Source: Variovorax paradoxus
GTDB lineage: Bacteria; Pseudomonadota; Gammaproteobacteria; Burkholderiales; Burkholderiaceae_C
Direction: 5' to 3'
Length of the DNA stretch: 64,000 nt
Assembly: GCF_009498455.1 (NCBI RefSeq)
Contig: NZ_CP045644.1
Coordinates: 6,513,001 to 6,577,000 of the forward strand
Part shown: in pieces, positions 1-64,000 of the stretch
How the letters are laid out: each line of letters opens with the position of its first letter
Numbering within the stretch: position 1 is the first letter of the stretch
Translations under genes and position numbers: made by a program
The notes under the pieces: generated by a model
Told to the model about the DNA's origin: nothing
The model's database searches: none
Seen by the model: the letters and a program-made list of their open reading frames with translations, nothing else

Positions 1-161
1 GTTTTGTCGACCTGCGCGAGAAACGCCTGAGTTATCTCGGCAACGAGGTGGACGGCGACACGCTGTCGCAACTGCACACGCGCATGTTCATGCTCGGCGA
101 AGGCTGGACGCTGGAACGCTTCAGCAGCGAAACGCGCATGGCGATGCTCGAAGCGGCCTAA
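1..161 (+). CDS. C-terminal end of an unidentified protein (5' part outside window)
   Basis: An open frame enters from the left edge (first full codon at base 3) and stops with TAA at 159-161. The 52 visible residues start FVDLREKRLSYLGNEVDG and end MAMLEAA. Composition is ordinary soluble protein, with no membrane segment or recognisable motif. I do not recognise the family. Its stop overlaps the stop of the convergent LysR gene by four bases, so the two genes meet tail to tail without room for a separate terminator. Confidence 0.6.
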   Translation, partial: FVDLREKRLSYLGNEVDGDTLSQLHTRMFMLGEGWTLERFSSETRMAMLEAA

Positions 162-1060
162 GCCTGCGGCAGCCGCTCACGCAGGAACCCGATGAGCTCC
201 TGCGCCGCCACATTGCGCATCGGCCCCGGCAGGTAGGCCAGCACCACGCGCCGCTCGATGCGTGGCGCCGACAGCGGCACCACGGCCAGCTCGGGGTCGC
301 GCAGCGACGAGGTGTACAGCCGCGGCATCAGCCCCAGCGCCTGCCCGCTGCGCACCAGCGCGTAGAGCGTTTCGGAATAGCTCACGCGGTACGGCTGCGC
401 GCCCTGCGCAAACTGCGCGCGCGCCGGGTCGCCCAGCGCCGGCATGCTGCCGCTTTCGAACAGTACGAGGCGCTCGCTGCCGATGGCCTCCCAGCGCGCC
501 TCGCCGGCCGCGGCCAGTGCATGGTTGCGCCGCACCACCAGCACCAGCGGGTCGCGGAACAGGTCGATGCATGCCAGCCCGCCCGGCGGTTCGGTGATCG
601 CGGCCACGGCCATGTCGAGCTGGCCGCTGCGCAGCTCGGCCAGCAGCACCGTGGAAGGCGCGTCGCGCCAGGCCAGCTCCACCTCGCCGCGCTGCTGCAG
701 GAAGTCGGCCGCCGCCGCCGCGACGCGCGCGCTGGCCGAGGGGATCACGCCCACGCGCACGTAAGCCCGGCCGCGCTGCACCGTGCTTTCGATGTCGCGC
801 AGCGCCACCTCGAAGGTGTGGACGAGAAAGTCGGTGCGCGCCAGCACCTCGGCGCCGACGGGCGTGAGTTCGAGCCGGTGGGTGGAGCGGGTCAGCAGCT
901 CGGCGCCGAGCAGCTTTTCCATCTGCTTGATCGCGTTGCTCAGCGCGGGCTGCGTGATGGCGAGCCGGCGCGCCGCGCGTCCGAAGTGCCCTTCCTCGAC
1001 CAGCACCGAGAAACACTGCAGCTGGCGCAGCGTGAGCGCACGCAGGGGCAAGGCGGCCAT
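158..1060 (-). CDS. LysR-family transcriptional regulator
   Basis: A 300-residue protein of normal LysR length. The N-terminal winged helix-turn-helix spans about residues 8-68 (LRQLQCFSVLVEEGHFGRAA, then TQPALSNAIKQMEKLLG), followed by a type-2 periplasmic-binding-like effector domain. The start is preceded by an AGGA Shine-Dalgarno five bases upstream. It is divergent from the adenosine-deaminase-family gene across an 85-base AT-rich gap with a short palindrome, the usual layout for a LysR gene controlling its neighbour and itself. The effector is unknown; the deaminase and solute-receptor neighbours suggest a purine-type or other N-heterocyclic compound, which is inference only. Confidence 0.9.
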   Translation of the reverse strand: MAALPLRALTLRQLQCFSVLVEEGHFGRAARRLAITQPALSNAIKQMEKLLGAELLTRSTHRLELTPVGAEVLARTDFLVHTFEVALRDIESTVQRGRAYVRVGVIPSASARVAAAAADFLQQRGEVELAWRDAPSTVLLAELRSGQLDMAVAAITEPPGGLACIDLFRDPLVLVVRRNHALAAAGEARWEAIGSERLVLFESGSMPALGDPARAQFAQGAQPYRVSYSETLYALVRSGQALGLMPRLYTSSLRDPELAVVPLSAPRIERRVVLAYLPGPMRNVAAQELIGFLRERLPQA

Positions 1061-1076
1061 GGGCGTCCTGGTTATC

Positions 1077-1089
1077 GATTCAATGAATC
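1077..1089. promoter_or_regulatory. Palindrome in the LysR/deaminase divergent promoter region
   Basis: GATTCA-A-TGAATC is a perfect 6+1+6 inverted repeat. It lies in an AT-rich island (about 1070-1125) within otherwise GC-rich DNA between the two divergent starts. The position and local AT-richness fit a LysR recognition site. No binding evidence exists beyond the sequence. Confidence 0.4.
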
Positions 1090-1145
1090 AAATTATAGAA
1101 ATTCAAAATTTTCCTTATGAGCACGCACTGCCTAGACTGCGCCGC

Positions 1146-2258
1146 ATGACCCTTGCCGCGCCCACGCCCGCCTCCGCTCCTTTCGCGCTCGAAGCGATGC
1201 TGCGCGAGATTCCCAAGGTGGAGCTGCACTGCCACCTCTTCGGCACCGTGCGCCACGCCACCTTCCGCCAGCTCAACCAGCGCGCCGGCGCGCCGCTGGC
1301 CGACGCGGAAATCGACGGCTTCTACACGCGCGGCGAGAAGCCCGTGGGCGTGTTGCGCGTTCTGCGCGCACTCGACGCCCAGCTGGTGCGCAGCCCCGGC
1401 GACCTGTACCAGCTCACGCGCGAATACCTGCAGGACGCGGCCTCGCACCAGGTGCGCTACGCCGAGTTCTTCTGGAACCCGACCGGCACGGTGCACGGCT
1501 CGGGCATTGCGTACCCGCTCGCGCAGGGCGCCATCGTCCGCGCGATCCAGGACGCACAGCAGGAGTTCGGCATCACCGGGCGGCTCATCGCCGCCATCGA
1601 CCGCGAAGCCAGTGCCGAAGCGGCCGTGGAGATGGTCGAGTGGGTCAAGGCCCACCGCTGCGACGAAGTGATCGGCATCGGCATCGACTACCGCGAGAAC
1701 GACCGCCCGCCCGAGCTGTTCGCTCGTGCGTATGCCGATGCGAAGAAGGCCGGCCTCAAGACCACCGCGCACGCCGGCGAGTTCGGCATGCCCTGGACCA
1801 ATGTGCGCACGGCGGTCGAGTTGCTGCAGGTCGACCGCATCGACCATGGCTACACGGTGGTCGACCAGCCCGACTTTGCGCGCCAGTGCGCCGAGCGCGG
1901 CGTGATCTTCACGGTCGTGCCGACCAACTCGTACTACCTGCGCACGCTGCCGCCCGAACGTTGGGCTATTGACCACCCCATCCGCCGCATGCCCGGCCTG
2001 GGCCTGCGCATCCATCCGAACACCGACGACCCGACGCTGCACCAGGTCACGCCCACGGGCGCCTGGCTGATGATGGTGCGCGACTTCGGCTTCGGCCTGG
2101 ACGACCTGCGCGGCTTCATGCACAACGGCCTGGACGGTGCGTGGATCGACGACACGCAGCGCCGCCAGTGGCGCGCCGAATGGAGCGCCGCCTTCGACGC
2201 GCTGCGCGCCCGCCTGCCCTCCGAACCCACGCCTTCCGCCACTCCTTTCCCCGGATGA
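1146..2258 (+). CDS. Adenosine deaminase family protein
   Basis: 370 residues, a zinc-dependent hydrolytic deaminase of the adenosine/adenine deaminase superfamily, which removes the exocyclic amine of a purine. Visible metal and catalytic positions are H28 and H30 (ELHCHL), HAGE at 209-212 with the catalytic Glu, DHG at 233-235 and NTDDP at 292-296. The usual text of the last motif is STDDP. I chose the ATG at 1146; an in-frame ATG at 1083 would place the AT-rich promoter island inside the gene. The stop overlaps the start of the following receptor gene (ATGA), so they are co-transcribed. Substrate (adenosine, adenine or a relative) cannot be settled by sight. Confidence 0.88.
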   Translation: MTLAAPTPASAPFALEAMLREIPKVELHCHLFGTVRHATFRQLNQRAGAPLADAEIDGFYTRGEKPVGVLRVLRALDAQLVRSPGDLYQLTREYLQDAASHQVRYAEFFWNPTGTVHGSGIAYPLAQGAIVRAIQDAQQEFGITGRLIAAIDREASAEAAVEMVEWVKAHRCDEVIGIGIDYRENDRPPELFARAYADAKKAGLKTTAHAGEFGMPWTNVRTAVELLQVDRIDHGYTVVDQPDFARQCAERGVIFTVVPTNSYYLRTLPPERWAIDHPIRRMPGLGLRIHPNTDDPTLHQVTPTGAWLMMVRDFGFGLDDLRGFMHNGLDGAWIDDTQRRQWRAEWSAAFDALRARLPSEPTPSATPFPG

Positions 2259-3250
2259 ACCCCGCCATGACCACGAACCGCCGCCTGATCCTTGCTGCCG
2301 CCGCACTCTGCGCCGCCCTGCCCACGGGCGCCTTCGCCCAGCAGGCCTGGCCCGCTGCCAAGCCCCTCACGCTGATCGTTCCCTACACGGCCGGCGGCAG
2401 CGTGGACGTCAACGCCCGCCTCGTGGCGCAGCGTTTGGGCGAGCGGCTCAAGCAGTCGGTGGTGATCGAGAACGTGAGCGGCGCGGGCGGCGCCATCGGC
2501 GTGGCCAAGGCCGTGAACGCGGCGCCCGACGGCTACACGCTGGTGGTCGGCCCCGACAGCGCCATCGCCATCGGCCGGCTGGTCAACCCCTCGGCCTTCC
2601 GCTTCGATCCGCTCAAAGACCTGGCGCCCGTCGGCCTGCTCAACACCGCGCCGATGGTGCTGGTGGCGCGCCCCGGCCTCGACGTGCGCAGCTACGCCGA
2701 CTTCGTGAAGCTCGCCAAGGCGCAACCGGGCCACTACAACTACGCCACCTCGGGCGTGGGCACCGTGCTGCAGCTGGCGATGGAACTGCTCAAGGAGCGC
2801 AGCGGCATCTTCGTGACGCACGTGCCCTACCGCGGCGGTGCGCAGATTGCCACCGACGTCATCGGTGACCAGGTCGACCTCGCGATGCTGGTGAGCACCA
2901 GCGCCATTCCGCATGTGAACGGCAAGCGCCTGAAGGCATTGGGCATCACCGGCAGCCAGCGCCTGCCGGCGCTGTCGCAGGTGCCCACCTTCAACGAGAT
3001 GCCCGGCCTCAAGGGCTACGACATGGTGAGCTGGACCGGCATCTTCGCGCCCGCGAAAACGCCGCCGGCCGTGGTGGCGCGGCTCAACCAGGAACTGAAT
3101 GCGGTGCTGCAGGAGGAAGGCGTGCGTGCCAAGCTGGCGGAGCAAGGCGCGTTGCCGGGCAGCGGAACGCCGGAGGCGTTCGGGAAGTTCGTGCAGTCGG
3201 AGTTCGCACGAAACAAGAAAATCGTCGAGACCGCCAACATCAAAGAGTAG
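2255..3250 (+). CDS. Bug/TTT family periplasmic solute-binding protein
   Basis: 331 residues of the Bug (TctC-like) receptor family of tripartite tricarboxylate transporters. Residues 1-28 form a signal peptide ending AFA before QQAW. The mature protein opens KPLTLIVPYTAGGSVDVNAR and carries the family signatures PDGYTLV, HVPYRGGAQ and GDQVDL. No TctA/TctB permease genes are nearby, as is common for this greatly expanded family in Burkholderiales, where orphan receptors may share permeases or act as sensors. Translational coupling to the deaminase (start inside its stop) suggests the ligand is that enzyme's substrate or a related compound. A second Met at 2267 is an alternative start. Confidence 0.9.
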   Translation: MNPAMTTNRRLILAAAALCAALPTGAFAQQAWPAAKPLTLIVPYTAGGSVDVNARLVAQRLGERLKQSVVIENVSGAGGAIGVAKAVNAAPDGYTLVVGPDSAIAIGRLVNPSAFRFDPLKDLAPVGLLNTAPMVLVARPGLDVRSYADFVKLAKAQPGHYNYATSGVGTVLQLAMELLKERSGIFVTHVPYRGGAQIATDVIGDQVDLAMLVSTSAIPHVNGKRLKALGITGSQRLPALSQVPTFNEMPGLKGYDMVSWTGIFAPAKTPPAVVARLNQELNAVLQEEGVRAKLAEQGALPGSGTPEAFGKFVQSEFARNKKIVETANIKE

Positions 3251-3261
3251 CGGTCAATCGG

Positions 3262-3296
3262 CCGGCGGCTGACTGTAAGGCTCAGCCGGCCTTTTC
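3262..3296 (+). terminator. Probable hairpin terminator after the Bug gene
   Basis: CGGCTGA at 3266-3272 pairs with TCAGCCG at 3282-3288, followed shortly by TTTT at 3292-3295. The hairpin begins 15 bases after the receptor stop codon and overlaps the stop of the convergent CBS gene. The T-run is short, so efficiency is uncertain. Confidence 0.5.
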
Positions 3297-3740
3297 GTTG
3301 CTCTCGTCTTCCGGCCAGTCGCGGATGTAGGCCTTGAGCATCTTGTTCTCGAAGTTCTGCGCGTCAACCACGGCCTTGGCCACGTCGTAGAAGCTGATCA
3401 CGCCCATGAGCATGCGCTTGTCCATCACGGGCATGTAGCGCGCGTGACGCTCCAGCATGATGCGGCGGATTTCGTCGAGGTCGGTTTCCAGGGTGCAGGT
3501 GACCGGCGCATCGTCCATGGCCTTGCGCACCAGCGTGGTCCCGACCTGGCCGCCGTTTTTGACGACGGCCATGATCACTTCACGGAACGTGAGCATGCCG
3601 ACCAGGTCGCCGTGCTCCATGACCACCAGCGAACCGATGTCCTTCTCCGCCATGGTCTGGGCGGCTTCCGCCAGCGGGTCGTCGGGCGTGATGGTGAAGA
3701 GCGTGTTGCCCTTGACGCGAAGAATGTCGCTGACTTTCAT
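3282..3740 (-). CDS. CBS-domain protein (tandem CBS pair)
   Basis: 152 residues consisting almost entirely of two CBS motifs (about residues 8-60 and 75-130), the Bateman module that usually binds adenine nucleotides and signals energy state. Visible family text includes AEKDIGSLVVMEHGDLVGML and YMPVMDKRMLMGVISFYDV. There is no catalytic domain, so it is a free-standing regulator or sensor. The start at 3740 is supported by an AGGAG site nine bases upstream; the frame stays open further upstream but without a ribosome site. It is monocistronic and divergent from the sulfhydrylase gene. The partner protein is unknown. Confidence 0.88.
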   Translation of the reverse strand: MKVSDILRVKGNTLFTITPDDPLAEAAQTMAEKDIGSLVVMEHGDLVGMLTFREVIMAVVKNGGQVGTTLVRKAMDDAPVTCTLETDLDEIRRIMLERHARYMPVMDKRMLMGVISFYDVAKAVVDAQNFENKMLKAYIRDWPEDESNEKAG

Positions 3741-3888
3741 GGTGGTGCTCCTCTCGGGGATTCGTCGTTCTCGGCGTCGTGCCAATTTGAATATAGCCCA
3801 CAATCGACGCCGACCCGAACGCCCCTGTCGCCTGTGCATGCATTGCACGCGTAACGGGGCATTGCGAAGAGACAACAGAAAGGCCTTC

Positions 3889-5199
3889 ATGCCCGGTTAT
3901 TCCGACCCCGGTTTCGACACCCTCGCGCTGCACGCCGGCGCCGCCCCCGACCCCACCACCGGTGCGCGGGCCGTTCCCATCCACCTGACGACTTCGTTCG
4001 TCTTCGAATCCAGCGACCACGCGGCTGCGCTCTTCAACCTGGAGCGCGCGGGCCACGTGTATTCGCGCATCAGCAACCCGACCAACGCGGTGCTGGAGCA
4101 GCGCGTGTCGGCGCTCGAAGGCGGCATCGGCGCCATTGCCACGGCCAGCGGCCAGGCCGCGCTGCACCTGTCGGTGGCCACGCTGATGGGCGCGGGCTCG
4201 CACATCGTCGCCAGCACCGCCTTGTATGGCGGCTCGCAGAACCTGCTGCACTACACGATGCGCCGCTTCGGCATCGACACCACCTTCGTGAAGCCCGGCG
4301 ACCTCGATGGCTGGCGCGCCGCGGTGCGGCCCGAGACCAAGCTCTTCTTCGGCGAAACCGTGGGCAACCCGGGCCTCGATGTGCTCGACATTCCCGCCGT
4401 GAGCGACATCGCCCACGAAGCCGGCGTGCCGCTGCTGGTCGACTCCACGCTCACCTCGCCCTACCTCATCAAGCCCTTCGACTGGGGCGCCGACCTGGTC
4501 TACCACTCGGCCACCAAGTTCCTGTCGGGCCACGGCACCGTGATCGGCGGCGTGGTGGTCGACGGCGGCAGCTTCGACTGGGAGAAATCGGGCAAGTTCG
4601 CCGAGCTCACGCAGGCCTACGACGGCTTCCACAACATGGTGTTCAGCGAGGAAAGCACCGTCGGCGCCTTCCTGCTGCGCGCGCGCCGCGAAGGCCTGCG
4701 CGACTTTGGCGCGTCGATGAGCCCCCACACGGCGTGGCTCATCCTGCAGGGCATCGAGACGCTGCCGCTGCGCATGGAGCGCCACATCGACAACACGCAG
4801 AAGGTGGTCGAGTTCCTGGCCACGCACCCGTTCGTGTCGCGCGTGGGGCACCCGCTGATCGAATCGCACCCGAGCCACGCGCTCGCGCAGAAGCTGCTGC
4901 GCCACGGCGCGCGCGGCGCCGGCGCGGTGTTCAGCTTCGACATCAAGGGCAGCCGCGCGCAGGGCAAGGCCTTCATCGAGGCGCTCAAGCTGTTCAGCCA
5001 CCTGGCCAACGTGGGCGACTGCCGCAGCCTGGTGATCCATCCGGCCAGCACCACGCACTTCCGCATGACCGACGAGGCGCTCGCGGGCGCGGGCATTTCG
5101 CAGGGCACGATCCGCCTGTCGATCGGCCTTGAAGACCCGGCCGACCTGATCGACGACCTGAAGCGCGCGCTGAAGGCCGCGGAAAAGGCGGGGGCCTGA
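3889..5199 (+). CDS. O-acetylhomoserine (thiol)-lyase type sulfhydrylase
   Basis: 436 residues, a PLP-dependent Cys/Met metabolism enzyme that joins sulfide to an activated homoserine to form homocysteine. The PLP lysine is K210 in SATKFLSGHG. The N-terminus (FDTLALHAG) and the C-terminal NVGDCRSLVIHPASTTH and IRLSIGLEDPADLIDDL are typical of the longer MetY branch; MetZ, which uses O-succinylhomoserine, is about 400 residues. Preference for acetyl over succinyl donor is inferred from length and these motifs. The alpha/beta hydrolase starts two bases after the stop, so the pair is one transcript. Confidence 0.88.
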   Translation: MPGYSDPGFDTLALHAGAAPDPTTGARAVPIHLTTSFVFESSDHAAALFNLERAGHVYSRISNPTNAVLEQRVSALEGGIGAIATASGQAALHLSVATLMGAGSHIVASTALYGGSQNLLHYTMRRFGIDTTFVKPGDLDGWRAAVRPETKLFFGETVGNPGLDVLDIPAVSDIAHEAGVPLLVDSTLTSPYLIKPFDWGADLVYHSATKFLSGHGTVIGGVVVDGGSFDWEKSGKFAELTQAYDGFHNMVFSEESTVGAFLLRARREGLRDFGASMSPHTAWLILQGIETLPLRMERHIDNTQKVVEFLATHPFVSRVGHPLIESHPSHALAQKLLRHGARGAGAVFSFDIKGSRAQGKAFIEALKLFSHLANVGDCRSLVIHPASTTHFRMTDEALAGAGISQGTIRLSIGLEDPADLIDDLKRALKAAEKAGA

Positions 5200-5200
5200 G

Positions 5201-6007
5201 ATGCACTACACCGTCAACGGCCACGCCACCTACTGCTACACCGCCGGCAAGCCCTTCGATGCGGCCAAGCCCACGGTGGTGTTCATCCACGGCGTGCTCA
5301 ACGACCACAGCGTGTGGATTTTGCAAAGCCGCTGGTTCGCCAACCACGGCTGGAACGTGCTGGCGGTCGACCTGCCGGGCCACTGCAAGAGCGCCGGCGC
5401 GCCGCCGGCCAGCGTGGAAGACGCGGCGCAGTTCGTCATCGCGCTGCTCGACGCGGCGGGCGTGCAGAAGGCCGCGCTCATCGGCCACAGCTTCGGCTCG
5501 CTGATCGCGCTCGAAACCGCGGCGCGCGCGCCCGAGCGCATCACGCAGCTCGCGATGGTCGGCACGGCCTACCCGATGGTGGTGTCGCCCGCGCTGCTCG
5601 AAAGCTCGGTGAGCGACCCGCAGCGCGCCATTGCCATGGTCAACACCTTCTCGCACTCGCTGCTGGCGCCGCCGCCGTCGTCGCTCGGCCCAGGCACGTG
5701 GCTGTACGGCAGCTCGCGCGCGCTGATGCGCCGCGTGCTCGCGAGCAACCGCGAGGCCAATGTATTCCACATCGGCTTCAAGGCCTGCAACGACTACGCG
5801 AACGGCGAAGCCGCGATCGAGAAGGTGCAGTGCCCGGTGCTGTTCCTGCTCGGCGACGCCGACCAGATGACGCCGCCGCGCGCCACCAAGGCATTGGTGA
5901 GCAAGGCGCGCAATCCCAAGGTGGTGACGGTGCACGCCGGCCATGCGCTGATGAGCGAGGCGCCGGACGAGGTGCTGTTCGCGCTGCGCGACTTCGTCGC
6001 GGGCTGA
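5201..6007 (+). CDS. Alpha/beta hydrolase
   Basis: 268 residues with a serine-hydrolase fold. An oxyanion-hole HG lies in VVFIHGVLNDHSVW, the nucleophile elbow is GHSFGS with S97, an acidic residue sits in LLGDADQMTPP (about 219-221), and H248 lies in HAGHALMSEAP. There is no signal peptide, so it is cytoplasmic. It follows the sulfhydrylase by one base and probably relies on translational coupling. The substrate is not evident: esters, lactones or thioesters are all possible. An 8-base inverted repeat (CGCTGGGC at 6022-6029 with GCCCAGCG at 6042-6049) just past the stop may help end convergent transcription. Confidence 0.82.
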   Translation: MHYTVNGHATYCYTAGKPFDAAKPTVVFIHGVLNDHSVWILQSRWFANHGWNVLAVDLPGHCKSAGAPPASVEDAAQFVIALLDAAGVQKAALIGHSFGSLIALETAARAPERITQLAMVGTAYPMVVSPALLESSVSDPQRAIAMVNTFSHSLLAPPPSSLGPGTWLYGSSRALMRRVLASNREANVFHIGFKACNDYANGEAAIEKVQCPVLFLLGDADQMTPPRATKALVSKARNPKVVTVHAGHALMSEAPDEVLFALRDFVAG

Positions 6008-6035
6008 AGAACGGCGAAGAACGCTGGGCGGTGTT

Positions 6036-6701
6036 TCAGCTGCCCAGCGCGTTGATGTCCGCCGGGTCGAGCAGCACCTTGCGCGCGCCTTTACGCGCCA
6101 CCGTGAGCATCGCGCGGCCCACCTTCTCGGTGGTGGTCACGCGGTCGGGCCACCAGCGGTGGGCCAGCCCGAGCACGGGCTTGAGTACGACGATCGCGGC
6201 CTGGTACAGCGGCGTCTTAGAACGCACGCCGTGCAGCGGCTGGATCATCCCGGGCCGGAACATGTAGGACGCGCGAAACGGCAGGCGCATCAGCGCGTTC
6301 TCGGTCGCGCCCTTCACGCGCGCCCACATGCGTTCGCCGCGCTCGCTGCTGTCGGTGCCCGCGCCGGTCACGTAGGTGAAGGTCATGCCCGGGTTGAGGC
6401 GCGCCAGCACGGTGGCCGCGGCCATCGTCAGGTCGTAGGTGATGCGCTTGTACTCGGGCTCCTTCATGCCCACCGACGACACGCCCAGACAGAAGAAACA
6501 GGCATCGAAGCCCGTCAGCTGCGGCTCGATGGCGCGGTAGTCGTACATGTCGGTGTGCACCAGGTCCTGCAGCTTGGGATGCTGCTGCCCGGTGGCGCTG
6601 CGCCCCACGGCCACCACGCGTTCCACGTCGGGCGCCAGCAGGCACTCGCGCAGCACGCCCTGCCCCACCATGCCGGTGGCGCCAAAGATCAGGATGTTCA
6701 T
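6036..6701 (-). CDS. NAD(P)-binding Rossmann-fold protein (atypical short-chain dehydrogenase, NmrA/HTATIP2-like)
   Basis: 221 residues. The N-terminal dinucleotide-binding loop is GATGMVGQG at residues 7-15, followed by a beta-alpha-beta fold (VVAVGRS). There is no clear YxxxK catalytic pair of classical short-chain dehydrogenases. The middle YVTGAGTDSSERG and SYMFRPGMIQPLHGV match the atypical epimerase-like group often annotated NAD(P)H-binding or semialdehyde-dehydrogenase-like. The thioredoxin-like gene lies 21 bases upstream on the same strand, and the two are likely co-transcribed. Substrate unknown. Confidence 0.8.
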   Translation of the reverse strand: MNILIFGATGMVGQGVLRECLLAPDVERVVAVGRSATGQQHPKLQDLVHTDMYDYRAIEPQLTGFDACFFCLGVSSVGMKEPEYKRITYDLTMAAATVLARLNPGMTFTYVTGAGTDSSERGERMWARVKGATENALMRLPFRASYMFRPGMIQPLHGVRSKTPLYQAAIVVLKPVLGLAHRWWPDRVTTTEKVGRAMLTVARKGARKVLLDPADINALGS

Positions 6702-6722
6702 GGGAGGGAGGCTCCGAAGGGG

Positions 6723-7115
6723 TCAGACCGCGAAGGCCGCGGGCTTTTTCTCGAGCACGGCCAGCAGCAGGTCGACGTCGAGGCTGGAAGGTTGCGGCGG
6801 CTGCAGCGCGCCCAGCAGGCGCGACAGCGTCTCGATGTGCGGCAGCAGCGGGCCCAGAAAGCGCGTGCCGTCGGCACCCGCTACCAGCAGGGTCGGAAAG
6901 GTCTCGACGTCGAAGGCGTCGGCGATCTCGGCGTGGTCCTCGATGTCGACCCAGGCGAAGCGGAACTGCGGGTGCGCCTTCGCCAGCTCGGCCAGCAGCG
7001 GCCGGTAGTCGCGGCAGGTGCCGCACCATTCGGCGCAGAGGCAGACGACCCACAGCGCGTTGGCATCGGCGGAAGAAGCGGCGGGGACGGCGGGAACAGC
7101 GCTCAAAGTGGACAC
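6723..7115 (-). CDS. Thioredoxin-family protein
   Basis: 130 residues with one thioredoxin fold. The redox-active motif is CGTC (C31-C34) in CAEWCGTCRDY, and the cis-proline region is VETFPTLL. There is no signal peptide, so the protein appears cytosolic. The Thr in the CXXC differs from the CGPC of classical thioredoxin. The C-terminal 35 residues (PPQPSSLDVDLLLAVLEKK) extend past the normal fold. It is the first gene of a two-gene minus-strand unit with the Rossmann-fold protein. Role in general thiol homeostasis is inference. Confidence 0.85.
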   Translation of the reverse strand: MSTLSAVPAVPAASSADANALWVVCLCAEWCGTCRDYRPLLAELAKAHPQFRFAWVDIEDHAEIADAFDVETFPTLLVAGADGTRFLGPLLPHIETLSRLLGALQPPQPSSLDVDLLLAVLEKKPAAFAV

Positions 7116-7204
7116 GGTGAAGGTGGGATGGCGAACCCGGGTGGTGCGTCCGCAGGCTCGTGGCTATTATCAACAAAGCCCCTGCGGGGCGCAGGAGACA
7201 CGCG

Positions 7205-7573
7205 ATGAACACTTCCACCCCTGCCGCGCCGGTTGCGCCGGACGCGCCGGACGCGCCGGCCACGGTCGATCCGCGCCGCTTCACAAGCTTTGCCGAGTTC
7301 TATCCCTTCTATCTGACCGAGCACGCCAACGTCACCTGCCGGCGGCTGCATTTCGCGGGCTCGACGATTTCGCTGCTATGCCTCGTGGCCCTGGTAGTCA
7401 CGCTGAATCCGTGGTGGCTGCTGGCCGGGCTCGTGGCGGGCTACGGCTTCGCCTGGGTCGGGCATTTCGGCTTCGAGAAGAACAGGCCGGCCTCGTTCAA
7501 GCGCCCGCTGTATTCCTTCATGGGCGACTGGGCGATGTACCGGGACATCTGGGCCGGGCGCGTCAAGATCTGA
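7205..7573 (+). CDS. DUF962/Mpo1-like membrane protein
   Basis: 122 residues. The body matches the Mpo1-like (DUF962) family: FYPFYLTEHANVTCRRLHF, two adjacent hydrophobic helices (about residues 52-90), then HFGFEKNRPASF and GDWAMYRDIW. The yeast relative Mpo1 is an Fe(II)-dependent dioxygenase of 2-hydroxy fatty acids; function of bacterial members is not established. The start has AGGAGA eight bases upstream. The first 30 residues are a low-complexity Ala/Pro/Asp stretch. It is monocistronic between two minus-strand units. Confidence 0.85.
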   Translation: MNTSTPAAPVAPDAPDAPATVDPRRFTSFAEFYPFYLTEHANVTCRRLHFAGSTISLLCLVALVVTLNPWWLLAGLVAGYGFAWVGHFGFEKNRPASFKRPLYSFMGDWAMYRDIWAGRVKI

Positions 7574-7586
7574 CGTTCCTGGATTT

Positions 7587-8786
7587 CTAGATCAGCAGCA
7601 CGTCGCCCAGCCGCAACGTGTGCAGTGGGCCCTTCTGCCACAGGTCTTCGAGCGGCTCGGCGCGCGGCATCAGCAGCTCGCGCAGCAGCGGCTCGATGGG
7701 CGTCGACGGGTCGGCCAGCAGCACGTAGCGCGGGTCTTCGTTGGCGGACTCCTCCGCCAGCGGCGCGATCCAGTCGAGCCGCACCAGCGTGTCGATCACC
7801 GGCACCAATTGCAGCCCGTCGACCCGCATGCGCGCCAGCAGCTCGCTCGCGCCCATGCCCTTGGCGGGCGAGGCCTGCGCGCGCGCCAGGTGCTGCAGCA
7901 CTTCCATCGCGAGCTGCATCGGCCAGCCCGCCGCGCCGCCCCGGCGCGCCACGCCCACCAGCAGGCTCGGCAGGTAGGCCGCGATGACGGCGCCCAGCAG
8001 CACGATCACCCACGCCACGTAGATCCACACCAGCAGGATCGGGAAGGTGGCAAAGGCGCCGTACAGCACCGAATAGGTCGGCACCAGGCTCAGGTAGTAG
8101 CCCAGCACGCGCTTGGCGATCTCGATGGCGGCCGCCACGAAGAGGCCGCCGGCCCAGGCGTGCGACCAGCGCACCGTGGTGTTCGGCACGTAGTGGTACA
8201 GCGCGGCCATGCCGGCCGCGAGCAGCACGAATTCGAAGGTGTCGAAGACCAGCTTGACGATGCTCACGCCCACCACGCCGCGCGAGGCGGTGAACACGTA
8301 CGAGGTGGTCGACAGGCTCACCGCAAGGATCAGCGGCCCGAGCGTGATGGTGGCCCAGTAGATGAGCACCCGCTGCGCGAACGGCCGCGGCGTGCGCACG
8401 CGCCAGATGTTGTTGAGCGTCTTGTCGACAGTGAGGATCAGCGCAATGGCGGTGATCAGCAGCACCACCAGGCCCGCGATGCCCAGGCCGCCGGCCTTGC
8501 TCGCGAACTGGTTCAGGTAGCCCAGCACCTGGCGCGCGATGTTGTCGGGAATCAGGCTCTCGATCAGCCAGCGCTGCAGGCGGCCCTGCATGGTGGCGAA
8601 CATCGGGAACACGGTGAACAGCGCGAGCGCCACCGTGAAGAACGGCACCATCGCGATGGTCGTGGTGAAGGTCAGGCTGCTGGCCGTGAGGCCCAGGCGG
8701 TCTTCGCGGAAACGCTCGCCCAATACCGCTGCGGTGTTGCGCCAAGGAAAGCGCGAAAGATCCCTCCAAAGCTGCCTGCGATTCAT
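7587..8786 (-). CDS. YihY/BrkB (UPF0761) family inner-membrane protein
   Basis: 399 residues. The N-terminal about 290 residues hold six or so transmembrane helices with family text such as LTASSLTFTTTIAMVPFF and YGAFATFPILLVWIYVAWVIVL. The C-terminal about 100 residues are soluble, as in the longer betaproteobacterial members, and may form a winged-helix-like domain. The family was once misnamed ribonuclease BN and its role is unsettled. The start at 8786 opens MNRRQLWRDLSRFPWRN, the usual beginning of this protein. It is divergent from the DUF2069 gene. Confidence 0.88.
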   Translation of the reverse strand: MNRRQLWRDLSRFPWRNTAAVLGERFREDRLGLTASSLTFTTTIAMVPFFTVALALFTVFPMFATMQGRLQRWLIESLIPDNIARQVLGYLNQFASKAGGLGIAGLVVLLITAIALILTVDKTLNNIWRVRTPRPFAQRVLIYWATITLGPLILAVSLSTTSYVFTASRGVVGVSIVKLVFDTFEFVLLAAGMAALYHYVPNTTVRWSHAWAGGLFVAAAIEIAKRVLGYYLSLVPTYSVLYGAFATFPILLVWIYVAWVIVLLGAVIAAYLPSLLVGVARRGGAAGWPMQLAMEVLQHLARAQASPAKGMGASELLARMRVDGLQLVPVIDTLVRLDWIAPLAEESANEDPRYVLLADPSTPIEPLLRELLMPRAEPLEDLWQKGPLHTLRLGDVLLI

Positions 8787-8862
8787 GGCCTTATCATGCC
8801 ATCCGCTCTTCCAGAGGCGCGCTGTACGCGATGCGCCTCCCCTTCTCTCTTTCGCCGCCACC

Positions 8863-9285
8863 GTGTCCGACACCCCGCTTCCTCCCTCTTCCGTCCGCGC
8901 CACCCGTTGGTTTGCCGTGGGCAGCCTCGTCGGCCTGATCGTGCTGGGCCTGGCCTGGGAGCTGTGGCTGGCGCCGCTGCGCCCGGGCGGCTCGCTGCTT
9001 GCGCTCAAGGTGCTGCCGCTGGTCATTCCGCTCGCGGGGCTTTACAAGAACCGCATGTACACCTACCGCTGGGTCAGCCTGATGATCTGGCTCTACTTCA
9101 CCGAGGGCGTGGTGCGCGCCTGGAGCGACACCAACGGCGTGGGGCAAATCCTTGCGCTCATCGAGGTGCTGCTGTGCCTCGTGCTCTTCGCGGCCTGCGC
9201 GTGGCATGTGCGCCTTCGCCTGCGTCACGCCAAGGCCGCTGCTGCCGCTGCATCTGCCCGTCAACTGGAAGCTTCCGCCCAATGA
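8863..9285 (+). CDS. DUF2069 membrane protein
   Basis: 140 residues with four hydrophobic helices: WFAVGSLVGLIVLGLAW, LLALKVLPLVIPLAGLY, VSLMIWLYFTEGVV and LIEVLLCLVLFAA. This is the DUF2069 layout, a small inner-membrane protein of unknown role. I chose the GTG at 8863 because it gives the usual start just before SDTPLPPSSVRATRW; an in-frame ATG at 8785 would run over the divergent YihY start. The stop overlaps the ATG of the next gene (ATGA), so the pair is co-translated. Confidence 0.82.
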   Translation: MSDTPLPPSSVRATRWFAVGSLVGLIVLGLAWELWLAPLRPGGSLLALKVLPLVIPLAGLYKNRMYTYRWVSLMIWLYFTEGVVRAWSDTNGVGQILALIEVLLCLVLFAACAWHVRLRLRHAKAAAAAASARQLEASAQ

Positions 9286-10718
9286 CTTCTTCTGCCACCC
9301 CCACCGCGTTGATCGACCAACTGCGCGCCATCGTCGGCGCCTCGCACGTGCTGAACGAGGGCGACCTCACCGCCTACGAGCAGGACTGGCGCAAGCGCGC
9401 GCGCGGCAAGTCGCTGGCCGTGGTGCGCCCGGCCAATGCACAGCAGGTGGCCGACGTGGTCAAGGCCTGCGCCGCAGCCGGCACGGCCGTCATTCCGCAG
9501 GGCGGCAACACCGGCCTGGCGGTCGGCTCCATTCCCGACGACAGCGGCACGCAGGTGGTGCTGAGCCTGCAGCGCCTGAACGCGATCCGCAGCATCGACG
9601 CCGCCAACCTCACGATGACCGTCGAGGCCGGCTGCATCCTGCAGACGCTGCAAGAGACGGCCGAGAAAGCCGGCTACCTGTTTCCGCTGAGCCTCGCGGC
9701 CGAGGGCAGCTGCACCATCGGCGGCAACCTCGCGACCAACGCCGGCGGCACGCAGGTCGTGCGCTACGGCAACACGCGCGACCTGTGCCTGGGCCTGGAA
9801 GTGGTCACGCCGCAGGGCGAGATCTGGGAAGGCACGAGCGGCCTGCGCAAGGACAACACCGGCTACGACCTGCGCGACCTGATCGTCGGCAGCGAGGGCA
9901 CGCTGGGCATCATCACCGCCGCGACCATGAAGCTGTACCCGTTGCCCGCCGCGCAACTCACGGCCTGGGCGGCCGTACCTTCGCTGGACCACGCGGTCAC
10001 GCTGCTGGGCCTGGCGCATAAGCACCTGGGCTCGGGCCTCACGGGCTTCGAGGTGATGGGCAAGTTTGCGCTGAGCCTGGTCGACAAGCACATGCCGCAA
10101 CTCCGCGTGCCCTTCATCAAGGACGAGGGCGTGCCTTACTGCGTGCTGCTCGAGAATTCCGACAGCGAGTCCGAAGACCACGCCCGCGCGCGCTTCGAGG
10201 CGCTGCTCGAAACCGCGTTCGAAGACGGCTGCGTGAGCGACGCGGTGGTGGCCGAGAACCTCACGCAGGCGCACCAGCTCTGGCACATCCGCGAGAGCAT
10301 TCCGCTGGCGCAGGCCGAGGAAGGCCTGAACATCAAGCACGACATCTCGATCCCGGTGTCGCGCATTCCGGCCTTCGTGGAAGCGACCGACGCGCTGCTC
10401 CAGCGCGAGATCGCCGGCGTGCGGCTGGTCAACTTCGGCCACCTGGGCGACGGCAACCTGCACTACAACGTGCAGGCGCCGGAGAACATCGACACCAAGG
10501 CCTTCCTGAAGAACGAGGAAGAGCGCATCAACACGCTGGTCTACGACGCGGTCGAGCAGTTCGGCGGCTCGTTCTCGGCCGAGCATGGCGTGGGCTCGCT
10601 CAAGGTCGACAAGCTCGAGAAGCACAAGTCGCCGGTGGCGCTGGAGATGATGCGGGCGATCAAGCGTGGGCTTGATCCGAAGAACATCCTCAACCCCGGG
10701 CGCGTCATTCGCGTTTAA
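9282..10718 (+). CDS. FAD-linked D-2-hydroxyacid dehydrogenase (glycolate/D-lactate/D-2-hydroxyglutarate type)
   Basis: 478 residues. The N-terminal PCMH FAD-binding domain (about 40-220) shows VVRPANAQQVADVVKAC, PQGGNTGLAVG and IVGSEGTLGIIT. The C-terminal FAD-oxidase domain (about 225-476) includes NFGHLGDGNLHYN and ends GLDPKNILNPGRVI. These enzymes oxidise D-2-hydroxyacids to 2-oxoacids, passing electrons to a quinone, cytochrome or flavoprotein. There is no signal peptide. Length and motifs fit single-chain enzymes rather than the three-subunit GlcDEF. It is coupled to the DUF2069 gene by an ATGA overlap. The exact substrate is open. Confidence 0.88.
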   Translation: MTSSATPTALIDQLRAIVGASHVLNEGDLTAYEQDWRKRARGKSLAVVRPANAQQVADVVKACAAAGTAVIPQGGNTGLAVGSIPDDSGTQVVLSLQRLNAIRSIDAANLTMTVEAGCILQTLQETAEKAGYLFPLSLAAEGSCTIGGNLATNAGGTQVVRYGNTRDLCLGLEVVTPQGEIWEGTSGLRKDNTGYDLRDLIVGSEGTLGIITAATMKLYPLPAAQLTAWAAVPSLDHAVTLLGLAHKHLGSGLTGFEVMGKFALSLVDKHMPQLRVPFIKDEGVPYCVLLENSDSESEDHARARFEALLETAFEDGCVSDAVVAENLTQAHQLWHIRESIPLAQAEEGLNIKHDISIPVSRIPAFVEATDALLQREIAGVRLVNFGHLGDGNLHYNVQAPENIDTKAFLKNEEERINTLVYDAVEQFGGSFSAEHGVGSLKVDKLEKHKSPVALEMMRAIKRGLDPKNILNPGRVIRV

Positions 10719-10733
10719 GGCTTCCGGGTATTT

Positions 10734-10845
10734 CTCCCTCCCCTCCCGGGGGAGGGCCGGGGTGGGGGCACGCGGCGCTCGATTTGGCACTGTGCCGAAT
10801 ACGGGGGCAGCCCCCATCCCAACCTTCCCCCAGCGGGGGAAGGAG
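10734..10845. repeat. REP-like inverted repeat element, copy A
   Basis: Two GC-rich arms face each other. The left arm (10734-10769) holds CCCGGGGGAGGG then GGGGTGGGGG. The right arm (10811-10845) holds CCCCCATCCC then CCCCCAGCGGGGGAAGG. Each arm can itself fold into a small hairpin. It fills the space between convergent genes and could end transcription from both sides. Two similar elements lie at 38399-38508 and 44181-44277. Confidence 0.7.
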
Positions 10846-10858
10846 CAACACCCGACAC

Positions 10859-11236
10859 TCAGCCCGGAAAGTCTTCGCCGCGCAGCTCGATCGGCTGCCC
10901 ATGCGGCGTGCGCTCCGCCGCGTGATCCCACGCGTGGCGATAGCGGGCCAGCTCGTCGTCGGAACTCGCACCCTTGCGGGCCACAAGCCCTTCAAGCGCG
11001 GCGAGCCAGTGGCGGTAGTAGGTGTCGCCCGTGTCCGGGTCGCCCGCGGCTTGCGCGGCAGCAATCTGCGTGGCCAGCGCCTCGGCCCACTCGATCCAGC
11101 TGAACAGCCCGCGCTCATGCAACGCCAGCGTCATCGCGAAGGCTTGCGCCTCCCATGGCTCCCTGAACACCGGCCCGTCGGCGTCGCGCGGCATGCCCGG
11201 GGCGAGTGCGAGCGGCGGCATGTCGTTCGCCTTCAT
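10859..11236 (-). CDS. Nitrile hydratase accessory (activator) protein
   Basis: 125 residues resembling the N-terminal half of a nitrile hydratase beta subunit (GPVFREPWEAQAFAMTLALH, WIEWAEALATQI, TYYRHWLAALEGL). This is the family of small activators (P14K/NhlE-like) that accompany cobalt-type enzymes and help deliver or exchange the metal-loaded alpha subunit. It starts inside the stop of the beta gene (ATGA) and is the last gene of the alpha-beta-accessory operon. No CobW-type P47K chaperone follows, which fits a cobalt-type rather than iron-type enzyme. Confidence 0.87.
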   Translation of the reverse strand: MKANDMPPLALAPGMPRDADGPVFREPWEAQAFAMTLALHERGLFSWIEWAEALATQIAAAQAAGDPDTGDTYYRHWLAALEGLVARKGASSDDELARYRHAWDHAAERTPHGQPIELRGEDFPG

Positions 11237-11898
11237 GCCGCAGGCTCCAGGTAGCTTTCCCACGCATCGACCGACACGGCGAGGTTCTGGCGCGGTGCGT
11301 CGGCGCCCCACAGTTCGGCTTCGTCGAAGACCACGGTGTAGAGCCATTGCGGCTGCTCGCCCAGGCCCTGCGCATTCGCATCGGCGAACACGTGTGCGCC
11401 GTGGATGTGTTCGATCATGCCGCGCTTGCCCTGCACGTAGCCCGGCAGGCGCGTGTGGTGGTCGATGCGGCCGAGGTGCATGCGCACGGCCTGGCCAACC
11501 GCAAAGCGTGCGGGCGCCGGTGCGGGGCGTTCGGTGGCGGAGCCCTTGGCGAGCACGGCGGGCACGTTCGCGGCCTGCAGCACGCGGGCGACCGGTGCGG
11601 GCGGATGCCTCATCTCGCCGGACGCGATCTCGTCCGGGAAGACCTGGCCGCGCTGCAGCATCAGCTGCTCCAGCGCGCCGAGCCAGATCTGGTAGTAGCT
11701 CAGGTCACGGTAGTTCGGCAGCGTCTCGCGCACGGCACGGCTCGCATCGATGTTCCAGGAGCCGGTCGCGCCCATGGCCAGCGTGAGGGCCAGCGCGCGC
11801 GGCTCCCAGGCGCCATGGAACAGCTCGCCCTCGGGTTCGGGCGTGACGGGGCCGAAACCGGGTTGCCCGCCGAGGTCGGCGTGGGTCGTGTAGGTCAT
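11233..11898 (-). CDS. nthB: Nitrile hydratase beta subunit
   Basis: 221 residues, the structural partner of the catalytic alpha subunit in hydration of nitriles to amides. Family text: [11 protein letters not shown] near the start, [37 protein letters not shown], then a C-terminal SH3-like barrel (about 125-221) with [22 protein letters not shown] and [16 protein letters not shown] lies eight bases before the start. It overlaps the alpha stop and the accessory start by ATGA junctions, so the three genes form a tightly coupled operon. No amidase gene adjoins, although one usually completes nitrile-to-acid conversion. Confidence 0.92.
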
Positions 11899-12551
11899 GC
11901 AGTACTCCTTGCAGACGGCGCCTCGACCACGCGCGTGCCGATCATCGAATCGCGCGAAACCAGCGCGGCCAACTCGTCCTCGCTCCAGCCCTCGGTGCCG
12001 GCCGGGCGCTGCGGGATCACGAGGTAGCGCACCTCGGCGGTCGAGTCCCAGACGCGGATGCGGGTGTTCTCGAGCAGCGTGGTGCCGAAGTCGGCCAGCA
12101 CGCCGCGCGGGTCTTTCACGGCGCGCGAGCGGTACGGCGCGCTCTTGTACCAGGTGGGCGGCAGGCCGAGCACGGGCCAGGGGTAACAGCTGCAGAGGGT
12201 GCAAACGACCATGTGGTGCTGGTCGTCGGTGTTCGCCACCGCGACCATGTGCTCGCCCTGGCGGCCCGTGTAGCCGAGCGAGGCGATCGCCGCCGTGGCA
12301 TCGGCCATCAGCCAGTCGTGAAACTTCTGGTCGACCCACGCCCGCGCCACCACCCGTGCCCCGTTGCGCGGCCCGATGCGGGTCTGGTAGGTGTCGATCA
12401 GCGCATCGAGCGCGGCGGGATCGATGTAGCCCTTTTGGGTGAGCACGCTTTCGAGGGCGCGCACACGCAGGTCCATCTCGCCGAGTTCGCTGTGGTCGTG
12501 AGAGTGGTCGTGGGAGTCGTGGGAGTCGTGGGAGTGGTCATGGCCGGTCAT
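11895..12551 (-). CDS. nthA: Nitrile hydratase alpha subunit, cobalt type
   Basis: 218 residues, the catalytic subunit. The metal-claw motif [15 protein letters not shown] reads CTLCSCY, the version associated with non-corrin cobalt; iron enzymes have CSLCSCT. Two of the three Cys become oxidised in the mature enzyme. The first 22 residues are an unusual His/Asp/Ser repeat (units of HDSHDSHD and HDHSHDHS) encoded by a short tandem DNA repeat, which could hold metal. The DNA start is only 36 bases from the divergent thyA start, so both promoters must overlap. A later Met (MDLRV) is in frame but would drop the His-rich tail. Confidence 0.92.
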
Positions 12552-12587
12552 CGGCCGATGCTAGCGCCGCCCCGTAAAATTCCCAAC

Positions 12588-13427
12588 ATGACCTCGTCCA
12601 CCCGCCCCATCCGCTCCCAGTACGAAGACTTCATGCGCCATGTCGACACCCATGGCGTCTTCAAGAGCGACCGCACGGGCACGGGCACCAAGAGCGTGTT
12701 CGGCCACCAGATGCGCTTCGACCTGAACGAGGGCTTTCCGCTGGTGACCACGAAGAAGGTGCACCTCAAATCCATCATCCAGGAACTGCTGTGGTTCCTG
12801 ACCGGCTCGAGCAACAACAACTGGCTCAAGGAACGCGGCGTCACCATCTGGGACGAATGGGCGCGCGAAGACGGTGACCTGGGCCCGGTGTACGGCGTGC
12901 AGTGGCGCAGCTGGCCCACGCCCGACGGCGGCCACATCGACCAGATTTCCGACGTCATCAAGACCCTGAAGACCAACCCCGATTCGCGCCGCATCATCGT
13001 GAGCGCCTGGAACGTGGCCGAGCTGTCGAAGATGGCGCTCATGCCCTGCCACGCCTTCTTCCAGTTCTACGTGGCGCCGCCGCAGGCCGAAGGCGAGCGC
13101 GGCAAGCTCAGCTGCCAGCTCTACCAGCGCAGCGCCGACATCTTCCTGGGCGTGCCCTTCAACATCGCCAGCTACGCGCTGCTCACGCACATGGTGGCGC
13201 AGCAGTGCGACCTCGACGTGGGCGACTTCATCTGGACCGGCGGCGACTGCCACATCTACAGCAACCACGCCGAGCAGGTGAAGCTGCAGCTCAGCCGCGA
13301 CCCGTACCCCTACCCCACGCTGAACATCAAGCGCAAGCCGGATTCGATCTTCGACTACCAGTACGAAGACTTCGAAGTGCTCGATTACAAGCACGGCGAT
13401 CCGATCAAGGCGCCGGTGGCGGTGTGA
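12588..13427 (+). CDS. thyA: Thymidylate synthase
   Basis: 279 residues. Makes dTMP from dUMP using methylenetetrahydrofolate. The catalytic cysteine is C154 in [11 protein letters not shown]; the dUMP-binding stretch [20 protein letters not shown] and the C-terminal IKAPVAV are canonical. Compared with the 264-residue E. coli enzyme there is a short insertion before SCQLYQRS ([10 protein letters not shown]). It is followed five bases later by folA, the functional partner that recycles dihydrofolate. It is divergent from the nitrile hydratase alpha gene across 36 bases. Confidence 0.97.
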
Positions 13428-13432
13428 GCGCC

Positions 13433-13951
13433 ATGAGTGCCGCCACACCCCGCATCCACCTGATCTTCGCGCGCGCCGCCAACGGCGTGATCGGCGCGAA
13501 CAACACCATTCCCTGGCACCTGCCCGAGGACATGGCGCACTTCAAGCAGCAGACGCTGGGTGCGCCGGTGATCATGGGCCGCAAGACCTGGGACTCGCTG
13601 CCGCCGCGCTTTCGTCCGTTGCCGGGCCGCCAGAACATCGTGATCACGCGGCAGGCCGACTGGGCCGCCGATGGCGCGCAGCGTGTGGGCAGCGTGCAGG
13701 AAGCGATCGCGTTGTGCGAAGCGCTGGAGCTGCCCGATGCCTGGGTGATCGGCGGCGCACAGATCTACGCCGAAGCCGAACCGCTGGCTCAGCGCGCCGT
13801 GGTCACCGAGATCGCACGCGACTACGAAGGCGATGCGCACGCCCCCGTGCTCGACGCCGCCGTGTGGCGCGAGACGCAGCGCGAATCGCACGTCTCGGCC
13901 AAGGACGGCCTGCCCTTCAGCTTCGTGACCTACGAACGCATCGCGGCATGA
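13433..13951 (+). CDS. folA: Dihydrofolate reductase
   Basis: 172 residues. Reduces dihydrofolate to tetrahydrofolate with NADPH. Visible features: IFARAANGVIGANNTIPWHLPEDMAHF in two parts (the Met20-loop region and the acidic substrate residue in LPEDM), GRKTWDSLPPRFRPLPGR for NADPH binding, and WVIGGAQIYAEA. It sits five bases after thyA, as expected for the thymidylate cycle, and its stop overlaps the start of the App1-like gene (ATGA). Confidence 0.97.
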   Translation: MSAATPRIHLIFARAANGVIGANNTIPWHLPEDMAHFKQQTLGAPVIMGRKTWDSLPPRFRPLPGRQNIVITRQADWAADGAQRVGSVQEAIALCEALELPDAWVIGGAQIYAEAEPLAQRAVVTEIARDYEGDAHAPVLDAAVWRETQRESHVSAKDGLPFSFVTYERIAA

Positions 13952-15075
13952 CGACGCCGCCTCGCAGGTCCGGCAGCTCGCCGCGGCTCTCGCGGCGCAC
14001 CGTGCTGGCCGGTGCCGCCCTGCTCGCCGGCCTCGCGCCGCTGCAGGCCCTGCATGCCGCCGGACCATTGGAGTCCGACGAAGAGGCGCTCTTCATGCCC
14101 GGCACCGCGCGCCCCACCGCCGACGGCCGGATCGAGGTCGATGTGCATGCCTGGGTGTTCGAGCGCGAACAGCGCTGGGGCCTGGACGCCGCGCTCGCGC
14201 GCTACCTCGGCATGAACCTGAAGAAGCTCACGCCGGCCGCGCGGCTGCGCTTCAGCCAGCGCACCGCGCTGTTCCATGCCGAGTCGGAAGAAGACAAGGT
14301 GATCGACGTCGTCTTCGACGGCTCGGCCACGCGCCTCACGATGCCGCCCACGGGCGCCGACGGCCGCAGCAACCTGCGCGCGGTCCTCGAGGCCTCGCAC
14401 ATCCCGGCGTCGCAGGAGTGGCTGCCTTTCCACGGCGTGACCGGCCCGGGCGAGCTGCTGCCGCGCTTTCGCGGCCGCGCGCAGATCGTGCCGGCGCAAG
14501 GCGTGTCGGTCATCTCGGACATCGACGACACCATCAAGCGCACGCAGGTGCGCGACCGGCGCGAGATGCTGCTGAACACCTTCGCGCGCCGCTTCGAGGC
14601 CGCGCCGGGCATGGCGGCGTACTACCGCGCGCTGGCGCAGGCGCCCGGCACGCGCTTTCACTACCTCTCGGGCAGCCCGATCCAGCTGTACCCCGCACTC
14701 ACCGATTTCATTCGCGACGCCGACTTTCCCGCCGGCAGCATGCACCTGCGCGAGAGCACGACCTGGCGCACGCTCATTCCCAGCGGCGAAGAATCGCGCG
14801 CGCACAAGCTCGGCGCGATCGAGCGGCTGCTGGCCGAATTTCCGCAGCGCCGCTTCGTGCTCGTGGGCGATTCGGGCGAGGCCGATCCCGAGATCTATGC
14901 GCAGGTGTTCCGCGCGCATGCGCAGCGCATCGACGGCATCGTGATCCGCGACGTGACCGACGAGAACCGGCTGTCCGATCGCTACCGCGCGACCTTTGAA
15001 GGCATCGATCCGGTGGCCTGGCATCTGCTGCAGGCCGACACCACGGCATGGCCGATGCAGGCGGCCCTGCGGTAG
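13948..15075 (+). CDS. App1-type phosphatase-domain protein (DUF2183), exported
   Basis: 375 residues. An N-terminal Tat-like or long Sec signal (SRRTVLAGAALLAGLAPL, then LHAA) precedes a domain matching the catalytic region of yeast phosphatidate phosphatase App1. Its haloacid-dehalogenase-type motif is SDIDDTIKRT with D191 and D193; later motifs are HYLSGSPIQLYPAL and FVLVGDSGEADPEIY. Such proteins are predicted to remove phosphate from a lipid or other substrate outside the cytoplasm. It is the third gene of the thyA-folA unit through an ATGA overlap; no functional link to folate is obvious. Confidence 0.82.
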   Translation: MTTPPRRSGSSPRLSRRTVLAGAALLAGLAPLQALHAAGPLESDEEALFMPGTARPTADGRIEVDVHAWVFEREQRWGLDAALARYLGMNLKKLTPAARLRFSQRTALFHAESEEDKVIDVVFDGSATRLTMPPTGADGRSNLRAVLEASHIPASQEWLPFHGVTGPGELLPRFRGRAQIVPAQGVSVISDIDDTIKRTQVRDRREMLLNTFARRFEAAPGMAAYYRALAQAPGTRFHYLSGSPIQLYPALTDFIRDADFPAGSMHLRESTTWRTLIPSGEESRAHKLGAIERLLAEFPQRRFVLVGDSGEADPEIYAQVFRAHAQRIDGIVIRDVTDENRLSDRYRATFEGIDPVAWHLLQADTTAWPMQAALR

Positions 15076-15239
15076 CCGGACACGCCAGAAACAAAGCGGC
15101 ACACCGCCACCGTTTGCGCTTGCAAAAAGAACACTTCGGTACACGCAAAAAGGCATGCCCGGCGCAGGGTTTACACAGCGCTGATTGTTTGTGCGCACAA
15201 TGGTCGAACCGCCCTCCCCTCAACCCAAGGAGACGACCC

Positions 15240-15479
15240 ATGTCCATGGAATTTCTTCGGACCATCGCCGAGCAGAAATTGCCATACGTCCTCCACACGC
15301 CCGCTGACATCGACAGGCTGCGCGTGCTGCGTGCCGCCGAACTCGTGACTGCCTTCATTCCGCCGTCGGAGCACGCGCCCGACGAGCGCGCGATCCGTCA
15401 GCTGGCCCAGGTGGAATCCATCACCGCGAAGGGCCGCCTGGCACTGAACAAGGCGACCTCTTCGTTCATCGAGCTCTGA
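15240..15479 (+). CDS. Small conserved-looking protein of unknown function
   Basis: 79 residues starting MSMEFLRTIAEQKLPYVLHT, with an AAGGAGA ribosome site eight bases before the ATG. The sequence is soluble and amphipathic with IDRLRVLRAAELVTAFIPP and a C-terminal ITAKGRLALNKATSSFIEL. Codon use matches its neighbours. I do not recognise a named domain. It lies alone between the App1-like gene and the convergent gdhA, behind a relatively AT-rich leader (15110-15200) that may hold its own promoter. Confidence 0.7.
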   Translation: MSMEFLRTIAEQKLPYVLHTPADIDRLRVLRAAELVTAFIPPSEHAPDERAIRQLAQVESITAKGRLALNKATSSFIEL

Positions 15480-15501
15480 GCGCCCGGGCCTGAACGCTCA
15501 G
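15476..15501. terminator. Possible bidirectional hairpin between convergent genes
   Basis: CTGAGCG at 15476-15482 pairs with CGCTCAG at 15495-15501, spanning the 23-base gap between the small protein and gdhA stops. There is no T-run on either side, so this is only a candidate. Confidence 0.3.
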
Positions 15502-15502
15502 G

Positions 15503-16846
15503 TCAGACGACGCCCTGCGCCAGCATCGCATCCGCCACGCGCACGAAGCCGGCGATGTTCGCGCCGTCCACGTAACTCACGCTGCCGTCGGCACGCGAAC
15601 CGTAGTGCAGGCACGACTCGTGGATGCCCTGCATGATCTGCAGCAGGCGCGCATCGACCTCGTCACGCGTCCACACCAGCCGAGCCGCGTTCTGGCTCAT
15701 CTCCAGGCCCGACGTGGCCACGCCGCCCGCGTTGCTCGCCTTGCCCGGCGCATACAGCACGCCGTGGCCTTCGAGCACCTTCACAGCCTCGATGGTCGAG
15801 GGCATGTTGGCGCCTTCGGCCACGCACACCACGCCGTTCTTCACCAGCGTGCGCGCGTCTTCCTCGTTGAGCTCGTTCTGCGTGGCGCTGGGCAGCGCCA
15901 CGTCGACCGGCACGTGCCACGGCGTCGCGCCGGCCACGAAGCGGGTGCCGGTGCGCTCGGCATAGTCGCTCACGCGGCCGTAGAGGTGGTTCTTCACGTC
16001 CATCAGCACGGCGAGTTTTTCGGGCGTGAAGCCGTCCTCGTCGACCACGGTGCCGCTCGAGTCCGACACGGTGACCACCTTGGCGCCCAGCGCCATGGCC
16101 TTCTCGATGGTGTACTGCGCCACGTTGCCCGCGCCCGAGACGCTCACGCGCAGGCCGTCGAAGCTGCGACCCTTGCGCTTGAGCATTTCCTGCGCGAAGT
16201 AGACGTTGCCGTAGCCGGTGGCTTCGGGGCGAATGAGCGAGCCGCCGAAGCTCAGGCCCTTGCCGGTGAACACGCAGTCGGCGCGGTTGGTGAGCTTCTT
16301 GACCATGCCGGCCATGAAGCCGACCTCGCGCCCGCCCACGCCCACGTCGCCGGCCGGCACGTCGGTGTCGGCGCCCACGTGGCGGAACAGCTCGGTCACC
16401 AGCGCCTGGCAGAAGCGCATCACCTCGCCCTGGCTCTTGCCCTTGGGGTCGAAGTCGGCGCCGCCCTTGCCGCCGCCCATGGGCAGCGTGGTCAGCGCGT
16501 TCTTGAAGGTCTGCTCGAAGGCGAGGAATTTCAGGATCGACAGGTTCACCGACGGGTGAAAGCGCATGCCGCCCTTGTACGGGCCGATGGCCAGGCTGTG
16601 CTGGATGCGGAAACCGCGGTTGACCTGCACTTCGCCGTGGTCGTCCACCCAGGAGATGCGGAACATGATCACGCGCTCGGGTTCGACCAGCCGTTCCAGC
16701 AGGCTGTGGCTCGTGTACTTGGGGTGCTTTTCGATGTACGGCCAGAGGCTTTCCATGACTTCGGTCACGGCCTGCAGGTACTCGGGCTGTCCGGGGTTGC
16801 GTTGTGCGACGTGTGCGAGGAACCCCCCGGCGGATGCGTGCTTCAT
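15503..16846 (-). CDS. gdhA: NADP-type glutamate dehydrogenase
   Basis: 447 residues, the normal length of hexameric bacterial glutamate dehydrogenase, which interconverts 2-oxoglutarate plus ammonia and glutamate. Motifs: substrate pocket GPYKGGMRFHPSVN, catalytic lysine region LPMGGGKGGADFDP, VPAGDVGVGGREVGFM, the Rossmann loop VSGAGNVAQY, and APGKASNAGGVATSGLEMSQN. The start at 16846 has AGAGGA nine bases upstream. Upstream in-frame codons would include the promoter palindrome. NADP preference is inferred from resemblance to the E. coli-type enzyme. Confidence 0.95.
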   Translation of the reverse strand: MKHASAGGFLAHVAQRNPGQPEYLQAVTEVMESLWPYIEKHPKYTSHSLLERLVEPERVIMFRISWVDDHGEVQVNRGFRIQHSLAIGPYKGGMRFHPSVNLSILKFLAFEQTFKNALTTLPMGGGKGGADFDPKGKSQGEVMRFCQALVTELFRHVGADTDVPAGDVGVGGREVGFMAGMVKKLTNRADCVFTGKGLSFGGSLIRPEATGYGNVYFAQEMLKRKGRSFDGLRVSVSGAGNVAQYTIEKAMALGAKVVTVSDSSGTVVDEDGFTPEKLAVLMDVKNHLYGRVSDYAERTGTRFVAGATPWHVPVDVALPSATQNELNEEDARTLVKNGVVCVAEGANMPSTIEAVKVLEGHGVLYAPGKASNAGGVATSGLEMSQNAARLVWTRDEVDARLLQIMQGIHESCLHYGSRADGSVSYVDGANIAGFVRVADAMLAQGVV

Positions 16847-16872
16847 TCCAATCCTCTGTTTTCCAAAACGGT

Positions 16873-16886
16873 GCATAACCTTATGC
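16873..16886. promoter_or_regulatory. Perfect palindrome just upstream of gdhA
   Basis: GCATAA-CC-TTATGC is a perfect 6+2+6 inverted repeat whose near edge is 26 bases from the gdhA start codon. That is where an operator would block or overlap the promoter. The regulator is not identifiable from the window. Confidence 0.45.
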
Positions 16887-16990
16887 GAATCCTGCATTTT
16901 GCCGGATTGGAGAACCAGATTGAGGCGAAAAGCCCTCAGAAGGTGCGTCGATTGGGCGGCGGGCGCAGCGACGCCCCAATTTGAAACACA

Positions 16991-17027
16991 GCGGGGCCGG
17001 GCGACACACCTGTCACCCGGCCCCCGC
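16991..17027 (-). terminator. Strong GC hairpin after the TRAP receptor gene
   Basis: The arms at 16991-17006 (GCGGGGCCGGGCGACA) and 17011-17027 (TGTCACCCGGCCCCCGC) are near-perfect complements with a four-base loop. It lies 26 bases past the receptor stop and upstream of gdhA on the same strand, so it would insulate gdhA. The following T content is modest. Confidence 0.6.
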
Positions 17028-17052
17028 ATCTGCGCTCGGTGCGTTTTTGCTG

Positions 17053-18072
17053 CTACTTGCGCGCCTTCTCGATCTCCGCCATCAGCTCCTTGACGGTGGC
17101 CTCGCCGACCGACGCGGTGTACTTGTCGATCACCGGCTTCACTTTGGCGCGCAGCTTCGTCATCTCTTCGGGCGGCAGCTCGGAGACGGTCATGCCGGCC
17201 TTCTTGAGCGCGTCGAGCGCGCTGTCGGCGGCGCCGCGCGAGGCCTGGCGCTGGAACACGGTCGCTTCGGCGGCGGCCTCGTTGACGATCTTCTTCTCGT
17301 CGGCGCTCATGCCGTCCCAGGTCTTGCGGCTGATCAGCAGCGCCTGCGGGTTGTAGATGTGGCGGGTCTGGGTGATGTACTTCTGCACTTCCGCGAACTT
17401 GGACGACAGGATGGTCGTGTTCGGGTTCTCCTGGCCGTCGACCGCCTTCTGGTCGAGCGCGGGGTACAGCTCGGGGAACGGCAGCGGCGTGGCGTTGGCG
17501 CCCAGCGCGTTGAACATGTCGATGTAGATCGGCGACTGGATCACGCGGATCTTCAGGCCCGCGATGTCGTCGGCCTTGACGATCGGGCGCTTGCTGTTCG
17601 TCAGGTTGCGAAAGCCCAGGTCCCAGTAGCCCAGGCCGTGCAGCGCCTTGTCTTCGAGCTTGGCCATCATCTTCTGGCCGAAGGGGCCATCGGTGACCAC
17701 GTCGGCTTCCTTGCCGCTGTTGAAGAGGAACGGGAAGTCGAAGGCCGCGAACTCCTTCACCTGCGCCGACAGGATGCCGGCGTTGAGCACCGTCATCTCC
17801 ACCGTGCCGCCCTGCAGCGCCGACACGGTCTGCAGATCGCCGCCGAGCGTGCCGCCGGGGAACAGCTTCACGGTGATCTTGCCGCCCGACTTCGCGGCCA
17901 CGAGGTCGGCGAACTTCTGTGCGCCCTGCGCCTGCGGATGGCCGGCCTGGTTCTGGAACGCGAACTTGATGGTGCGCTCCTTGAGCTGCGCGAACGCGCC
18001 GGGAGCGGCGAACGCGAGGGTCGCCGCCACGGCGGCCAGCAGCAAGGTGCGCTTCGAATGCTTCGTCTTCAT
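17053..18072 (-). CDS. TRAP transporter solute-binding protein (DctP family)
   Basis: 339 residues. The signal peptide covers about residues 1-29 (ending GAFA before QLKERT). The mature body is a DctP receptor with IKFAFQNQAGHPQAQGAQKF, the ligand-contact region GYWDLGFRNLTNSKRPI, IRVIQSPIYIDMFNALGA and AVDGQENPNTT. It is clearly related to the receptor at 19105 but diverged. The only TRAP permease genes (dctQ, dctM) are in the divergent operon 2.5 kb away. It lies 47 bases downstream of iclR on the same strand and is probably co-transcribed with it. Confidence 0.9.
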   Translation of the reverse strand: MKTKHSKRTLLLAAVAATLAFAAPGAFAQLKERTIKFAFQNQAGHPQAQGAQKFADLVAAKSGGKITVKLFPGGTLGGDLQTVSALQGGTVEMTVLNAGILSAQVKEFAAFDFPFLFNSGKEADVVTDGPFGQKMMAKLEDKALHGLGYWDLGFRNLTNSKRPIVKADDIAGLKIRVIQSPIYIDMFNALGANATPLPFPELYPALDQKAVDGQENPNTTILSSKFAEVQKYITQTRHIYNPQALLISRKTWDGMSADEKKIVNEAAAEATVFQRQASRGAADSALDALKKAGMTVSELPPEEMTKLRAKVKPVIDKYTASVGEATVKELMAEIEKARK

Positions 18073-18119
18073 GGTGATGTCTCCTTCTCTTTTCTGGGGG
18101 GTGGTGAAACCGGCAGGGC

Positions 18120-18902
18120 CTACGCCCTCTTCTTGAACAACGCCGAGGCCCCGCTGGCGCGCGCCACCTCTTCGGCGGCCTGGCACAGCGCCGGCCCGAG
18201 CGCTTCCATGCGTTGCGGCGTGAGCCGCACCGACGGGCCCGCGATGGTGACGACCCCGATCGCCGTGCCGTCGGCGCCGAACACGGGCGCGGCCATGGCG
18301 GTCATCGCGGGGGCGAACACCTCGTTGATCATGCTGAAGCCGCGCTGGCGCGCCGCCTTCACGAAAGCCATCACGGCCTTGAGCGACGTGGGCGCCTTGG
18401 GGCCGAAGTCTTCGGGCTTGCCCAGCCCCTTCTTGGCAACCAGCGCCATGGCGTCGTCCTCGCCCATGGTCGACAGCCACGCGTGCCCGGCCGCGCTGCA
18501 CGAAAGCGCGACCGACAGGCCCATGTCGGGGTCGTAGCGCAGGCCGTGCGTGGCGCCCTGCGCCTTGGCGACGAAGGTCAGGTCTTCGCCGTCGACCACC
18601 GCCAGGCGCACGAGCTCGCCCGAGGTCGAGGCCAACTGGTCGAGCAGCGGCTGCGCGATGTCGACGATGCCCGATCGGCTGAGGAACGACAGGCTGATCG
18701 ACACCAGCTTGATCGTCAGCACGTAGTGGCCGTCGCGCGCCTCCTGCCGCACGTAGCCGCAGCGGATGAGCTCCGCGAGTAATCGGTGCGATGCACTCAA
18801 GGGAATCTGCAATTCGCTGGCCAACGCCGACAGCGCGCACCCCTCGGGATGCTCCGCCAGATGTTCCAGCACCTTGAAGCTGCGTTCCAGTATTCCGCTC
18901 AT
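18120..18902 (-). CDS. IclR-family transcriptional regulator
   Basis: 260 residues. An N-terminal winged helix (about 1-65: ILERSFKVLEHLAEHPEG, LSASHRLLAELIRCGYV) precedes an IclR effector domain (about 75-255: LRYDPDMGLSVALSCSAAGHAW, GFSMINEVFAPAMTAMAAPV). It is divergent from the receptor-aroQ-dctQM operon and in tandem with another receptor gene, so it sits centrally to control both. IclR relatives such as PcaU or PobR sense aromatic acids; an aromatic or alicyclic acid effector would fit the neighbouring dehydroquinate dehydratase. It is a paralogue of the regulator at 32729, roughly three-quarters identical by eye. Confidence 0.92.
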   Translation of the reverse strand: MSGILERSFKVLEHLAEHPEGCALSALASELQIPLSASHRLLAELIRCGYVRQEARDGHYVLTIKLVSISLSFLSRSGIVDIAQPLLDQLASTSGELVRLAVVDGEDLTFVAKAQGATHGLRYDPDMGLSVALSCSAAGHAWLSTMGEDDAMALVAKKGLGKPEDFGPKAPTSLKAVMAFVKAARQRGFSMINEVFAPAMTAMAAPVFGADGTAIGVVTIAGPSVRLTPQRMEALGPALCQAAEEVARASGASALFKKRA

Positions 18903-18987
18903 GTCGTCCTCCGGGTGTCGTCTCGTCAACGCGGGCGATGAGGCCCGCCGCTCGTGGGTCGCCAGCGTAGCAGAACTCGGGGAAGGG

Positions 18988-19012
18988 ATTTCCATTATGG
19001 AAATTCTTTCCA
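18988..19012. promoter_or_regulatory. IclR operator candidate (overlapping palindromes)
   Basis: ATTTCCA-TTA-TGGAAAT (18988-19004) is a perfect 7+3+7 palindrome. It overlaps TGGAA-ATTCT-TTCCA (18998-19012), also perfect. The site lies between the divergent iclR and TRAP receptor genes, 93 bases before the receptor start. Nearly the same 15 bases recur at 32677-32691 beside the paralogous iclR. Confidence 0.65.
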
Positions 19013-19104
19013 ACAAAAATACGATCGCCTCCATCCTGCGTTTTTTCTTCACCTCTGTTCCCTCTTTCTTCCCCTTTTTCTTCCTTCCCGCCTGAGGACC
19101 CTTC

Positions 19105-20103
19105 GTGAAACTTCTTCGTATGCTTGCCGTGGCCGGCCTGTGCGCCGGCCTCACCGCCCCGTCGTGGGCGCAGCAGGAGCGCGTGATCCGCTTCGGCCAC
19201 CTCAACAACGCCGACCATCCCGTGAGCTTCGGCGTCAAGCGCTTCGCCGAGCTGCTCTCGGCCAAGAGCGGCGGCAAGATGAAGGTGCAGGAGTTCCCCG
19301 CCTCGCAGCTGGGCAACGAGATGCAGCAGCAGTCGGCGCTGCAAGGCGGCGTGCAGCAGATGTCGGCACCGGCCACCACCTCGCTGGCCGGCATCGTCAA
19401 GGAGTTCGGCCTCGTCGACTTCCCCTTCTCGGTGAACAACTTCGCGCAGGCCGATGCACTGCTCGACGGGCCGCTGGGCCAGGCATTGATCGCCAAGCTC
19501 CCCGAGAAGGGCCTCGTTGCTCTGGGCTACTGGGACTTGGGCTTTCGCAACGTGACGAACAGCAAGCGCCCGATCGCCAAGCCTGAAGACCTCGAGGGTT
19601 TGAAGATCCGCGTGATCCCCAACCCCGTGTTCCTCGAGACCTTCAAGGCCTTCAAGGCCAACCCGGTGCCGATGCCTTTCGCCGAGCTGTACGGTGCGCT
19701 GGAAGCCAAGGCGGTCGATGGGCAAGAGAACCCGTATGCGGTGATCCTGTCGAACAAGTTCTACGAAGTGCAGAAGTTCGTGAGCGCCACGAACCACGTC
19801 TACGCCGCCAACATCGTGCTGGTGAGCAAGAAGTTCTGGGACTCGCTCACGCCGGCCGAGCAGAAGATGATGAACGACGCGGCCAACGAGGCACGCGGTT
19901 ATCAGCGGCAAGTCAGCCGTGCGGCTGCACAGAAGTCCGTCGGCGAACTGCAGGCCAAGGGCGCGCAGTTCAACGAACTCAGCACGCCCGAGCAGAAGCG
20001 CATGCGCGAGATCGCCAAGCCCGTCGTCGACAAGTTCGCCGCCCAGTACGACCCCGCCATCGTCAAGCTCTACAACGACGAGCTCGTACGCATCCGCAAG
20101 TAA
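19105..20103 (+). CDS. dctP: TRAP transporter solute-binding protein (DctP family), first gene of a TRAP-aroQ operon
   Basis: 332 residues from a GTG start with GAGGA eight bases upstream. The signal peptide is about residues 1-22 (ending SWA before QQERV). The receptor body has HLNNADHPVSFGVKRFAEL, GYWDLGFRNVTNSKRPI, KIRVIPNPVFLETFKAFKAN and AVDGQENPYAVI. It heads an operon with aroQ, dctQ and dctM, so it should feed that permease. From residue 23 on it is nearly identical to the orphan receptor at 31580 (eight differences in 310 residues). Ligand is probably quinate, shikimate or a dehydro derivative, inferred from aroQ. Confidence 0.93.
   Translation: MKLLRMLAVAGLCAGLTAPSWAQQERVIRFGHLNNADHPVSFGVKRFAELLSAKSGGKMKVQEFPASQLGNEMQQQSALQGGVQQMSAPATTSLAGIVKEFGLVDFPFSVNNFAQADALLDGPLGQALIAKLPEKGLVALGYWDLGFRNVTNSKRPIAKPEDLEGLKIRVIPNPVFLETFKAFKANPVPMPFAELYGALEAKAVDGQENPYAVILSNKFYEVQKFVSATNHVYAANIVLVSKKFWDSLTPAEQKMMNDAANEARGYQRQVSRAAAQKSVGELQAKGAQFNELSTPEQKRMREIAKPVVDKFAAQYDPAIVKLYNDELVRIRK
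19171..20103 (+). repeat. Duplicated TRAP receptor tract, copy 1
   Basis: The 933 bases coding the mature receptor match, in reverse orientation, 31580-32512, which has exactly the same length. The first 150 bases differ at only a few third positions. Similarity stops at the signal-peptide junction, and the signal peptides are unrelated. Confidence 0.85.
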
Positions 20104-20139
20104 ACAAGCAAGCCAGTCAGTCCCTCACCGAAGCTCCCC

Positions 20140-20601
20140 ATGAAGATCCTCGTTCTCCACGGCCCCAACCTCAACCTGTTCGGTCGCCGCGAACCCCACA
20201 TCTACGGCAAGACCACGCTCGCCGAAATCAACGCGCAGCTGCAGGCGCTCGCCGTCGAACTCGGCGTGACGCTCGAAACCATCCAGTCGAACCACGAAGG
20301 CGACCTGATCGACTTCCTGCACGCCCACATCGACGATGCGCAAGGTGCGCTGGTGAACCCCGCCGGCCTCACGCAGCACGGCGTGCCGCTGCATGACGCG
20401 ATCAAGGCGATGCCGTTCCCGACCATCGAGGTCCACATGTCCAACATCGCCGCGCGCGAGGCATGGCGTGCGCATTCGATCATCTCGCCGGCGGTGAAGG
20501 GCACGGTCCAGGGCCTGGGTCCGCTGTCGTACCTGGCCGCGCTGCGCGCGCTGGTCGACATGCAGCGCCAGGCGCAAGCGCAAGCACAGGCCTCCGCATG
20601 A
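20140..20601 (+). CDS. aroQ: Type II 3-dehydroquinate dehydratase
   Basis: 153 residues. Interconverts 3-dehydroquinate and 3-dehydroshikimate. Motifs: GPNLNLFGRREPHIYG with the flexible-lid arginine and catalytic Tyr22, QSNHEGDLID, LVNPAGLTQHGVPL, and EVHMSNIAAREAWR with the catalytic His. The C-terminus carries a Gln/Ala repeat (QAQAQAQA). It lies between the TRAP receptor and dctQ and overlaps dctQ by ATGA, an unusual setting for a housekeeping aroQ. A catabolic role in quinate or shikimate use is the natural reading. Confidence 0.93.
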   Translation: MKILVLHGPNLNLFGRREPHIYGKTTLAEINAQLQALAVELGVTLETIQSNHEGDLIDFLHAHIDDAQGALVNPAGLTQHGVPLHDAIKAMPFPTIEVHMSNIAAREAWRAHSIISPAVKGTVQGLGPLSYLAALRALVDMQRQAQAQAQASA

Positions 20602-21164
20602 CCCGCTGGCTCGACCGGTGCTGCACCGGCATCGAGGCGCTGATCGCGGCCGCGCTCGCGGTCATGGTCGTGCTCGTGTTCGGCAACGTGGTGCTGCGCT
20701 ACGGCTTCAACTCGGGCATCACGGTGTCCGAGGAAATCTCGCGCTGGCTCTTCATCTGGATGACCTTCCTGGGCGCCGTGGTGGCGCTGAAGGAGCACGG
20801 CCACCTGGGTGTCGACATGGTGGTGCAGAAGCTGCCGCCCATCGGCAAGAAGATCTGCCTGGCCGTCGGCCATGCGGTGATGCTCTACATCGTCTGGCTG
20901 CTGCTGCAGGGCAGCATCGCGCAGGCGCGCATCAACTGGGACGTGACGGCGCCCGTCACCGGTGCGTCGATGGCCATCGTCTACGCCGCGGGCATCGTGT
21001 TCTCGGTGCTCGCCGGGCTCATCCTGGCGCTCGACCTGCTGCGCCTGCTCACGGGCCGCATCGCCGACCATGAGCTGGTGATGGTGCAGGAGTCGGAAGA
21101 AGCGGTGCAACTGCAGCAGATCCTGGGGTCGCAGGGCGCCAAGGAACCGGGGGCACGGCCATGA
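20598..21164 (+). CDS. dctQ: TRAP transporter small permease subunit
   Basis: 188 residues with four transmembrane helices (about residues 12-32, 50-68, 90-110, 128-150). DctQ family text is NVVLRYGFNSGITVSEEISRW split around the first loop, and KEHGHLGVDMVV. A soluble C-terminal tail of about 35 residues follows. It joins the large subunit and the periplasmic receptor in sodium-driven uptake of organic acids. It overlaps aroQ upstream and dctM downstream by ATGA junctions. Confidence 0.93.
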   Translation: MTRWLDRCCTGIEALIAAALAVMVVLVFGNVVLRYGFNSGITVSEEISRWLFIWMTFLGAVVALKEHGHLGVDMVVQKLPPIGKKICLAVGHAVMLYIVWLLLQGSIAQARINWDVTAPVTGASMAIVYAAGIVFSVLAGLILALDLLRLLTGRIADHELVMVQESEEAVQLQQILGSQGAKEPGARP

Positions 21165-22441
21165 CCATCCTCGTCTTCGTCGGCTCGCTGCTGCTCGCCA
21201 TGGCGATGGGCATTCCCATTGCCTTCTCGCTGCTGGCCAGCGGTGTCGCGCTGATGTGGCACCTCGACCTGTTCGACGCGCAGATCCTCACGCAGAACGT
21301 GATCGGCGGCGCCGACAGCTTTCCGCTGCTGGCCGTGCCCTTCTTCATGCTCGCGGGCGAGATCATGAACGTGGGCGGGCTGTCCAAGCGCATCGTCGAC
21401 TTCGCGCTCGCGCTCGTCGGCCACGTGAAGGGCGGCCTGGGCTACGTGACCATCATGGCCGGCTGCCTGCTGTCGGCGCTCTCGGGATCGGCCGTGGCCG
21501 ACGCCGCCGCGCTCACCGCGCTGCTGCTGCCGATGATGGTGCGCGCGGGCCACGACAAGCCGCGCGCGGCCGGCCTCATTGCGGCCACCGGCGTGATCGG
21601 CCCCGTGATCCCGCCGAGCATCGGCCTCGTGATCTTCGGCGTGGCGGCCAACGTGTCGATCTCCAAGCTGTTTCTCGCGGCCATCGTGCCCGGGCTGCTG
21701 ATCGGCGGCGCGCTGTGGATCACCTGGGCCTGGCTGGTGCGGCGCGAAAAGATCGTGCCGCCGCCGCGCAAGTCGTCGGCCGAGATTGCCGCCGCCTTCC
21801 GCAACGCGCTGTGGGCGCTGATGCTGCCGGTGATCATCCTCGTGGGCCTGCGCATGGGCGTGTTCACGCCCACCGAGGCCGCGGTGGTGGCCGCCGTGTA
21901 TGCGCTCTTCGTGTCGACGGTGGTGTACCGCGAGATCACCTGGAAAGACCTGTACGCCATCTTCGTGAACGCGGCCAAGACCAGCGCCATCGTGATGTTC
22001 CTGATCGCCGCGGCCATGGTGAGCGCCTGGCTCATCACGGTGGCCGACCTGCCCTCGAAGATCGTGGGCATGCTGCAGCCGTTCATGGACAACCGGATGC
22101 TGCTCATGATCGCGATCATGGTGCTCGTGATGGTGGTGGGCACGGCCATGGACATGACGCCGACCATCCTCATCCTCACGCCCGTGCTCATGCCCGTGGT
22201 GAAGGCGGCCGGCATCGACCCCGTGTACTTCGGCGTGCTGTTCATCATCAACAACTCGATCGGCCTGGTCACGCCGCCGGTGGGCACGGTGCTCAACGTG
22301 GTGGCGGGCGTGGGCAAGATCTCGATGGACGACGTCACGCGCGGCGTGGTGCCGTTCATGCTGGCCGAGTTCGCGATCCTGTTCCTGATGGTGGCGTTTC
22401 CGCAGCTGGTGATCGTGCCGGCGCGGTGGTTCGGGGGCTGA
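21161..22441 (+). CDS. dctM: TRAP transporter large permease subunit
   Basis: 426 residues, about 12 hydrophobic helices, normal length for DctM. Family features: VPFFMLAGEIMNVGGLSKRI, LSGSAVADAAAL, ATGVIGPVIPPSIGLVIFGV, VGTAMDMTPTILILTPVLMP and NNSIGLVTPPVGTVLNVV. It is the ion-coupled translocation channel for the operon's receptor. This is the only large TRAP subunit in the window, although three TRAP receptors are present. Confidence 0.95.
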   Translation: MTILVFVGSLLLAMAMGIPIAFSLLASGVALMWHLDLFDAQILTQNVIGGADSFPLLAVPFFMLAGEIMNVGGLSKRIVDFALALVGHVKGGLGYVTIMAGCLLSALSGSAVADAAALTALLLPMMVRAGHDKPRAAGLIAATGVIGPVIPPSIGLVIFGVAANVSISKLFLAAIVPGLLIGGALWITWAWLVRREKIVPPPRKSSAEIAAAFRNALWALMLPVIILVGLRMGVFTPTEAAVVAAVYALFVSTVVYREITWKDLYAIFVNAAKTSAIVMFLIAAAMVSAWLITVADLPSKIVGMLQPFMDNRMLLMIAIMVLVMVVGTAMDMTPTILILTPVLMPVVKAAGIDPVYFGVLFIINNSIGLVTPPVGTVLNVVAGVGKISMDDVTRGVVPFMLAEFAILFLMVAFPQLVIVPARWFGG

Positions 22442-22445
22442 GCCG

Positions 22446-23861
22446 ATGCGCGCCCTCTGCCTCGCCGCGCTCGCGCTGTTCGCGAGCCTGCCCATCGCCG
22501 CCCAAGACCTTGCGCAAGACCCCGAGCGCGAGGTGCTGCCCGAGCAGCGTCAGCGGCTGGCCTTCATCGCGCCCTCCGGCCTCGCGCCGCTGAGAAGCGG
22601 CAAGGCGGTGTTCAGCGCCTTTCACGTGACGATCGGCCAGGAGCTGTGGGTCACCGACGGCAGCAACGCGGGCACCACGCTGCTGAAGGACATCCGCCCG
22701 GGCTTCCGCGGCTCGTTCCCCGCCGGACAGGTCGCGTTCAAAGGCCACGTCTACACCACGGCCACCGACGGCGCGAGCGGGCTCGAACTGTGGCGCACCG
22801 ACGGCACCGCCGCCGGCACGGCGCAGGTGATCGACCTGCGCCCCGGCGGGGAAGGCGCGATGCCCAACGAGCTGACCGTGTTCCGCGACGCGCTCTACTT
22901 CGTGGCCGACGACGGCCAGACCGGCTTCCAGGTGTGGAAGACCACGGGCGATGCGAAGGGCACCACGCGCGTCTCCGCCGTCGACGCCGGGCCGCGCGCC
23001 CTCACCCGCCAGCTCACCGTGGCCGGGTCGCGCCTGTTCTTCACCGCGACCACGCGCACGCAGGGCCACGAGCTCTGGGTGACCGACGGCACGCCCGAGC
23101 ACACGCGCCTCGTGAAAGACATCCGCCCGGGCCTGGAGGACGCGGGCATCCAGAACCTCACGGCCGTGGGCAACGACGTGTACTTCACCGCGCACGACGG
23201 CGAACACGGCGTCGAGCTGTGGAAGAGCGATGGCACCGAACACGGCACCCAGCTCGTGAAAGACTTGCGCCCCGGCGCCGCGCCCTCGCGGCCCGCGCAT
23301 CTCGCGGCTGTGGGCCGCACGCTGTACTTCTCGGCCGACGACGGCGTGCACGGCATCGAGCTGTGGAAGACCGACGGCACCGCGAAGGGCTCGGTGCTGG
23401 TGAAGGACATCCGGCCGGGCCCGAGCGGCTCCGTGTCGAGCGCGATCGCCGTGATGGGCGGCAAGCTCTACTTCGCGGCGACCGACGGCGTGTCGGGCGC
23501 GGAGCTGTGGCGCAGCGACGGCTCGGCCGCGGGCACGGTGCGCGTGAAGGACATTGCACCGGGCGCGGAGAACGGCTCGCCGGCGCGCCTTGCCGTCATC
23601 GGCACGCGCCTGTGGTTTGCGGCGAACGGCGGCGGTGGCCGTGGCGTCGAGCCGTGGACCAGCGACGGCACGACGGCCGGCACGCGCGCCGTGGCCGACC
23701 TCGCCGCGGGCGAACGCCACGCCATGCCACTGGGCTTTCGTGCGCTCGGCGACGCGGTGCTCTTCGTCGCTGACGACGGCTATGGCAACGACCGACTGTG
23801 GTCCCATCGCAAGGACAAGGTGACGTTGATCGGCGACTCGCTCAAGGCGCGGCTGCGCTGA
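22446..23861 (+). CDS. Secreted ELWxxDGT-repeat protein
   Basis: 471 residues. A signal peptide (about 1-19, ending IAA before QDL) is followed by roughly eight tandem repeats of about 48 residues, each centred on ELWxTDGT and AGT-xLVKDIRPG. Clear copies read ELWVTDGS, ELWRTDGT, ELWVTDGT, ELWKSDGT, ELWKTDGT and ELWRSDGS, with QVWKTTGD and EPWTSDGT more worn. Such repeats fold as a beta-propeller; biochemical function is unknown. It starts five bases after dctM. Its 3' end overlaps the convergent peptidase gene by 20 bases. Confidence 0.85.
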   Translation: MRALCLAALALFASLPIAAQDLAQDPEREVLPEQRQRLAFIAPSGLAPLRSGKAVFSAFHVTIGQELWVTDGSNAGTTLLKDIRPGFRGSFPAGQVAFKGHVYTTATDGASGLELWRTDGTAAGTAQVIDLRPGGEGAMPNELTVFRDALYFVADDGQTGFQVWKTTGDAKGTTRVSAVDAGPRALTRQLTVAGSRLFFTATTRTQGHELWVTDGTPEHTRLVKDIRPGLEDAGIQNLTAVGNDVYFTAHDGEHGVELWKSDGTEHGTQLVKDLRPGAAPSRPAHLAAVGRTLYFSADDGVHGIELWKTDGTAKGSVLVKDIRPGPSGSVSSAIAVMGGKLYFAATDGVSGAELWRSDGSAAGTVRVKDIAPGAENGSPARLAVIGTRLWFAANGGGGRGVEPWTSDGTTAGTRAVADLAAGERHAMPLGFRALGDAVLFVADDGYGNDRLWSHRKDKVTLIGDSLKARLR

Positions 23862-24774
23862 TGCCGAAGGCCTGCGTGGCTGCGTAGTCACGCAAGGCCT
23901 GCTGCATGGCCGCCGCGATGGCCGGGTGCGTCGGATCGTGGCCCGCGGCCTGCGCCCACTGCAGCGGCGCGCCCAACACCTGCGCCAATGCCTGCGCGCC
24001 CTCGGGCGGACACAGCGCATCGTGCGTGCCATGCACGATCAGCGTGGGAACAGCAGGCAATGCGGCGCAGCGCTGCAGCAGCGTGGGCGCATCGAGCCAG
24101 CAGCCATGCCGCAAATAGTGGCTCTGCACGCGGTAACGCGCGACGAGCCGCGGCAGCATCGCCTCGTCGAGCGGCGGTGCGACACCGCCGGTGGCGAGGC
24201 GCTGTTCCCAGTCGAACCATTGACGCGTCAGCTCGCACTGCCGCGCCCAGGTGCCATGCGCGAAGACCTCGGCGATCGGCACCGTCACCGGGCACCGCCG
24301 TTGCTCGGCCTCGTCCCACAGCGCGCGCCATGCAGGGCCGTCGTGCTGCAGGGCGCCAGCGAAGAGCGCGAGGATGTCGCTCTCTCGCGCGAGGAACACG
24401 TTGCGCAGCAGCAGGCCCGCGACGGCCTCGGGTGCATCGAGCGCATGCATCAGCGCCAGCGTGGCGCCCCACGAGCCGCCCACCACCAGCCATCGGTCGA
24501 TGCGCAGGTGCGCGCGCAGCAGCTTCAGATCAGCCAGAAGATCGGCGAGCGTGTTGTGTTCGATCGATCCTGCGGGGGTGCTGAGGCCCGAACCGCGCTG
24601 GTCGGGGCAGACGATGCGGTAGTGCGCCGGATCGAAGTCCCGGCGCAACAGCGGCGAGCAGCCCGAGCCCGGCCCGCCATGCAGCACCACCACGGGCAGG
24701 CCTGCGCGGTTGCCGTGCTCCTCGACATGCATCACATGCCCGCCGCCCAGAGGCAGGCGATGAGTGATCGTCAT
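23842..24774 (-). CDS. Proline iminopeptidase-like S33 hydrolase at the end of the pqq operon
   Basis: 310 residues, alpha/beta hydrolase of peptidase family S33. Motifs: HGGPGSGC near residue 32, DQRGSGLS, nucleophile S101 in GGSWGATLAL, then HGTHDALCPPEGA and GHDPTHP for Asp and His. True members cleave N-terminal proline from peptides. An alternative TTG start at 24792 overlaps the pqqE stop (TTGA), which would couple translation; the ATG at 24774 lies 14 bases past that stop. Position directly after pqqABCDE suggests a peptide-processing task, but a general aminopeptidase role is equally possible. Confidence 0.82.
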   Translation of the reverse strand: MTITHRLPLGGGHVMHVEEHGNRAGLPVVVLHGGPGSGCSPLLRRDFDPAHYRIVCPDQRGSGLSTPAGSIEHNTLADLLADLKLLRAHLRIDRWLVVGGSWGATLALMHALDAPEAVAGLLLRNVFLARESDILALFAGALQHDGPAWRALWDEAEQRRCPVTVPIAEVFAHGTWARQCELTRQWFDWEQRLATGGVAPPLDEAMLPRLVARYRVQSHYLRHGCWLDAPTLLQRCAALPAVPTLIVHGTHDALCPPEGAQALAQVLGAPLQWAQAAGHDPTHPAIAAAMQQALRDYAATQAFGISAAAP

Positions 24775-24788
24775 CGGCGCGTGCCTGC

Positions 24789-25958
24789 TCAAGCTGACGC
24801 GTTCGCGTCGGTGCGAAAGACGAGTTCGCCCGCGCGCCGTGCGCCCGGCACGAAGCGGATCGGCGTGCCGACGTCGCGCGGATCACCCGCCGCCTTGACC
24901 ATCGCCTCGACCTCGTCATGCCGCGGACTCTTCGGGCACACCGGGTCCGTGGCCGCCGCGTCGCCGGTCAGCAGGAAGGCCTGGCAGCGACAGCCGCCGT
25001 GGTCCTTCTCCTTCTCGTCGCAGCTCTGGCAGGTGCTGCTCATCCAGCCCGTGCCGCGGTAGGCGCCGAAGGCCGGGCTCTCCTGCCAGATGCTGCGGAT
25101 GCTGTGCTCGCGCACATTGGGAAAGTCGAGCCCGGGCAGCATGCGCGCGCTGTGGCACGGCAACGCCACGCCGTCGGGCGCGACCACGAGGAACACGCTG
25201 CCCCACCCCGCCATGCAGGGCTTGGGCTTGCCCTCGGCGTAGTCGGGCACGACCCAGAGGATCTTCATGCGGCCGTCCAGGCGCGGGCGATGGGTTTCGA
25301 CCACCGCCTCGGCCGTGACCAGCATGTCGCGCGAGGGCATCAGCATCTCGCGGTTGCGCCAGGCCCAGCCGTAGTACTGCACGTTGGCGAGTTCGAGAAA
25401 GTCGGCTTCCATCGCCTCGGCCATCTCGATGATGCGGCCCACGTGCGGCAGGTTGTAGCGGTGCATCACGCAGTTCAGCACCATCGGGTAGCCGAGGTCC
25501 TTGATGGTGCGGGCCACGCGCTGCTTGAGGTCGAAGGTCTTCGTGGAGCTGAGGAAGTCGTTGAGCTCGCGGCTCGAATCCTGGAATGACAGCTGGATGT
25601 GGTCCAGCCCTGCTTGCTTCAACGTTTCGGCGCGCTGCGGCGTGAGGCCCACGCCCGAGGTGATCAGGTTGGTATAGAAGCCGAGCGCGTGCGCCGCCGC
25701 GACCAGCTCGGGCAGGTCGTCGCGCAGCAGCGGCTCGCCGCCCGAAAAGCCCAGCTGCACCGCACCCATTGCACGTGCCTCGCGGAACACGCGGATCCAT
25801 TCGTCCGTGCCCAGCTCTTCGCGGTAGCGCGTGTAGTCGACCGGGTTGGAGCAGAAGGCGCAGTGCAGCGGACAGCGGTACGTCAGCTCGGCCAGCAGCC
25901 ACAGCGGCGGCTTGGCCGCGACGCTGGACTGCAACTCAGCGGATCCAGTGGCGTCCAT
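24789..25958 (-). CDS. pqqE: PqqE, PqqA peptide cyclase (radical SAM)
   Basis: 389 residues. Links a Glu and a Tyr of PqqA by a C-C bond, the first step of PQQ synthesis. The radical-SAM cluster motif is CPLHCAFCSNP and the glycine-rich SAM motif is LGFSGGEPLLRDDL. A C-terminal SPASM domain with auxiliary Fe-S cysteines includes STCQSCDEKEKDHGGCRCQAF in parts. I chose the ATG at 25958 ([10 protein letters not shown]), 22 bases inside pqqD; an ATG at 25991 would overlap it more. It works with PqqD, which presents the peptide. Confidence 0.95.
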   Translation of the reverse strand: MDATGSAELQSSVAAKPPLWLLAELTYRCPLHCAFCSNPVDYTRYREELGTDEWIRVFREARAMGAVQLGFSGGEPLLRDDLPELVAAAHALGFYTNLITSGVGLTPQRAETLKQAGLDHIQLSFQDSSRELNDFLSSTKTFDLKQRVARTIKDLGYPMVLNCVMHRYNLPHVGRIIEMAEAMEADFLELANVQYYGWAWRNREMLMPSRDMLVTAEAVVETHRPRLDGRMKILWVVPDYAEGKPKPCMAGWGSVFLVVAPDGVALPCHSARMLPGLDFPNVREHSIRSIWQESPAFGAYRGTGWMSSTCQSCDEKEKDHGGCRCQAFLLTGDAAATDPVCPKSPRHDEVEAMVKAAGDPRDVGTPIRFVPGARRAGELVFRTDANASA

Positions 25959-26205
25959 GGGCCTGCTCCAGAAATTCGAGCACGTCGGCATGCAGGTCGC
26001 TCTCGCCGAAGGTGTGCTCCAGGTCGGCCACGAGCGCGGCCACCGAAGTCTTGCCGTCGCAGCGCTGCAGGATCTCGGCCGCCGGCCCGTTGAGCTTGAT
26101 CATGCCTTCGGGGAACAGCAGCACGTGGCACTGCTGCGCCTCTTCCCACTGCATGCGGTACATCGAGGTGAGCGCCGGCTGGGCATCGTCGGTCCATGCG
26201 GTCAT
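25936..26205 (-). CDS. pqqD: PqqD, peptide chaperone for PqqE
   Basis: 89 residues, the normal size of this RiPP-recognition protein, which binds PqqA and hands it to PqqE. Family text: [30 protein letters not shown] in two pieces, and a C-terminal helix [18 protein letters not shown]. It overlaps pqqC by ATGA and pqqE by 23 bases, typical of this operon. The order pqqA-B-C-D-E is the standard one. Confidence 0.95.
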
Positions 26206-26948
26206 GGCTGCTGTTCTTTCGGAAGGTCGTCGGGGTAGGCCTTCTCGATCGCGTCGAGCATGGCCCAGAGGATGTCGAGCTTGAAGCCCAGGATGTGCAG
26301 CGCGCGCTGCTGCCGCTCGCGCGTGGTGCACCACTGCATCGCCACTTCGAGGCCGTGCTCGACGTCGCGGTCGGCCAGCGGAATGCGGCTGCGAAAGTAG
26401 TCCAGGCCCGAGGTGTCGATCCACGGGTAGTGCGTGGGCCAGCCCGCGAGCCGGTCTTTATGGATGCGCGGCGCGAACATCTCGGTGAGCGACGAAATCA
26501 CCGCCTCCTGCCACGGCGCCGTGCGCGCGAAGTTGACGTAGGCATCGACCGCGAAGCGCACGCCGGGCACGACGAGCGCGTGCGACTCGAGCACCTCGCG
26601 CGCCAGGCCCGTGGCAATGCCCAGCCGGGTCCAGATCTCGATGCCGCCCGCGTTGGCGCCTTCATGGTCGCCGTGCCCGTCGTGGTCGAGCATGCGCACC
26701 ACCCAGCGCCGGCGCGTGGCGCGGTCGTCGCAGTTCGAAAGAACGGCCGCATCCTTCACCGGAATGCGGCACTGGTAGTAGAAGCGGTTCGCCACCCAGC
26801 CGCGCACTTGGAAAGGCTGCAGCTCGCCCGCATTGAGCCGGCGGTTGAAGGGATGGTGGCTGTGATAGCGCGACTCCATGGCGCGCAGCCTCGCTTCGAA
26901 TTCCTGCGGGGACCATGGGTCTTGCTGCTCTTGTTTGTCTGCTGTCAC
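26202..26948 (-). CDS. pqqC: PqqC, pyrroloquinoline-quinone synthase
   Basis: 248 residues. A cofactor-free oxidase that performs the last ring closure and eight-electron oxidation to PQQ. Family text: [20 protein letters not shown] split over the first helix, [39 protein letters not shown], and [20 protein letters not shown]. It starts with GTG, four bases after the pqqB stop. It is an all-helical TenA-like fold. Confidence 0.96.
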
Positions 26949-26952
26949 GTGT

Positions 26953-27873
26953 TCAGATCTCCAGCGTCATGCCGTCGAACGCGACCTCGATGCCGCGCTG
27001 CACGAGCTGCGCGCGCTCCGGGCCGTCTTCGTCGAGGATGGGATTGCTGTTGTTGATGTGGATGAGCACCTTGCGTTGTGCAGCGCAGGCGTCGAGTGCT
27101 TTCAGCATGCCGGGGCCGTGCGGCCCATCGCACTGTGGCAGGTGGCCCATGTCGGCCGCGTGCTTCTTGCCGAGGCCGGCCGCCACCATTTCGTCCTCGG
27201 TCCAGAAGGTGCCGTCGACGAGCACGCAGTCGCAGGCGTCGAGGCTGCGGCGCTCGGCCTCGCCGACCTGCGCCAGGCCCGGCGCATAGAGCACGCGCTT
27301 GCCGGTGGCGGGGTCTTCGATGAGCACTGCGGCGTTCTCGCTGCGCGCCTCGGTCTGGCGGCGCGGCGAATACGGCGGCGCCTTGCCGGGCACGGGCAGC
27401 GCCTGCAGCCGCAGGCCGGCGATGTCGTGCCAGGCGCCACCGCCGGGCTCGAGCGACAACGGGTGCCAGGTCACGCCGCAGTAGCTGTCGAGCGTGCGCA
27501 GCAGCGGCAGGCTGCCGGTGAGGTCGTCGTGCGCCTCGGGCGTGCAGTACAGCTGCAGCCGCTGCCCTTCACGCAGGCTCAGCAGGCCTGCGACGTGGTC
27601 GATTTGAGAGTCCATCAGCACCACCGCCTCGATCGGCGAATGGCGCAGTCCGTGGCGCGGCCACAGGGCCGGCGAGGCGCGCAGTTGCGCGCCGAGGTCG
27701 GGGGACGCGTTCAGCAAGATCCAGCGTTCGCCATCGGCCGACACCGCAATCGAACTCTGCGTGCGGGGCGTGGCCCGCACCTGTCCGCTTCGCTGGCCGG
27801 CGCACAGGCGGCAATTGCAATTCCATTGAGGGAAGCCACCGCCCGCTCCCGAACCCAGCACCAGAATCTTCAT
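26953..27873 (-). CDS. pqqB: PqqB, metallo-beta-lactamase-fold PQQ biosynthesis protein
   Basis: 306 residues. The N-terminus [20 protein letters not shown] contains the conserved glycine-rich stretch and the Cys pair of the structural zinc site (NCNCRLC). Also visible are [27 protein letters not shown], which replaces a canonical HxHxDH, and [12 protein letters not shown]. PqqB is thought to hydroxylate the tyrosine ring of the cross-linked intermediate. It is separated from pqqA by 57 bases that hold an intrinsic terminator. Confidence 0.95.
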
Positions 27874-27884
27874 GGGGGCCCAAC

Positions 27885-27917
27885 AAAAAAACGGCACCGG
27901 CGCAAGGCCGGTGCCGT
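27885..27917 (-). terminator. Intrinsic terminator/attenuator between pqqA and pqqB
   Basis: On the minus strand ACGGCACCGGC (27907-27917) pairs perfectly over 11 bases with GCCGGTGCCGT (27891-27901) around a five-base loop. A run of seven Ts (A at 27885-27891 on the plus strand) follows at once. It lies 13 bases after the pqqA stop. Partial termination would yield much more pqqA message than pqqBCDE message. Confidence 0.9.
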
Positions 27918-27930
27918 GTGGGGGCCGCGC

Positions 27931-28005
27931 TCAGCGCGCGGAAATGTACATCGTGATTTCGAAACCGAAACGCATTTCTTCAAACTCAGGCTTGCACCAC
28001 TTCAT
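27931..28005 (-). CDS. pqqA: PqqA, precursor peptide of PQQ
   Basis: A 24-residue peptide that supplies all carbon and nitrogen atoms of PQQ. The core reads GFEITMYIS, with Glu16 and Tyr20 in the invariant E-xxx-Y spacing that PqqE cross-links. The N-terminus MKWCKPEF resembles the usual MxWxKP. AAGGAG lies nine bases before the start. It begins only 36 bases after the quinoprotein dehydrogenase stop, so its transcription may come from within or through that gene. Confidence 0.95.
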   Translation of the reverse strand: MKWCKPEFEEMRFGFEITMYISAR

Positions 28006-28041
28006 CGCATTGCTCCTTCAGGGTTGGGGTTGAGGGACATT

Positions 28042-30267
28042 TCAATAAACGACGATCTTTCCCGTCGGGCGCGGGCTATGGCAGTCGTTGTAAAAGTATT
28101 CGCCCGGCGTGTCAAAGGTGTGGGTCTGCGACTGGCCCGGGGACAGCCTCAGATTGAACCTTCCTTCGAAGAACTGCGTGGCGCAATGGGTGTTGGCGTT
28201 GGTGGCCGGATTCGTGAAGGTCACGACGGTGTTCACCGGCACGCGCATGAAGGTCGGCGTCATCGCATTCACGGCCGTCGACTCGGTCGCGCCGGGTTCG
28301 TTCGTCGGCGTCTGCACGCGCGCCAGGAACACGGTGTTCGGGGTCGGCAGTGCCGCGCCCTCCACCGCCTGGCCCGACACGGGCCGCCGCACCATGGGCG
28401 GTGTCGGCGTGGCGGCCGCGGTCACCGCGCCGCCGACCTTGAAGGCCCACAGCCGGTCGCCGCGCGGTGCCGAGTCGCCGTACGGAATGCCCGTGCCGCC
28501 CGAGAACACCGCGATGTACTGCTCGCCGTCGATCTCGTAGGAGACCGGGCTCGCGCTGATCGCCGCGCCGGTCTGGAAGCGCCACAGCTCGGTGCCGTCC
28601 TGCGCATCGAGCGCCAGCAGGTTGCCGTCGGGCTGGCCGATGAACAGCAGGTCGGAGGCCGTGCTCAGGATGCCGTTGCCGTGCGCCACCGAGTACGGCA
28701 GCGGCTTCTTCCACTTGACGAGGTTGGTGCTCGGGTCGACCGCCACGACCGCGCCGGTCATGTAGGTGCCCGGCGGACGCAGGCCGTTGCTCGACTCGCT
28801 GAGCGAGTGCGCCGCCGACACGTAGCCCATGCCCGTGTAGACCAGGCCCGTGCGCTGGCTGAACGACTGGTGGTTCCAGTTGGCACCGCCGCCGTGGCCC
28901 GGGATGGAGAGGATCGGCACGTCCCAGTGCGCGTCGTACAGGCAGCCCTTGGTGTAGTTGGGCACCGCGCGGTTCGGGTCGCCCGGAATCGCCGTGCCCA
29001 GCGGCTGGTCGACGATGCAGGTCTCAGTCCAGGCGCCCTGGCGCGGCAGAGGCTGCGTGGGCCAGCTGGCCTGGCGGGCGTCCTGCTTCACGGGCACTTC
29101 GTCGATGCCCAGCGGCGCGCTGCCGTCCTTGCGATCGAGGATGTAGTACATGCCCGTCTTGCTGCCGTAGATGACGACCTTGCGGTCCTTGCCGTCGATC
29201 TTCACGTCGGCGAGCACGGGCGACATCACGTTGTCCATGTCCCAGATGTCGTGGTGCACCGACTGGAAGTGCCACTTGTACTCGCCGGTCTTGAGGTCGA
29301 GCGCGACGATGGAGTTGGCGAACAGGTTCTGGCCCGGACGGCTGCTGCCGTTCTGCGACGAACCGCCGCGCACGTTGCCGAAGGTCCAGTACACCAGGCC
29401 CAGCTCGGGATCGACGGCGGGATGGATCCACGGCGTCGCGCCGGTGCGGTCGCTCTCGGGTGCGCCGCCCCAGGTGTCGTAGCCCAGCTCGCCCGCGCGG
29501 GGCACGCCCCAGAACGTGGTCAGCACCTTGCCGGTGAGCGCGTCGGCCGAGAACGCGGCGCCGCGGTTGCCGTCGTTGGTGCCCAGGTAGAGGCGCTTGT
29601 CGTGATAGACCAGCGCGACCTTCTGCAGCGCGCCCTTGTAGTCGGGGTCGGTGCTGCTGGTCGGGTACTGCTTGATCCACTCCACGGCGCCGGTGTCGGT
29701 GCGCAATGCCACGAGGCGGTTGCCGGTGGCGACGGTGAACACCAGGCCCAGGTCCTTCGCGACGGCCACGCCGCGGCGCGTGATGCCGCCGTAGGGCGTG
29801 GTCCACTTCCACTTCGTGACGCCGGTCTTGCCGTCCACTGCGACCACGTTGCCCAGCGCCGACTCGATGTAGAGCACGCCGTCGACGACGACGGTGGTGC
29901 TCTGGTTGTTGCCGGTGGTCATGCCGCCTTCGATCGGGTTGACCCAGGCGCCGCCGAGTTGCGTGACGAGGCCCTTGTTGATCTTGCGCAGGCTCGAATA
30001 GTTCTGGTTGCCCAGGTTGCCGCCGACCTTCGGAAAGTCCTTGTCGCCGGCGGTGCAGCAGTCCGACAGATCGGACGCAGGCGCGGCGGCGGCCGGTGGC
30101 GATGCAGGCGGTGCGCTGGCAGACGGTGGCGGCGGGGCGGGCGCTGGCACCACAGGCAGCACGGGCGTGCCGCCACCGCCGCTGGAGCCGCCGCAGGCGG
30201 TGATCAGCAACGGCGATGCGAGCACGCCGCACGAGATCAGCAGCGTGACCAATGATTTTTTCTTCAT
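28042..30267 (-). CDS. Lipoprotein PQQ-dependent dehydrogenase with C-terminal cupredoxin-like domain
   Basis: 741 residues. A lipoprotein signal ends LLITAC with lipidated C25, followed by a Gly-rich and Pro/Ala-rich linker to about residue 65. The quinoprotein beta-propeller runs from FPKVGGNLGNQNYSSL to GDRLWAFKV. Its active-site stretch HHDIWDMDN has the catalytic Asp, as in glucose-dehydrogenase-type enzymes. The adjacent-Cys pair of alcohol dehydrogenases is replaced by GGITRRG; a CC pair occurs instead near residue 68 (SDCCTAG). The last 100 residues, ending NDCHSPRPTGKIVVY, look like a cupredoxin beta-sandwich with THC and DCH motifs. There is no heme motif. It precedes pqqA directly. 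Substrate unknown. Confidence 0.85.
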   Translation of the reverse strand: MKKKSLVTLLISCGVLASPLLITACGGSSGGGGTPVLPVVPAPAPPPPSASAPPASPPAAAAPASDLSDCCTAGDKDFPKVGGNLGNQNYSSLRKINKGLVTQLGGAWVNPIEGGMTTGNNQSTTVVVDGVLYIESALGNVVAVDGKTGVTKWKWTTPYGGITRRGVAVAKDLGLVFTVATGNRLVALRTDTGAVEWIKQYPTSSTDPDYKGALQKVALVYHDKRLYLGTNDGNRGAAFSADALTGKVLTTFWGVPRAGELGYDTWGGAPESDRTGATPWIHPAVDPELGLVYWTFGNVRGGSSQNGSSRPGQNLFANSIVALDLKTGEYKWHFQSVHHDIWDMDNVMSPVLADVKIDGKDRKVVIYGSKTGMYYILDRKDGSAPLGIDEVPVKQDARQASWPTQPLPRQGAWTETCIVDQPLGTAIPGDPNRAVPNYTKGCLYDAHWDVPILSIPGHGGGANWNHQSFSQRTGLVYTGMGYVSAAHSLSESSNGLRPPGTYMTGAVVAVDPSTNLVKWKKPLPYSVAHGNGILSTASDLLFIGQPDGNLLALDAQDGTELWRFQTGAAISASPVSYEIDGEQYIAVFSGGTGIPYGDSAPRGDRLWAFKVGGAVTAAATPTPPMVRRPVSGQAVEGAALPTPNTVFLARVQTPTNEPGATESTAVNAMTPTFMRVPVNTVVTFTNPATNANTHCATQFFEGRFNLRLSPGQSQTHTFDTPGEYFYNDCHSPRPTGKIVVY

Positions 30268-30358
30268 GGATGTCTCTACTCGGTGAACGTTGGAACAGGG
30301 GTGTTCGAAACGACCGGTGGCGCGCGCATGGCGCGGCACCGGCCCCGGGAGGTCGTGC

Positions 30359-31420
30359 TTATTCAGTGGTGCAGAAAGGTGTCAGGCCCATGGCCGACTT
30401 CACGCCTTGCACGACGAGCTTCTGGAACTCGATGGCGCCCACGCCCGACAGGTCGGCGGTGAACGAATGCGCGTTGTGCCCGAGGGTCGTGAGCCATGCG
30501 CGGCCGCCGTCGTAGTACTGGCACCACGCGACCGGATGGAAGTCGGCGTGGCCGGGATGCGGCGCGGAGGTGAGCGGCTTCAGCGTCGAGGTGTCGACCT
30601 TGGCCAGGAACTTCACCTTCGTCGGGAAGGGCATCAGGTTGTACCACTCGTCCTGGAACGAGAAGCGCTTGGGCACGTCCTTGGTCGAAGGGTCGTCCGA
30701 GACGATCTCGACGTCGCCCGCGCGGTTGGGTCCGTGGTTGTAGAAGTTCGCGTTGCCCAGCAGGCCTTCGTAGTACGGCCAGTTGTATTCGGCGCCGAAG
30801 GCGTTGTGCAGGCCGACAAAGCCGCCGCCGCGGCGCATGTAGTTGCGCAGCGCGGTGCGCGCGGCGTCCTGGCTGGTGCTCACGGCGCCGTTCCACAAGG
30901 TGTCGCGGTTCGAACTTGCGAAGATGATCGCCTTGTAGTTGTTGATGCGGCTGCTCAGCACCGACACGTCCTCGGTCCAGTCGACCGTGATGCCCTCGGC
31001 CGACAGCATGCGCAGCAAGCCCGCCTGCATCACGTTGTCGGTGTTCATCGTCGGGTTCAGCCCGGCCGCCATCGGCGTGCCGAGCACGGCATGGCGCGGT
31101 CCCGCGGTGCGCGAGTAGATCAGCACGCGGTCGGGCGTGCTGGCGAAAGCGCCCCAGTCGTTGTAGCACTTGGGGTTGGTGCCGCGGCACACGTTGTAGT
31201 ACGCGTCGAAGCTGTCGTCGACCTCCGCCACCGGTTCGGTGGGCGGCGGCACTTCGTCGGTCGGTGCGGGCGGCGGTGCCGATGCAGCGGGCGCGGGCGC
31301 CACGGGCAGGAACGGCAAGGCCGCGCCGCCGCCGCCGTCGCCTCCACCGCAGGCAGTCAATGCCAGCGCGAGCGCGGCGGCCGATGCAAGTCCGAAGGGA
31401 AAGGATCTGGAATGTTTCAA
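30359..31420 (-). CDS. ThuA-like domain lipoprotein
   Basis: 353 residues from a TTG start chosen because AGAGGAGA lies just upstream and it gives a clean lipoprotein signal (LALALTAC, C24). An ATG at 31465 would bury that signal. A GGGDGGGG and Pro/Ala linker follows, the same style as the downstream quinoprotein. The globular part (about 95-350) matches the ThuA-like, glutamine-amidotransferase-fold family: RVLIYSRTAGPRHAV, IIFASSNRDTLWN and GGGFVGLHNAFGAEYNW. ThuA-like domains occur in sugar metabolism and in secreted proteins of unknown role. It lies 91 bases before the dehydrogenase gene, likely as one operon. Confidence 0.82.
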   Translation of the reverse strand: MKHSRSFPFGLASAAALALALTACGGGDGGGGAALPFLPVAPAPAASAPPPAPTDEVPPPTEPVAEVDDSFDAYYNVCRGTNPKCYNDWGAFASTPDRVLIYSRTAGPRHAVLGTPMAAGLNPTMNTDNVMQAGLLRMLSAEGITVDWTEDVSVLSSRINNYKAIIFASSNRDTLWNGAVSTSQDAARTALRNYMRRGGGFVGLHNAFGAEYNWPYYEGLLGNANFYNHGPNRAGDVEIVSDDPSTKDVPKRFSFQDEWYNLMPFPTKVKFLAKVDTSTLKPLTSAPHPGHADFHPVAWCQYYDGGRAWLTTLGHNAHSFTADLSGVGAIEFQKLVVQGVKSAMGLTPFCTTE

Positions 31421-31579
31421 CGGAGTCTCCTCTTGGTGGTCAATGGCGGAATCGGACGGGCGCACGCGCCCAGCACGTGTCGCTGCGCCGCGGGTGGCGG
31501 CAGGCGCAGACGTGGGAGTGACGGAAATTGCCGGCGGGACCGAAGAAGGAATTCGTCGTCCGCCGTGGGTGGGGACGCG

Positions 31580-32512
31580 CTACTTGCGGATGCGCGCGAG
31601 CTCGTCGTTGTAGAGCTTGACGATGGCGGGGTCGTACTGGGCGGCGAACTTGTCGATGACGGGCTTGGCGATGTCGCGCATGCGCTTCTGCTCGGCGGCG
31701 CTGAGTTCGTTGAACTGCGCGCCCTTGGCCTGCAGGTCGCCCACGGCCTTCTGCGCCGCAGCGCGGCTCACCTGCCGCTGGTAACCGCGTGCCTCGTTGG
31801 CCGCGTCGTTCATCATCTTCTGCTCGGCCGGCGTGAGCGAGTCCCAGAACTTCTTGCTCACCAGCACGATGTTGGCGGCGTAAACGTGGTTCGTGGCGCT
31901 CACGAACTTCTGCACTTCATAGAACTTGTTCGACAGGATCACCGCATACGGGTTCTCCTGGCCATCGACCGCCTTGGCTTCGAGGGCGCCGTACAGCTCG
32001 GCAAAAGGCATCGGCACCGGGTTGGCCTTGAAGGCCTTGAAGGTCTCCAGGAACACGGGGTTGGGGATCACGCGGATCTTCAAACCTTCGAGGTCTTCAG
32101 GTTTGGTGATCGGGCGCTTGCTGTTCGTGACGTTGCGAAAGCCCAGGTCCCAGTAGCCCAGAGCGACGAGGCCCTTCTCAGGGAGCTTGGCGATCAATGC
32201 TTGGCCGAGCGGACCATCGAGCAGTGCATCGGCCTGCGCGAAGTTGTTGACCGAGAAGGGAAAGTCGACGAGGCCGAATTCCTTGACGATGCCCGCGAGC
32301 GATGTGGTCGCCGGCGCCGACATCTGCTGCACGCCGCCCTGCAGCGCCGACTGCTGCTGCATCTCGTTGCCCAGCTGCGAGGCGGGGAACTCCTGCACCT
32401 TCATCTTGCCGCCGCTCTTGGCCGAGAGCAGCTCGGCAAAGCGCTTGACGCCGAAGCTCACGGGATGGTCGGCGTTGTTGAGGTGGCCGAAGCGGATCAC
32501 GCGCTCCTGCTG
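31580..32512 (-). repeat. Duplicated TRAP receptor tract, copy 2
   Basis: 933 bases coding the mature receptor match 19171-20103 in inverted orientation. The match ends at the signal-peptide boundary. Different signal peptides but almost identical mature parts suggest recent duplication or gene conversion confined to the mature coding region. Confidence 0.85.
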
Positions 32513-32587
32513 CGCCTGCGCAACGGCAGGAACGACCAGGGCGAGGGCGAGGCCGGCGGTGGCCAGCGAGCGGTAAAGCGTTCTCAA
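31580..32587 (-). CDS. Orphan TRAP solute-binding protein, near-copy of the 19105 receptor
   Basis: 335 residues from a TTG start with GGAG upstream. The signal peptide is RTLYRSLATAGLALALVV ending AQA before QQERV. The mature 310 residues differ from the receptor at 19105 at eight positions, all mild (for example I/T after SKRP, E/D, V/I, V/A). No dctQ or dctM is nearby, so it presumably delivers to the permease at 20.6-22.4 kb or another TRAP system. It is divergent from its own iclR, mirroring the layout of the first locus. Separate regulation of a second receptor copy is the likely point. Confidence 0.92.
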   Translation of the reverse strand: MRTLYRSLATAGLALALVVPAVAQAQQERVIRFGHLNNADHPVSFGVKRFAELLSAKSGGKMKVQEFPASQLGNEMQQQSALQGGVQQMSAPATTSLAGIVKEFGLVDFPFSVNNFAQADALLDGPLGQALIAKLPEKGLVALGYWDLGFRNVTNSKRPITKPEDLEGLKIRVIPNPVFLETFKAFKANPVPMPFAELYGALEAKAVDGQENPYAVILSNKFYEVQKFVSATNHVYAANIVLVSKKFWDSLTPAEQKMMNDAANEARGYQRQVSRAAAQKAVGDLQAKGAQFNELSAAEQKRMRDIAKPVIDKFAAQYDPAIVKLYNDELARIRK

Positions 32588-32676
32588 AGTTGTTCTCCAG
32601 CTTGCGATGTGAGCGATCCATGCCGGGGCGCCAAGAAGCGCCTCCGACCCCAGACGGCGCGATCTTATCGATTTAG

Positions 32677-32691
32677 TGGAAAATCTTTCTA
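32677..32691. promoter_or_regulatory. IclR operator candidate, second locus
   Basis: TGGAAAATCTTTCTA matches TGGAAATTCTTTCCA (18998-19012) at 13 of 15 positions and keeps the dyad (one arm base changed). It lies in an AT-rich pocket between the divergent TRAP receptor and iclR genes, 38 bases from the iclR start and 90 from the receptor start. Confidence 0.6.
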
Positions 32692-32728
32692 CTAGTGAAA
32701 ACACTTGGCAAAATGCTAGAGTCGTCTC

Positions 32729-33511
32729 ATGACAGCCATACTCGAACGCAGCTTCAAAGTGCTCGAACACCTCTCCGGCCACCCCGAAGGCCGCGCGCTT
32801 TCCGCGCTGTCTGCCGAGCTGGAAATGCCCTTGAGCGCCACCCATCGCCTGTTGAGCGAACTGGTGCGCTGCGGCTACGTGCGGCAAGACCAGAGCCATG
32901 GCGACTACATGCTGACCATCAAGCTGGTGTCGCTGGGCCTGAGCTTCCTGAGCAACAGCGGCATCGTCGATGTGGCGCAACCGCTGCTCGACCGGCTCGC
33001 GGTCGAATCGGGCGAGCTGGTGCGGCTGGCGGTGGTCGACGGCGACGAACTCACCTTCGTCGCGAAGGCGCAAGGCGCCACGCGCGGGCTGCGCTACGAC
33101 CCGGACATGGGCCTGTCGGTGAACCTCTCGTGCAGCTCCGCGGGCCACGCGTGGCTGTCGACCATGACGGACGAACAGGCGCTGCAACTCGTCGCGAAGC
33201 AGGGCTTCGGCCAGCCGGAAGACTTCGGCCCGAAGGCGCCGACCACCATGAAGGCGCTGCTCGTGTTCTTGCGTGCCACACGCAAGCGCGGCTTCTCGAT
33301 GATCAACGAGGTGTTCTCCCCCGCCATGACTGCCATGGCCGCGCCGGTGCGCGGTGCGCACGGCGGCGTGATCGGCGTCATCACCATCGCGGGGCCGCTG
33401 GTACGGCTCACGGAAGAACGCATGCTCGCGCTGGGCCCGCAGCTGCTGGCCGCGGCGGACGACGTGGCGCGGGCCAGCGGCGCGTCCGCGCTGTTCAAGC
33501 GCAGGGCCTGA
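32729..33511 (+). CDS. IclR-family transcriptional regulator, paralogue of the 18120 regulator
   Basis: 260 residues. Helix-turn-helix about 1-65 (ILERSFKVLEHLSGHPEG, LSATHRLLSELVRCGYV) and effector domain about 75-255 (LRYDPDMGLSVNLSCSSAGHAW, GFSMINEVFSPAMTAMAAPV). The same length as its paralogue, with identical start (M-x-ILERSFKVLEHL) and end (ARASGASALFK-RA). The recognition helices differ little, consistent with the shared operator. It is divergent from the orphan TRAP receptor and likely controls it. Cross-regulation between the two loci is plausible. Confidence 0.92.
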   Translation: MTAILERSFKVLEHLSGHPEGRALSALSAELEMPLSATHRLLSELVRCGYVRQDQSHGDYMLTIKLVSLGLSFLSNSGIVDVAQPLLDRLAVESGELVRLAVVDGDELTFVAKAQGATRGLRYDPDMGLSVNLSCSSAGHAWLSTMTDEQALQLVAKQGFGQPEDFGPKAPTTMKALLVFLRATRKRGFSMINEVFSPAMTAMAAPVRGAHGGVIGVITIAGPLVRLTEERMLALGPQLLAAADDVARASGASALFKRRA

Positions 33512-33621
33512 AGGCCCGCCGGGTCGTCAGTCGACCTTCACCTGAAACAGCACGAAGCCCGTGCCGCCTGCGGGCTGAACGGCGGCGCAGGCCACCATCG
33601 CGGCAGGGGGCCGGTGCGTCA

Positions 33622-34362
33622 TCACTCCCTGCGTCGGTCGTGCGCGCGCTCCAGCGTGTAGCCCACCCCGTAGAGCGAGCGCACCCGGAATTCGTCGCCC
33701 ACGATCAATCCCAGCTTCCTGCGCACGCGGGACACCAGGGCGTCCAGCGAACGGCTGGCGCTCGGCTCTCCGCCGCCGCGGGGCCCCTGTGGCATTTGCT
33801 GGCGCGACACCGGTGTGCCGAGATAGCGCACCAGCAGGCGGGCAATCTCGAATTCGCTGGGCGTCATGATGGTTTCGCGGCTCGCGTACTCGACCGCCAA
33901 ACGGCTGCGTACGAGCTGGAACCCGTAGAGGCTCCGCGGCTCGACGTTCCTCCGCAAGGACTTCCGGCCGCACAGCGCCGACACCCGCGCCACGACCTCT
34001 TCGGGGCTCCAGGGACTCACAAGGAAATCGTCGATGTCGAACAACGACACGCGCGACGCATCCAGCACGGCCCGTGAGCGGGTCAGCACAACCACCGGCA
34101 CCGTCGCCGAACGGCTGGCGCCGATGCCGAACAGGATTTCCGGCAGCGCGCACGCCATCGCCTCGCCCATCAGCAGGAACAGCCCGACGCCTGGCATCGA
34201 CGCGGCCTCCATCAGATCTTCCTCGTTCACGACACACAACGGGCTGTAGCCGACGTCCTTCAACCGGCTTCGCAGCCAGTCGATCTCTTCGTCGGAATCC
34301 GTCAGCACCACCACGCGACCGTTTTTCTGTTCCACCCTGCCCACCATCGATTCCCTTTTCAT
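33622..34362 (-). CDS. OmpR-like response regulator with degenerate receiver domain
   Basis: 246 residues. The receiver (about 13-125) keeps DSDEE at its start but lacks the phospho-acceptor Asp: the strand normally reading LDLMLPG is LFLLMGEAM. The conserved Lys is also gone (DDFLVSPWSPEE instead of a KP motif). The C-terminal winged helix (about 140-240) is intact: MTPSEFEIARLLVRY, SRSLDALVSRVRRKLGL, VRSLYGVGYTLE. It therefore probably acts without phosphorylation. No kinase gene adjoins. A second ATG at 34347, preceded by AAAAGGGA, may be the true start. Target genes unknown. Confidence 0.85.
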   Translation of the reverse strand: MKRESMVGRVEQKNGRVVVLTDSDEEIDWLRSRLKDVGYSPLCVVNEEDLMEAASMPGVGLFLLMGEAMACALPEILFGIGASRSATVPVVVLTRSRAVLDASRVSLFDIDDFLVSPWSPEEVVARVSALCGRKSLRRNVEPRSLYGFQLVRSRLAVEYASRETIMTPSEFEIARLLVRYLGTPVSRQQMPQGPRGGGEPSASRSLDALVSRVRRKLGLIVGDEFRVRSLYGVGYTLERAHDRRRE

Positions 34363-34567
34363 CGCGCCATGCCGCTCGCCATGGAGTGGAATGTATTAAC
34401 GTTTGTGGACAGTCGACAGGGAAAAGTGCCGTTATTGACCAACGGAAACAGGTAGGCCCCTTCTTTTGTCATCATGTGCAAACAAACGCACACTTATGAA
34501 GCCCGGCCCCATCGGCACGAAGCGACGCAATCTCGAATCAGCCTTCCATTCCACGAAGGCCGAGCCT

Positions 34568-34798
34568 TCAAGCGCTCGTGGAAGTGCCTTCCGACGCCTT
34601 TGCCGCCTTGCGCGCAGACAGCCTTTCGAGCAGCCCGACAAGCCAGCACATCGGGCAGCCGCGCAGCAGCAGCAAGGCGCCGATGAGCGCCGGCGGTGCG
34701 ATCCAGGGATGGGCGGACGACAGCAGCACGGCCAGCGCGATGAGCGCCAGGGCTCCGGCGCCGCGAAGCAGATGCCAGGTGATGGAAACGGGACACAT
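34568..34798 (-). CDS. Small DUF2892 (YgaP-like) inner-membrane protein
   Basis: 76 residues with two hydrophobic helices (about 12-28 and 31-52) and the family pattern ending RGCPMCWLVGLLERL. The start at 34798 has AAGGAG nine bases upstream. DUF2892 proteins are small membrane anchors, sometimes fused to rhodanese domains; the free-standing form has no known function. It lies 74 bases after the intradiol dioxygenase and may be the tail of that operon. The 205 bases beyond it, up to the response regulator, hold no gene that I can see. Confidence 0.8.
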   Translation of the reverse strand: MCPVSITWHLLRGAGALALIALAVLLSSAHPWIAPPALIGALLLLRGCPMCWLVGLLERLSARKAAKASEGTSTSA

Positions 34799-34872
34799 GG
34801 TGCAGGGCTCCTTGGGGATGGACACCTGACATGGAGGCGGCGAAACGCCGAAACGGTTCGGTCGCAGGCCCC

Positions 34873-35736
34873 TCAACCCGCGGCCGGCTCGAGCACGAAC
34901 GCGAAGTCCAGCGTGTGGAACGGCCCGTCCTGCACGCTGCCGTCGGGCGCGCGGCCCGGGGCATGCGTCGCGAAGTCGCCGATCAGCGAGCTGCGCACGC
35001 CGAACACCGCATCGCTGTCGAGGTACGCATCGCCCTCGCGGAAGACGTGCGTGATGAGCGTCTCGTAGCCCGGCGCCTGCACCATGAAGTGCACATGCGC
35101 GGGCCGCCACGGATGCCGCCGGGTCGCGCGCAGCATCGCGCCCACCGGCCCGTCGGTGGGAATCGGATAGGCCACCGGCGCCACGCCGCGAAACCACAGC
35201 CGCCCTTCGGCGTTCGTGCGGAAGACCGCCCGCCCCTGCGCGTGATCGCCGGGCCGCTGCACGTCGTAGAAGCCTTCGGCATCGGCCTCCCACACATCGA
35301 CCACCGCATCGGCGATGGGCTCGCCATCGCGCCCGCGCACCGTGGCTTCCACGAACAGCGGCTCGCCCACCGCCCCAGCGGCGATGTCGCTGCCCAGCGG
35401 CAGCTGCGGCGCATCGGCCACATGGAAGGGGCCGAACACGGTGGCCTCGGTGGCCTGCGGGCTCTTCGCGTGGTTCATCGCCACCGTGAGCATCGACAGG
35501 CCCAGGGTGTCCGACAGCAGGATGAACTCCTGGCGCTGTGCGTCGCACTTCTGGCCCGTGGCGGTGAGGAAGTCGATGCCGGCGGCCCACTCGGCCTCGG
35601 TCAGTTTCACCTCGCGCGCAAAGTCGTGCAGGTGGCGCACGAGCGCCGACAGCACTTCCTTCAGCCGCGCGTCCTCGCACCCGGCCATGCGGTCGATCAC
35701 CGCGGCGGTAATGGTGTGTTCATCGATGTTGCGCAT
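34873..35736 (-). CDS. Hydroxyquinol 1,2-dioxygenase type intradiol dioxygenase
   Basis: 287 residues. An N-terminal helical catechol-dioxygenase domain (about 20-95) precedes the Fe(III) catalytic barrel. Iron ligands are visible as Tyr in EGFYDVQ, Tyr in VAYPIPTDGPVG, and two His in RPAHVHFMVQAPGYE. The combination GFYDVQ and YPIPTDGPVG is characteristic of hydroxyquinol enzymes, which cleave 1,2,4-benzenetriol to maleylacetate, the substrate of the reductase at 40566. It overlaps livM by 17 bases. In the nitrophenol pathway the same enzyme (PnpG) sits beside hydroquinone genes. Confidence 0.88.
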   Translation of the reverse strand: MRNIDEHTITAAVIDRMAGCEDARLKEVLSALVRHLHDFAREVKLTEAEWAAGIDFLTATGQKCDAQRQEFILLSDTLGLSMLTVAMNHAKSPQATEATVFGPFHVADAPQLPLGSDIAAGAVGEPLFVEATVRGRDGEPIADAVVDVWEADAEGFYDVQRPGDHAQGRAVFRTNAEGRLWFRGVAPVAYPIPTDGPVGAMLRATRRHPWRPAHVHFMVQAPGYETLITHVFREGDAYLDSDAVFGVRSSLIGDFATHAPGRAPDGSVQDGPFHTLDFAFVLEPAAG

Positions 35737-36769
35737 GGGCGTCGGGCTCCAGGTCGGAAGAAGAAGGCGCGTGCGGCCGCGTCATCAGGCGCCGCTGCGT
35801 CGGGAACAGGGACCAGGCCCAGCGCTGCTGCGCCCAGCCCCACAGCCCCTGCTTGAAGAAGAGTGTGACCACGATGGCCAGCAGCCCGAGCCCGAGCAGG
35901 TACCAGGTGCCGTAGTCGCTGAAGAACTTGTTCAGCGCCCAGAACACGAGCGCGCCCACCAGCGGCCCTTCGATGCGGCCGATGCCGCCGATCACCACCA
36001 TGAAGATCGCGAAGGCCGTCCAGTTCGGCGCAAAGGCCGCGTCGGGGCTGATGCGCAGGTTGCCCACGAAATAGAGCGCCCCCGCCAGCCCGGCGCCGAA
36101 GGCCGCCACCACATACACCGCAAGCTTCATGCGCGCCACCGGAATGCCCTGCGATTCGGCGGCCATCTCGTTGTCGCGAATCGCCAGCAGCGCCAGCCCG
36201 AAGCGGCTACGCAAAAACAGGTAGACCAGCGACACCGCCGCCACCACGCAGCCCAGCGCCATCCAGTAGGTGACGCTCTCGCGCGTGGCGCGCTCGATGC
36301 CGCGCAGCGCCGTGAGCGTGGTGCCCGAGCCGCCGCCCACCACCGACACGTTGGCAAAGCTGAGCCGGAACACCTCGGCGATCACCCAGGTGCCGATGGC
36401 GAAGTAGCCGCCCGACAGCCGGAACGCCACGAAGGACACCGGCACCGCGATCAGCGCAGCGGCCAGTGCGCCGAGCGGAATCGCCACGAACGGATTCACG
36501 CCCGCGAAGTTGCCGAGCATCAGCATCACGTAGCCGCCGAAGCCGAAGAAGGCCTGCTGCCCGATGCTGACCATGCCGCCGTAGCCGGCGAGCAGGTTCC
36601 ACATCATCGCGAAGATGAAGTAGCAGGCGATCTCGACGAACTCGCGCATCCAGCTCGGCTCGCCCCAGAACGGAAGGCTGGCCGCCAGGACCACGAGCGC
36701 GCTCGCCACCCACAACGCCCAGCGGCTCGCAGCGGTGCTGCACCTCACCTCGAAATATGTGTTCGCCAT
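35720..36769 (-). CDS. Branched-chain-type ABC transporter permease (LivM family)
   Basis: 349 residues, about 10 membrane helices. LivM hallmarks: YGGMVSIGQQAFFGFGGY, RSRFGLALLAIRDNEMAAES as the ATPase-coupling loop, and VVIGGIGRIEGPLVGAL. It pairs with LivH to form the channel. The soluble tail RPHAPSSSDLEPDAHAQHR is unusually polar and is encoded where the gene overlaps the dioxygenase start. Position inside the hydroquinone block suggests that the transporter imports an aromatic precursor. Confidence 0.92.
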   Translation of the reverse strand: MANTYFEVRCSTAASRWALWVASALVVLAASLPFWGEPSWMREFVEIACYFIFAMMWNLLAGYGGMVSIGQQAFFGFGGYVMLMLGNFAGVNPFVAIPLGALAAALIAVPVSFVAFRLSGGYFAIGTWVIAEVFRLSFANVSVVGGGSGTTLTALRGIERATRESVTYWMALGCVVAAVSLVYLFLRSRFGLALLAIRDNEMAAESQGIPVARMKLAVYVVAAFGAGLAGALYFVGNLRISPDAAFAPNWTAFAIFMVVIGGIGRIEGPLVGALVFWALNKFFSDYGTWYLLGLGLLAIVVTLFFKQGLWGWAQQRWAWSLFPTQRRLMTRPHAPSSSDLEPDAHAQHR

Positions 36770-36792
36770 GATCGTTTCAATGGTTTCGGGCC

Positions 36793-37656
36793 TCAGCCAC
36801 GGGTCTTCGGAAACAGTCCCTGCGGCCGCAGCACCAGCACCGCGAGGAACACGAGATGGCCGAACCAGATGCCCCAGCCCGGGTCGATGCGAAAACCGAT
36901 CTGCTGCGCGATGCCCAAAATCATGGCGCCGGCCAGCGTGCCCCAGAACGAGCCCATGCCGCCGATGATCACGGCCTCGAAGGCGAACAGCAGCAGCAGC
37001 GGACCGTCCGACGGCGACACCGTGGTGCGCATGCCCTGCAGCGCACCGGCGATGGCGATGAGCACGAAGGCGATGCCCGTGGCCAGCGCGTAGACCTGCT
37101 TGGCCTTCAGGCCCATCAGCTCGGCGATCTCGCGGTCGTCGGACACCGCGCGGAAGGTGCGGCCCAGCGGCGTGCGCGCGAACATCCACTGCATCGCCGC
37201 GGTGGCCGCCACCGCGACCGCCAGGATCACCAGCGGCAGCGCCCCCAGCGCCAGCGCATCGCCCAGCGGCACCGACGCGGTGGCCAGCGCACCGACCGCG
37301 ATGGCGCGCGGGTCGGCCGAGAACAGCTCCAGCAGCAGGTTCTGGATCACGATCGACAGGCCGAAGGTCACGACCAGCGAAGGCAGCGGGTCCTTGCCCA
37401 GCGTGCCGTTGAGCACGTGGCGCTGCAGCAGGTAGCCGAAGCCGAAGGCCAGCGGAAGCACCGCGAGCACCACCAGCCACGGCACCGACGCGCCGGTCAT
37501 CGAGACGCCGGCGATCACCGCGAAGGCGCCCAGGATGATGAAGTCGCCCTGCGCGGTGTTGGTCAGCCGCATGACGCCGAACATCAGCGACTGGCCGAGC
37601 GCGAACAGCGTGTAGAGGCCGCCGAGCAGCACGCCCTGGAGCAGGGTTTCAAGCAT
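36793..37656 (-). CDS. Branched-chain-type ABC transporter permease (LivH family)
   Basis: 287 residues, about eight membrane helices. LivH hallmarks: LLGGLYTLFALGQSLMFGVM, TNTAQGDFIILGAF, RTPLGRTFRAVSDDREIAELMGL as the coupling loop, and EAVIIGGMGSFWGTLAGAMI. It starts eight bases inside the livF stop and ends 23 bases before livM. It is part of a complete livG-F-H-M set with a receptor, so the transporter should be functional as a unit. Confidence 0.93.
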   Translation of the reverse strand: MLETLLQGVLLGGLYTLFALGQSLMFGVMRLTNTAQGDFIILGAFAVIAGVSMTGASVPWLVVLAVLPLAFGFGYLLQRHVLNGTLGKDPLPSLVVTFGLSIVIQNLLLELFSADPRAIAVGALATASVPLGDALALGALPLVILAVAVAATAAMQWMFARTPLGRTFRAVSDDREIAELMGLKAKQVYALATGIAFVLIAIAGALQGMRTTVSPSDGPLLLLFAFEAVIIGGMGSFWGTLAGAMILGIAQQIGFRIDPGWGIWFGHLVFLAVLVLRPQGLFPKTRG

Positions 37657-38374
37657 GGGAGTCCTCGATGCCGACGCTGCCGAAATAGGCCTGCGAAATC
37701 TGCTCGGCCGTGAGTTCGTCCGAGCGCCCCGTCAGCGACACGCGCCCGTCCTGGAAGCAGTACACGCGCTGCGACACCTGCCGCGCCATGCGCACGTCCT
37801 GCTCCACGATCACGACCGTCATGCCCTCCCCCGTGATGGCCGGCATGGCCGCGTAGATTTCGCGGATGACGACCGGCGCCAGGCCGAGCGACAGCTCGTC
37901 GCACAGCAGCAGCTCGGGGTTGCTCATGAGCGCGCGGCCCAGCGCCACCATCTGCTGCTGCCCGCCCGACAGCGAGGTGGCGGGCTGGCGCCGCTTCTCG
38001 GCCAGGATCGGGAACAGGCCGTACAGGCGCTGCAGGTTCCACGGCCCCGCGCGGCGCGGCGTGGCGCCCATCAGCAGGTTCTCTTCCACGCTCAGGCTCG
38101 GAAACAGGCGCCGGCCTTCCGGCACCATCGCCAGGCCGCGCCGCACGATATCGCCGGGCGGCAGGCCACCGATGGGGTCGCCCTTGAAACGGATCGCTTC
38201 AGAGGGCGCGCGCAGCAGGCCCGTGAGGCTTTTCAGGAAGGTCGACTTGCCCGCGCCATTGGCGCCGATGATCGCCACCAGCTCGCCGGCCGAGAGCGTG
38301 AAGTCGATGCCGAACAGCGCCTGCGCATCGCCGTAGAAGGCCTGCAGGGCGTGGGTGTCGAGCAGTGCGGTCAT
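37649..38374 (-). CDS. Branched-chain-type ABC transporter ATPase (LivF family)
   Basis: 241 residues. Walker A GANGAGKST, Q-loop, signature LSGGQQQMVALGRAL and Walker B ELLLCDELSLGLAP are intact. The ATG at 38374 opens MTALLDTHALQAFYGDAQAL; the frame remains open upstream into the repeat element B, but that extension (PHPNPLPEGEGVRG) is a translated REP sequence and not protein. It is separated from livG by that repeat element, which may modulate operon expression. Confidence 0.93.
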   Translation of the reverse strand: MTALLDTHALQAFYGDAQALFGIDFTLSAGELVAIIGANGAGKSTFLKSLTGLLRAPSEAIRFKGDPIGGLPPGDIVRRGLAMVPEGRRLFPSLSVEENLLMGATPRRAGPWNLQRLYGLFPILAEKRRQPATSLSGGQQQMVALGRALMSNPELLLCDELSLGLAPVVIREIYAAMPAITGEGMTVVIVEQDVRMARQVSQRVYCFQDGRVSLTGRSDELTAEQISQAYFGSVGIEDSHA

Positions 38375-38398
38375 GGTCTTTTCTCCCTCCCCTCTTAC

Positions 38399-38508
38399 TC
38401 CCTCTCCCTCTGGGAGAGGGTTGGGGTGAGGGCTGGCGGCGATGGCAAGGCACACGGCGATTCAAAGGCCGATGCCCTCACCCTGGCCCTCTCCCAGAGG
38501 GAGAGGGA
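38399..38508. repeat. REP-like inverted repeat element, copy B
   Basis: The arms at 38399-38432 (CCCTCTGGGAGAGGGTTGGG then GTGAGGG) and 38475-38508 (CCCTCACCC then CCCTCTCCCAGAGGGAGAGG) are almost exact reverse complements around a 42-base middle. It sits inside the operon between livG and livF, where a strong RNA hairpin could attenuate transcription or stabilise message ends. Confidence 0.8.
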
Positions 38509-38531
38509 AAAACACGGGGGCGCAACGTGGT

Positions 38532-39251
38532 TCATGCCTCGATCCCCATGTACACCCGCCGCACCTCCGGGTCATTCATCACCGCGCGCGGCGCGCCTTC
38601 CGCGAGCTGCTGCCCGAAGTTGATGACGAACAGCCGGTCGGCCAGCGACAGCAGCGCATGCACCACGTGCTCGATCCAGATCATGGTCACGCCGCGCGCC
38701 TTGATGCGCTTGAGTTCCTCCACCAGCACGGCCGCCTCGGGCTCGGTGAGCCCGCCCGCGATCTCGTCGAGCAGCAGCAGGCGCGGCTTGGTCGCGAGCG
38801 CGCGCGCCAGCTCCAGCCGCTTGCGGTCGAGCAGCGTGAGCCCGCCGGCCGGCTTGTTGGCGTGTGGCGCCAGGCCGGTCTGGCCCAGCACCTCGTGCGC
38901 TGTTTCCCACGCCTCGCGCTCGGACTGCTGGCCGCCGAAGCAGGCGGCGGTGACGAGGTTCTCGAACACGCTCATGTGGCCGAAGGGCTGCGGCACCTGG
39001 TAGCTGCGGCCGATGCCGGCGCGACAGCGCTGGTGCGGGCGCAGCCGCGTCACGTCGCGGCCCGCGTATTCCACGCGGCCGGCATCGACGCGCGCGTCGC
39101 CCGAGATCAGGTTGAACAGCGTGGTCTTTCCCGCGCCGTTGGGCCCGAGGATGCCCAGCGTCTCGCCCTCTGTCACCGACAGCGTGATGCCGTCGGTGAC
39201 CTTGAGCGCCCCGAAGGACTTGCTCACCCCATGCAATGCGAGCAGCGTCAT
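38532..39251 (-). CDS. Branched-chain-type ABC transporter ATPase (LivG family)
   Basis: 239 residues from the ATG at 39251 (MTLLALHGVSKSFGAL); a GTG at 39263, directly after the receptor stop, would add four residues. Walker A GPNGAGKTT, the LivG-type RSYQVPQPFGHMSVFENL, LTLLDRKRLELARALA in place of a strict LSGGQ, and Walker B LLLLDEIAGGL are visible. The replaced signature (GGLTLLDRKRLE) is usual for LivG proteins. It works with LivF to power import. Confidence 0.92.
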   Translation of the reverse strand: MTLLALHGVSKSFGALKVTDGITLSVTEGETLGILGPNGAGKTTLFNLISGDARVDAGRVEYAGRDVTRLRPHQRCRAGIGRSYQVPQPFGHMSVFENLVTAACFGGQQSEREAWETAHEVLGQTGLAPHANKPAGGLTLLDRKRLELARALATKPRLLLLDEIAGGLTEPEAAVLVEELKRIKARGVTMIWIEHVVHALLSLADRLFVINFGQQLAEGAPRAVMNDPEVRRVYMGIEA

Positions 39252-39263
39252 GGCAGCGGTCAC

Positions 39264-40517
39264 TCAGAGCAGGCGCAGCGCGCCGCCGGTGGGAATCGCT
39301 TTCGCGGCCTCGTTGTTCACCAGCGTCAGCTCCACCTTGCGCTGCTTTCCCTTGCCCCATTGGCCGAGCACCAGCGGCGTCTTGCTGACGTTCTTGAACG
39401 GCCCCTGGCCGCCCCACTTCACGGGGCCGACCACGGAGTTGATCGAGGTCGCGGCCACGGCGTCGCGCACGTCGCCGGCCTTCAGCGACTTGGCACGCGA
39501 CAGCGCGTTCGCCGCCACCTCGAACAAGGCATGCGCAAAGCCGATGGGTTGTGTCCACTGCTTCTTCGTGCCGGCCTCGTAGGCCTCGGCCAGCGCCTTG
39601 GCGCTTTGCTGCGTGAGGCTGGAGCTGAACGGATGCGACGGGCTCCACCACACCTCGGTCGAGAGCCCGTCGCCCAGTTCGCCCAGTGCCTCGATGGCGC
39701 CGGGGAACAGCAGCGCCTTGCCGAGCGTGATCACCTTGGGCTTGAAGCCCTGCTGCCGCGCCTGCGTGAGAAAGGTCTTGGCGTCGGGCGGAATCACCAC
39801 GCCGGTGACGATCTCGACGTTGTCGCGCTTGAAGGCCGCGATCTGCGCGCTGAAGTCCTGCGTGCCGTTCTGGAAACGACCGGGATCGGTGAGCGTGAAG
39901 CCCATCTGCGCGAGCGGCTTCGGAAAGCCCAGCTCCTTGTCGCCCCAGGCGTTGCCGTCGCCGTCGTTGGGGAACAGCCCACCGACCTTCTTGTTGGTGG
40001 CCACGGTCTTCCAGCCGGCGGTGAAGGTGGCAATGACGTCCTCGAGCCCCCAGAACACGTGGTAGGTCCAGTTGAAGCCCTTCGCGGGGTCGCCCTTGCG
40101 GCCGAAGAACCACGGCTGCCACGGCACCACGCTGGAGATGCACGGCACTTCGTTGAGTTCGCAGGCATCGCTCACCGGGTTGGCGGTCTCGGGCGTGCCG
40201 GCCGTGAGCACGAGCGCGACCTTGTCCTTCAGGATCAGGTCGTTCGCCACCTCGCCCGCGCGGTTGGGGTTCGACTGGCTGTCCTTCAGCACGATCTGCA
40301 CGGCGTACTTCTTGCCGCCCACAGAGATGCCCTCCTTGAAGGCGACCTTCATCTGCTCGATCACCCATTTGTCGGCCTCGCCGAAGGGCGCGAGCGGCCC
40401 GGTCTGCGGCGACACGTAGCCGATCTTGAGCGTATCGGCGGCGAACACCAGCGGCGTGGCGCCCGAGGCCACGAGTGCGGCGGTGGCCTGCGTGAACTGT
40501 CTGCGGTTGAATGTCAT
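39264..40517 (-). CDS. ABC transporter periplasmic substrate-binding protein (LivK/Peripla_BP_6 family)
   Basis: 417 residues. The N-terminus NRRQFTQATAALVASGATP is a Tat-like signal ending VFAA before DTLKIGYVSPQTGPLAPFG. The body is a leucine/isoleucine/valine-type receptor domain (DSQSNPNRAGEVANDLILKD, QDFSAQIAAFKRDNVEIV). Relatives in aromatic operons bind aromatic acids or amides rather than amino acids. Surrounded by hydroquinone genes, it probably recognises an aromatic precursor. A gap of 48 bases separates it from the maleylacetate reductase. Confidence 0.9.
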   Translation of the reverse strand: MTFNRRQFTQATAALVASGATPLVFAADTLKIGYVSPQTGPLAPFGEADKWVIEQMKVAFKEGISVGGKKYAVQIVLKDSQSNPNRAGEVANDLILKDKVALVLTAGTPETANPVSDACELNEVPCISSVVPWQPWFFGRKGDPAKGFNWTYHVFWGLEDVIATFTAGWKTVATNKKVGGLFPNDGDGNAWGDKELGFPKPLAQMGFTLTDPGRFQNGTQDFSAQIAAFKRDNVEIVTGVVIPPDAKTFLTQARQQGFKPKVITLGKALLFPGAIEALGELGDGLSTEVWWSPSHPFSSSLTQQSAKALAEAYEAGTKKQWTQPIGFAHALFEVAANALSRAKSLKAGDVRDAVAATSINSVVGPVKWGGQGPFKNVSKTPLVLGQWGKGKQRKVELTLVNNEAAKAIPTGGALRLL

Positions 40518-40565
40518 GGCTGTCTCCTTCGTTGTTCGTGTGTGTCTCTGCGCCCGCGCCGTGGG

Positions 40566-41633
40566 CTAACCCGGCGGCTCGCCGTCGAAGGCGCGTTGCA
40601 GCAGCGCGCGGATCGCATCGCGCTCGGCCGGGCCGAAGGGCCGCGGGTTCCAGTAGGGGTTGGCGACGGCGATGTCGGCCGCGCGGTCGAGGTCGGCAGC
40701 GCGCATGCCGATGTCCTTCAGCGCCACCGGCGCGCCGTTGTCGCGTGCCAGCGCATGGACCGCCGCCGGCGCCGACACGCCGCCGAGCGCGCGTGCAATG
40801 CGCGCCATGGCGCGCGGCGCGGCCTGCGCGTTGAACGCGAGCGCGTGCGGCAGTACCACCGTGTGCACCTCCGCGTGCGGCAGGTTGAAGCTGCCGCCCA
40901 GCGTGTGGCACAGCTTGTGGTGCAGGGCCATGCCGACCGCGCCGAGCACGCCGCCGCAGAGCCAGGCGCCGTAGAGCGCGTCGGAGCGTGCGGCCAGGTC
41001 ATCGGGCTGGATGCGGATGGCCGGCAGCGCGCGTGCGAGTGCGGCAATGCCCTCCTCGGCCATCAGGTCCATCACCGGGTTGCTGTCTTGCGCGTACAGG
41101 CCTTCGGCTGCGTGCGCGATGGCGTTGATGCCGCTCGTCACGCTCAGGCCCACGGGCAGCGTGCGCGACAGCTCGGGGTCGTAGATCACGGTGCGCGGCA
41201 GCACGCGCGGGTCCTTGCCGGTCTTCTTCAGGCCGTTCTCGGTGAGGCCGTAGATCGGCGTCATCTCGCTGCCCGCGTAGGTGGTGGGAATGGCGACGAT
41301 CGGCAGCCCGGACTCCAGCGCGATGGCCTTGCCCAGCCCCGTGGTGGAGCCGCCGCCCAGCGCCACGGCGCAGTCGGCGCCGAGCTGGCGCGCCAGGTCA
41401 CGCGCTTCACGCGCCGTCTCGACGGGCACATGCATCACCGCGCGGTCGAACAGGCCGGCCGCCTGCGCACCGAGCGACGCCGCCACGCGCTCGGCCTGCG
41501 GGCGCTGCTCGGGCGTGCAGAGCACCAGCGCCCGCTTCGCGCCCAGTGCATCGATCTCGCGCGCCAGGTGGCGCAGCGAGCCGACGCCGAAGACCACGCG
41601 CTGCGGATGGGTGGTGTGGATGAAGTCATGCAT
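40566..41633 (-). CDS. Maleylacetate reductase
   Basis: 355 residues, an iron-alcohol-dehydrogenase-fold NAD(P)H enzyme reducing maleylacetate to 3-oxoadipate. Motifs: VVFGVGSLRHLAREI at the start, ALGGGSTTGLGKAIALE for nucleotide binding, IPTTYAGSEMTPIYGLTENG, which is specific to this family, and HHKLCHTLGGSFNLPHAEVH with the conserved His residues. It takes the products of both the hydroquinone route (through the aldehyde dehydrogenase) and the hydroxyquinol dioxygenase. The order dehydrogenase, receptor, reductase is compact (20-32-base gaps). Confidence 0.93.
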   Translation of the reverse strand: MHDFIHTTHPQRVVFGVGSLRHLAREIDALGAKRALVLCTPEQRPQAERVAASLGAQAAGLFDRAVMHVPVETAREARDLARQLGADCAVALGGGSTTGLGKAIALESGLPIVAIPTTYAGSEMTPIYGLTENGLKKTGKDPRVLPRTVIYDPELSRTLPVGLSVTSGINAIAHAAEGLYAQDSNPVMDLMAEEGIAALARALPAIRIQPDDLAARSDALYGAWLCGGVLGAVGMALHHKLCHTLGGSFNLPHAEVHTVVLPHALAFNAQAAPRAMARIARALGGVSAPAAVHALARDNGAPVALKDIGMRAADLDRAADIAVANPYWNPRPFGPAERDAIRALLQRAFDGEPPG

Positions 41634-41653
41634 CGCGTGCACTTTCTTTCTGG

Positions 41654-42628
41654 CTACTCGAGGCTCAGCCGGCGATCGCGCACCAGCCGGCCCCACTTGT
41701 CCTGCTCGGTGCGCAGCACGGCGGCGAACTGCTCGGGCGTGTTGGCGATGCCCGTCAGGCCCTGTTCGCGCAGCCGCTGCTGGAAAGCGGGTTCGGTCAC
41801 GATCTTGCGCACCTCGGCCTGCAGCCGGTCGACCACGGCGCGCGGCGTGCCGGCCGGGGCCAGCAGGCCGACCCAGGAGTTCACCTCGAAGCCGGGGTAG
41901 CCGCTCTCGGCCACGGTCGGCACGTCGGCATAGGCGGGCACGCGCTGCGCGCCGGTCTGGGCCAGGGCGCGCAGCCGGCCCGCGTTGACATGCGGCTGGG
42001 CCAGCACGGCCGAGAGAAACATCATCTCGACCTGTCCGCCCAACAGGTCCTGCTGGGCCGGACCACCGCCGCGGTAAGGGATGTGCGTGACGAAGGTGCC
42101 GCTCACCGCCTTGAAATACTCGGCCGTGAGGTGGTTGCTCGAGCCCGGTCCGACGCTGGCGTAGTTGAGGCGCCCCGGCTGGGCCTTGAGCTGGCCGACG
42201 AAGCGCACGAAGTCCCTGGCCTCGACCTTCGGATTGACCACCAGCACCAGCGGGTTGCTCGCCACCTGCGTCACGGGCTGCAGGTCTTTGGCGATGTCGA
42301 AGCTCAGCTTGGGATAGACCAGCGGATAGGTCGCGTAGCTGTCGAACACCATCAGCAGCGTGTGGCCGTCGGGCGCCGCGCGGGCCACCTCGGCGCCGGC
42401 CAGCGTGCCGCCGGCGCCGCTGCGGTTGTCGACGATCACCGTCTGGCCGAGCGCGGCCTGCAGACGCGGCTGCAACTGCCGCGCGACCGTGTCGACGATG
42501 CCGCCCGGCGGAAAGCCGACGACCAGCCGCACGGGCTTGGAAGGCCAGGCCGGCGTCTGCGCTTGTGCAGCCATTCCGAACAGCAAGGTGCAGGCGACCA
42601 GGGCCCGGGAAAGGATCGAGAAGGACAT
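41654..42628 (-). CDS. Bug/TTT family solute-binding protein in the hydroquinone operon
   Basis: 324 residues. The signal peptide runs to about residue 24 (GMAAQA before QTPAWPSK). Family text: PVRLVVGFPPGGIVDTVAR, IVDNRSGAGG, PDGHTLLMV, THIPYRGGGPAQQDLLGGQVE. No permease genes of the tripartite type are nearby. Its place between the aldehyde dehydrogenase and maleylacetate reductase genes gives the operon a second receptor in addition to the ABC one. It may feed another permease or act in sensing. It opens at 42628, 32 bases after the dehydrogenase stop. Confidence 0.9.
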   Translation of the reverse strand: MSFSILSRALVACTLLFGMAAQAQTPAWPSKPVRLVVGFPPGGIVDTVARQLQPRLQAALGQTVIVDNRSGAGGTLAGAEVARAAPDGHTLLMVFDSYATYPLVYPKLSFDIAKDLQPVTQVASNPLVLVVNPKVEARDFVRFVGQLKAQPGRLNYASVGPGSSNHLTAEYFKAVSGTFVTHIPYRGGGPAQQDLLGGQVEMMFLSAVLAQPHVNAGRLRALAQTGAQRVPAYADVPTVAESGYPGFEVNSWVGLLAPAGTPRAVVDRLQAEVRKIVTEPAFQQRLREQGLTGIANTPEQFAAVLRTEQDKWGRLVRDRRLSLE

Positions 42629-42660
42629 CGTGTGCGCCCGTGGGTTGATAGAGGAAAAAC

Positions 42661-44169
42661 TCAGCGCACGAAGTGCGGCGGGATCTGCGCGTCGACGTTG
42701 ACCCACACGCTCTTGACCTGCGTGTACTCGCGCATGGCGTCGAAGCCCATCTCACGGCCGTAGCCGCTCTGGCCCACGCCGCCGAAGGGCGAGCCGGGGT
42801 TCACGCGCTTGTAGCTGTTGATCCAGACCATGCCGGCGTGCAGGTCGCGCGCCACCTTGTGGGCGCGCTGCAGGTTGTTCGTCCACAGGCCGCTGCCCAG
42901 GCCGTAGTCGGTGCCGTTGGCGATCTGCATCGCCTCTTCGTCGGTCTTGAAGGTGAGCACGGTGACGAAAGGGCCGAACACTTCTTCCTGCGCCACGCGG
43001 TCCTGGTAGGACTTCGCACGCACCACGGTCGGCGCCACGTAGCAGCCCTGCGCCAGGTCGCCGCCCGGCGAGGTGCCGCCGGCCAAGACCTCGCCGCCCT
43101 GTTGCTGCGCCACCTCGACGTAGCTCAGCACGCGATCGCGGTGCTGGGCACTCGTGAGCGGGCCCATCTCGGTGTTCTCGTCGAGCGGATTGCCCAGGCG
43201 GATGGATTGCGCCAGCGGAATGAACTGCTCGAGAAACGCATCGGCGATCTTCTCGTGCAGCATCAACCGCGAACCCGCGATGCAGGCCTGCCCCTGGTTG
43301 TGAAAGATGGCCCACGCGCTGCCGTTCACGGCGGCCCGCAGGTTCGCGTCCTCGAACACGATGTTGGGGCCCTTGCCGCCGAGCTCGAGCTGCACCTTCT
43401 TCAGGTTGCCCGCGCTGGCCTGCACGATGCGCCGGCCGGTGGCGGTGCTGCCGGTGAAGGCGATCTTGGCGATCTCGGGATGCTCGGCGATGTACTGGCC
43501 CGCCACGCTGCCCAGGCCCGGCAGCATGTTGACCACACCGGGCGGCACGCCGGCCTCGGCCATCAGCTCGGCGATGCGCAGCGAGCTGAGCGGCGTGATC
43601 TCGGCCGGCTTCATCACGATGCAGTTGCCGGCCGCGAGCGCGGGCGCCATCTTCCAGCTCGTGAACATGAGCGGAAAGTTCCACGGCACGATCTGCCCGA
43701 CGATGCCGACGGGCTCGCGCAGCGTGTAGTTGAGAAATCCCTCTTCCACCGGAATGGTCTCGCCCTGGAACTTGTCGGCCATGCCGCCGAAGTAGCGGAA
43801 GCACGCGGCGGTGCGCGGCACGTCGAGCCGGCGCGAGTCGCGGATCGGGTGGCCGGTGTCGAGCGATTCGAGCCGCGCGAGTTCTTCGCCGTTGGCCTCG
43901 ATGAGGTCGGCGAGTTTCAACAGGATGCGGCCACGGTCGGCGGCGGCCATGCGGCTCCACTTCGGGAACGCACGCTTCGCGGCGGCCACGGCCTTGTCGA
44001 CGTCGGCCTTGCCGGCCAGCGCGACCTGGGCGATGGGCGTGTTGTCGTGCGGGTTCAGCGTGGCGAGGGTCTCGCCGGATTCGGCGTCGACGAAGCGGCC
44101 GTCGATGAAGAGTTGGTGGCGGATGGGCGTGCGCAGGCCTGCCTGAGCGGCGATGTCATTGGGCTTCAT
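42661..44169 (-). CDS. Aldehyde dehydrogenase, likely 4-hydroxymuconic semialdehyde dehydrogenase
   Basis: 502 residues of the NAD(P) aldehyde dehydrogenase superfamily. Catalytic Cys lies in NQGQACIAGSRL, the general-base Glu in LELGGKGPN, and the cofactor loop in FTGSTATGRRI. Taken alone it would be annotated betaine-aldehyde-dehydrogenase-like. Its position directly after the two hydroquinone dioxygenase subunits matches PnpE/HapE, which oxidises 4-hydroxymuconic semialdehyde to maleylacetate. That substrate is therefore inferred from context. Confidence 0.88.
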   Translation of the reverse strand: MKPNDIAAQAGLRTPIRHQLFIDGRFVDAESGETLATLNPHDNTPIAQVALAGKADVDKAVAAAKRAFPKWSRMAAADRGRILLKLADLIEANGEELARLESLDTGHPIRDSRRLDVPRTAACFRYFGGMADKFQGETIPVEEGFLNYTLREPVGIVGQIVPWNFPLMFTSWKMAPALAAGNCIVMKPAEITPLSSLRIAELMAEAGVPPGVVNMLPGLGSVAGQYIAEHPEIAKIAFTGSTATGRRIVQASAGNLKKVQLELGGKGPNIVFEDANLRAAVNGSAWAIFHNQGQACIAGSRLMLHEKIADAFLEQFIPLAQSIRLGNPLDENTEMGPLTSAQHRDRVLSYVEVAQQQGGEVLAGGTSPGGDLAQGCYVAPTVVRAKSYQDRVAQEEVFGPFVTVLTFKTDEEAMQIANGTDYGLGSGLWTNNLQRAHKVARDLHAGMVWINSYKRVNPGSPFGGVGQSGYGREMGFDAMREYTQVKSVWVNVDAQIPPHFVR

Positions 44170-44180
44170 GTTTTTGCATT

Positions 44181-44277
44181 CCTCCCCCTCCCCTTGGGGA
44201 GAGGGTTGGGGTGAGGGAGCGACGGTGGCTCGAACACCACCCTCACCCCAGCCCTCTCCCGCACGCGGGAGAGGGGG
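44181..44277. repeat. REP-like inverted repeat element, copy C
   Basis: The left arm 44181-44217 (CCCTTGGGGAGAGGGTTGGG then GTGAGGG) faces the right arm 44240-44275 (CCCTCACCCCAGCCCTCTCC then CGCGGGAGAGGG). It fills the gap between the large dioxygenase subunit and the aldehyde dehydrogenase, as copy B does between livG and livF. Confidence 0.8.
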
Positions 44278-44281
44278 CCAT

Positions 44282-45289
44282 TCAGAACTGGACCGGAATC
44301 TCCGGGCTCTCGCCCTTCTGGATCTCGAAGACCAGGCTCGGCGAGCCGTTCTCCCACACCAGCAGCATCGAGCGCTTCGGGCTGAAGCCCTGGTGGCGGC
44401 AGTAGGCGGGCATGGCGGCCATGTCGCCGGCTTTCATGATCACGCGGGCCATGGGCTTGCCGGTGTTCTTGTCGCCGCAGTCCCAGTGGATCTCGTCGGT
44501 CATCTGGAAGAACCACTCGACGCGGTCGTTGCCGTGAATGATCGGCAGGATGTGCTCCTCGGTCGTCGGGCACATGTAGCTGTGCTTCACCACCGAAGTG
44601 AAGCTCGGGTTCCACGTCACCTGCGAACGGCTCAAAAAGCCGAAGAGGTTGAAGGCGTGCACCTCGTTCTCGAAGCCGGGCTCGGGGTGCAGCTCGGGCT
44701 GGGCCTGCGGCACGTCGGCGAAGGCGCGGTTGATGGGTGCGCCGCGTTCGTCGCTGCGCAAATCGAGGTCGCCCTTCAGGCCCACGCAGCGCTTGGCCAG
44801 CTCGCGCGCCCGGGTGATCTTGGCGGTGTTGTTGCCGCTCTTGCGGCCGTAGGCCGAGCCAGTTTCCTGCGGCGCGGCGAACGGGTCGAAGCTCTCGTTG
44901 GTCCAGTCGTCGAGCATGGCCTCGAAGGTGGCGCGGATCTGCGCGGTGGGGAAGTTCTCGAGCAGGTCGATGCCCGCGTCCTTCATGGTGCCGTTGAAGC
45001 TGCCGGCGTACAGGTCGACCGAGTCGTAGTGGTTGATGGTGCCGAACACGTTGTCGAAGTTGACCCAGCCATAGAAGAAGCCCCAGGCCACGTCGCGCAT
45101 CAGCGCGCGCAGGTAGCTGCCGGCGTCCATGGTGTGGCTCATGGGCCGCCCGTCACGGGTCTTCCAGGTGATGTGGGCAAAGTACTCGTCGCGGCGAAAG
45201 CCGAAGCTGCCGAGCGAAAAATCCTTGTAGCCGAGCGTGGCGTCGGGCTGCGATGCGAGGACCTTGGCGAGTTCTGCGGGTGCGTTCAT
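44282..45289 (-). CDS. Hydroquinone 1,2-dioxygenase large subunit (HapD/PnpD-like)
   Basis: 335 residues, matching the size of the large subunit (about 38 kDa) of Fe(II)-dependent hydroquinone dioxygenase. That enzyme opens hydroquinone to 4-hydroxymuconic semialdehyde. Notable stretches are WGFFYGWVNFDNVFGTINHY, VVKHSYMCPTTEEHILPIIH, and a C-terminal cupin-like part RVIMKAGDMAAMPAYCRHQG whose His residues could bind iron. No signal peptide. It lies 27 bases after the small subunit. The assignment rests on size pairing, gene order with the semialdehyde dehydrogenase and maleylacetate reductase, and remembered family likeness. Confidence 0.82.
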   Translation of the reverse strand: MNAPAELAKVLASQPDATLGYKDFSLGSFGFRRDEYFAHITWKTRDGRPMSHTMDAGSYLRALMRDVAWGFFYGWVNFDNVFGTINHYDSVDLYAGSFNGTMKDAGIDLLENFPTAQIRATFEAMLDDWTNESFDPFAAPQETGSAYGRKSGNNTAKITRARELAKRCVGLKGDLDLRSDERGAPINRAFADVPQAQPELHPEPGFENEVHAFNLFGFLSRSQVTWNPSFTSVVKHSYMCPTTEEHILPIIHGNDRVEWFFQMTDEIHWDCGDKNTGKPMARVIMKAGDMAAMPAYCRHQGFSPKRSMLLVWENGSPSLVFEIQKGESPEIPVQF

Positions 45290-45316
45290 GGTGTGGCTCC
45301 TGGATGGCGGGTGCGT

Positions 45317-45826
45317 TCAGTGCGTCTGGCAGATGTCGGCCCACTTCTCTACCGAGAGGTCGCCCTTGCAGGTCTGCAGCACGATCACGCCGGGATCGCC
45401 GGCCACGCGGAACTGGTAGGCCGTGTTCTTCGGCAGCAGGCCCTGGTGGCCGCGCGAGAGCTTCATCCAGCCCATCTTCTTGCCCTGGGGTTCGCCCTTC
45501 ACAAGCACGGCGCCGTTCTTCTCGGTGTCGGCCACGGCCTGGGCCGCATCGAGCTGCACGAGGTGCACTTCGACCTCGCCGTCCATCACCAGCGCGAACT
45601 CGTCGTGTGCGCTCGTGTACCAGGGCGAGGTGCCTTCGGCGCGCAGCGTTTCCAGCACGTAGATCTGGTTCTGGCCGAACACGACCTTCTCGTAGGGCTT
45701 GCTGATGCTGGCGATCTCGAAGCAGTTGGAGAACGCGTAGTGGCGCACGTCGTCGTCGATCGGCTCGACGTGGCCTTTCTCGAAATGCTTGAGGGACCCG
45801 AAGCGGGTCTGGTATGCGACGGTCAT
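45317..45826 (-). CDS. Hydroquinone 1,2-dioxygenase small subunit (HapC/PnpC-like)
   Basis: 169 residues, a single cupin-type domain of the size expected for the small subunit (about 18 kDa). It begins TVAYQTRFGSLKHFEKGHVE; the cupin core holds YTSAHDEFALVMDGEVEVHL and SRGHQGLLPKNTAYQFRV. AGGAGA lies seven bases before the ATG. It is the first gene of the catabolic operon, 156 bases from the tandem LysR gene, and should form a heterotetramer with the large subunit. Confidence 0.82.
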   Translation of the reverse strand: MTVAYQTRFGSLKHFEKGHVEPIDDDVRHYAFSNCFEIASISKPYEKVVFGQNQIYVLETLRAEGTSPWYTSAHDEFALVMDGEVEVHLVQLDAAQAVADTEKNGAVLVKGEPQGKKMGWMKLSRGHQGLLPKNTAYQFRVAGDPGVIVLQTCKGDLSVEKWADICQTH

Positions 45827-45922
45827 GGGTGTCTCCTGAAGTGCCGACGGTGCAGCGTGGCGGCTGCGATGTGTGCACTGTAGGAAACGAAGGGCCACAG
45901 CGGTAGGCCCGAAACGCGGGCC

Positions 45923-45949
45923 GCATTGTTCGGCAAATCCGTTCAATGC
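45923..45949 (-). promoter_or_regulatory. Inverted repeat in the hydroquinone operon promoter region
   Basis: GCATTG (45923-45928) faces CAATGC (45944-45949) across 15 bases; inner bases extend the match partly (TTCG against CGTT). It lies 98-124 bases upstream of the small-subunit start, a usual distance for a LysR recognition site. It is a candidate only. Confidence 0.4.
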
Positions 45950-45982
45950 ACAGGGTTTACCCCGGAACGGAGCGCGTTCGCG

Positions 45983-46933
45983 TCAGGCGTCCCAGATCAG
46001 GCCCGGCGGCAGCAGGCCGCGTTCGATCATGGCCGCGTCCCACGGCGGCACCTTCGAGAACGCATGGGTCAGGTGCTCGATGAACAGCCGCAGCTTGAAC
46101 GCATTGCGCGAGGTGCCCGCGTACACCGCGCTCAGCGAGAACGACGACAGCTGGTGCGCCGGCAGCACCACTTCCAGGTCGCCGCGCAGGATCGCCTCGC
46201 CGGCCACCAGCGTCGGCAGGCAGACGATGCCGGCGTGCTCCATGGCGTACTCGCGCAGCAGGTGGACGCTGTTGGTGAGCAGCGCGGCGCTCATGTACAT
46301 CGTGACGTGCTCACCGGCGTGGTGAAAGGTCCAGCGGTCGCGCGTGGGGTAGCCGGAGTACAGGCCGAGCGTGTGCTTGTGCAGCTCGCGCGGGCTCGCG
46401 GGCCGGCCGTGCGCGCCCAGGTACTCGGGCGTGGCGCAGAACACGCGGCGCACCGGGAACAACGGGCGCGACACCAGCTCGGTCGAGGCCGCCGGAAAGA
46501 TCTGCAGCGCGCAGTCGACCCCCGCCTTCACCGGATCGACCACCGCGTCGCTCACGATGAGCTCGAGGTGGATGTCCGGAAAACTCACCTGGAAGGCCCG
46601 CAGCAGCGTGGCGAAATGCCCCAGCACGAAGCCGGTGAGCGCATGCACGCGCAGCGTGCCGGTCGGCCCGTCCTTGGCGTCGCGCATCTGGTCCATGATG
46701 TCGTTCGCCCGGCCGACCAGCTCCACGCAGTCGCGCAGGAAGGCCTGCCCCACGTCGCTGAGCCGGACCACGCGCGTGCTGCGGTGGAACAGCGGCGCGC
46801 CGACATGGTCTTCGAGCTGCTTCACGCGGCTGGTCACCACCGACTTCGACACCCGCAACTGGCGCGCGGCCTCGGCAAAACTCTGGGTCTGCGCGACCCG
46901 CACGAAGGTCTCTATGTTCTCGAGGCGGTCCAT
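45983..46933 (-). CDS. LysR-family regulator upstream of the hydroquinone operon
   Basis: 316 residues. The helix-turn-helix is at about 1-60 (MDRLENIETFVRVAQTQSFA, VSKSVVTSRVKQLEDHVG). The effector domain (about 90-300) belongs to the CrgA/PA0477-like branch (TLRVHALTGFVLGHFATLL, PDIHLELIVSD). Unlike most LysR genes it is transcribed in the same direction as its presumed target operon, which starts 156 bases downstream. It is divergent from the small lipoprotein gene. Control of hydroquinone catabolism is inferred from position. Confidence 0.9.
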   Translation of the reverse strand: MDRLENIETFVRVAQTQSFAEAARQLRVSKSVVTSRVKQLEDHVGAPLFHRSTRVVRLSDVGQAFLRDCVELVGRANDIMDQMRDAKDGPTGTLRVHALTGFVLGHFATLLRAFQVSFPDIHLELIVSDAVVDPVKAGVDCALQIFPAASTELVSRPLFPVRRVFCATPEYLGAHGRPASPRELHKHTLGLYSGYPTRDRWTFHHAGEHVTMYMSAALLTNSVHLLREYAMEHAGIVCLPTLVAGEAILRGDLEVVLPAHQLSSFSLSAVYAGTSRNAFKLRLFIEHLTHAFSKVPPWDAAMIERGLLPPGLIWDA

Positions 46934-47035
46934 GGGGCATGCACTGTAGCGGGTCCGCGGCGGCGGCCGGTCGGCCGCACGGGTGTGAAGTACTGCGCAA
47001 TCCCGCAGAGAGATTGACTGCGCCCCTCTCAATTC

Positions 47036-47051
47036 GCTCACAAATGTGAGC
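47036..47051. promoter_or_regulatory. Perfect 16-base palindrome in the LysR/lipoprotein divergent region
   Basis: GCTCACA-AA-TGTGAGC is perfect (7+2+7). A further half-site TGTGAG occurs at 47060-47065. It lies about 103 bases from the LysR start and 87 from the lipoprotein start and could serve either. Confidence 0.5.
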
Positions 47052-47137
47052 ATTTCCATGTGAGATCGTTAATTCGGCGACTATTGTCCAGCCCTCAGGC
47101 ACCCGAGGTGCACAAGAAATCACAGCAGGGAGTTCCC

Positions 47138-47314
47138 ATGACCCGATTCACCAAATCCACCCAATCCACGATCACCGTGATGCTCGCGCTGGCGGCCTCC
47201 GTTCTCATGAGCGCCTGTGTGCACCACCACGCGCCACCGCGTGCGGAGCCCGGGCCCGCGCACAAGGGCGGCAACTTCTGCCCGCCGGGCCAGGCCAAGA
47301 AGGGCAACTGCTGA
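47138..47314 (+). CDS. Small lipoprotein
   Basis: 58 residues. The lipoprotein signal ends VLMSAC with C27, followed by HHH, a Pro-rich stretch and a C-terminal GGNFCPPGQAKKGNC with two cysteines. AGGGAG lies eight bases before the ATG. The mature peptide is only about 32 residues. The motif FCPPGQAKKGNC recurs in small betaproteobacterial lipoproteins of unknown role, as far as I recall. It starts a plus-strand run of three small genes. Confidence 0.75.
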   Translation: MTRFTKSTQSTITVMLALAASVLMSACVHHHAPPRAEPGPAHKGGNFCPPGQAKKGNC

Positions 47315-47323
47315 TCGCCCGCG

Positions 47324-47569
47324 ATGCTGAATCCGTTTCTGCGGGACATGACGCCCGACGAACTGCCGACCGGCAACGCACGGCCAGTCGGCATCGCGCT
47401 GCTGCCCGTGCTGGCGTACGTGCTCGTGGCCGTCGCCTTCCTGAGCATGTCGGTGGCCGTGCCGAGCCTGGCCGTGGCCTGCCTCTTCGCGACCGCGGCG
47501 GCCATGTCGCTGGGCGCGGGCGTGGTGCTCGGCATGAGCGTCTGGATCTTTCCGCAGCTGTCGCGCTGA
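47324..47569 (+). CDS. Small inner-membrane protein of unknown function
   Basis: 81 residues with two hydrophobic helices (about 24-42 and 47-73) after a polar N-terminus LNPFLRDMTPDELPTG. It starts nine bases after the lipoprotein stop. No catalytic residues stand out. Its size and helix pair are like those of many uncharacterised membrane proteins; I cannot assign a family with confidence. Confidence 0.65.
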   Translation: MLNPFLRDMTPDELPTGNARPVGIALLPVLAYVLVAVAFLSMSVAVPSLAVACLFATAAAMSLGAGVVLGMSVWIFPQLSR

Positions 47570-47579
47570 GGGCAGCTGC

Positions 47580-47831
47580 ATGAGCACGTCCAACGCTTCC
47601 GTCTTTCGCGTCCAGAGCTGGCGCACGACCCTGCTCGCGGCCTCGGTCGTGCTGCTGATCGTGATGGCGCTGCTCATGAAGTGGCTCGTCGAGCTGCAGG
47701 TGGAAACCGCGCAGGAGCGGCAACTGCGCGAAGCCGTGGCGCGCGAGGCAGACGCCCGCTGCTATGCGCTGCCCACGCGCCAGGAGATCGACACCTGCCG
47801 GGCCGTCAACGCAGCGCGCGTCGCGCCCTGA
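47580..47831 (+). CDS. Small single-pass membrane protein
   Basis: 83 residues. One transmembrane helix (TLLAASVVLLIVMALLM, about 17-34) is followed by a helical, charged region LVELQVETAQERQLREAVAR and two Cys in the tail (RCYALPTRQEIDTCRAV). It lies ten bases after the previous small gene and looks to be the third member of that unit. Its 3' end is 12 bases from the convergent DipZ-like gene. Function unknown. Confidence 0.65.
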   Translation: MSTSNASVFRVQSWRTTLLAASVVLLIVMALLMKWLVELQVETAQERQLREAVAREADARCYALPTRQEIDTCRAVNAARVAP

Positions 47832-47843
47832 CGTCGGCCGCGC

Positions 47844-49604
47844 TCAGCCGAAGGTGAACGCGTAGGCCTGCGCGTCGGCGTCGAGAAACTCGATCTCGAA
47901 CAGGCGCTCCCTGCCGCCACCCGACTGCCGCACCAGCTGGTACAGCTTCTGCGCATCGACCACGCCGCGGCCCTGGGCATCGGTGTCGGCGCCGTGGTCC
48001 GCCAGCGGCGGCTGGCCGTCGACCCGCACCGTGAAGCGGACCGGTTTTCCGTCGGCCATCGGCCCCAGCACCAGATGCAGGTCGCGCGCTTTGAAGCGGT
48101 ACGCGATGCGGCCGTTGGCGTGGTTCAGCACGGCACGCTCGGCCTCCACGGTCCAGTCGCCACCCAACGCCCATTGGTTGGTGCGCAGCATTGAAGCCGC
48201 GGACTCGTAGGCCTTCGCACGGTCACGCGCGATGCCGCCGGGTGACGCAAAGCCGTGCGCGCGGGCGTGGCCCAGGTAGGTTTCGCCGGACTGCGCCGGC
48301 TCGGCGCCGGGCGCGGCCTGCGTGCCCTGCCCCAGCGGCGCCACCAATCCACCGGCGACCTGGGCCTGTCCGGCCTCGGCCAGCAGCTGCTGGATGACCT
48401 GCTCGGCCTTGTCGTAGCGGTTCTCGCCGAACTGGTGATGGCGGATGCGCCCCTGCGCATCGACGAAATAGAACGCCGGCCAAGCCTGGTTGTCGAAGCC
48501 GCGCCAGATGGCAAAGTCGTTGTCCAGCGCCACCGGGAACCCGATGCCGAGGTCTTTCACGGCCTTGCGCACGTTGGCCGGGTTCTTCTCGAACGCGAAC
48601 TCCGGCGCATGCACGCCGAGGACGACCAGGCCCGCGTCCTTGTACTTGTCGGCCCACGCGCGCACGTAAGGCAGCGTGCGCAGGCAGTTGATGCACGAAT
48701 AGGTCCAGAAGTCGATCAGCACGACCTTGCCGCGCAAGGCCTCGGACGTGAGCGGCGGCGAGTTGATCCACCCGGTCGCGCCGGCCAGCGACGGCAGGTG
48801 GCCTTCGACGCGGAGGTTGCGCGCGGGCACCGGCGCCGGGCGGGCGTCCGAGACGCGCACGAAGCCGGCGTCTGCGCGCTGCGCCTGCGGCGTGTCTTTG
48901 CGGAGCGTGTCCACCAGCGCCTGCTCCAGGGTCGACGTGGTGCCCAGCGACAGGCGCGCGAGCCAGCCGGTGTCCAGCCCCAGCGCGATGGCGGCCACGC
49001 CCGCCAGCACCGCCGCGCCGGCGACGCGCCGCACGCCTTCGCCGGTCGGCAGCGTGCGCTTCAGCGCCGCGAGCAACCGGCCGCCTGACAGCAGCGCCAC
49101 CGCGAGCGACGTGCACGCGCCAACCGCATAGGCGAGCAGCAGCAGCGAAGTGCCGACGCTCGCGCCGTTGAGCGCCGCACCCGTCAGGATCAGTCCGAGG
49201 ATCGGCCCCGCGCACGGCGCCCAGAGCAGGCCCGTGCCCACGCCCAGCCACAGCGGCGAAAACACCGAGGCCTGCGGCCCCTCGGACAGGCGCAGGCCCA
49301 GCGCCACCAGCGGCCGGCTCAGGCGGTCGGCCACGCGCGGGAACAGCAGCGTCGCACCGAACAGCGCGAGCAAGGCCATCGCGGCATAGCGCCCGTATTC
49401 GTTGAGCGTGACGATCCAGCCACCGCCCACCGCCGCCAACGTGGCGACCACGGCAAAAGCCAGCGCCATGCCGACGAGCATCGGCAGGCCGTGCGAGCGG
49501 AACGGGCGGTCGGCGCGCGCGAACACGAAGGGCAGCACCGGCAGGATGCAGGGGCTGAGGATCGTGAGCACCCCGCCCAGGTAGGCGATGAAGAGGATGA
49601 GCAT
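47844..49604 (-). CDS. DipZ-like thiol-disulfide transport protein (CcdA-thioredoxin-carbohydrate-binding-like fusion)
   Basis: 586 residues in three parts. A CcdA/DsbD-like membrane domain (about 1-220) has Cys in LSPCILPVLPF and LWAPCAGPILG, which pass electrons across the membrane. A periplasmic TlpA/thioredoxin domain (about 260-415) has active site SCINC in DFWTYSCINCLRTL. A C-terminal beta-sandwich (about 450-586) resembles the carbohydrate-binding-like module of mycobacterial DipZ. It should move reducing power to periplasmic thiols. It lies 27 bases downstream of the histidine kinase gene on the same strand and may be the last gene of the ohr-kinase unit. Confidence 0.87.
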   Translation of the reverse strand: MLILFIAYLGGVLTILSPCILPVLPFVFARADRPFRSHGLPMLVGMALAFAVVATLAAVGGGWIVTLNEYGRYAAMALLALFGATLLFPRVADRLSRPLVALGLRLSEGPQASVFSPLWLGVGTGLLWAPCAGPILGLILTGAALNGASVGTSLLLLAYAVGACTSLAVALLSGGRLLAALKRTLPTGEGVRRVAGAAVLAGVAAIALGLDTGWLARLSLGTTSTLEQALVDTLRKDTPQAQRADAGFVRVSDARPAPVPARNLRVEGHLPSLAGATGWINSPPLTSEALRGKVVLIDFWTYSCINCLRTLPYVRAWADKYKDAGLVVLGVHAPEFAFEKNPANVRKAVKDLGIGFPVALDNDFAIWRGFDNQAWPAFYFVDAQGRIRHHQFGENRYDKAEQVIQQLLAEAGQAQVAGGLVAPLGQGTQAAPGAEPAQSGETYLGHARAHGFASPGGIARDRAKAYESAASMLRTNQWALGGDWTVEAERAVLNHANGRIAYRFKARDLHLVLGPMADGKPVRFTVRVDGQPPLADHGADTDAQGRGVVDAQKLYQLVRQSGGGRERLFEIEFLDADAQAYAFTFG

Positions 49605-49631
49605 GGTGATGTGTGAGGTGTCGGTTGGAGT

Positions 49632-50996
49632 TCAGCGGGCGGGCGTGGCGGCCAACGCCAGCCGCGCCTCGAGCCCGCCTTCGGCGCGGTTATGCAGCGT
49701 GAGTTCGGCGCCCATGGCCATGGCCAACTGGTGCGCAATGGCCAGGCCCAGGCCCGTGCCGCCGGTGCTGCGATTGCGCGAACTTTCGACGCGGTAGAAG
49801 GGCTTGAGCACCGCGTCGAGTTCGTCGGGCGGAATGCCCGGGCCGTTGTCGCGCACGCTCACCACGAGGCGGCCGCCCTCGCCTTCGGCCTGCACGCGCA
49901 GCGTCACGTCGGTGCCGAACTTCAGCGCGTTGTCGATCAGGTTCATGAGGATGCGGCGCAGCGCGTTCGGACGGCTCACGATCGGCGCGCCGGCGCGGCC
50001 TTCGAGCCGCACCTGCTGGCCCACGTCTTCGTAGTCGGCCACCATGCTTTCGAACAGCGCATCGGCGTCGATGCGCAGCGGCGGCTCGGTGGCGCCGTGG
50101 AGCGTGCGCGCATAGGTCACGCCTTCGCGCACCAGCGCGTTCATCGCGTCCAGGTCCTGGCGAAATTTCTCGCGGTCGTGGGTGTCGTCCATCAGGTCGG
50201 TGCGCAGGCGCATCCGCGTGATGGGCGTCTGCAGGTCGTGCGAAATGGCCGCCAGGATCTCGACGCGCTCCGACATGTAGCCCGCGATGCGCTGCTGCAT
50301 GGCGTTGAAGGCGCGCGCCGCGTGCGCCACTTCGGTCGGGCCCTCTTCCGCCAGCGTGCGGCTCTTCAGGTCGGGGCCGAGCTGGTCGGCCGCCGCGGAC
50401 AGCTGCGCGAGCGGCCGTGTCACCAGCCGCACTGCGACCCAGGCGCACACCGCCAGCACCAGCAGCTGGCCCACCAGCAGCCACATCACCCAGCCCGACA
50501 CCGGCATGCCCACGCGCATGGCGTGCACGACCACGGACGACCCGTCGCCCAGCCGCACCTCGATCTGCAGGCCCTCGGGCGGCCAGGCCACCTCGCCGAC
50601 CTTGACGACGGGGAACGGGCGCATCGCATCGACGATGGCCGCCGCAAACTGCTGCGACGCCTGCGAGGCGGGCGCGCCGCCCTGCGCATTGCCGCCCAGC
50701 ACGAAGCGGTAGTTGCGCCGCTCCAGCTTGTCGAGCCAGCCGGTGCGCTCCGCCGCGGGGAGCCGGTCGAGGATGGCGACCGAGCTCGCGATGTCGCGCT
50801 CGATGCCGATCATCATCAGCTCGCGAAGCGCCATGTTCCGCTCGTAGCGGATCGCGGCGAAGGTGAGCAGCTGCGCGATCGCCAGGCCCACCACGATGAT
50901 CAGCGTCACGCGGGCATACAGCGAGCCGGGCAGCAGCCGGCGCCAGCGGGGCGCGGTACCGGATGGGTTCGCAACAGGGTTCGCGGAAGTGGACAT
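49632..50996 (-). CDS. Sensor histidine kinase (EnvZ-like)
   Basis: 454 residues. Two transmembrane helices (about 30-48 and 168-190) bracket a periplasmic sensor of about 115 residues. A HAMP linker (190-245), phospho-acceptor H253 in AAISHDLQTPITRMRLR, and an ATPase domain with NLIDNALKFG, DNGPGIPPDEL and TGGTGLGLAIAHQLA complete the kinase. It is downstream of ohr by 48 bases. Its partner regulator is transcribed divergently on the other side of ohr, an uncommon split. A sensor for oxidative or membrane stress is suggested by that setting. Confidence 0.92.
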   Translation of the reverse strand: MSTSANPVANPSGTAPRWRRLLPGSLYARVTLIIVVGLAIAQLLTFAAIRYERNMALRELMMIGIERDIASSVAILDRLPAAERTGWLDKLERRNYRFVLGGNAQGGAPASQASQQFAAAIVDAMRPFPVVKVGEVAWPPEGLQIEVRLGDGSSVVVHAMRVGMPVSGWVMWLLVGQLLVLAVCAWVAVRLVTRPLAQLSAAADQLGPDLKSRTLAEEGPTEVAHAARAFNAMQQRIAGYMSERVEILAAISHDLQTPITRMRLRTDLMDDTHDREKFRQDLDAMNALVREGVTYARTLHGATEPPLRIDADALFESMVADYEDVGQQVRLEGRAGAPIVSRPNALRRILMNLIDNALKFGTDVTLRVQAEGEGGRLVVSVRDNGPGIPPDELDAVLKPFYRVESSRNRSTGGTGLGLAIAHQLAMAMGAELTLHNRAEGGLEARLALAATPAR

Positions 50997-51044
50997 GGAC
51001 AGCTTCGTCGGTAGGCGGCGTGGCGATGCGTCAGCGCAGCGGGC

Positions 51045-51464
51045 TCACACCAGGTGGATGGCAACGTCGATGTTGCCTCGGGTTGCCTTGGAATAGGGGC
51101 AGGTCTGGTGCGCGGCCTCGGTGAGGGCCTGCGCCACCTCTCGGTCCAGGCCCGGCAGGCTCACGTTCAGGCGCGCCTGCAGGAAGTAGTCGCCGCCCGC
51201 CGTGCCCAGGTCGACCTCGGCATCGACGGTCAGGTCGGGCGGCAGTGCGACCTTCATCTTGCCGGCCGCCTTGCCCATCGCGCCGATGAAGCAGGCCGAC
51301 CAGCCGGCCGCGAACAGCTGCTCGGGGTTGGTGCCGGTGCCGGCGCTGCCGGGCGACGAGAGCTTGATGTCCAGGCGGCCGTCCGAGCTGCGCGCCTCGC
51401 CGTCGCGGCCTCCCGAGGAGGTGCGGGTCTTGCCGGTGTAGAGGACTTTGTCGATGCGGGTCAT
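51045..51464 (-). CDS. ohr: Organic hydroperoxide resistance protein (Ohr/OsmC family)
   Basis: 139 residues. A thiol peroxidase that reduces organic and fatty-acid hydroperoxides. Reactive C58 is in FAAGWSACFIGAM and resolving C122 in HQTCPYSKATRGN; the N-terminal half has KVLYTGKT. AAGGA lies nine bases before the ATG. Usually ohr is controlled by a neighbouring MarR-type OhrR; none is present here, and instead a two-component system brackets it. Its upstream DNA holds promoter module 1, shared with two other genes. Confidence 0.94.
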   Translation of the reverse strand: MTRIDKVLYTGKTRTSSGGRDGEARSSDGRLDIKLSSPGSAGTGTNPEQLFAAGWSACFIGAMGKAAGKMKVALPPDLTVDAEVDLGTAGGDYFLQARLNVSLPGLDREVAQALTEAAHQTCPYSKATRGNIDVAIHLV

Positions 51465-51501
51465 GAAGGTTCCTTGGGTGCAGGAGGGTTGAAAACGGAC
51501 G

Positions 51502-51578
51502 GATTGTTGGGCCGCTTTCCCCCTGCCGGATCGCCTTCTGTATGCCTGTGTATCTGCGCCGGAAACCCACACACTACG
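51502..51578 (-). promoter_or_regulatory. Shared promoter module, copy 1 (upstream of ohr)
   Basis: In the direction of ohr, a 37-base conserved core (51541-51577) ends AGATACACAGGCATA. Then come exactly 32 variable bases and AACAATCCG (AACAATC is 51502-51508 in reverse). The core contains ATACA-N5-ATACA, a direct repeat with 10-base period like tandem OmpR-family sites (the last A lies just past the core). AACAAT could act as a -10 element. Confidence 0.75.
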
Positions 51579-51657
51579 TTTCCAACGGCGCCCCCCTGCA
51601 CCCCGCCGGAACGCTACATTGCGGCTGCGGCGCCGTGCCGCCACTGTCCACCCTGCC

Positions 51658-52398
51658 ATGACGCCCAAGACCTCCGACCACATCCTCATCGTCGACGACG
51701 ACCGGGACATCCGCGAACTGCTCACCACCTACCTGGTGAAGAACGGCTTGCGCGTGGTCTCGGTGCCCACCGGGCGCCACATGCGCGCCGCGCTCGAGGC
51801 GTCGGGGCCTTTCGACCTGATCATCCTGGACCTGATGCTGCCCGGCGAAGACGGGCTCACGCTGTGCCGCGACCTGCGCACCGGCAAGTACAAGGCCACG
51901 CCCATCCTCATGCTCACCGCGCGCAGCGAGGAAGCCGACCGCATCCTGGGCCTGGAGATGGGCGCCGACGATTACCTGGCCAAGCCCTTTTCCGCGCGCG
52001 AGCTGCTGGCGCGCATCCGCGCCGTGATGCGGCGCACGCGCATGCTGCCGCCGAACATGGGCAGCGTCGAGCCCTCGCAGCAGCTGGGATTCGGGGAGTG
52101 GCAGGTCGACACCGTGGCGCGCCACCTGATCGACGATGCGGGCGTGATGGTGGCGCTGAGCGGCGCCGAGTACCGGCTGCTGCGCGTGTTCCTCGACCAC
52201 CCGCAGAAGGTGCTCAGCCGCGACCAGCTGCTGAGCCTGACGCAGGGGCGCGAAGCCGAGCTCTTCGAGCGCTCCATCGACCTGCTCGTGAGCCGTCTGC
52301 GCCAGCGCCTGCGCGACGATGCGCGCGAGCCCCGCTACATCAAGACCGTGCGCAGCGAAGGCTACGTGCTCGCTTCGGCGGTCGAAGCGAGAGACTGA
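51658..52398 (+). CDS. OmpR-family response regulator
   Basis: 246 residues. The receiver domain (about 8-120) is complete: acidic pocket VDDDRD, phospho-acceptor D58 in LIILDLMLPGEDG, and K109 in DDYLAKPFS. The winged-helix domain (about 145-240) ends RSEGYVLAS. It is divergent from ohr and the kinase gene and is the obvious partner of that kinase. It is the leading candidate to bind the direct ATACA repeats in the three promoter modules nearby. The 5' codon choice at 51658 gives MTPKTSDHILIVDDD. Confidence 0.93.
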   Translation: MTPKTSDHILIVDDDRDIRELLTTYLVKNGLRVVSVPTGRHMRAALEASGPFDLIILDLMLPGEDGLTLCRDLRTGKYKATPILMLTARSEEADRILGLEMGADDYLAKPFSARELLARIRAVMRRTRMLPPNMGSVEPSQQLGFGEWQVDTVARHLIDDAGVMVALSGAEYRLLRVFLDHPQKVLSRDQLLSLTQGREAELFERSIDLLVSRLRQRLRDDAREPRYIKTVRSEGYVLASAVEARD

Positions 52399-52507
52399 CC
52401 GACGCCACGCTCTGGCACTGCGTCGGGTGGCGCAGCTCGTGCGCGAACCCGCCTGCAAAGAACAGCAGTGCGAACCAGAGCTTCTTGAATCCGCGAGAGC
52501 GCGTCAT
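52340..52507 (-). CDS. Small secreted-looking protein behind promoter module 2
   Basis: 55 residues starting MTRSRGFKKLWFALLFFAGG, then FAHELRHPTQ: a basic start and hydrophobic core like a signal peptide or short membrane anchor. AAGGAAA lies nine bases before the ATG. Its 3' part overlaps the end of the response regulator gene on the opposite strand by 59 bases, and the C-terminal RPPKRARSLRCARS may only reflect that overlap. Support comes chiefly from the promoter module and ribosome site, which match those of ohr. It is too short for standard length cut-offs. Confidence 0.5.
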   Translation of the reverse strand: MTRSRGFKKLWFALLFFAGGFAHELRHPTQCQSVASVSLSLRPPKRARSLRCARS

Positions 52508-52547
52508 GGGGGTTTCCTTCGGGCGATGCGTGAGTGGATGACGGGCG

Positions 52548-52624
52548 GATTGTTGGCCGCCTTTTCACCGCACAACGGGCATTGCGTATGCCTGTGTATC
52601 TCCACCTGAAATCGACACACCACG
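52548..52624 (-). promoter_or_regulatory. Shared promoter module, copy 2 (upstream of the small protein)
   Basis: In the gene direction the core (52587-52623) ends AGATACACAGGCATA and matches copy 1 at about 31 of 37 positions. After exactly 32 bases comes AACAATCCG (52548-52554 reversed for AACAATC). The distance from core to start codon is 79 bases, against 76 for ohr. Confidence 0.72.
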
Positions 52625-52661
52625 TTGCGTTGAGGCGGCCTCGCACGCCTGCGATTGAAAT

Positions 52662-52737
52662 TTAGTGTGGCCGAAACCGGCGCAGATACAGAGGCATACA
52701 CAAGCCGGTCAGGGAGCGGACTTCGCGCCGAACAATC
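52662..52737 (+). promoter_or_regulatory. Shared promoter module, copy 3 (upstream of the exported hydrolase)
   Basis: The core (52662-52698) ends AGATACAGAGGCATA and matches copy 1 at about 29 of 37 positions. It again has 32 bases before AACAATC (52731-52737). The hydrolase ATG is 72 bases past the core. Copies 2 and 3 face away from each other across 37 bases. Confidence 0.72.
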
Positions 52738-52770
52738 GCGCCGTCAATCCCTTCGAACCCAGGAATTTCC

Positions 52771-53793
52771 ATGACCACATCGCTCTTTCTGCCGCGCCGT
52801 TCGTTCCTCGGCAAGGCCGCACTCGGCCTCGCCGCCACGCAGCTGACGTCGATCGTTCCCGCCTTCGCCCAATCTGCCAGCACCGGCAGCACCAAGCGCC
52901 TCGAGCCCCTGAAGAGCATCGACGCCGGCAGCCTGCGCATTGGCTACTACGAGGCCGGCCCGGCCGACGGCGCGCCGGTGATTCTTCTGCACGGCTGGCC
53001 CTACGACATCCACATGTTCGTCGACGTTGCACCGCAGCTGGCCGCCGCGGGCTTTCGCGTCATCGTGCCGTACCTGCGCGGCTACGGCACCACGCGCTTC
53101 CTGTCGGCGGACACGCCGCGCAACGGGCAGCAGTCGGCGGTGGCCGTCGACATCGTTGCGCTGATGGATGCGCTGAAGATCCCCGTCGCCACCGTGGCCG
53201 GCTGCGACTGGGGCGCGCGCACCGCGTGCATCATGGCCGCGCTGTGGCCGGAGCGCGTGAAGGCGCTGGTGTCGGTCAGTGGCTACCTCATCGGCAGCCA
53301 GGAGGCCGGCAAGGCGCCGCTGCCGCCGCAGGCCGAGCTGCAGTGGTGGTACCAGTACTACTTCGCGACCGAACGCGGCCGTGCGGGCTACGAGAAGAAC
53401 CGCCACGACTTCGCCAAGCTCATCTGGCAGATCGCCTCGCCGAAGTGGAACTTCGATGCCGCCACCTTCGAGCGCAGCGCCGTGGCCTTCGAGAACCCCG
53501 ACCACGTCGCGATCACGGTCCACAACTACCGCTGGCGCCTCGGCCTGGCCGAGGGTGAGGCGAAGTACCAGGCGCTGGAGAACCGGCTCGCCCAGGCGCC
53601 GGTGATCGGCGTGCCCACCATCACGCTCGAAGGCGACGCCAACGGCGCGCCGCATCCGCAGCCGAGCGCGTACGCGAAGAAATTCTCGGGCCGTTACGAG
53701 CACCGGCTGGTCAGCGGCGGCATCGGCCACAACCTGCCGCAGGAAGCGCCCGAGGCGTTTGCGAAGGCGGTGATCGACGTGGCGCGCGGGTAA
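52771..53793 (+). CDS. Tat-exported alpha/beta hydrolase (epoxide-hydrolase/haloalkane-dehalogenase type)
   Basis: 340 residues. A twin-arginine signal (PRRSFLGKAALGLAATQL, ending AFA before QSAS) directs it to the periplasm. The hydrolase domain has HGWPYDIHMF, PYLRGYGTTRF and the nucleophile elbow GCDWGAR with D146. An aspartate nucleophile there marks the epoxide hydrolase and dehalogenase branch rather than serine esterases. The late His is in GGIGHNLPQEAPE. Expression is presumably driven by promoter module 3, linking it to ohr and a stress response. Substrate unknown. Confidence 0.88.
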   Translation: MTTSLFLPRRSFLGKAALGLAATQLTSIVPAFAQSASTGSTKRLEPLKSIDAGSLRIGYYEAGPADGAPVILLHGWPYDIHMFVDVAPQLAAAGFRVIVPYLRGYGTTRFLSADTPRNGQQSAVAVDIVALMDALKIPVATVAGCDWGARTACIMAALWPERVKALVSVSGYLIGSQEAGKAPLPPQAELQWWYQYYFATERGRAGYEKNRHDFAKLIWQIASPKWNFDAATFERSAVAFENPDHVAITVHNYRWRLGLAEGEAKYQALENRLAQAPVIGVPTITLEGDANGAPHPQPSAYAKKFSGRYEHRLVSGGIGHNLPQEAPEAFAKAVIDVARG

Positions 53794-53807
53794 GCCGCGC
53801 ACGCCCC

Positions 53808-54746
53808 TCAGTCGGCAGTGAGTGCCTGCGCCTGCACCTGCGCGTTCGCCTGCGGCTCGGCGTCGAAGCGCTCGAACCCGCAGTAGCACAGGAAGTGGCG
53901 GTTGGCGGCGCGGCCGAACAAGGTCATGCCGAGCTTGCTGGCCAGCTCGTGCCCCATCGCGGTGACGCCGTTGCGCGAGACGATGATCGGCACGCCCATG
54001 TGGGCCGACTTCATCACCATCTCGCTGGTCAGCCGACCCGTGGTGTAGAAAATCTTGTCGCCGCCGTCGATGCCGTGCACCGCCATCCAGCCGGCAATGG
54101 AATCGATGGCGTTGTGCCGGCCGACGTCTTCCACGAACACCAGCATCTCGGTGCCGCGGAACAGCGCACAGCCGTGCACCGAGCCCGCATGCCGGTGCAC
54201 GCTGTGGCGCGATTTCATGAGTTCGAGAATGCGCAGCAGCGTGCCCTGCGCGATGCGCGCCGACTGCGCGGTCGGCAGCCGCACGGCGCCGATCTGGGCC
54301 ATGGCATCGCCGAACACGGTGCCTTGTCCACAGCCCGTGGTCACGACCCGGTGCGCGGTTTTTTCGGCAAGGTTGGCGATGCCCGCGTGCGTTTTCACCG
54401 CCGCCGCCTCCACGCTCCAGTCGACGTCGATGCTCTCGACGTCGCTCGCGCGCTGCACCAGGTTCTGGTTGAGCAGGTAGCCCAGCACCAGCAGCTCGGG
54501 CGCGGCGCCCAGGGTCATGAGCGTCACGAGTTCGCGCTTGTCGACGAAGACGGTCAACGGCCGCTCCGCCGGGATGTCGATGTCGCGGCGCTCGCCGTGC
54601 TGGTCGACGATCTCGATGCGGCGCAACAGCGGGCCGCGCGCCGGGTTCAGGCGCGGCGCGTCGGCGCGCCGGGGCAGCGCCACGGCGTCGAAAGCCAGCG
54701 GTGCTTCGTTCGCGTCGTCTGCTTCGTCTTCATCAGGTGGGGCCAT
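53808..54746 (-). CDS. fdhD: FdhD, sulfur carrier for formate dehydrogenase maturation
   Basis: 312 residues. FdhD passes sulfur from IscS to the molybdenum cofactor of formate dehydrogenase. Motifs: LLVLGYLLNQNLV, the Cys loop VVTTGCGQGTVFGD, HRHAGSVHGCALF, VEDVGRHNAIDSI and TTGRLTSEMVMKSA. The loop has a single Cys where the E. coli protein has CxxC. The first 35 residues are an acidic and Ala-rich extension. It is divergent from the formate dehydrogenase operon that it serves. Confidence 0.94.
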   Translation of the reverse strand: MAPPDEDEADDANEAPLAFDAVALPRRADAPRLNPARGPLLRRIEIVDQHGERRDIDIPAERPLTVFVDKRELVTLMTLGAAPELLVLGYLLNQNLVQRASDVESIDVDWSVEAAAVKTHAGIANLAEKTAHRVVTTGCGQGTVFGDAMAQIGAVRLPTAQSARIAQGTLLRILELMKSRHSVHRHAGSVHGCALFRGTEMLVFVEDVGRHNAIDSIAGWMAVHGIDGGDKIFYTTGRLTSEMVMKSAHMGVPIIVSRNGVTAMGHELASKLGMTLFGRAANRHFLCYCGFERFDAEPQANAQVQAQALTAD

Positions 54747-54840
54747 GCAGGAATGCTACGACACCGCGCTGGTGCGGCATGCCCGGGTTTTCGCGTCGGC
54801 GATCGAGGGGTACTGCGCGCAGACCCGCGTGCCATCGGCT

Positions 54841-55449
54841 ATGGTTCGGCCCATGCTCTCCTCGGACACCCCCGCGCCAGCCACCGCGCCCACGGGCCGC
54901 CCGACGCTCGACGTCGCGGTGGTCATGCGCCGCGAACGCCTGCATGGCCCGTCGAGCCACTGGCAGCCCTGGCGCTGGACGCTCGACAGCGTGCAGCCCG
55001 ACGAGCCCGGCTTCGGCACCGGACCGCGCCTGCTGCGCGACGACGGCGGCGCGCAGCAGTGGCTGCACCCCGGCTTCAAGGTCGAGCTGTTCCGCGACGA
55101 GGCCGAGGGCTACCACCTCAACGCGATCACGCCGACGCCGTGCTGGTTCGTGCTGTGGCGCATGGACGAGGAAGCGACGCTGTCCACGGAACCCATTCCG
55201 CGCCCGGTCGTGGTCACGCTCAGCTACTACGAGGCCGGGCGCTGGCTCGATGCGCAGGAAACCGTCGAGCAGGTGCCGGCCCCCGCGGAGGTGGTCGACT
55301 GGGTGCGCGCCTTCGTCGACGAGCACTACGTGATCGAGCCCAAGCGCCGCCGGCGGCCCGAGAGCTTCCGGTCGCTGGTCGACCGTTTCGGCAACGCCGC
55401 GAGCGTGTCGACCGAGAAAAAGCGCGGACGGGGTGCGGGCGATGTCTGA
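54841..55449 (+). CDS. DUF3305 protein, first gene of the formate dehydrogenase operon
   Basis: 202 residues. The DUF3305 body runs from RPTLDVAVVMRRERLHGPS through WQPWRWTLDSV and HPGFKVELFRDEAEGYHLN to a basic C-terminus. The family occurs beside formate dehydrogenase genes in betaproteobacteria and is taken to help assembly; the role is not proven. Start is uncertain: ATGs at 54745, 54841 and 54853 are in frame. The first would overlap the divergent fdhD start and leave no promoter, so I prefer 54841 or 54853. Its 3' end overlaps the DUF3306 gene by eight bases. Confidence 0.82.
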   Translation: MVRPMLSSDTPAPATAPTGRPTLDVAVVMRRERLHGPSSHWQPWRWTLDSVQPDEPGFGTGPRLLRDDGGAQQWLHPGFKVELFRDEAEGYHLNAITPTPCWFVLWRMDEEATLSTEPIPRPVVVTLSYYEAGRWLDAQETVEQVPAPAEVVDWVRAFVDEHYVIEPKRRRRPESFRSLVDRFGNAASVSTEKKRGRGAGDV

Positions 55450-56077
55450 GGGTTTTCTCGGACGCTGGTCGCGCCGCAAGCAGGAGGTGCGCGCGGCCGA
55501 GGCCGTCGTGGAAGAGAAAGAAAAGGCGCCGCCGGCAGATGAACCCGTGCCGGCGCCCGGCCTCGTTGCGGCGCCGGCCGCCCTGCCGCCCGAAGCCGAC
55601 CCGGACGGCGCGCCGCCGTTGACCCTTGCGGACGTGGACGCGCTGGGCATCGAGTCCGACTACACGCCCTTCCTCACGAAGCAGGTGGCGCCCGAGGTCA
55701 AGAACGCGGCCTTCCGCAAGCTCTTTGCCGATCCGCATTTCAATGTGATGGACGGCCTCGACACCTACGTCGACGACTACTCCCAGTCCACCCCCGTGCC
55801 CGAGAGCGTGCTGCGCCAGATGGCCAGCGCCAAGTTCCTCAAGCTCTTCGACGAAGAGCCCAAAGACGCCGAAGCCACCGAAGACATTCCCCCTGAAACC
55901 CCCGACGCCATCGAGGCGACGGACGTGGCACAGTCCCAGGATCCCGCAACGCTTCCCAGCCCGCCGGTTGCCCCGATGCAACCCGCCAGCCAAGAAACCG
56001 ATGACCACCACGCTGATTTGCGACTGCAACCAGACGATGCCGCTCGAGCCGAAGACGCTCGGCGCGGCACTGGCTGA
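55442..56077 (+). CDS. DUF3306 protein
   Basis: 211 residues. Opens MSEGFLGRWSRRKQEVRAAE, then a Pro/Ala/Glu-rich disordered stretch (about 25-60). The conserved core is LTLADVDALGIESDYTPFL, ALRKLF-like AAFRKLFADPHFNVMDGLD, and VLRQMASAKFLKLFDEEP. A long acidic, Pro-rich tail follows and is read through the start of the next gene (77-base overlap). It always accompanies DUF3305 in formate dehydrogenase clusters; molecular role unknown. Confidence 0.82.
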   Translation: MSEGFLGRWSRRKQEVRAAEAVVEEKEKAPPADEPVPAPGLVAAPAALPPEADPDGAPPLTLADVDALGIESDYTPFLTKQVAPEVKNAAFRKLFADPHFNVMDGLDTYVDDYSQSTPVPESVLRQMASAKFLKLFDEEPKDAEATEDIPPETPDAIEATDVAQSQDPATLPSPPVAPMQPASQETDDHHADLRLQPDDAARAEDARRGTG

Positions 56078-58112
56078 AACCCTCCCGCTGCATTCGTCGC
56101 TGTGCCGCCGCGAGGCGACCTCTTTCCAGCGCGCCATCCAGTCCGGCGACGACGTCGTGGTCGCCTGCACCCAGGAAAAAAGGCTCTTCGGCGAGCTCGC
56201 CACGCAGACGCCCAACGCCACCTCGCCGATCCGCTTCATCAACATCCGCGAGACGGGCGGCTGGAGCCGCGACGCCAAAAGCGCGATGCCGAAGATCGCC
56301 GCGCTGCTGGCAGCCGCAAGCCTGCCCGAGCCCGACCCCGTCTCGACCGTGACCTACACCAGCCAGGGCCGGCTGCTGATCATCGGCCCGCTCGACGCCG
56401 CCGAGCGCGCGGCGGCGCTGGTCGGCGACACGCTCGACGTCACCCTGCTCGCGCAGGGCCCCGGCGCAGCCGGTGGCGCCCAGGCGCGCCGCTGGCCGGT
56501 GATTGCCGGCCGCATCGATTCGCTCAAAGGCTGGCTCGGCGCCTTCACGCTGCGCTGGACGCGCGACAACGCGATCGACCTCGACCTGTGCACCCGCTGC
56601 AACGCCTGCGTGGTCGCCTGCCCCGAGCAGGCGATCGGGCTCGACTACCAGATCGACAACGCACGCTGCACCTCGCACCGTGACTGCGAACGCGCCTGCA
56701 GCGTGGCCGGCGCCATCAATTTCAGCCGGGAGGCCCAGGCGCTCGATGCGGCCTTCGACCTCGTGCTCGACCTCGGCACCGCGCCGCAGATCGACTGGCA
56801 CGCGCCGCCGCAAGGCTACTTCCACCTGCCCGGCGGCGTCGCGCAGGCCGAGGGCCTGCAGACCTTGCTGCGCCTGCGCGAGCTGGTCGGCGAATTCGAA
56901 AAGCCCAAGTTCTTCGACTACAAGCAGAAGCTCTGCGCGCACAGCCGCAACGAAGTGGTCGGCTGCAACGCCTGCGTCGACGTGTGCTCGGCCCACGCCG
57001 TGAGCAGCGACCCGCAACGCCAGCGCATCGTGGTCAACCCGAACCTGTGCGTCGGCTGCGGCGCCTGCACCACGGTGTGCCCGACGGGCGCACTGGGCTA
57101 CACCTACCCGCGCGCGCCCGACCAGGGCCTCAAGCTGCGCAAGCTGCTCGGCACCTATGTCACCGCGGGCGGGCGCGATGCCGCGCTGCTGCTGCACAGC
57201 CAGGAAGGCGGCCAGGCGCTGCTCGAACAGCTCGGGCGGCAGGCACAGCTGGGCAAGGCCCAGGGCGTGCCGGCGCGCGTGATTCCGGTCGACCTCTTTC
57301 ATGCGGCCAGCACCGGCATCGACCTGTGGCTCAGCGCGATTTCCTTCGGCGCCTCGCAGGTCGCGGTGCTGTGCACGGGCGAAGAAGCGCCGCAGTACCT
57401 CGCCGCGCTCAAGCAGCAGATGAACGTCGCGCAGGCGCTGTTGCTGGGTCTGGGCTACACCGGCACGCACTTCCACGTGATCGAGGCCGATTCGCCCGCC
57501 GTGCTGGACGCCGCGCTGGCCGGCTTGCGCACGACCACGCAGCGCGTGCCGGCCACGGCCGCCCGCTTCGCCGTCGGCGCCGACAAGCGCGACCGGCTCG
57601 AGATGACGCTCGATCACCTGATGGGCGCGGCCCCTGCCCTGCAGACGCCCGGCGCACCGCTGGCTTTCGCGCTGCCGACCGGATCGCCGCTGGGCGCCAT
57701 CGCGGTCGACAAGGACAAATGCACGCTGTGCCTGGCCTGCGTCAGCGCCTGCCCGTCGGGCGCGCTGCTGGACAGCCAGAGCGCGCCGCAGCTGCGCTTC
57801 ATCGAGAAGAACTGCGTGCAGTGCGGCCTGTGCGAAATCACCTGCCCCGAAGACGCCGTCTCGCTCGTGCCGCGCCTGCTGGCCGCGCCCGAGCGCAAGC
57901 AGCAGGTGCTGCTGAACGAGGCCAAGCCCTGGGCCTGCATCCGCTGCAGCAAACCCTTCGGCACGCAGAAAGCCATCGAGGCCATGCTCGGCAAGCTGGC
58001 CGGGCATGCGATGTTCCAGGGCGAAGCGCTGGAGCGCCTCAAGATGTGCAGCGACTGCCGCGTCATCGACCTGTACAGCGCCACCAACGAAGTGAAGATC
58101 GCCCCGCTATGA
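56001..58112 (+). CDS. Large multi-cluster [4Fe-4S] ferredoxin-like protein of the formate dehydrogenase cluster
   Basis: 703 residues. Cys-rich motifs in order: CTRCNACVVACP (about 197-208), CTSHRDCERACS, CNACVDVCS (about 325-333), CVGCGACTTVCP, CTLCLACVSACP, CVQCGLCEITCP, and late CIRC and CSDC pairs. That allows at least five [4Fe-4S] clusters. There is no signal peptide or membrane helix, so it is cytoplasmic. The first 90 residues (TTTLICDCNQTMPLEPKTL) have their own Cys pair. It lies between the DUF3306 and TorD-like genes and overlaps both. Electron transfer between formate dehydrogenase and another acceptor, or assembly, is plausible. Confidence 0.87.
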   Translation: MTTTLICDCNQTMPLEPKTLGAALAETLPLHSSLCRREATSFQRAIQSGDDVVVACTQEKRLFGELATQTPNATSPIRFINIRETGGWSRDAKSAMPKIAALLAAASLPEPDPVSTVTYTSQGRLLIIGPLDAAERAAALVGDTLDVTLLAQGPGAAGGAQARRWPVIAGRIDSLKGWLGAFTLRWTRDNAIDLDLCTRCNACVVACPEQAIGLDYQIDNARCTSHRDCERACSVAGAINFSREAQALDAAFDLVLDLGTAPQIDWHAPPQGYFHLPGGVAQAEGLQTLLRLRELVGEFEKPKFFDYKQKLCAHSRNEVVGCNACVDVCSAHAVSSDPQRQRIVVNPNLCVGCGACTTVCPTGALGYTYPRAPDQGLKLRKLLGTYVTAGGRDAALLLHSQEGGQALLEQLGRQAQLGKAQGVPARVIPVDLFHAASTGIDLWLSAISFGASQVAVLCTGEEAPQYLAALKQQMNVAQALLLGLGYTGTHFHVIEADSPAVLDAALAGLRTTTQRVPATAARFAVGADKRDRLEMTLDHLMGAAPALQTPGAPLAFALPTGSPLGAIAVDKDKCTLCLACVSACPSGALLDSQSAPQLRFIEKNCVQCGLCEITCPEDAVSLVPRLLAAPERKQQVLLNEAKPWACIRCSKPFGTQKAIEAMLGKLAGHAMFQGEALERLKMCSDCRVIDLYSATNEVKIAPL

Positions 58113-58726
58113 GCCAGACCTTTCCCGCCACGTCCGCACTCGACGAGGAGGTGGCCCGGGCCGAGCTCTACGGCCTGCTGGCGCGGCTCTGGTACGCCGC
58201 GCCCGATGCCGGGTTGCTCGAAGCCTTCCAGGTGGCGCCCACCGAGGCGCCGGCCGCGGGCGGCTTTCTGGAGGAACCGTGGCGCCAGCTGGTCGGCATC
58301 GCGCGCGACACCAGCGCAGCGGCTGCATACGAGGAATACGACGCGCTCTTCGGCGGCATCGGCAAGCCCGAGGTGCTGCTGTTCGGTTCGCACTACCTCA
58401 GCGGCTTTCTCAACGACAAGCCGCTCGTGCAGCTGCGCAACGACCTCGACCGGCTGGGCCTGGCGCGCACCGAGACCACCTACGAAACCGAGGACCACAT
58501 CGCCTGCCTGTTCGAGGTCATGCGCTACCTGATCGCCGGCGAGGACGTGGCGGTGGCCAACCTCACGCAGCAGCAGGCCCTCTTCTCCAGACACATCCAG
58601 CCCTGGCTGCCGGCGCTCTGCGATGCTGTGTCGCAGCATCCGCAGGCCCGGTTCTACGCGGCCCTTGCCGTCTTCACGCGCGCGTTCGGCGATGTCGAGG
58701 CGCAGGCCTTCGACATGCTGGACTGA
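58109..58726 (+). CDS. TorD/DmsD-family redox enzyme maturation chaperone
   Basis: 205 residues, all-helical TorD type: ARAELYGLLARLWYAAPDAGL near the start, EYDALFGGIGKPEVLLFGSHYLSGF, and the typical EDHIACLFEVMRYLI helix. These chaperones hold molybdoenzyme precursors until cofactor insertion and proofread Tat signals. It overlaps the Fe-S gene by ATGA. The client is presumably the Tat-bearing alpha subunit downstream. Confidence 0.9.
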   Translation: MSQTFPATSALDEEVARAELYGLLARLWYAAPDAGLLEAFQVAPTEAPAAGGFLEEPWRQLVGIARDTSAAAAYEEYDALFGGIGKPEVLLFGSHYLSGFLNDKPLVQLRNDLDRLGLARTETTYETEDHIACLFEVMRYLIAGEDVAVANLTQQQALFSRHIQPWLPALCDAVSQHPQARFYAALAVFTRAFGDVEAQAFDMLD

Positions 58727-58727
58727 G

Positions 58728-58775
58728 AAGGTGTGAACGAACGAATGCAAGGGGTATTCAGGTTGCTCACACCTT
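58728..58775. promoter_or_regulatory. Long-spaced inverted repeat before the small Tat protein
   Basis: AAGGTGTGA (58728-58736) and TCACACCTT (58767-58775) are perfect 9-base complements 30 bases apart, in the 123-base gap between the chaperone and the small Tat gene. It may be an operator or an mRNA hairpin setting the ratio of maturation to structural genes. Confidence 0.4.
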
Positions 58776-58849
58776 GTTGCTGGTCTAGTATCCACAAGGC
58801 CGACCGGGTTTCCCCTCTCTCGTCGCGCCCAGCCACTCCTGGAGTCACT

Positions 58850-59074
58850 ATGCAGGACAGCCAAAACACCGGCATCAAGCCGGCCTCCCGCCGCGGATTT
58901 TTCATCGGTGCCGCCACCGCCGGCGCCGCCGCGGTGGCCGTCACCTCGCTGCCGAACATGGCCGAGGCGCCCGTCGCCGCCGTCGCCCCCTCTTTGCCGC
59001 CCCCGCCCGAAAACGGCGGTGGCTATTCCCTGAGCGAACACGTCAAGCGCTACTACGCCACCACGTCAGCCTGA
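58850..59074 (+). CDS. Small twin-arginine protein of formate dehydrogenase clusters
   Basis: 74 residues. GGAG lies seven bases before the ATG. A Tat motif SRRGFFIGAATAGAAAVAVT starts at about residue 13, and the short mature part is Pro-rich and ends LSEHVKRYYATTSA. It matches the small 'formate dehydrogenase region Tat target' family placed just before the alpha subunit in this operon type. It may be a structural or escort subunit; function unproven. Nine bases separate it from the alpha gene. Confidence 0.83.
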   Translation: MQDSQNTGIKPASRRGFFIGAATAGAAAVAVTSLPNMAEAPVAAVAPSLPPPPENGGGYSLSEHVKRYYATTSA

Positions 59075-59083
59075 GGAGACCCC

Positions 59084-62059
59084 GTGCTTCTGACCAGAAA
59101 ATCCCCAGGCACCGCGAGCCAGCGGGCCTCCGACGCGTCGCCCTTCGTTCACAGCTTGCGGCGCGGCCTCGCGAACGCCTTGCCGACGATGGACCGCCGC
59201 GCCTTCCTGCGGCGCTCCGGCCTCGGCGTCGGTGTGGGCCTGGCGGCCAGCCAGCTCACGCTGATCCAGAAGGCCAAGGCCGCGGACGGCCGGCCCACGG
59301 CCATCGGCGCCGGCAAGATCGAAGTGAAACGCACCGTGTGCTCGCACTGCTCGGTCGGCTGCGCGTCGGACGCCGTGGTCGAGAACGGCGTGTGGGTGCG
59401 GCAGGAGCCCGTGTTCGACTCGCCCATCAACCTGGGCGCCCACTGCGCCAAGGGCGCGGCGCTGCGTGAACACGGCCACGGCGAATACCGCCTGCGCTAC
59501 CCGATGAAGCTCGTCAACGGCAAGTACGAGCGCATCAGCTGGGACACCGCACTCGACGAAATCACCGCCAAGCTCAAGGAACTCACCAAGGCCAGCGGGC
59601 CTGACGCGATCTACTGGATCGGCTCGAGCAAGCACAGCAACGAGCAGGCCTACCTGCTGCGCAAGTTCGTGAGCTTCTTCGGCAGCAACAACTGCGACCA
59701 CCAGGCGCGCATCTGCCACTCGACCACGGTCGCGGGCGTGGCGAACACATGGGGCTACGGCGCCATGACCAATTCGTACAACGACATGCGCAATTCGAAG
59801 ATTGCGATGTACATCGGCTCGAACGCGGCCGAGGCGCACCCCGTGAGCATGCTGCACATGCTGCATGCCAAGGAAAACGGCTGCAAGATGATCGTGGTCG
59901 ACCCGCGCTTCACGCGCACGGCGGCCAAGGCCCACGAGTACGTGCGCATCCGCTCGGGCTCGGACATCGCGTTCCTGTTCGGCATCCTGCACCACATCTT
60001 CAAGAACGGCTGGGAAGACAAGCGCTACATCAACGACCGCGTCTACGGCATGGAAGAAGTGCGTGCCGAGGTCATGAGCAAGTGGACGCCCGACAAGGTC
60101 GAAGAGGCCTGCGGCGTGAGCGAAGCCCAGGTGCTGAAGGTCGCCACGATGCTCCACGAGCACCGCCCCGGCACCGTGGTGTGGTGCATGGGCCAGACGC
60201 AGCACACCATCGGCAACGCCATCGTGCGGGCGTCGTGCATCCTGCAGCTGGCGCTGGGCAACGTGGGCAAGTCGGGCGGCGGCACCAACATCTTCCGCGG
60301 CCACGACAACGTGCAGGGCGCCACCGACGTCGGCCCCAACCCCGATTCGCTGCCGGGCTACTACGGCCTGGTCGAAGGTTCGTGGAAGCACTTCGCCGCC
60401 ACCTGGGGCGTCGACTTCGAATGGATCAAGGGCCGCTTCGCATCGCCCGCGATGATGAGCAAGCCCGGCATCACGGTGTCGCGCTGGATCGACGGCGTGC
60501 TCGAGAAGAACGAGCTCATCGACCAGGACTCGAACCTGCGCGGCGTCTTCTACTGGGGCCATGCGCCCAACTCGCAGACACGCGGCCTCGAGATGAAGCG
60601 GGCCATGGACAAGCTCGACCTGCTCGTCGTGGTCGACCCGTACCCGTCGGCCACGGCCGCCATGGCCGCAATGCCCGGCCGGCCCGAAGACGCCAACGCG
60701 AATCGCGCGGTGTACCTGCTGCCCGCGTGCACGCAGTTCGAGACCAGCGGGTCGGTCACGGCATCGAACCGGTCGGTCCAATGGCGCGAGAAGGTCATCG
60801 AGCCGCTGTGGGAAAGCCGCACCGACCACATGATCATGCAGCAGTTCGCCGACCGGCTGGGCTTCGGCAAGGAGCTCAGCAAGAACTACAAGATGCAGAA
60901 GGTCAAGGGCATGGACGAGCCCGTGCCCGAAGACATCCTGCGAGAAATCAACAAGTCGTGCTGGGCTGTCGGCTACTCGGGCCAGAGCCCCGAGCGGCTG
61001 CAGGCGCACATGCGCAACATGGCCGCCTTCGACGTGCGCACGCTCAAGGCCAAGGGCTCCGTGAAGGACAAGGTCAACGGCTACGACATCTCGGGCGACT
61101 ACTTCGGACTGCCCTGGCCCTGCTACGGCACGCCCGAACTCAAGCACCCCGGCTCGCCGAACCTGTACGACCCGTCCAAGCACGTGATGGACGGCGGCGG
61201 CAACTTCCGCGCGAACTTCGGTGTGGAGCGCAACGGCAAGAACCTGCTGGCCGAAGACGGTTCCTACTCGAAGGGCGCCGACATCACCACCGGCTACCCC
61301 GAGCTCGACCACCTGCTGCTCAAGAAGCTCGGCTGGTGGGACGAACTCACCGAGGCCGAGAAGCCCAAGGCCGAAGGCAAGAATTGGAAGACCGACAGCT
61401 CGGGCGGCATGATCCGCGTGTTCATGAAGAACCACGGCTGCCACCCCTTCGGCAATGCCAAGGCGCGTGCGGTGGTGTGGAACTTTCCCGACGCGATTCC
61501 GCAGCACCGCGAGCCGCTGTACGGCACGCGCCCCGACCTCGTCGCCAAGTACCCGACCCACGACGACAAGATGGCCTTCTGGCGCCTGCCCACGCTCTAC
61601 AAGACCGTGCAGCAGAAGAACATCGCCGACAAGATCGCCGAGAAATTCCCGTACATCATGACCTCGGGCCGGCTCGTGGAATACGAAGGCGGCGGCGAGG
61701 AAACGCGCTCCAACCCCTGGCTGGCCGAGCTGCAGCAGGAGATGTTCATCGAGATCAACCCGAAGGTCGCGGCCGAGAAGAACATCCGCAACGGCGAGCG
61801 CGCCTGGGTGCACACGCCCACCGGCGCCAAGCTCAACGTGCAGGCCCTCGTGACCGAGCGCGTGGGGCCCGACACGGTGTTCATGCCCTTCCACTTCTCG
61901 GGCCGCTGGCAGGGCGAAGACCTGCTGGCGTACTACCCGAAGGGCGCCGCGCCCATCGTGCGCGGCGAGGCCATCAACACCGGCACCACCTACGGCTACG
62001 ACAGCGTCACCATGATGCAAGAGACCAAGACCACGGTCTGCAACATCGAGAAAGCATAA
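59084..62059 (+). CDS. Formate dehydrogenase alpha (molybdopterin) subunit
   Basis: 991 residues from a GTG with GAGGAGA seven bases upstream. A Tat signal (DRRAFLRRSGLGVGVGLAAS, about 37-56) is followed by the [4Fe-4S] site C86, C89, C93 and C121. The active site is cysteine, C211 in DHQARICHSTTVAG, where some enzymes have selenocysteine. Further text of the family includes GSNAAEAHPVSMLH, WCMGQTQHTIGNA, GGGTNIFRGHDNVQGATDVG and the C-terminal cofactor-binding TYGYDSVTM. It oxidises formate to carbon dioxide in the periplasm and passes electrons to beta and the membrane cytochrome. Confidence 0.95.
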   Translation: MLLTRKSPGTASQRASDASPFVHSLRRGLANALPTMDRRAFLRRSGLGVGVGLAASQLTLIQKAKAADGRPTAIGAGKIEVKRTVCSHCSVGCASDAVVENGVWVRQEPVFDSPINLGAHCAKGAALREHGHGEYRLRYPMKLVNGKYERISWDTALDEITAKLKELTKASGPDAIYWIGSSKHSNEQAYLLRKFVSFFGSNNCDHQARICHSTTVAGVANTWGYGAMTNSYNDMRNSKIAMYIGSNAAEAHPVSMLHMLHAKENGCKMIVVDPRFTRTAAKAHEYVRIRSGSDIAFLFGILHHIFKNGWEDKRYINDRVYGMEEVRAEVMSKWTPDKVEEACGVSEAQVLKVATMLHEHRPGTVVWCMGQTQHTIGNAIVRASCILQLALGNVGKSGGGTNIFRGHDNVQGATDVGPNPDSLPGYYGLVEGSWKHFAATWGVDFEWIKGRFASPAMMSKPGITVSRWIDGVLEKNELIDQDSNLRGVFYWGHAPNSQTRGLEMKRAMDKLDLLVVVDPYPSATAAMAAMPGRPEDANANRAVYLLPACTQFETSGSVTASNRSVQWREKVIEPLWESRTDHMIMQQFADRLGFGKELSKNYKMQKVKGMDEPVPEDILREINKSCWAVGYSGQSPERLQAHMRNMAAFDVRTLKAKGSVKDKVNGYDISGDYFGLPWPCYGTPELKHPGSPNLYDPSKHVMDGGGNFRANFGVERNGKNLLAEDGSYSKGADITTGYPELDHLLLKKLGWWDELTEAEKPKAEGKNWKTDSSGGMIRVFMKNHGCHPFGNAKARAVVWNFPDAIPQHREPLYGTRPDLVAKYPTHDDKMAFWRLPTLYKTVQQKNIADKIAEKFPYIMTSGRLVEYEGGGEETRSNPWLAELQQEMFIEINPKVAAEKNIRNGERAWVHTPTGAKLNVQALVTERVGPDTVFMPFHFSGRWQGEDLLAYYPKGAAPIVRGEAINTGTTYGYDSVTMMQETKTTVCNIEKA

Positions 62060-62068
62060 GGAATCACC

Positions 62069-62689
62069 ATGGCAAGAATGAAGTTCGTCTGCGATTCCGA
62101 GCGCTGCATCGAATGCAACGGTTGCGTCACGGCCTGCAAGAACGAGAACGAGGTGCCCTGGGGCGTGAACCGCCGCCGCGTGGTCACGCTCAATGACGGC
62201 CTGCCGGGCGAAAAGTCGATCTCGGTGGCCTGCATGCACTGCTCCGATGCGCCCTGCATGGCGGTGTGCCCCGTGCAATGTTTCTACCGCACCGACGAGG
62301 GCGTGGTGCTGCACGACAAGGACGTGTGCATCGGCTGCGGCTACTGCTCGTACGCCTGCCCCTTCGGCGCGCCGCAGTTCCCGTCGCAAGGCACCTTCGG
62401 CGCACGCGGCAAGATGGACAAGTGCACCTTCTGCGCCGGCGGCCCCGAGGCCAACGGCTCCGAAGCCGAGTTCGAAAAGTACGGCCGCAACCGCCTGGCC
62501 GAAGGCAAGCTGCCGGCCTGCGCAGAAATGTGCTCGACCAAGGCGCTCTTGGCCGGCGACGGCGACGTGGTGGCCGACATCTTCCGCACTCGCGTCGTGC
62601 ACCGCGGCACGGGCGCCGAAGTCTGGGGCTGGGGCACGGCCTACGGCTCGCAACAGGCCGGCACGCCGCCCACCGGAGGCACCAAGTGA
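62069..62689 (+). CDS. Formate dehydrogenase beta (iron-sulfur) subunit
   Basis: 206 residues. Four ferredoxin-type motifs: CIECNGCVTACKNEN, CMHCSDAPCMAVCP, CIGCGYCSYACP, and CTFC with a downstream CAEMC, predicting four [4Fe-4S] clusters. It carries no signal of its own, so it would be exported with the alpha subunit. It is shorter than E. coli FdnH and lacks a C-terminal membrane helix. Nine bases follow alpha; the next gene starts inside its stop. Confidence 0.94.
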   Translation: MARMKFVCDSERCIECNGCVTACKNENEVPWGVNRRRVVTLNDGLPGEKSISVACMHCSDAPCMAVCPVQCFYRTDEGVVLHDKDVCIGCGYCSYACPFGAPQFPSQGTFGARGKMDKCTFCAGGPEANGSEAEFEKYGRNRLAEGKLPACAEMCSTKALLAGDGDVVADIFRTRVVHRGTGAEVWGWGTAYGSQQAGTPPTGGTK

Positions 62690-62937
62690 AGCGCGCGGTC
62701 GTGATGCTCGGCGCGCTCGCTTCGGGCGCGATGCTGCTCGCAGCCTGCGGCGAGAAGCCGCAGACGAACGCCGAGGGCGTCAAGTACGACGCGGTGCCCT
62801 GGAGCGGCACCGGCACGCAGGCCAACACCGGCACGGTCTTCACCGCGCCCGGCTGGAAGGTGGGCGACAAGGCGTCGTGGGAGCAGCAGATCAAGACGCG
62901 CTCCAACGGCCAGAACGAGTACACCCGAACGAACTGA
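62686..62937 (+). CDS. Small lipoprotein within the formate dehydrogenase operon
   Basis: 83 residues from a GTG that overlaps the beta stop (GTGA) with GGAGG eight bases upstream. The lipoprotein signal ends MLLAAC with C21. The mature 63 residues contain YDAVPWSGTGTQANTGTVFT and WKVGDKASWEQQIKTRSNGQ, polar and Trp-containing, with no known domain that I recall. Placement between beta and the cytochrome subunit suggests a small accessory part of the periplasmic enzyme. Confidence 0.8.
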   Translation: MKRAVVMLGALASGAMLLAACGEKPQTNAEGVKYDAVPWSGTGTQANTGTVFTAPGWKVGDKASWEQQIKTRSNGQNEYTRTN

Positions 62938-62949
62938 ACCGGAGGCCGC

Positions 62950-64000
62950 ATGAGCGTCACCATTCGCACCAGGCAGGCGTTCCACGCGCTGCTGGCGACC
63001 GCGCTCCTGGGCAGTGCAGCCATGACGCTGGCCCAGGAGGCCAACCAGGCCCCGGCCGCGAGCGGTGCTGTCACCGCCGCGCCCGCGTCGCCCGCTTCGT
63101 CTGCCCCGGCAGCTGCGACAACGCCTGCGCCGAAGGCCGAAGGCGGCATCCGCAGCCAGAACATCTTCGAGGTCAAGCCCGAAGCCAGTGCCGACCCGAA
63201 CTACCTCAACCAGACCAACGGCGAGCGCAACAAGGTGCAGCCGGGCAACAACGCGCCGATGTGGCGCCAGGTGAGCGGCGGCGTCACCGGCTACAGCAGC
63301 CTGCCCGTGAGCGAAGCGCCCGAGGCCGGCAACCTGATCCAGGGCTTCGTGCAGTACCCGGGCTCGCGCTTCACCAACGCCGGCGAAGCCTGGCGGCAGG
63401 TGCGCAACAACTGGATCATTCCGTACGGCGCGGCGCTGCTCTTCGTCACGCTGCTGGCGCTGGCGATCTTCTATTTCACGCGTGGACCGATCCGCCTGCA
63501 TGGCAAGGAAACGGGCCGCAAGATCGAGCGCTTCACGCCGTTCGAACGCGCCACGCACTGGTCGAACGCGCTGGCCTTCGTCACGCTCGCGGTGTCGGGC
63601 ATCGTGATGGCCTTCGGCAGGTTCTTCCTCTTGCCGGTGCTGGGCAGCACGCTGTTCGGCTGGCTGGCCTATGTGCTCAAGACCGTGCACAACTTCGTGG
63701 GGCCGCTGTTCGTGGTGACCACGCTGTTCATGATCTTCACCTTCATCCGCAGCAACTGGCCGAGCAAGGACGACCTCACCTGGCTGCGGCACGGCGGCGG
63801 CCTGTTCGGGGGCAAGGAGCCCGCGTCGCACCGCTTCAATGCCGGCGAGAAGGCGGTTTTCTGGGGCGGCGTGCTGTTCCTGGGCAGCATCGTCATTGCC
63901 TCCGGCCTGTTCCTCGACAAGCTGCTGCCCGGCTTCGTCTACACGCGCGGCGAGATGCAGGTCGCGCACATGGTGCATGCCGTGGCCACGCTGCTCATGA
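62950..64000 (+). CDS. Formate dehydrogenase gamma (cytochrome b556) subunit, 3' end outside window
   Basis: 350 residues are visible before the window ends. A signal peptide (LLATALLGSAAMTLA) is followed by an Ala/Pro-rich linker and a periplasmic region with DPNYLNQTNGERNKVQPGNN. Membrane helices begin at about residue 155. Heme-ligand His candidates lie in FERATHWSNALAFVTLAVSG, KTVHNFVGPLFV and VAHMVHAVATLL. It anchors the enzyme and reduces quinone. GGAGG lies seven bases before the ATG, 12 bases after the lipoprotein stop. Confidence 0.92.
   Translation, partial: MSVTIRTRQAFHALLATALLGSAAMTLAQEANQAPAASGAVTAAPASPASSAPAAATTPAPKAEGGIRSQNIFEVKPEASADPNYLNQTNGERNKVQPGNNAPMWRQVSGGVTGYSSLPVSEAPEAGNLIQGFVQYPGSRFTNAGEAWRQVRNNWIIPYGAALLFVTLLALAIFYFTRGPIRLHGKETGRKIERFTPFERATHWSNALAFVTLAVSGIVMAFGRFFLLPVLGSTLFGWLAYVLKTVHNFVGPLFVVTTLFMIFTFIRSNWPSKDDLTWLRHGGGLFGGKEPASHRFNAGEKAVFWGGVLFLGSIVIASGLFLDKLLPGFVYTRGEMQVAHMVHAVATLLM

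Follow-up and report, generated by a model that had tools for sequence, protein, structure and literature searches.

The window, a 64,000-nucleotide stretch of Variovorax paradoxus DNA, carries an ohr gene that lies between the genes of an EnvZ-like sensor histidine kinase and an OmpR-type response regulator (Table 1). Seven genes were scanned around ohr, encoding a DipZ-like protein, the kinase, Ohr, the regulator, a small ORF, a hydrolase, and an FdhD-like protein. DipZ is the name that we assume for the membrane protein encoded downstream of the kinase. Judging from gaps and direction, ohr, the kinase gene, and the DipZ-like gene would be on one transcript. Farther along, the region 53808-62937 contains the fdhD-like gene and then cysteine-rich and large redox-like ORFs; it looks like a formate dehydrogenase cluster, of which fdhD was the only gene scanned.

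The regulator matches PF00072 (101 bits) and PF00486 (75 bits), which places it in the OmpR/PhoB family. Its best NCBIfam model is OmpR (NF007005), with 247.1 bits under a cut-off of 331, so it does not classify as an OmpR orthologue; the genome's own OmpR, at 5568890, exceeds that cut-off with 421 bits. Similarly, the best NCBIfam model for the kinase is EnvZ, with 194 bits under the curated cut-off of 415. No conserved cysteine was seen in the periplasmic loop among 16 aligned kinases, and an AlphaFold model of the sensor part has a mean pLDDT of 75 and a pTM of 0.49.

Table 1. Features of the ohr locus, numbered from the first base of the window
Feature	Position	Strand	Evidence
Membrane protein, DipZ-like, with a thioredoxin domain; follows the kinase gene in the same direction	47844..49604	-	
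EnvZ-like sensor histidine kinase	49632..50996	-	HAMP, HisKA, HATPase_c
ohr, Ohr family peroxiredoxin	51045..51464	-	TIGR03561, 160.6 bits (cut-off 88.85)
ohr module (profile span)	51496..51587	-	PWM and profile matches
AACAATC, proposed -10 of ohr, 32 bases from core	51502..51508	-	-10 identity from comparison outside the genus
Core AGATACACAGGCATA of ohr module	51541..51555	-	exact match
Inverted degenerate core, which would serve the regulator's own promoter and form the second half of the ohr module	51568..51583	+	
TACATT, putative -10 for the gene of the response regulator; distance to the inverted element 33 bases	51615..51620	+	
Response regulator, OmpR subfamily, paralogue of the genome's own OmpR	51658..52398	+	Response_reg, Trans_reg_C
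55-codon ORF: start codon of a lost tlpA-like gene fused to a conserved small ORF	52340..52507	-	
Second module copy; promoter of a tlpA-like gene in relatives, gene absent here	52542..52633	-	
Third module copy, hydrolase promoter	52652..52743	+	profile matches
Alpha/beta hydrolase with N-terminal RRSFLGKA twin-arginine-like motif	52771..53793	+	Pfam; motif read from sequence

A promoter module with fixed spacing

Three copies of a promoter module are present in the window, each consisting of a core (GATACANAGGCATAC), a fixed spacing, and AACAATC, with the start codon 33-40 bases farther on. The first-pass annotation of this DNA had described a constant gap of 32 bases between core and AACAATC, which exact matching bore out. 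The 15-base core AGATACANAGGCATA occurs without mismatch at 51541-51555 (-), 52587-52601 (-), and 52684-52698 (+), and the gap is 32 bases in all three copies, giving a 54-base unit of which 8e-8 exact copies are expected in the genome from composition. The start codons, placed 72-79 bases past the core by the same annotation, lie at 76 (ohr), 79 (55-codon ORF), and 72 bases (hydrolase). Two other details stood in part. The direct repeat ATACA-N5-ATACA is found in two copies, the third reading ATACA-N5-ATACG. The spacers, which were said to share little, are indeed not fully alike; they are not wholly unrelated either, since they are pairwise identical at 16, 18, and 14 of 32 positions, compared to 9-10 for shuffled spacers. 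The 37-base cores agree pairwise at 31, 29, and 25 positions. With up to three mismatches, AGATACANAGGCATA again has three matches in the window versus 0.57 expected, a number reached in 1 of 100 shuffles. No further exact site for this core exists in the whole 7.29-Mb genome, six others having two mismatches. Likewise, a search of the genome at E ≤ 1 under stricter filters, using a profile (R1) built from 41 sites that include the three window copies, found nothing beyond these three.

Among 61 Variovorax genomes, 10 contain the strict unit, and all 12 units measure 54 bases although 50-58 were allowed. A looser search of fetched loci yielded 41 sites (alignment A1), with a spacing of 32 bases in 39 and 31 in two (26-40 allowed). 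Core columns are near-invariant across these 41 sites; because the sites were chosen for AACAAT, its invariance in A1 is by construction. When 84,980 named genomes were scanned with five spacings allowed, 36 matches in 34 stretches were returned, and 33 of the 34 stretches are from Variovorax. The spacing of the window is shared by 34 of the 36 matches, one Variovorax site is one base shorter, and the remaining match, two bases longer and located in a Lachnospiraceae metagenome bin, we take as chance. In Variovorax boronicumulans NBRC 103145 (L186), a locus 92.9% identical to the window over 6.5 kb also has three copies. The module is thus conserved before orthologous genes in related species, where its absence had been named beforehand as the observation that would speak against it. 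The label "local" that it had been given applies only to the window's genome; relatives carry copies far from the regulator, as in G014, with eight matches at E ≤ 1e-3, several of them distant. Another genome, G050, has 10 matches at E ≤ 1.

Genes behind the module

We surveyed targets using 177 profile matches at E ≤ 0.01 in genus loci, which overlap, so that counts are redundant; families were assigned by Pfam on nine representatives. In these fetched loci, the module precedes ohr, genes for a TlpA-like thioredoxin and a Tat-type alpha/beta hydrolase, and also genes for two further alpha/beta hydrolase types, an EHN-type epoxide hydrolase-like protein, cytochrome P460, DUF6130, cupin, and small proteins without a Pfam match. 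Weak matches precede the regulator, one kinase, and one DipZ-like gene; several of the weaker matches cover only the first 66-80 of 90 profile positions, with no clear AACAATC. Judging by their sequences, most target proteins start with signal-like or twin-arginine-like N termini. The Tat-type hydrolase and its module are found apart from the regulator in several genomes, and 9 of the 15 genus genomes that have no such regulator contain hydrolase relatives (50-56% identity) without the module. A hydrolase paralogue in another genome (L237, G053:C1:25991-26923) has one in-frame TGA.

This range of targets bears on another reading, in which the copies arose by recent duplication or form a dispersed repeat with no regulatory role. 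Two copies in the window lie back to back, and the spacer identity described above, somewhat greater than chance, would fit such an origin. However, the window's genome has just three matches, the spacing stays at 31-32 bases in the 41 measured sites while the spacers diverge, and in other species the unit is found before ohr, tlpA-like, hydrolase, small exported, and cytochrome P460 genes, which makes this explanation highly improbable.

The gene behind the second copy, reported as a 55-codon gene by the first-pass annotation, turned out to be a remnant of a tlpA operon, produced by fusion. The corresponding module copy in relatives is followed by a tlpA-like gene of about 190 codons and then by a small ORF, MKKLWFALLFFAGGxAHExRNPxxCQCI. 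The window has no tlpA body. Its 5' leader and start codon are the counterparts of the tlpA ones, and reading on from the ATG at 52507 leads, after a few codons, into the small ORF from its second codon (FKKLW for MKKLW), with CQC changed to CQS. L186 carries the same FKKLW form. The best tlpA-like match in the genome is the DipZ-like protein (53% identity), followed by two at 28-32%. The second module copy is thus a genuine promoter, and a deletion has altered the gene that follows it.

Pure decay of the 55-codon ORF was considered and rejected, since the comparison revealed a conserved small ORF with changes mostly at the third codon position: differences by codon position number 5581, 2522, and 9697 over all pairs of 42 sequences, a count in which relatives recur, two rows come from one frame-disrupted locus, and a few rows have no start codon. 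A protein search gave 28 matches, whose named sources are all Variovorax except for a single Caenimonas. The small protein is also encoded at 11976-12104 of L054, with the same consensus up to CQC.

The small protein follows the pattern MKKLWFALLFFAGG-x-[AS]HExRNP-xx-CQC, in which a segment resembling a histidine kinase H-box comes directly after the only hydrophobic stretch. The HisKA H-box model (PF00512) matched 7 of 17 members at E ≤ 10, the best scoring 16.9 bits (E 0.0066) under a cut-off of 26.9 bits, so the protein does not classify as an H-box protein. Two other families gave a match to a single member each (E 0.063 and 0.13). In a control, none of four hand-scrambled sequences matched, and neither did two of six real members that were repeated. 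A signal-peptidase site at GGxA would also account for these residues, and the H-box resemblance is a lead, not a result. We give a small chance to the idea that this lineage-specific protein, exported or membrane anchored, is a built-in feedback part of the regulon. It might act as a mimic of the kinase phospho-acceptor or a dimer-disrupting peptide, or, cleaved at GGxA, as a periplasmic Cys-x-Cys redox partner of the TlpA-like thioredoxin, and would have been rewired in the window lineage by fusion to the tlpA start and the change from CQC to CQS.

Promoter architecture and association with the regulator

Since AACAAT had been a selection criterion in A1, we assessed its role as a -10 element on 25 cores from outside the genus, which were found without requiring it and several of which come from sister species. 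A TATAAT-like hexamer (at least 4 of 6 positions) lies 31-33 bases on in 16 of the 25, with 5 of 6 positions in five of them. Such a hexamer occurs at 1.2% of random positions, and 11 other three-base offsets gave 0 of 25 at 10 and 3 of 25 at one (43-45). Twelve of these cores sit in loci found by R1, whose columns include AACAATC, which leaves 13 whose choice did not depend on the profile: the hexamer is present in 10 of the 12 and in 6 of the 13 fetched by the regulator protein alone (p 6e-9). As -10-like hexamers take its position outside the genus, AACAATC is most likely a -10 element. With AACAAT at -12 to -7, the core would therefore lie at about -59 to -45. A conserved -35 hexamer was not seen in the A1 spacer.

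The core has tandem half-sites about 10 bp apart, which is the arrangement of OmpR-type sites and agrees with the 10-base repeat proposed in the first-pass annotation; the regulator is predicted to bind there. Two other identities for the module were set aside. An extracytoplasmic-sigma promoter, with the core as -35 and AACAATC as -10, would have far too long a gap at 32 bases, and TATAAA or TACATT occupy the same position as AACAATC; a transcribed leader element does not fit a core upstream of the -10.

The upstream half of the module is itself an inverted, degenerate core, GTGAAACGTAGTGTGT in most sites and TGTATTCGCAAGTATC in some. Scored as an inverted core, it averages -4.8 over the 41 sites, compared to -12.6 (sd 0.7) for shuffles and -12.9 in forward orientation. 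Four loci (L024, L025, L027, and L039) have a close inverted core before ohr, GATACTTGCGAATACAAA, unlike the usual ACACACTACGTTTC. We examined the stretch that separates ohr from the divergent regulator gene in 13 loci. In nine of them, the window included, the distance from the inverted element to a TACATT is 31-33 bases. L030, L041, and L042 have a separate element of the GATACTT type at 31-32 bases from TACATT, and L044 has a weak one at 30 bases; overall, 12 of the 13 loci place an element of the inverted-core type 31-33 bases from this -10-like hexamer of the regulator gene. This suggests a two-way promoter with autoregulation of the regulator gene, the site being bidirectional in that its inverted copy would serve the regulator's own promoter.

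Across genus genomes the module follows the presence of the regulator, in line with the link to the neighboring OmpR-like gene drawn in the first-pass annotation. The regulator (E ≤ 1e-80) is present in 46 of 61 genomes. Of these 46, 43 also carry the module (E ≤ 1e-3), whereas none of the other 15 does, their best E being 0.035. In the 299 genomes of the family, the regulator (E ≤ 1e-90) was found in 38, the module in 13, and both in 12, which corresponds to 12 of 38 genomes with the regulator versus 1 of 261 without it. The Fisher values for genus (p 1.2e-11) and family (p 3.8e-11) overstate independence because of the shared ancestry of the genomes and a contribution from loss of the entire locus, genus genomes without the regulator being also without this ohr. 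The three genus exceptions, with a regulator and no module at E ≤ 1e-3, all have diverged regulators (G019, 78%; G056, 76%; G052, 70%). Outside the genus, 26 of 34 regulator-bearing genomes (62-84% identity) are without the module at this threshold, and therefore either the site diverges or the targets change. The sole family genome with a module and without such a regulator (G122, best match 51%) is from a sister genus. There (L148, 1240-1574, -), the module leads into a tlpA-like start, an early stop, and the apparent end of a DipZ-like gene, and no close tlpA-like gene was found elsewhere in the genome (best 30%); this is a probable scar from deletion of the entire regulator locus.

The same data speak to whether the module is a true promoter class read by another factor, i.e., the genome's own OmpR, another OmpR paralogue, or an extracytoplasmic sigma factor, with the 51658 regulator merely linked to it. 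Five further OmpR-like regulators are encoded in the genome (E ≤ 1e-55), and many module copies are physically linked to the regulator gene, so that co-loss would be expected. Against this, genus modules at E ≤ 1e-3 occur only in regulator-bearing genomes even when on contigs without the regulator, elements of the same type precede regulator or kinase genes in relatives, and -10-like hexamers 32 bases away do not fit the -35/-10 pair of a sigma factor. We consider such a reading rather unlikely.

The module-bound ohr is not the only one in the genome. No MarR-family ohrR is present among the seven genes scanned around it, which gives no ground for classing it as OhrR regulated, and about 4.5 Mb from it on the contig the genome encodes a second full Ohr at 2038340 (L231, G000:C1:2038340), which has an OhrR-like MarR gene next to it, as is ordinary for ohr. 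For that MarR gene OhrR is the best model, with 134.6 bits on the 96 residues tested, under the full-length cut-off of 200. All 15 regulator-less genus genomes have an Ohr (47-60% identity to that of the window), with an OhrR-like gene beside 14 of 16 Ohr matches and no module at E < 1 in these Ohr loci. Since a separate ohrR-like/ohr pair exists, the module-bound ohr is apparently a separate paralogue under separate control, which gives substance to the earlier contrast with the usual control by OhrR.

A proposed regulon and its relation to known systems

From the module, its spacing and conservation, the genes behind it, the position of the -10 hexamer, and the association with the regulator, all of them read from sequence, we propose as the likely explanation that the module is an activator-dependent sigma70-type promoter bound by the 51658 regulator, whose output would be a regulon of the module-bound ohr together with exported redox proteins and hydrolases. 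Envelope oxidant stress would activate the EnvZ-like kinase, which would probably phosphorylate the regulator. The regulator would then bind the tandem core about 32 bases upstream of a -10 hexamer that varies by promoter (AACAAT, TATAAA, AAGAAT, or TACATT), as well as the inverted degenerate core farther upstream, whose copy between ohr and the regulator gene would drive the regulator's own promoter. Binding would activate, rather than repress, the ohr-kinase-dipZ genes, the regulator gene, and the exported thioredoxin and hydrolase genes. The output most likely counters oxidative damage in the cell envelope and, judging from the targets, the signal may be organic peroxide or reactive chlorine-type oxidants.

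Activation is argued from position, and the genome does contain an OhrR-like gene and a second ohr; the regulator might instead repress via the module, or control ohr in part with OhrR as the real control. However, the core would lie well upstream of the -10, at positions where activators of the OmpR-type family bind, the spacer shows no conserved -35 hexamer, and the OhrR-like gene sits far away beside its own ohr. We find these variants improbable, and favor activation by the 51658 regulator.

This would provide a sequence-defined, testable regulon for a two-component system in Variovorax, a common plant- and soil-associated genus, together with a predicted binding-site model that has a fixed distance to the -10. 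It would tie a second, non-OhrR-linked ohr to envelope thioredoxins (TlpA-like and DipZ-like), cytochrome P460, cupin, DUF6130, and exported hydrolases, bring several families whose function is unknown together in one response, and reveal a conserved small protein without a known family.

We found no published description of this regulon in the openly licensed literature, including sections of PMC7464077, PMC7380067, PMC3013089, and PMC7950407. The earlier view that it is of a new kind nevertheless went too far: regulons of the OmpR type with tandem sites are known, and osmC offers a precedent for two-component control. The regulon is new and apparently undescribed, but belongs to a known kind, that of OmpR-type two-component systems, and it would probably serve against envelope redox stress.

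A section of PMC7380067 describes E. coli OmpR as binding two tandem 10-bp half-sites. The present system resembles the OmpR-EnvZ regulon in its best-matching models, in the 10-base periodicity of the core, and in having sites upstream of the -35 region. It differs in that both proteins score under the model cut-offs and an OmpR above the cut-off is encoded elsewhere in the genome, and also in its redox and hydrolase targets, its inverted second site, and its fixed 32-base distance to the -10. With ohr genes under the MarR-type repressor OhrR it shares the enzyme, Ohr (TIGR03561), whereas here no MarR gene is found among the seven genes scanned and the OhrR-linked ohr is a separate locus. In E. 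coli, osmC is controlled by the RcsB-RcsC phosphorelay, as cited in PMC3013089. The two cases are alike in that a gene for a peroxidase of the OsmC/Ohr superfamily is under two-component control. They differ in the type of regulator, RcsB being NarL-type while that of the window is OmpR-type.
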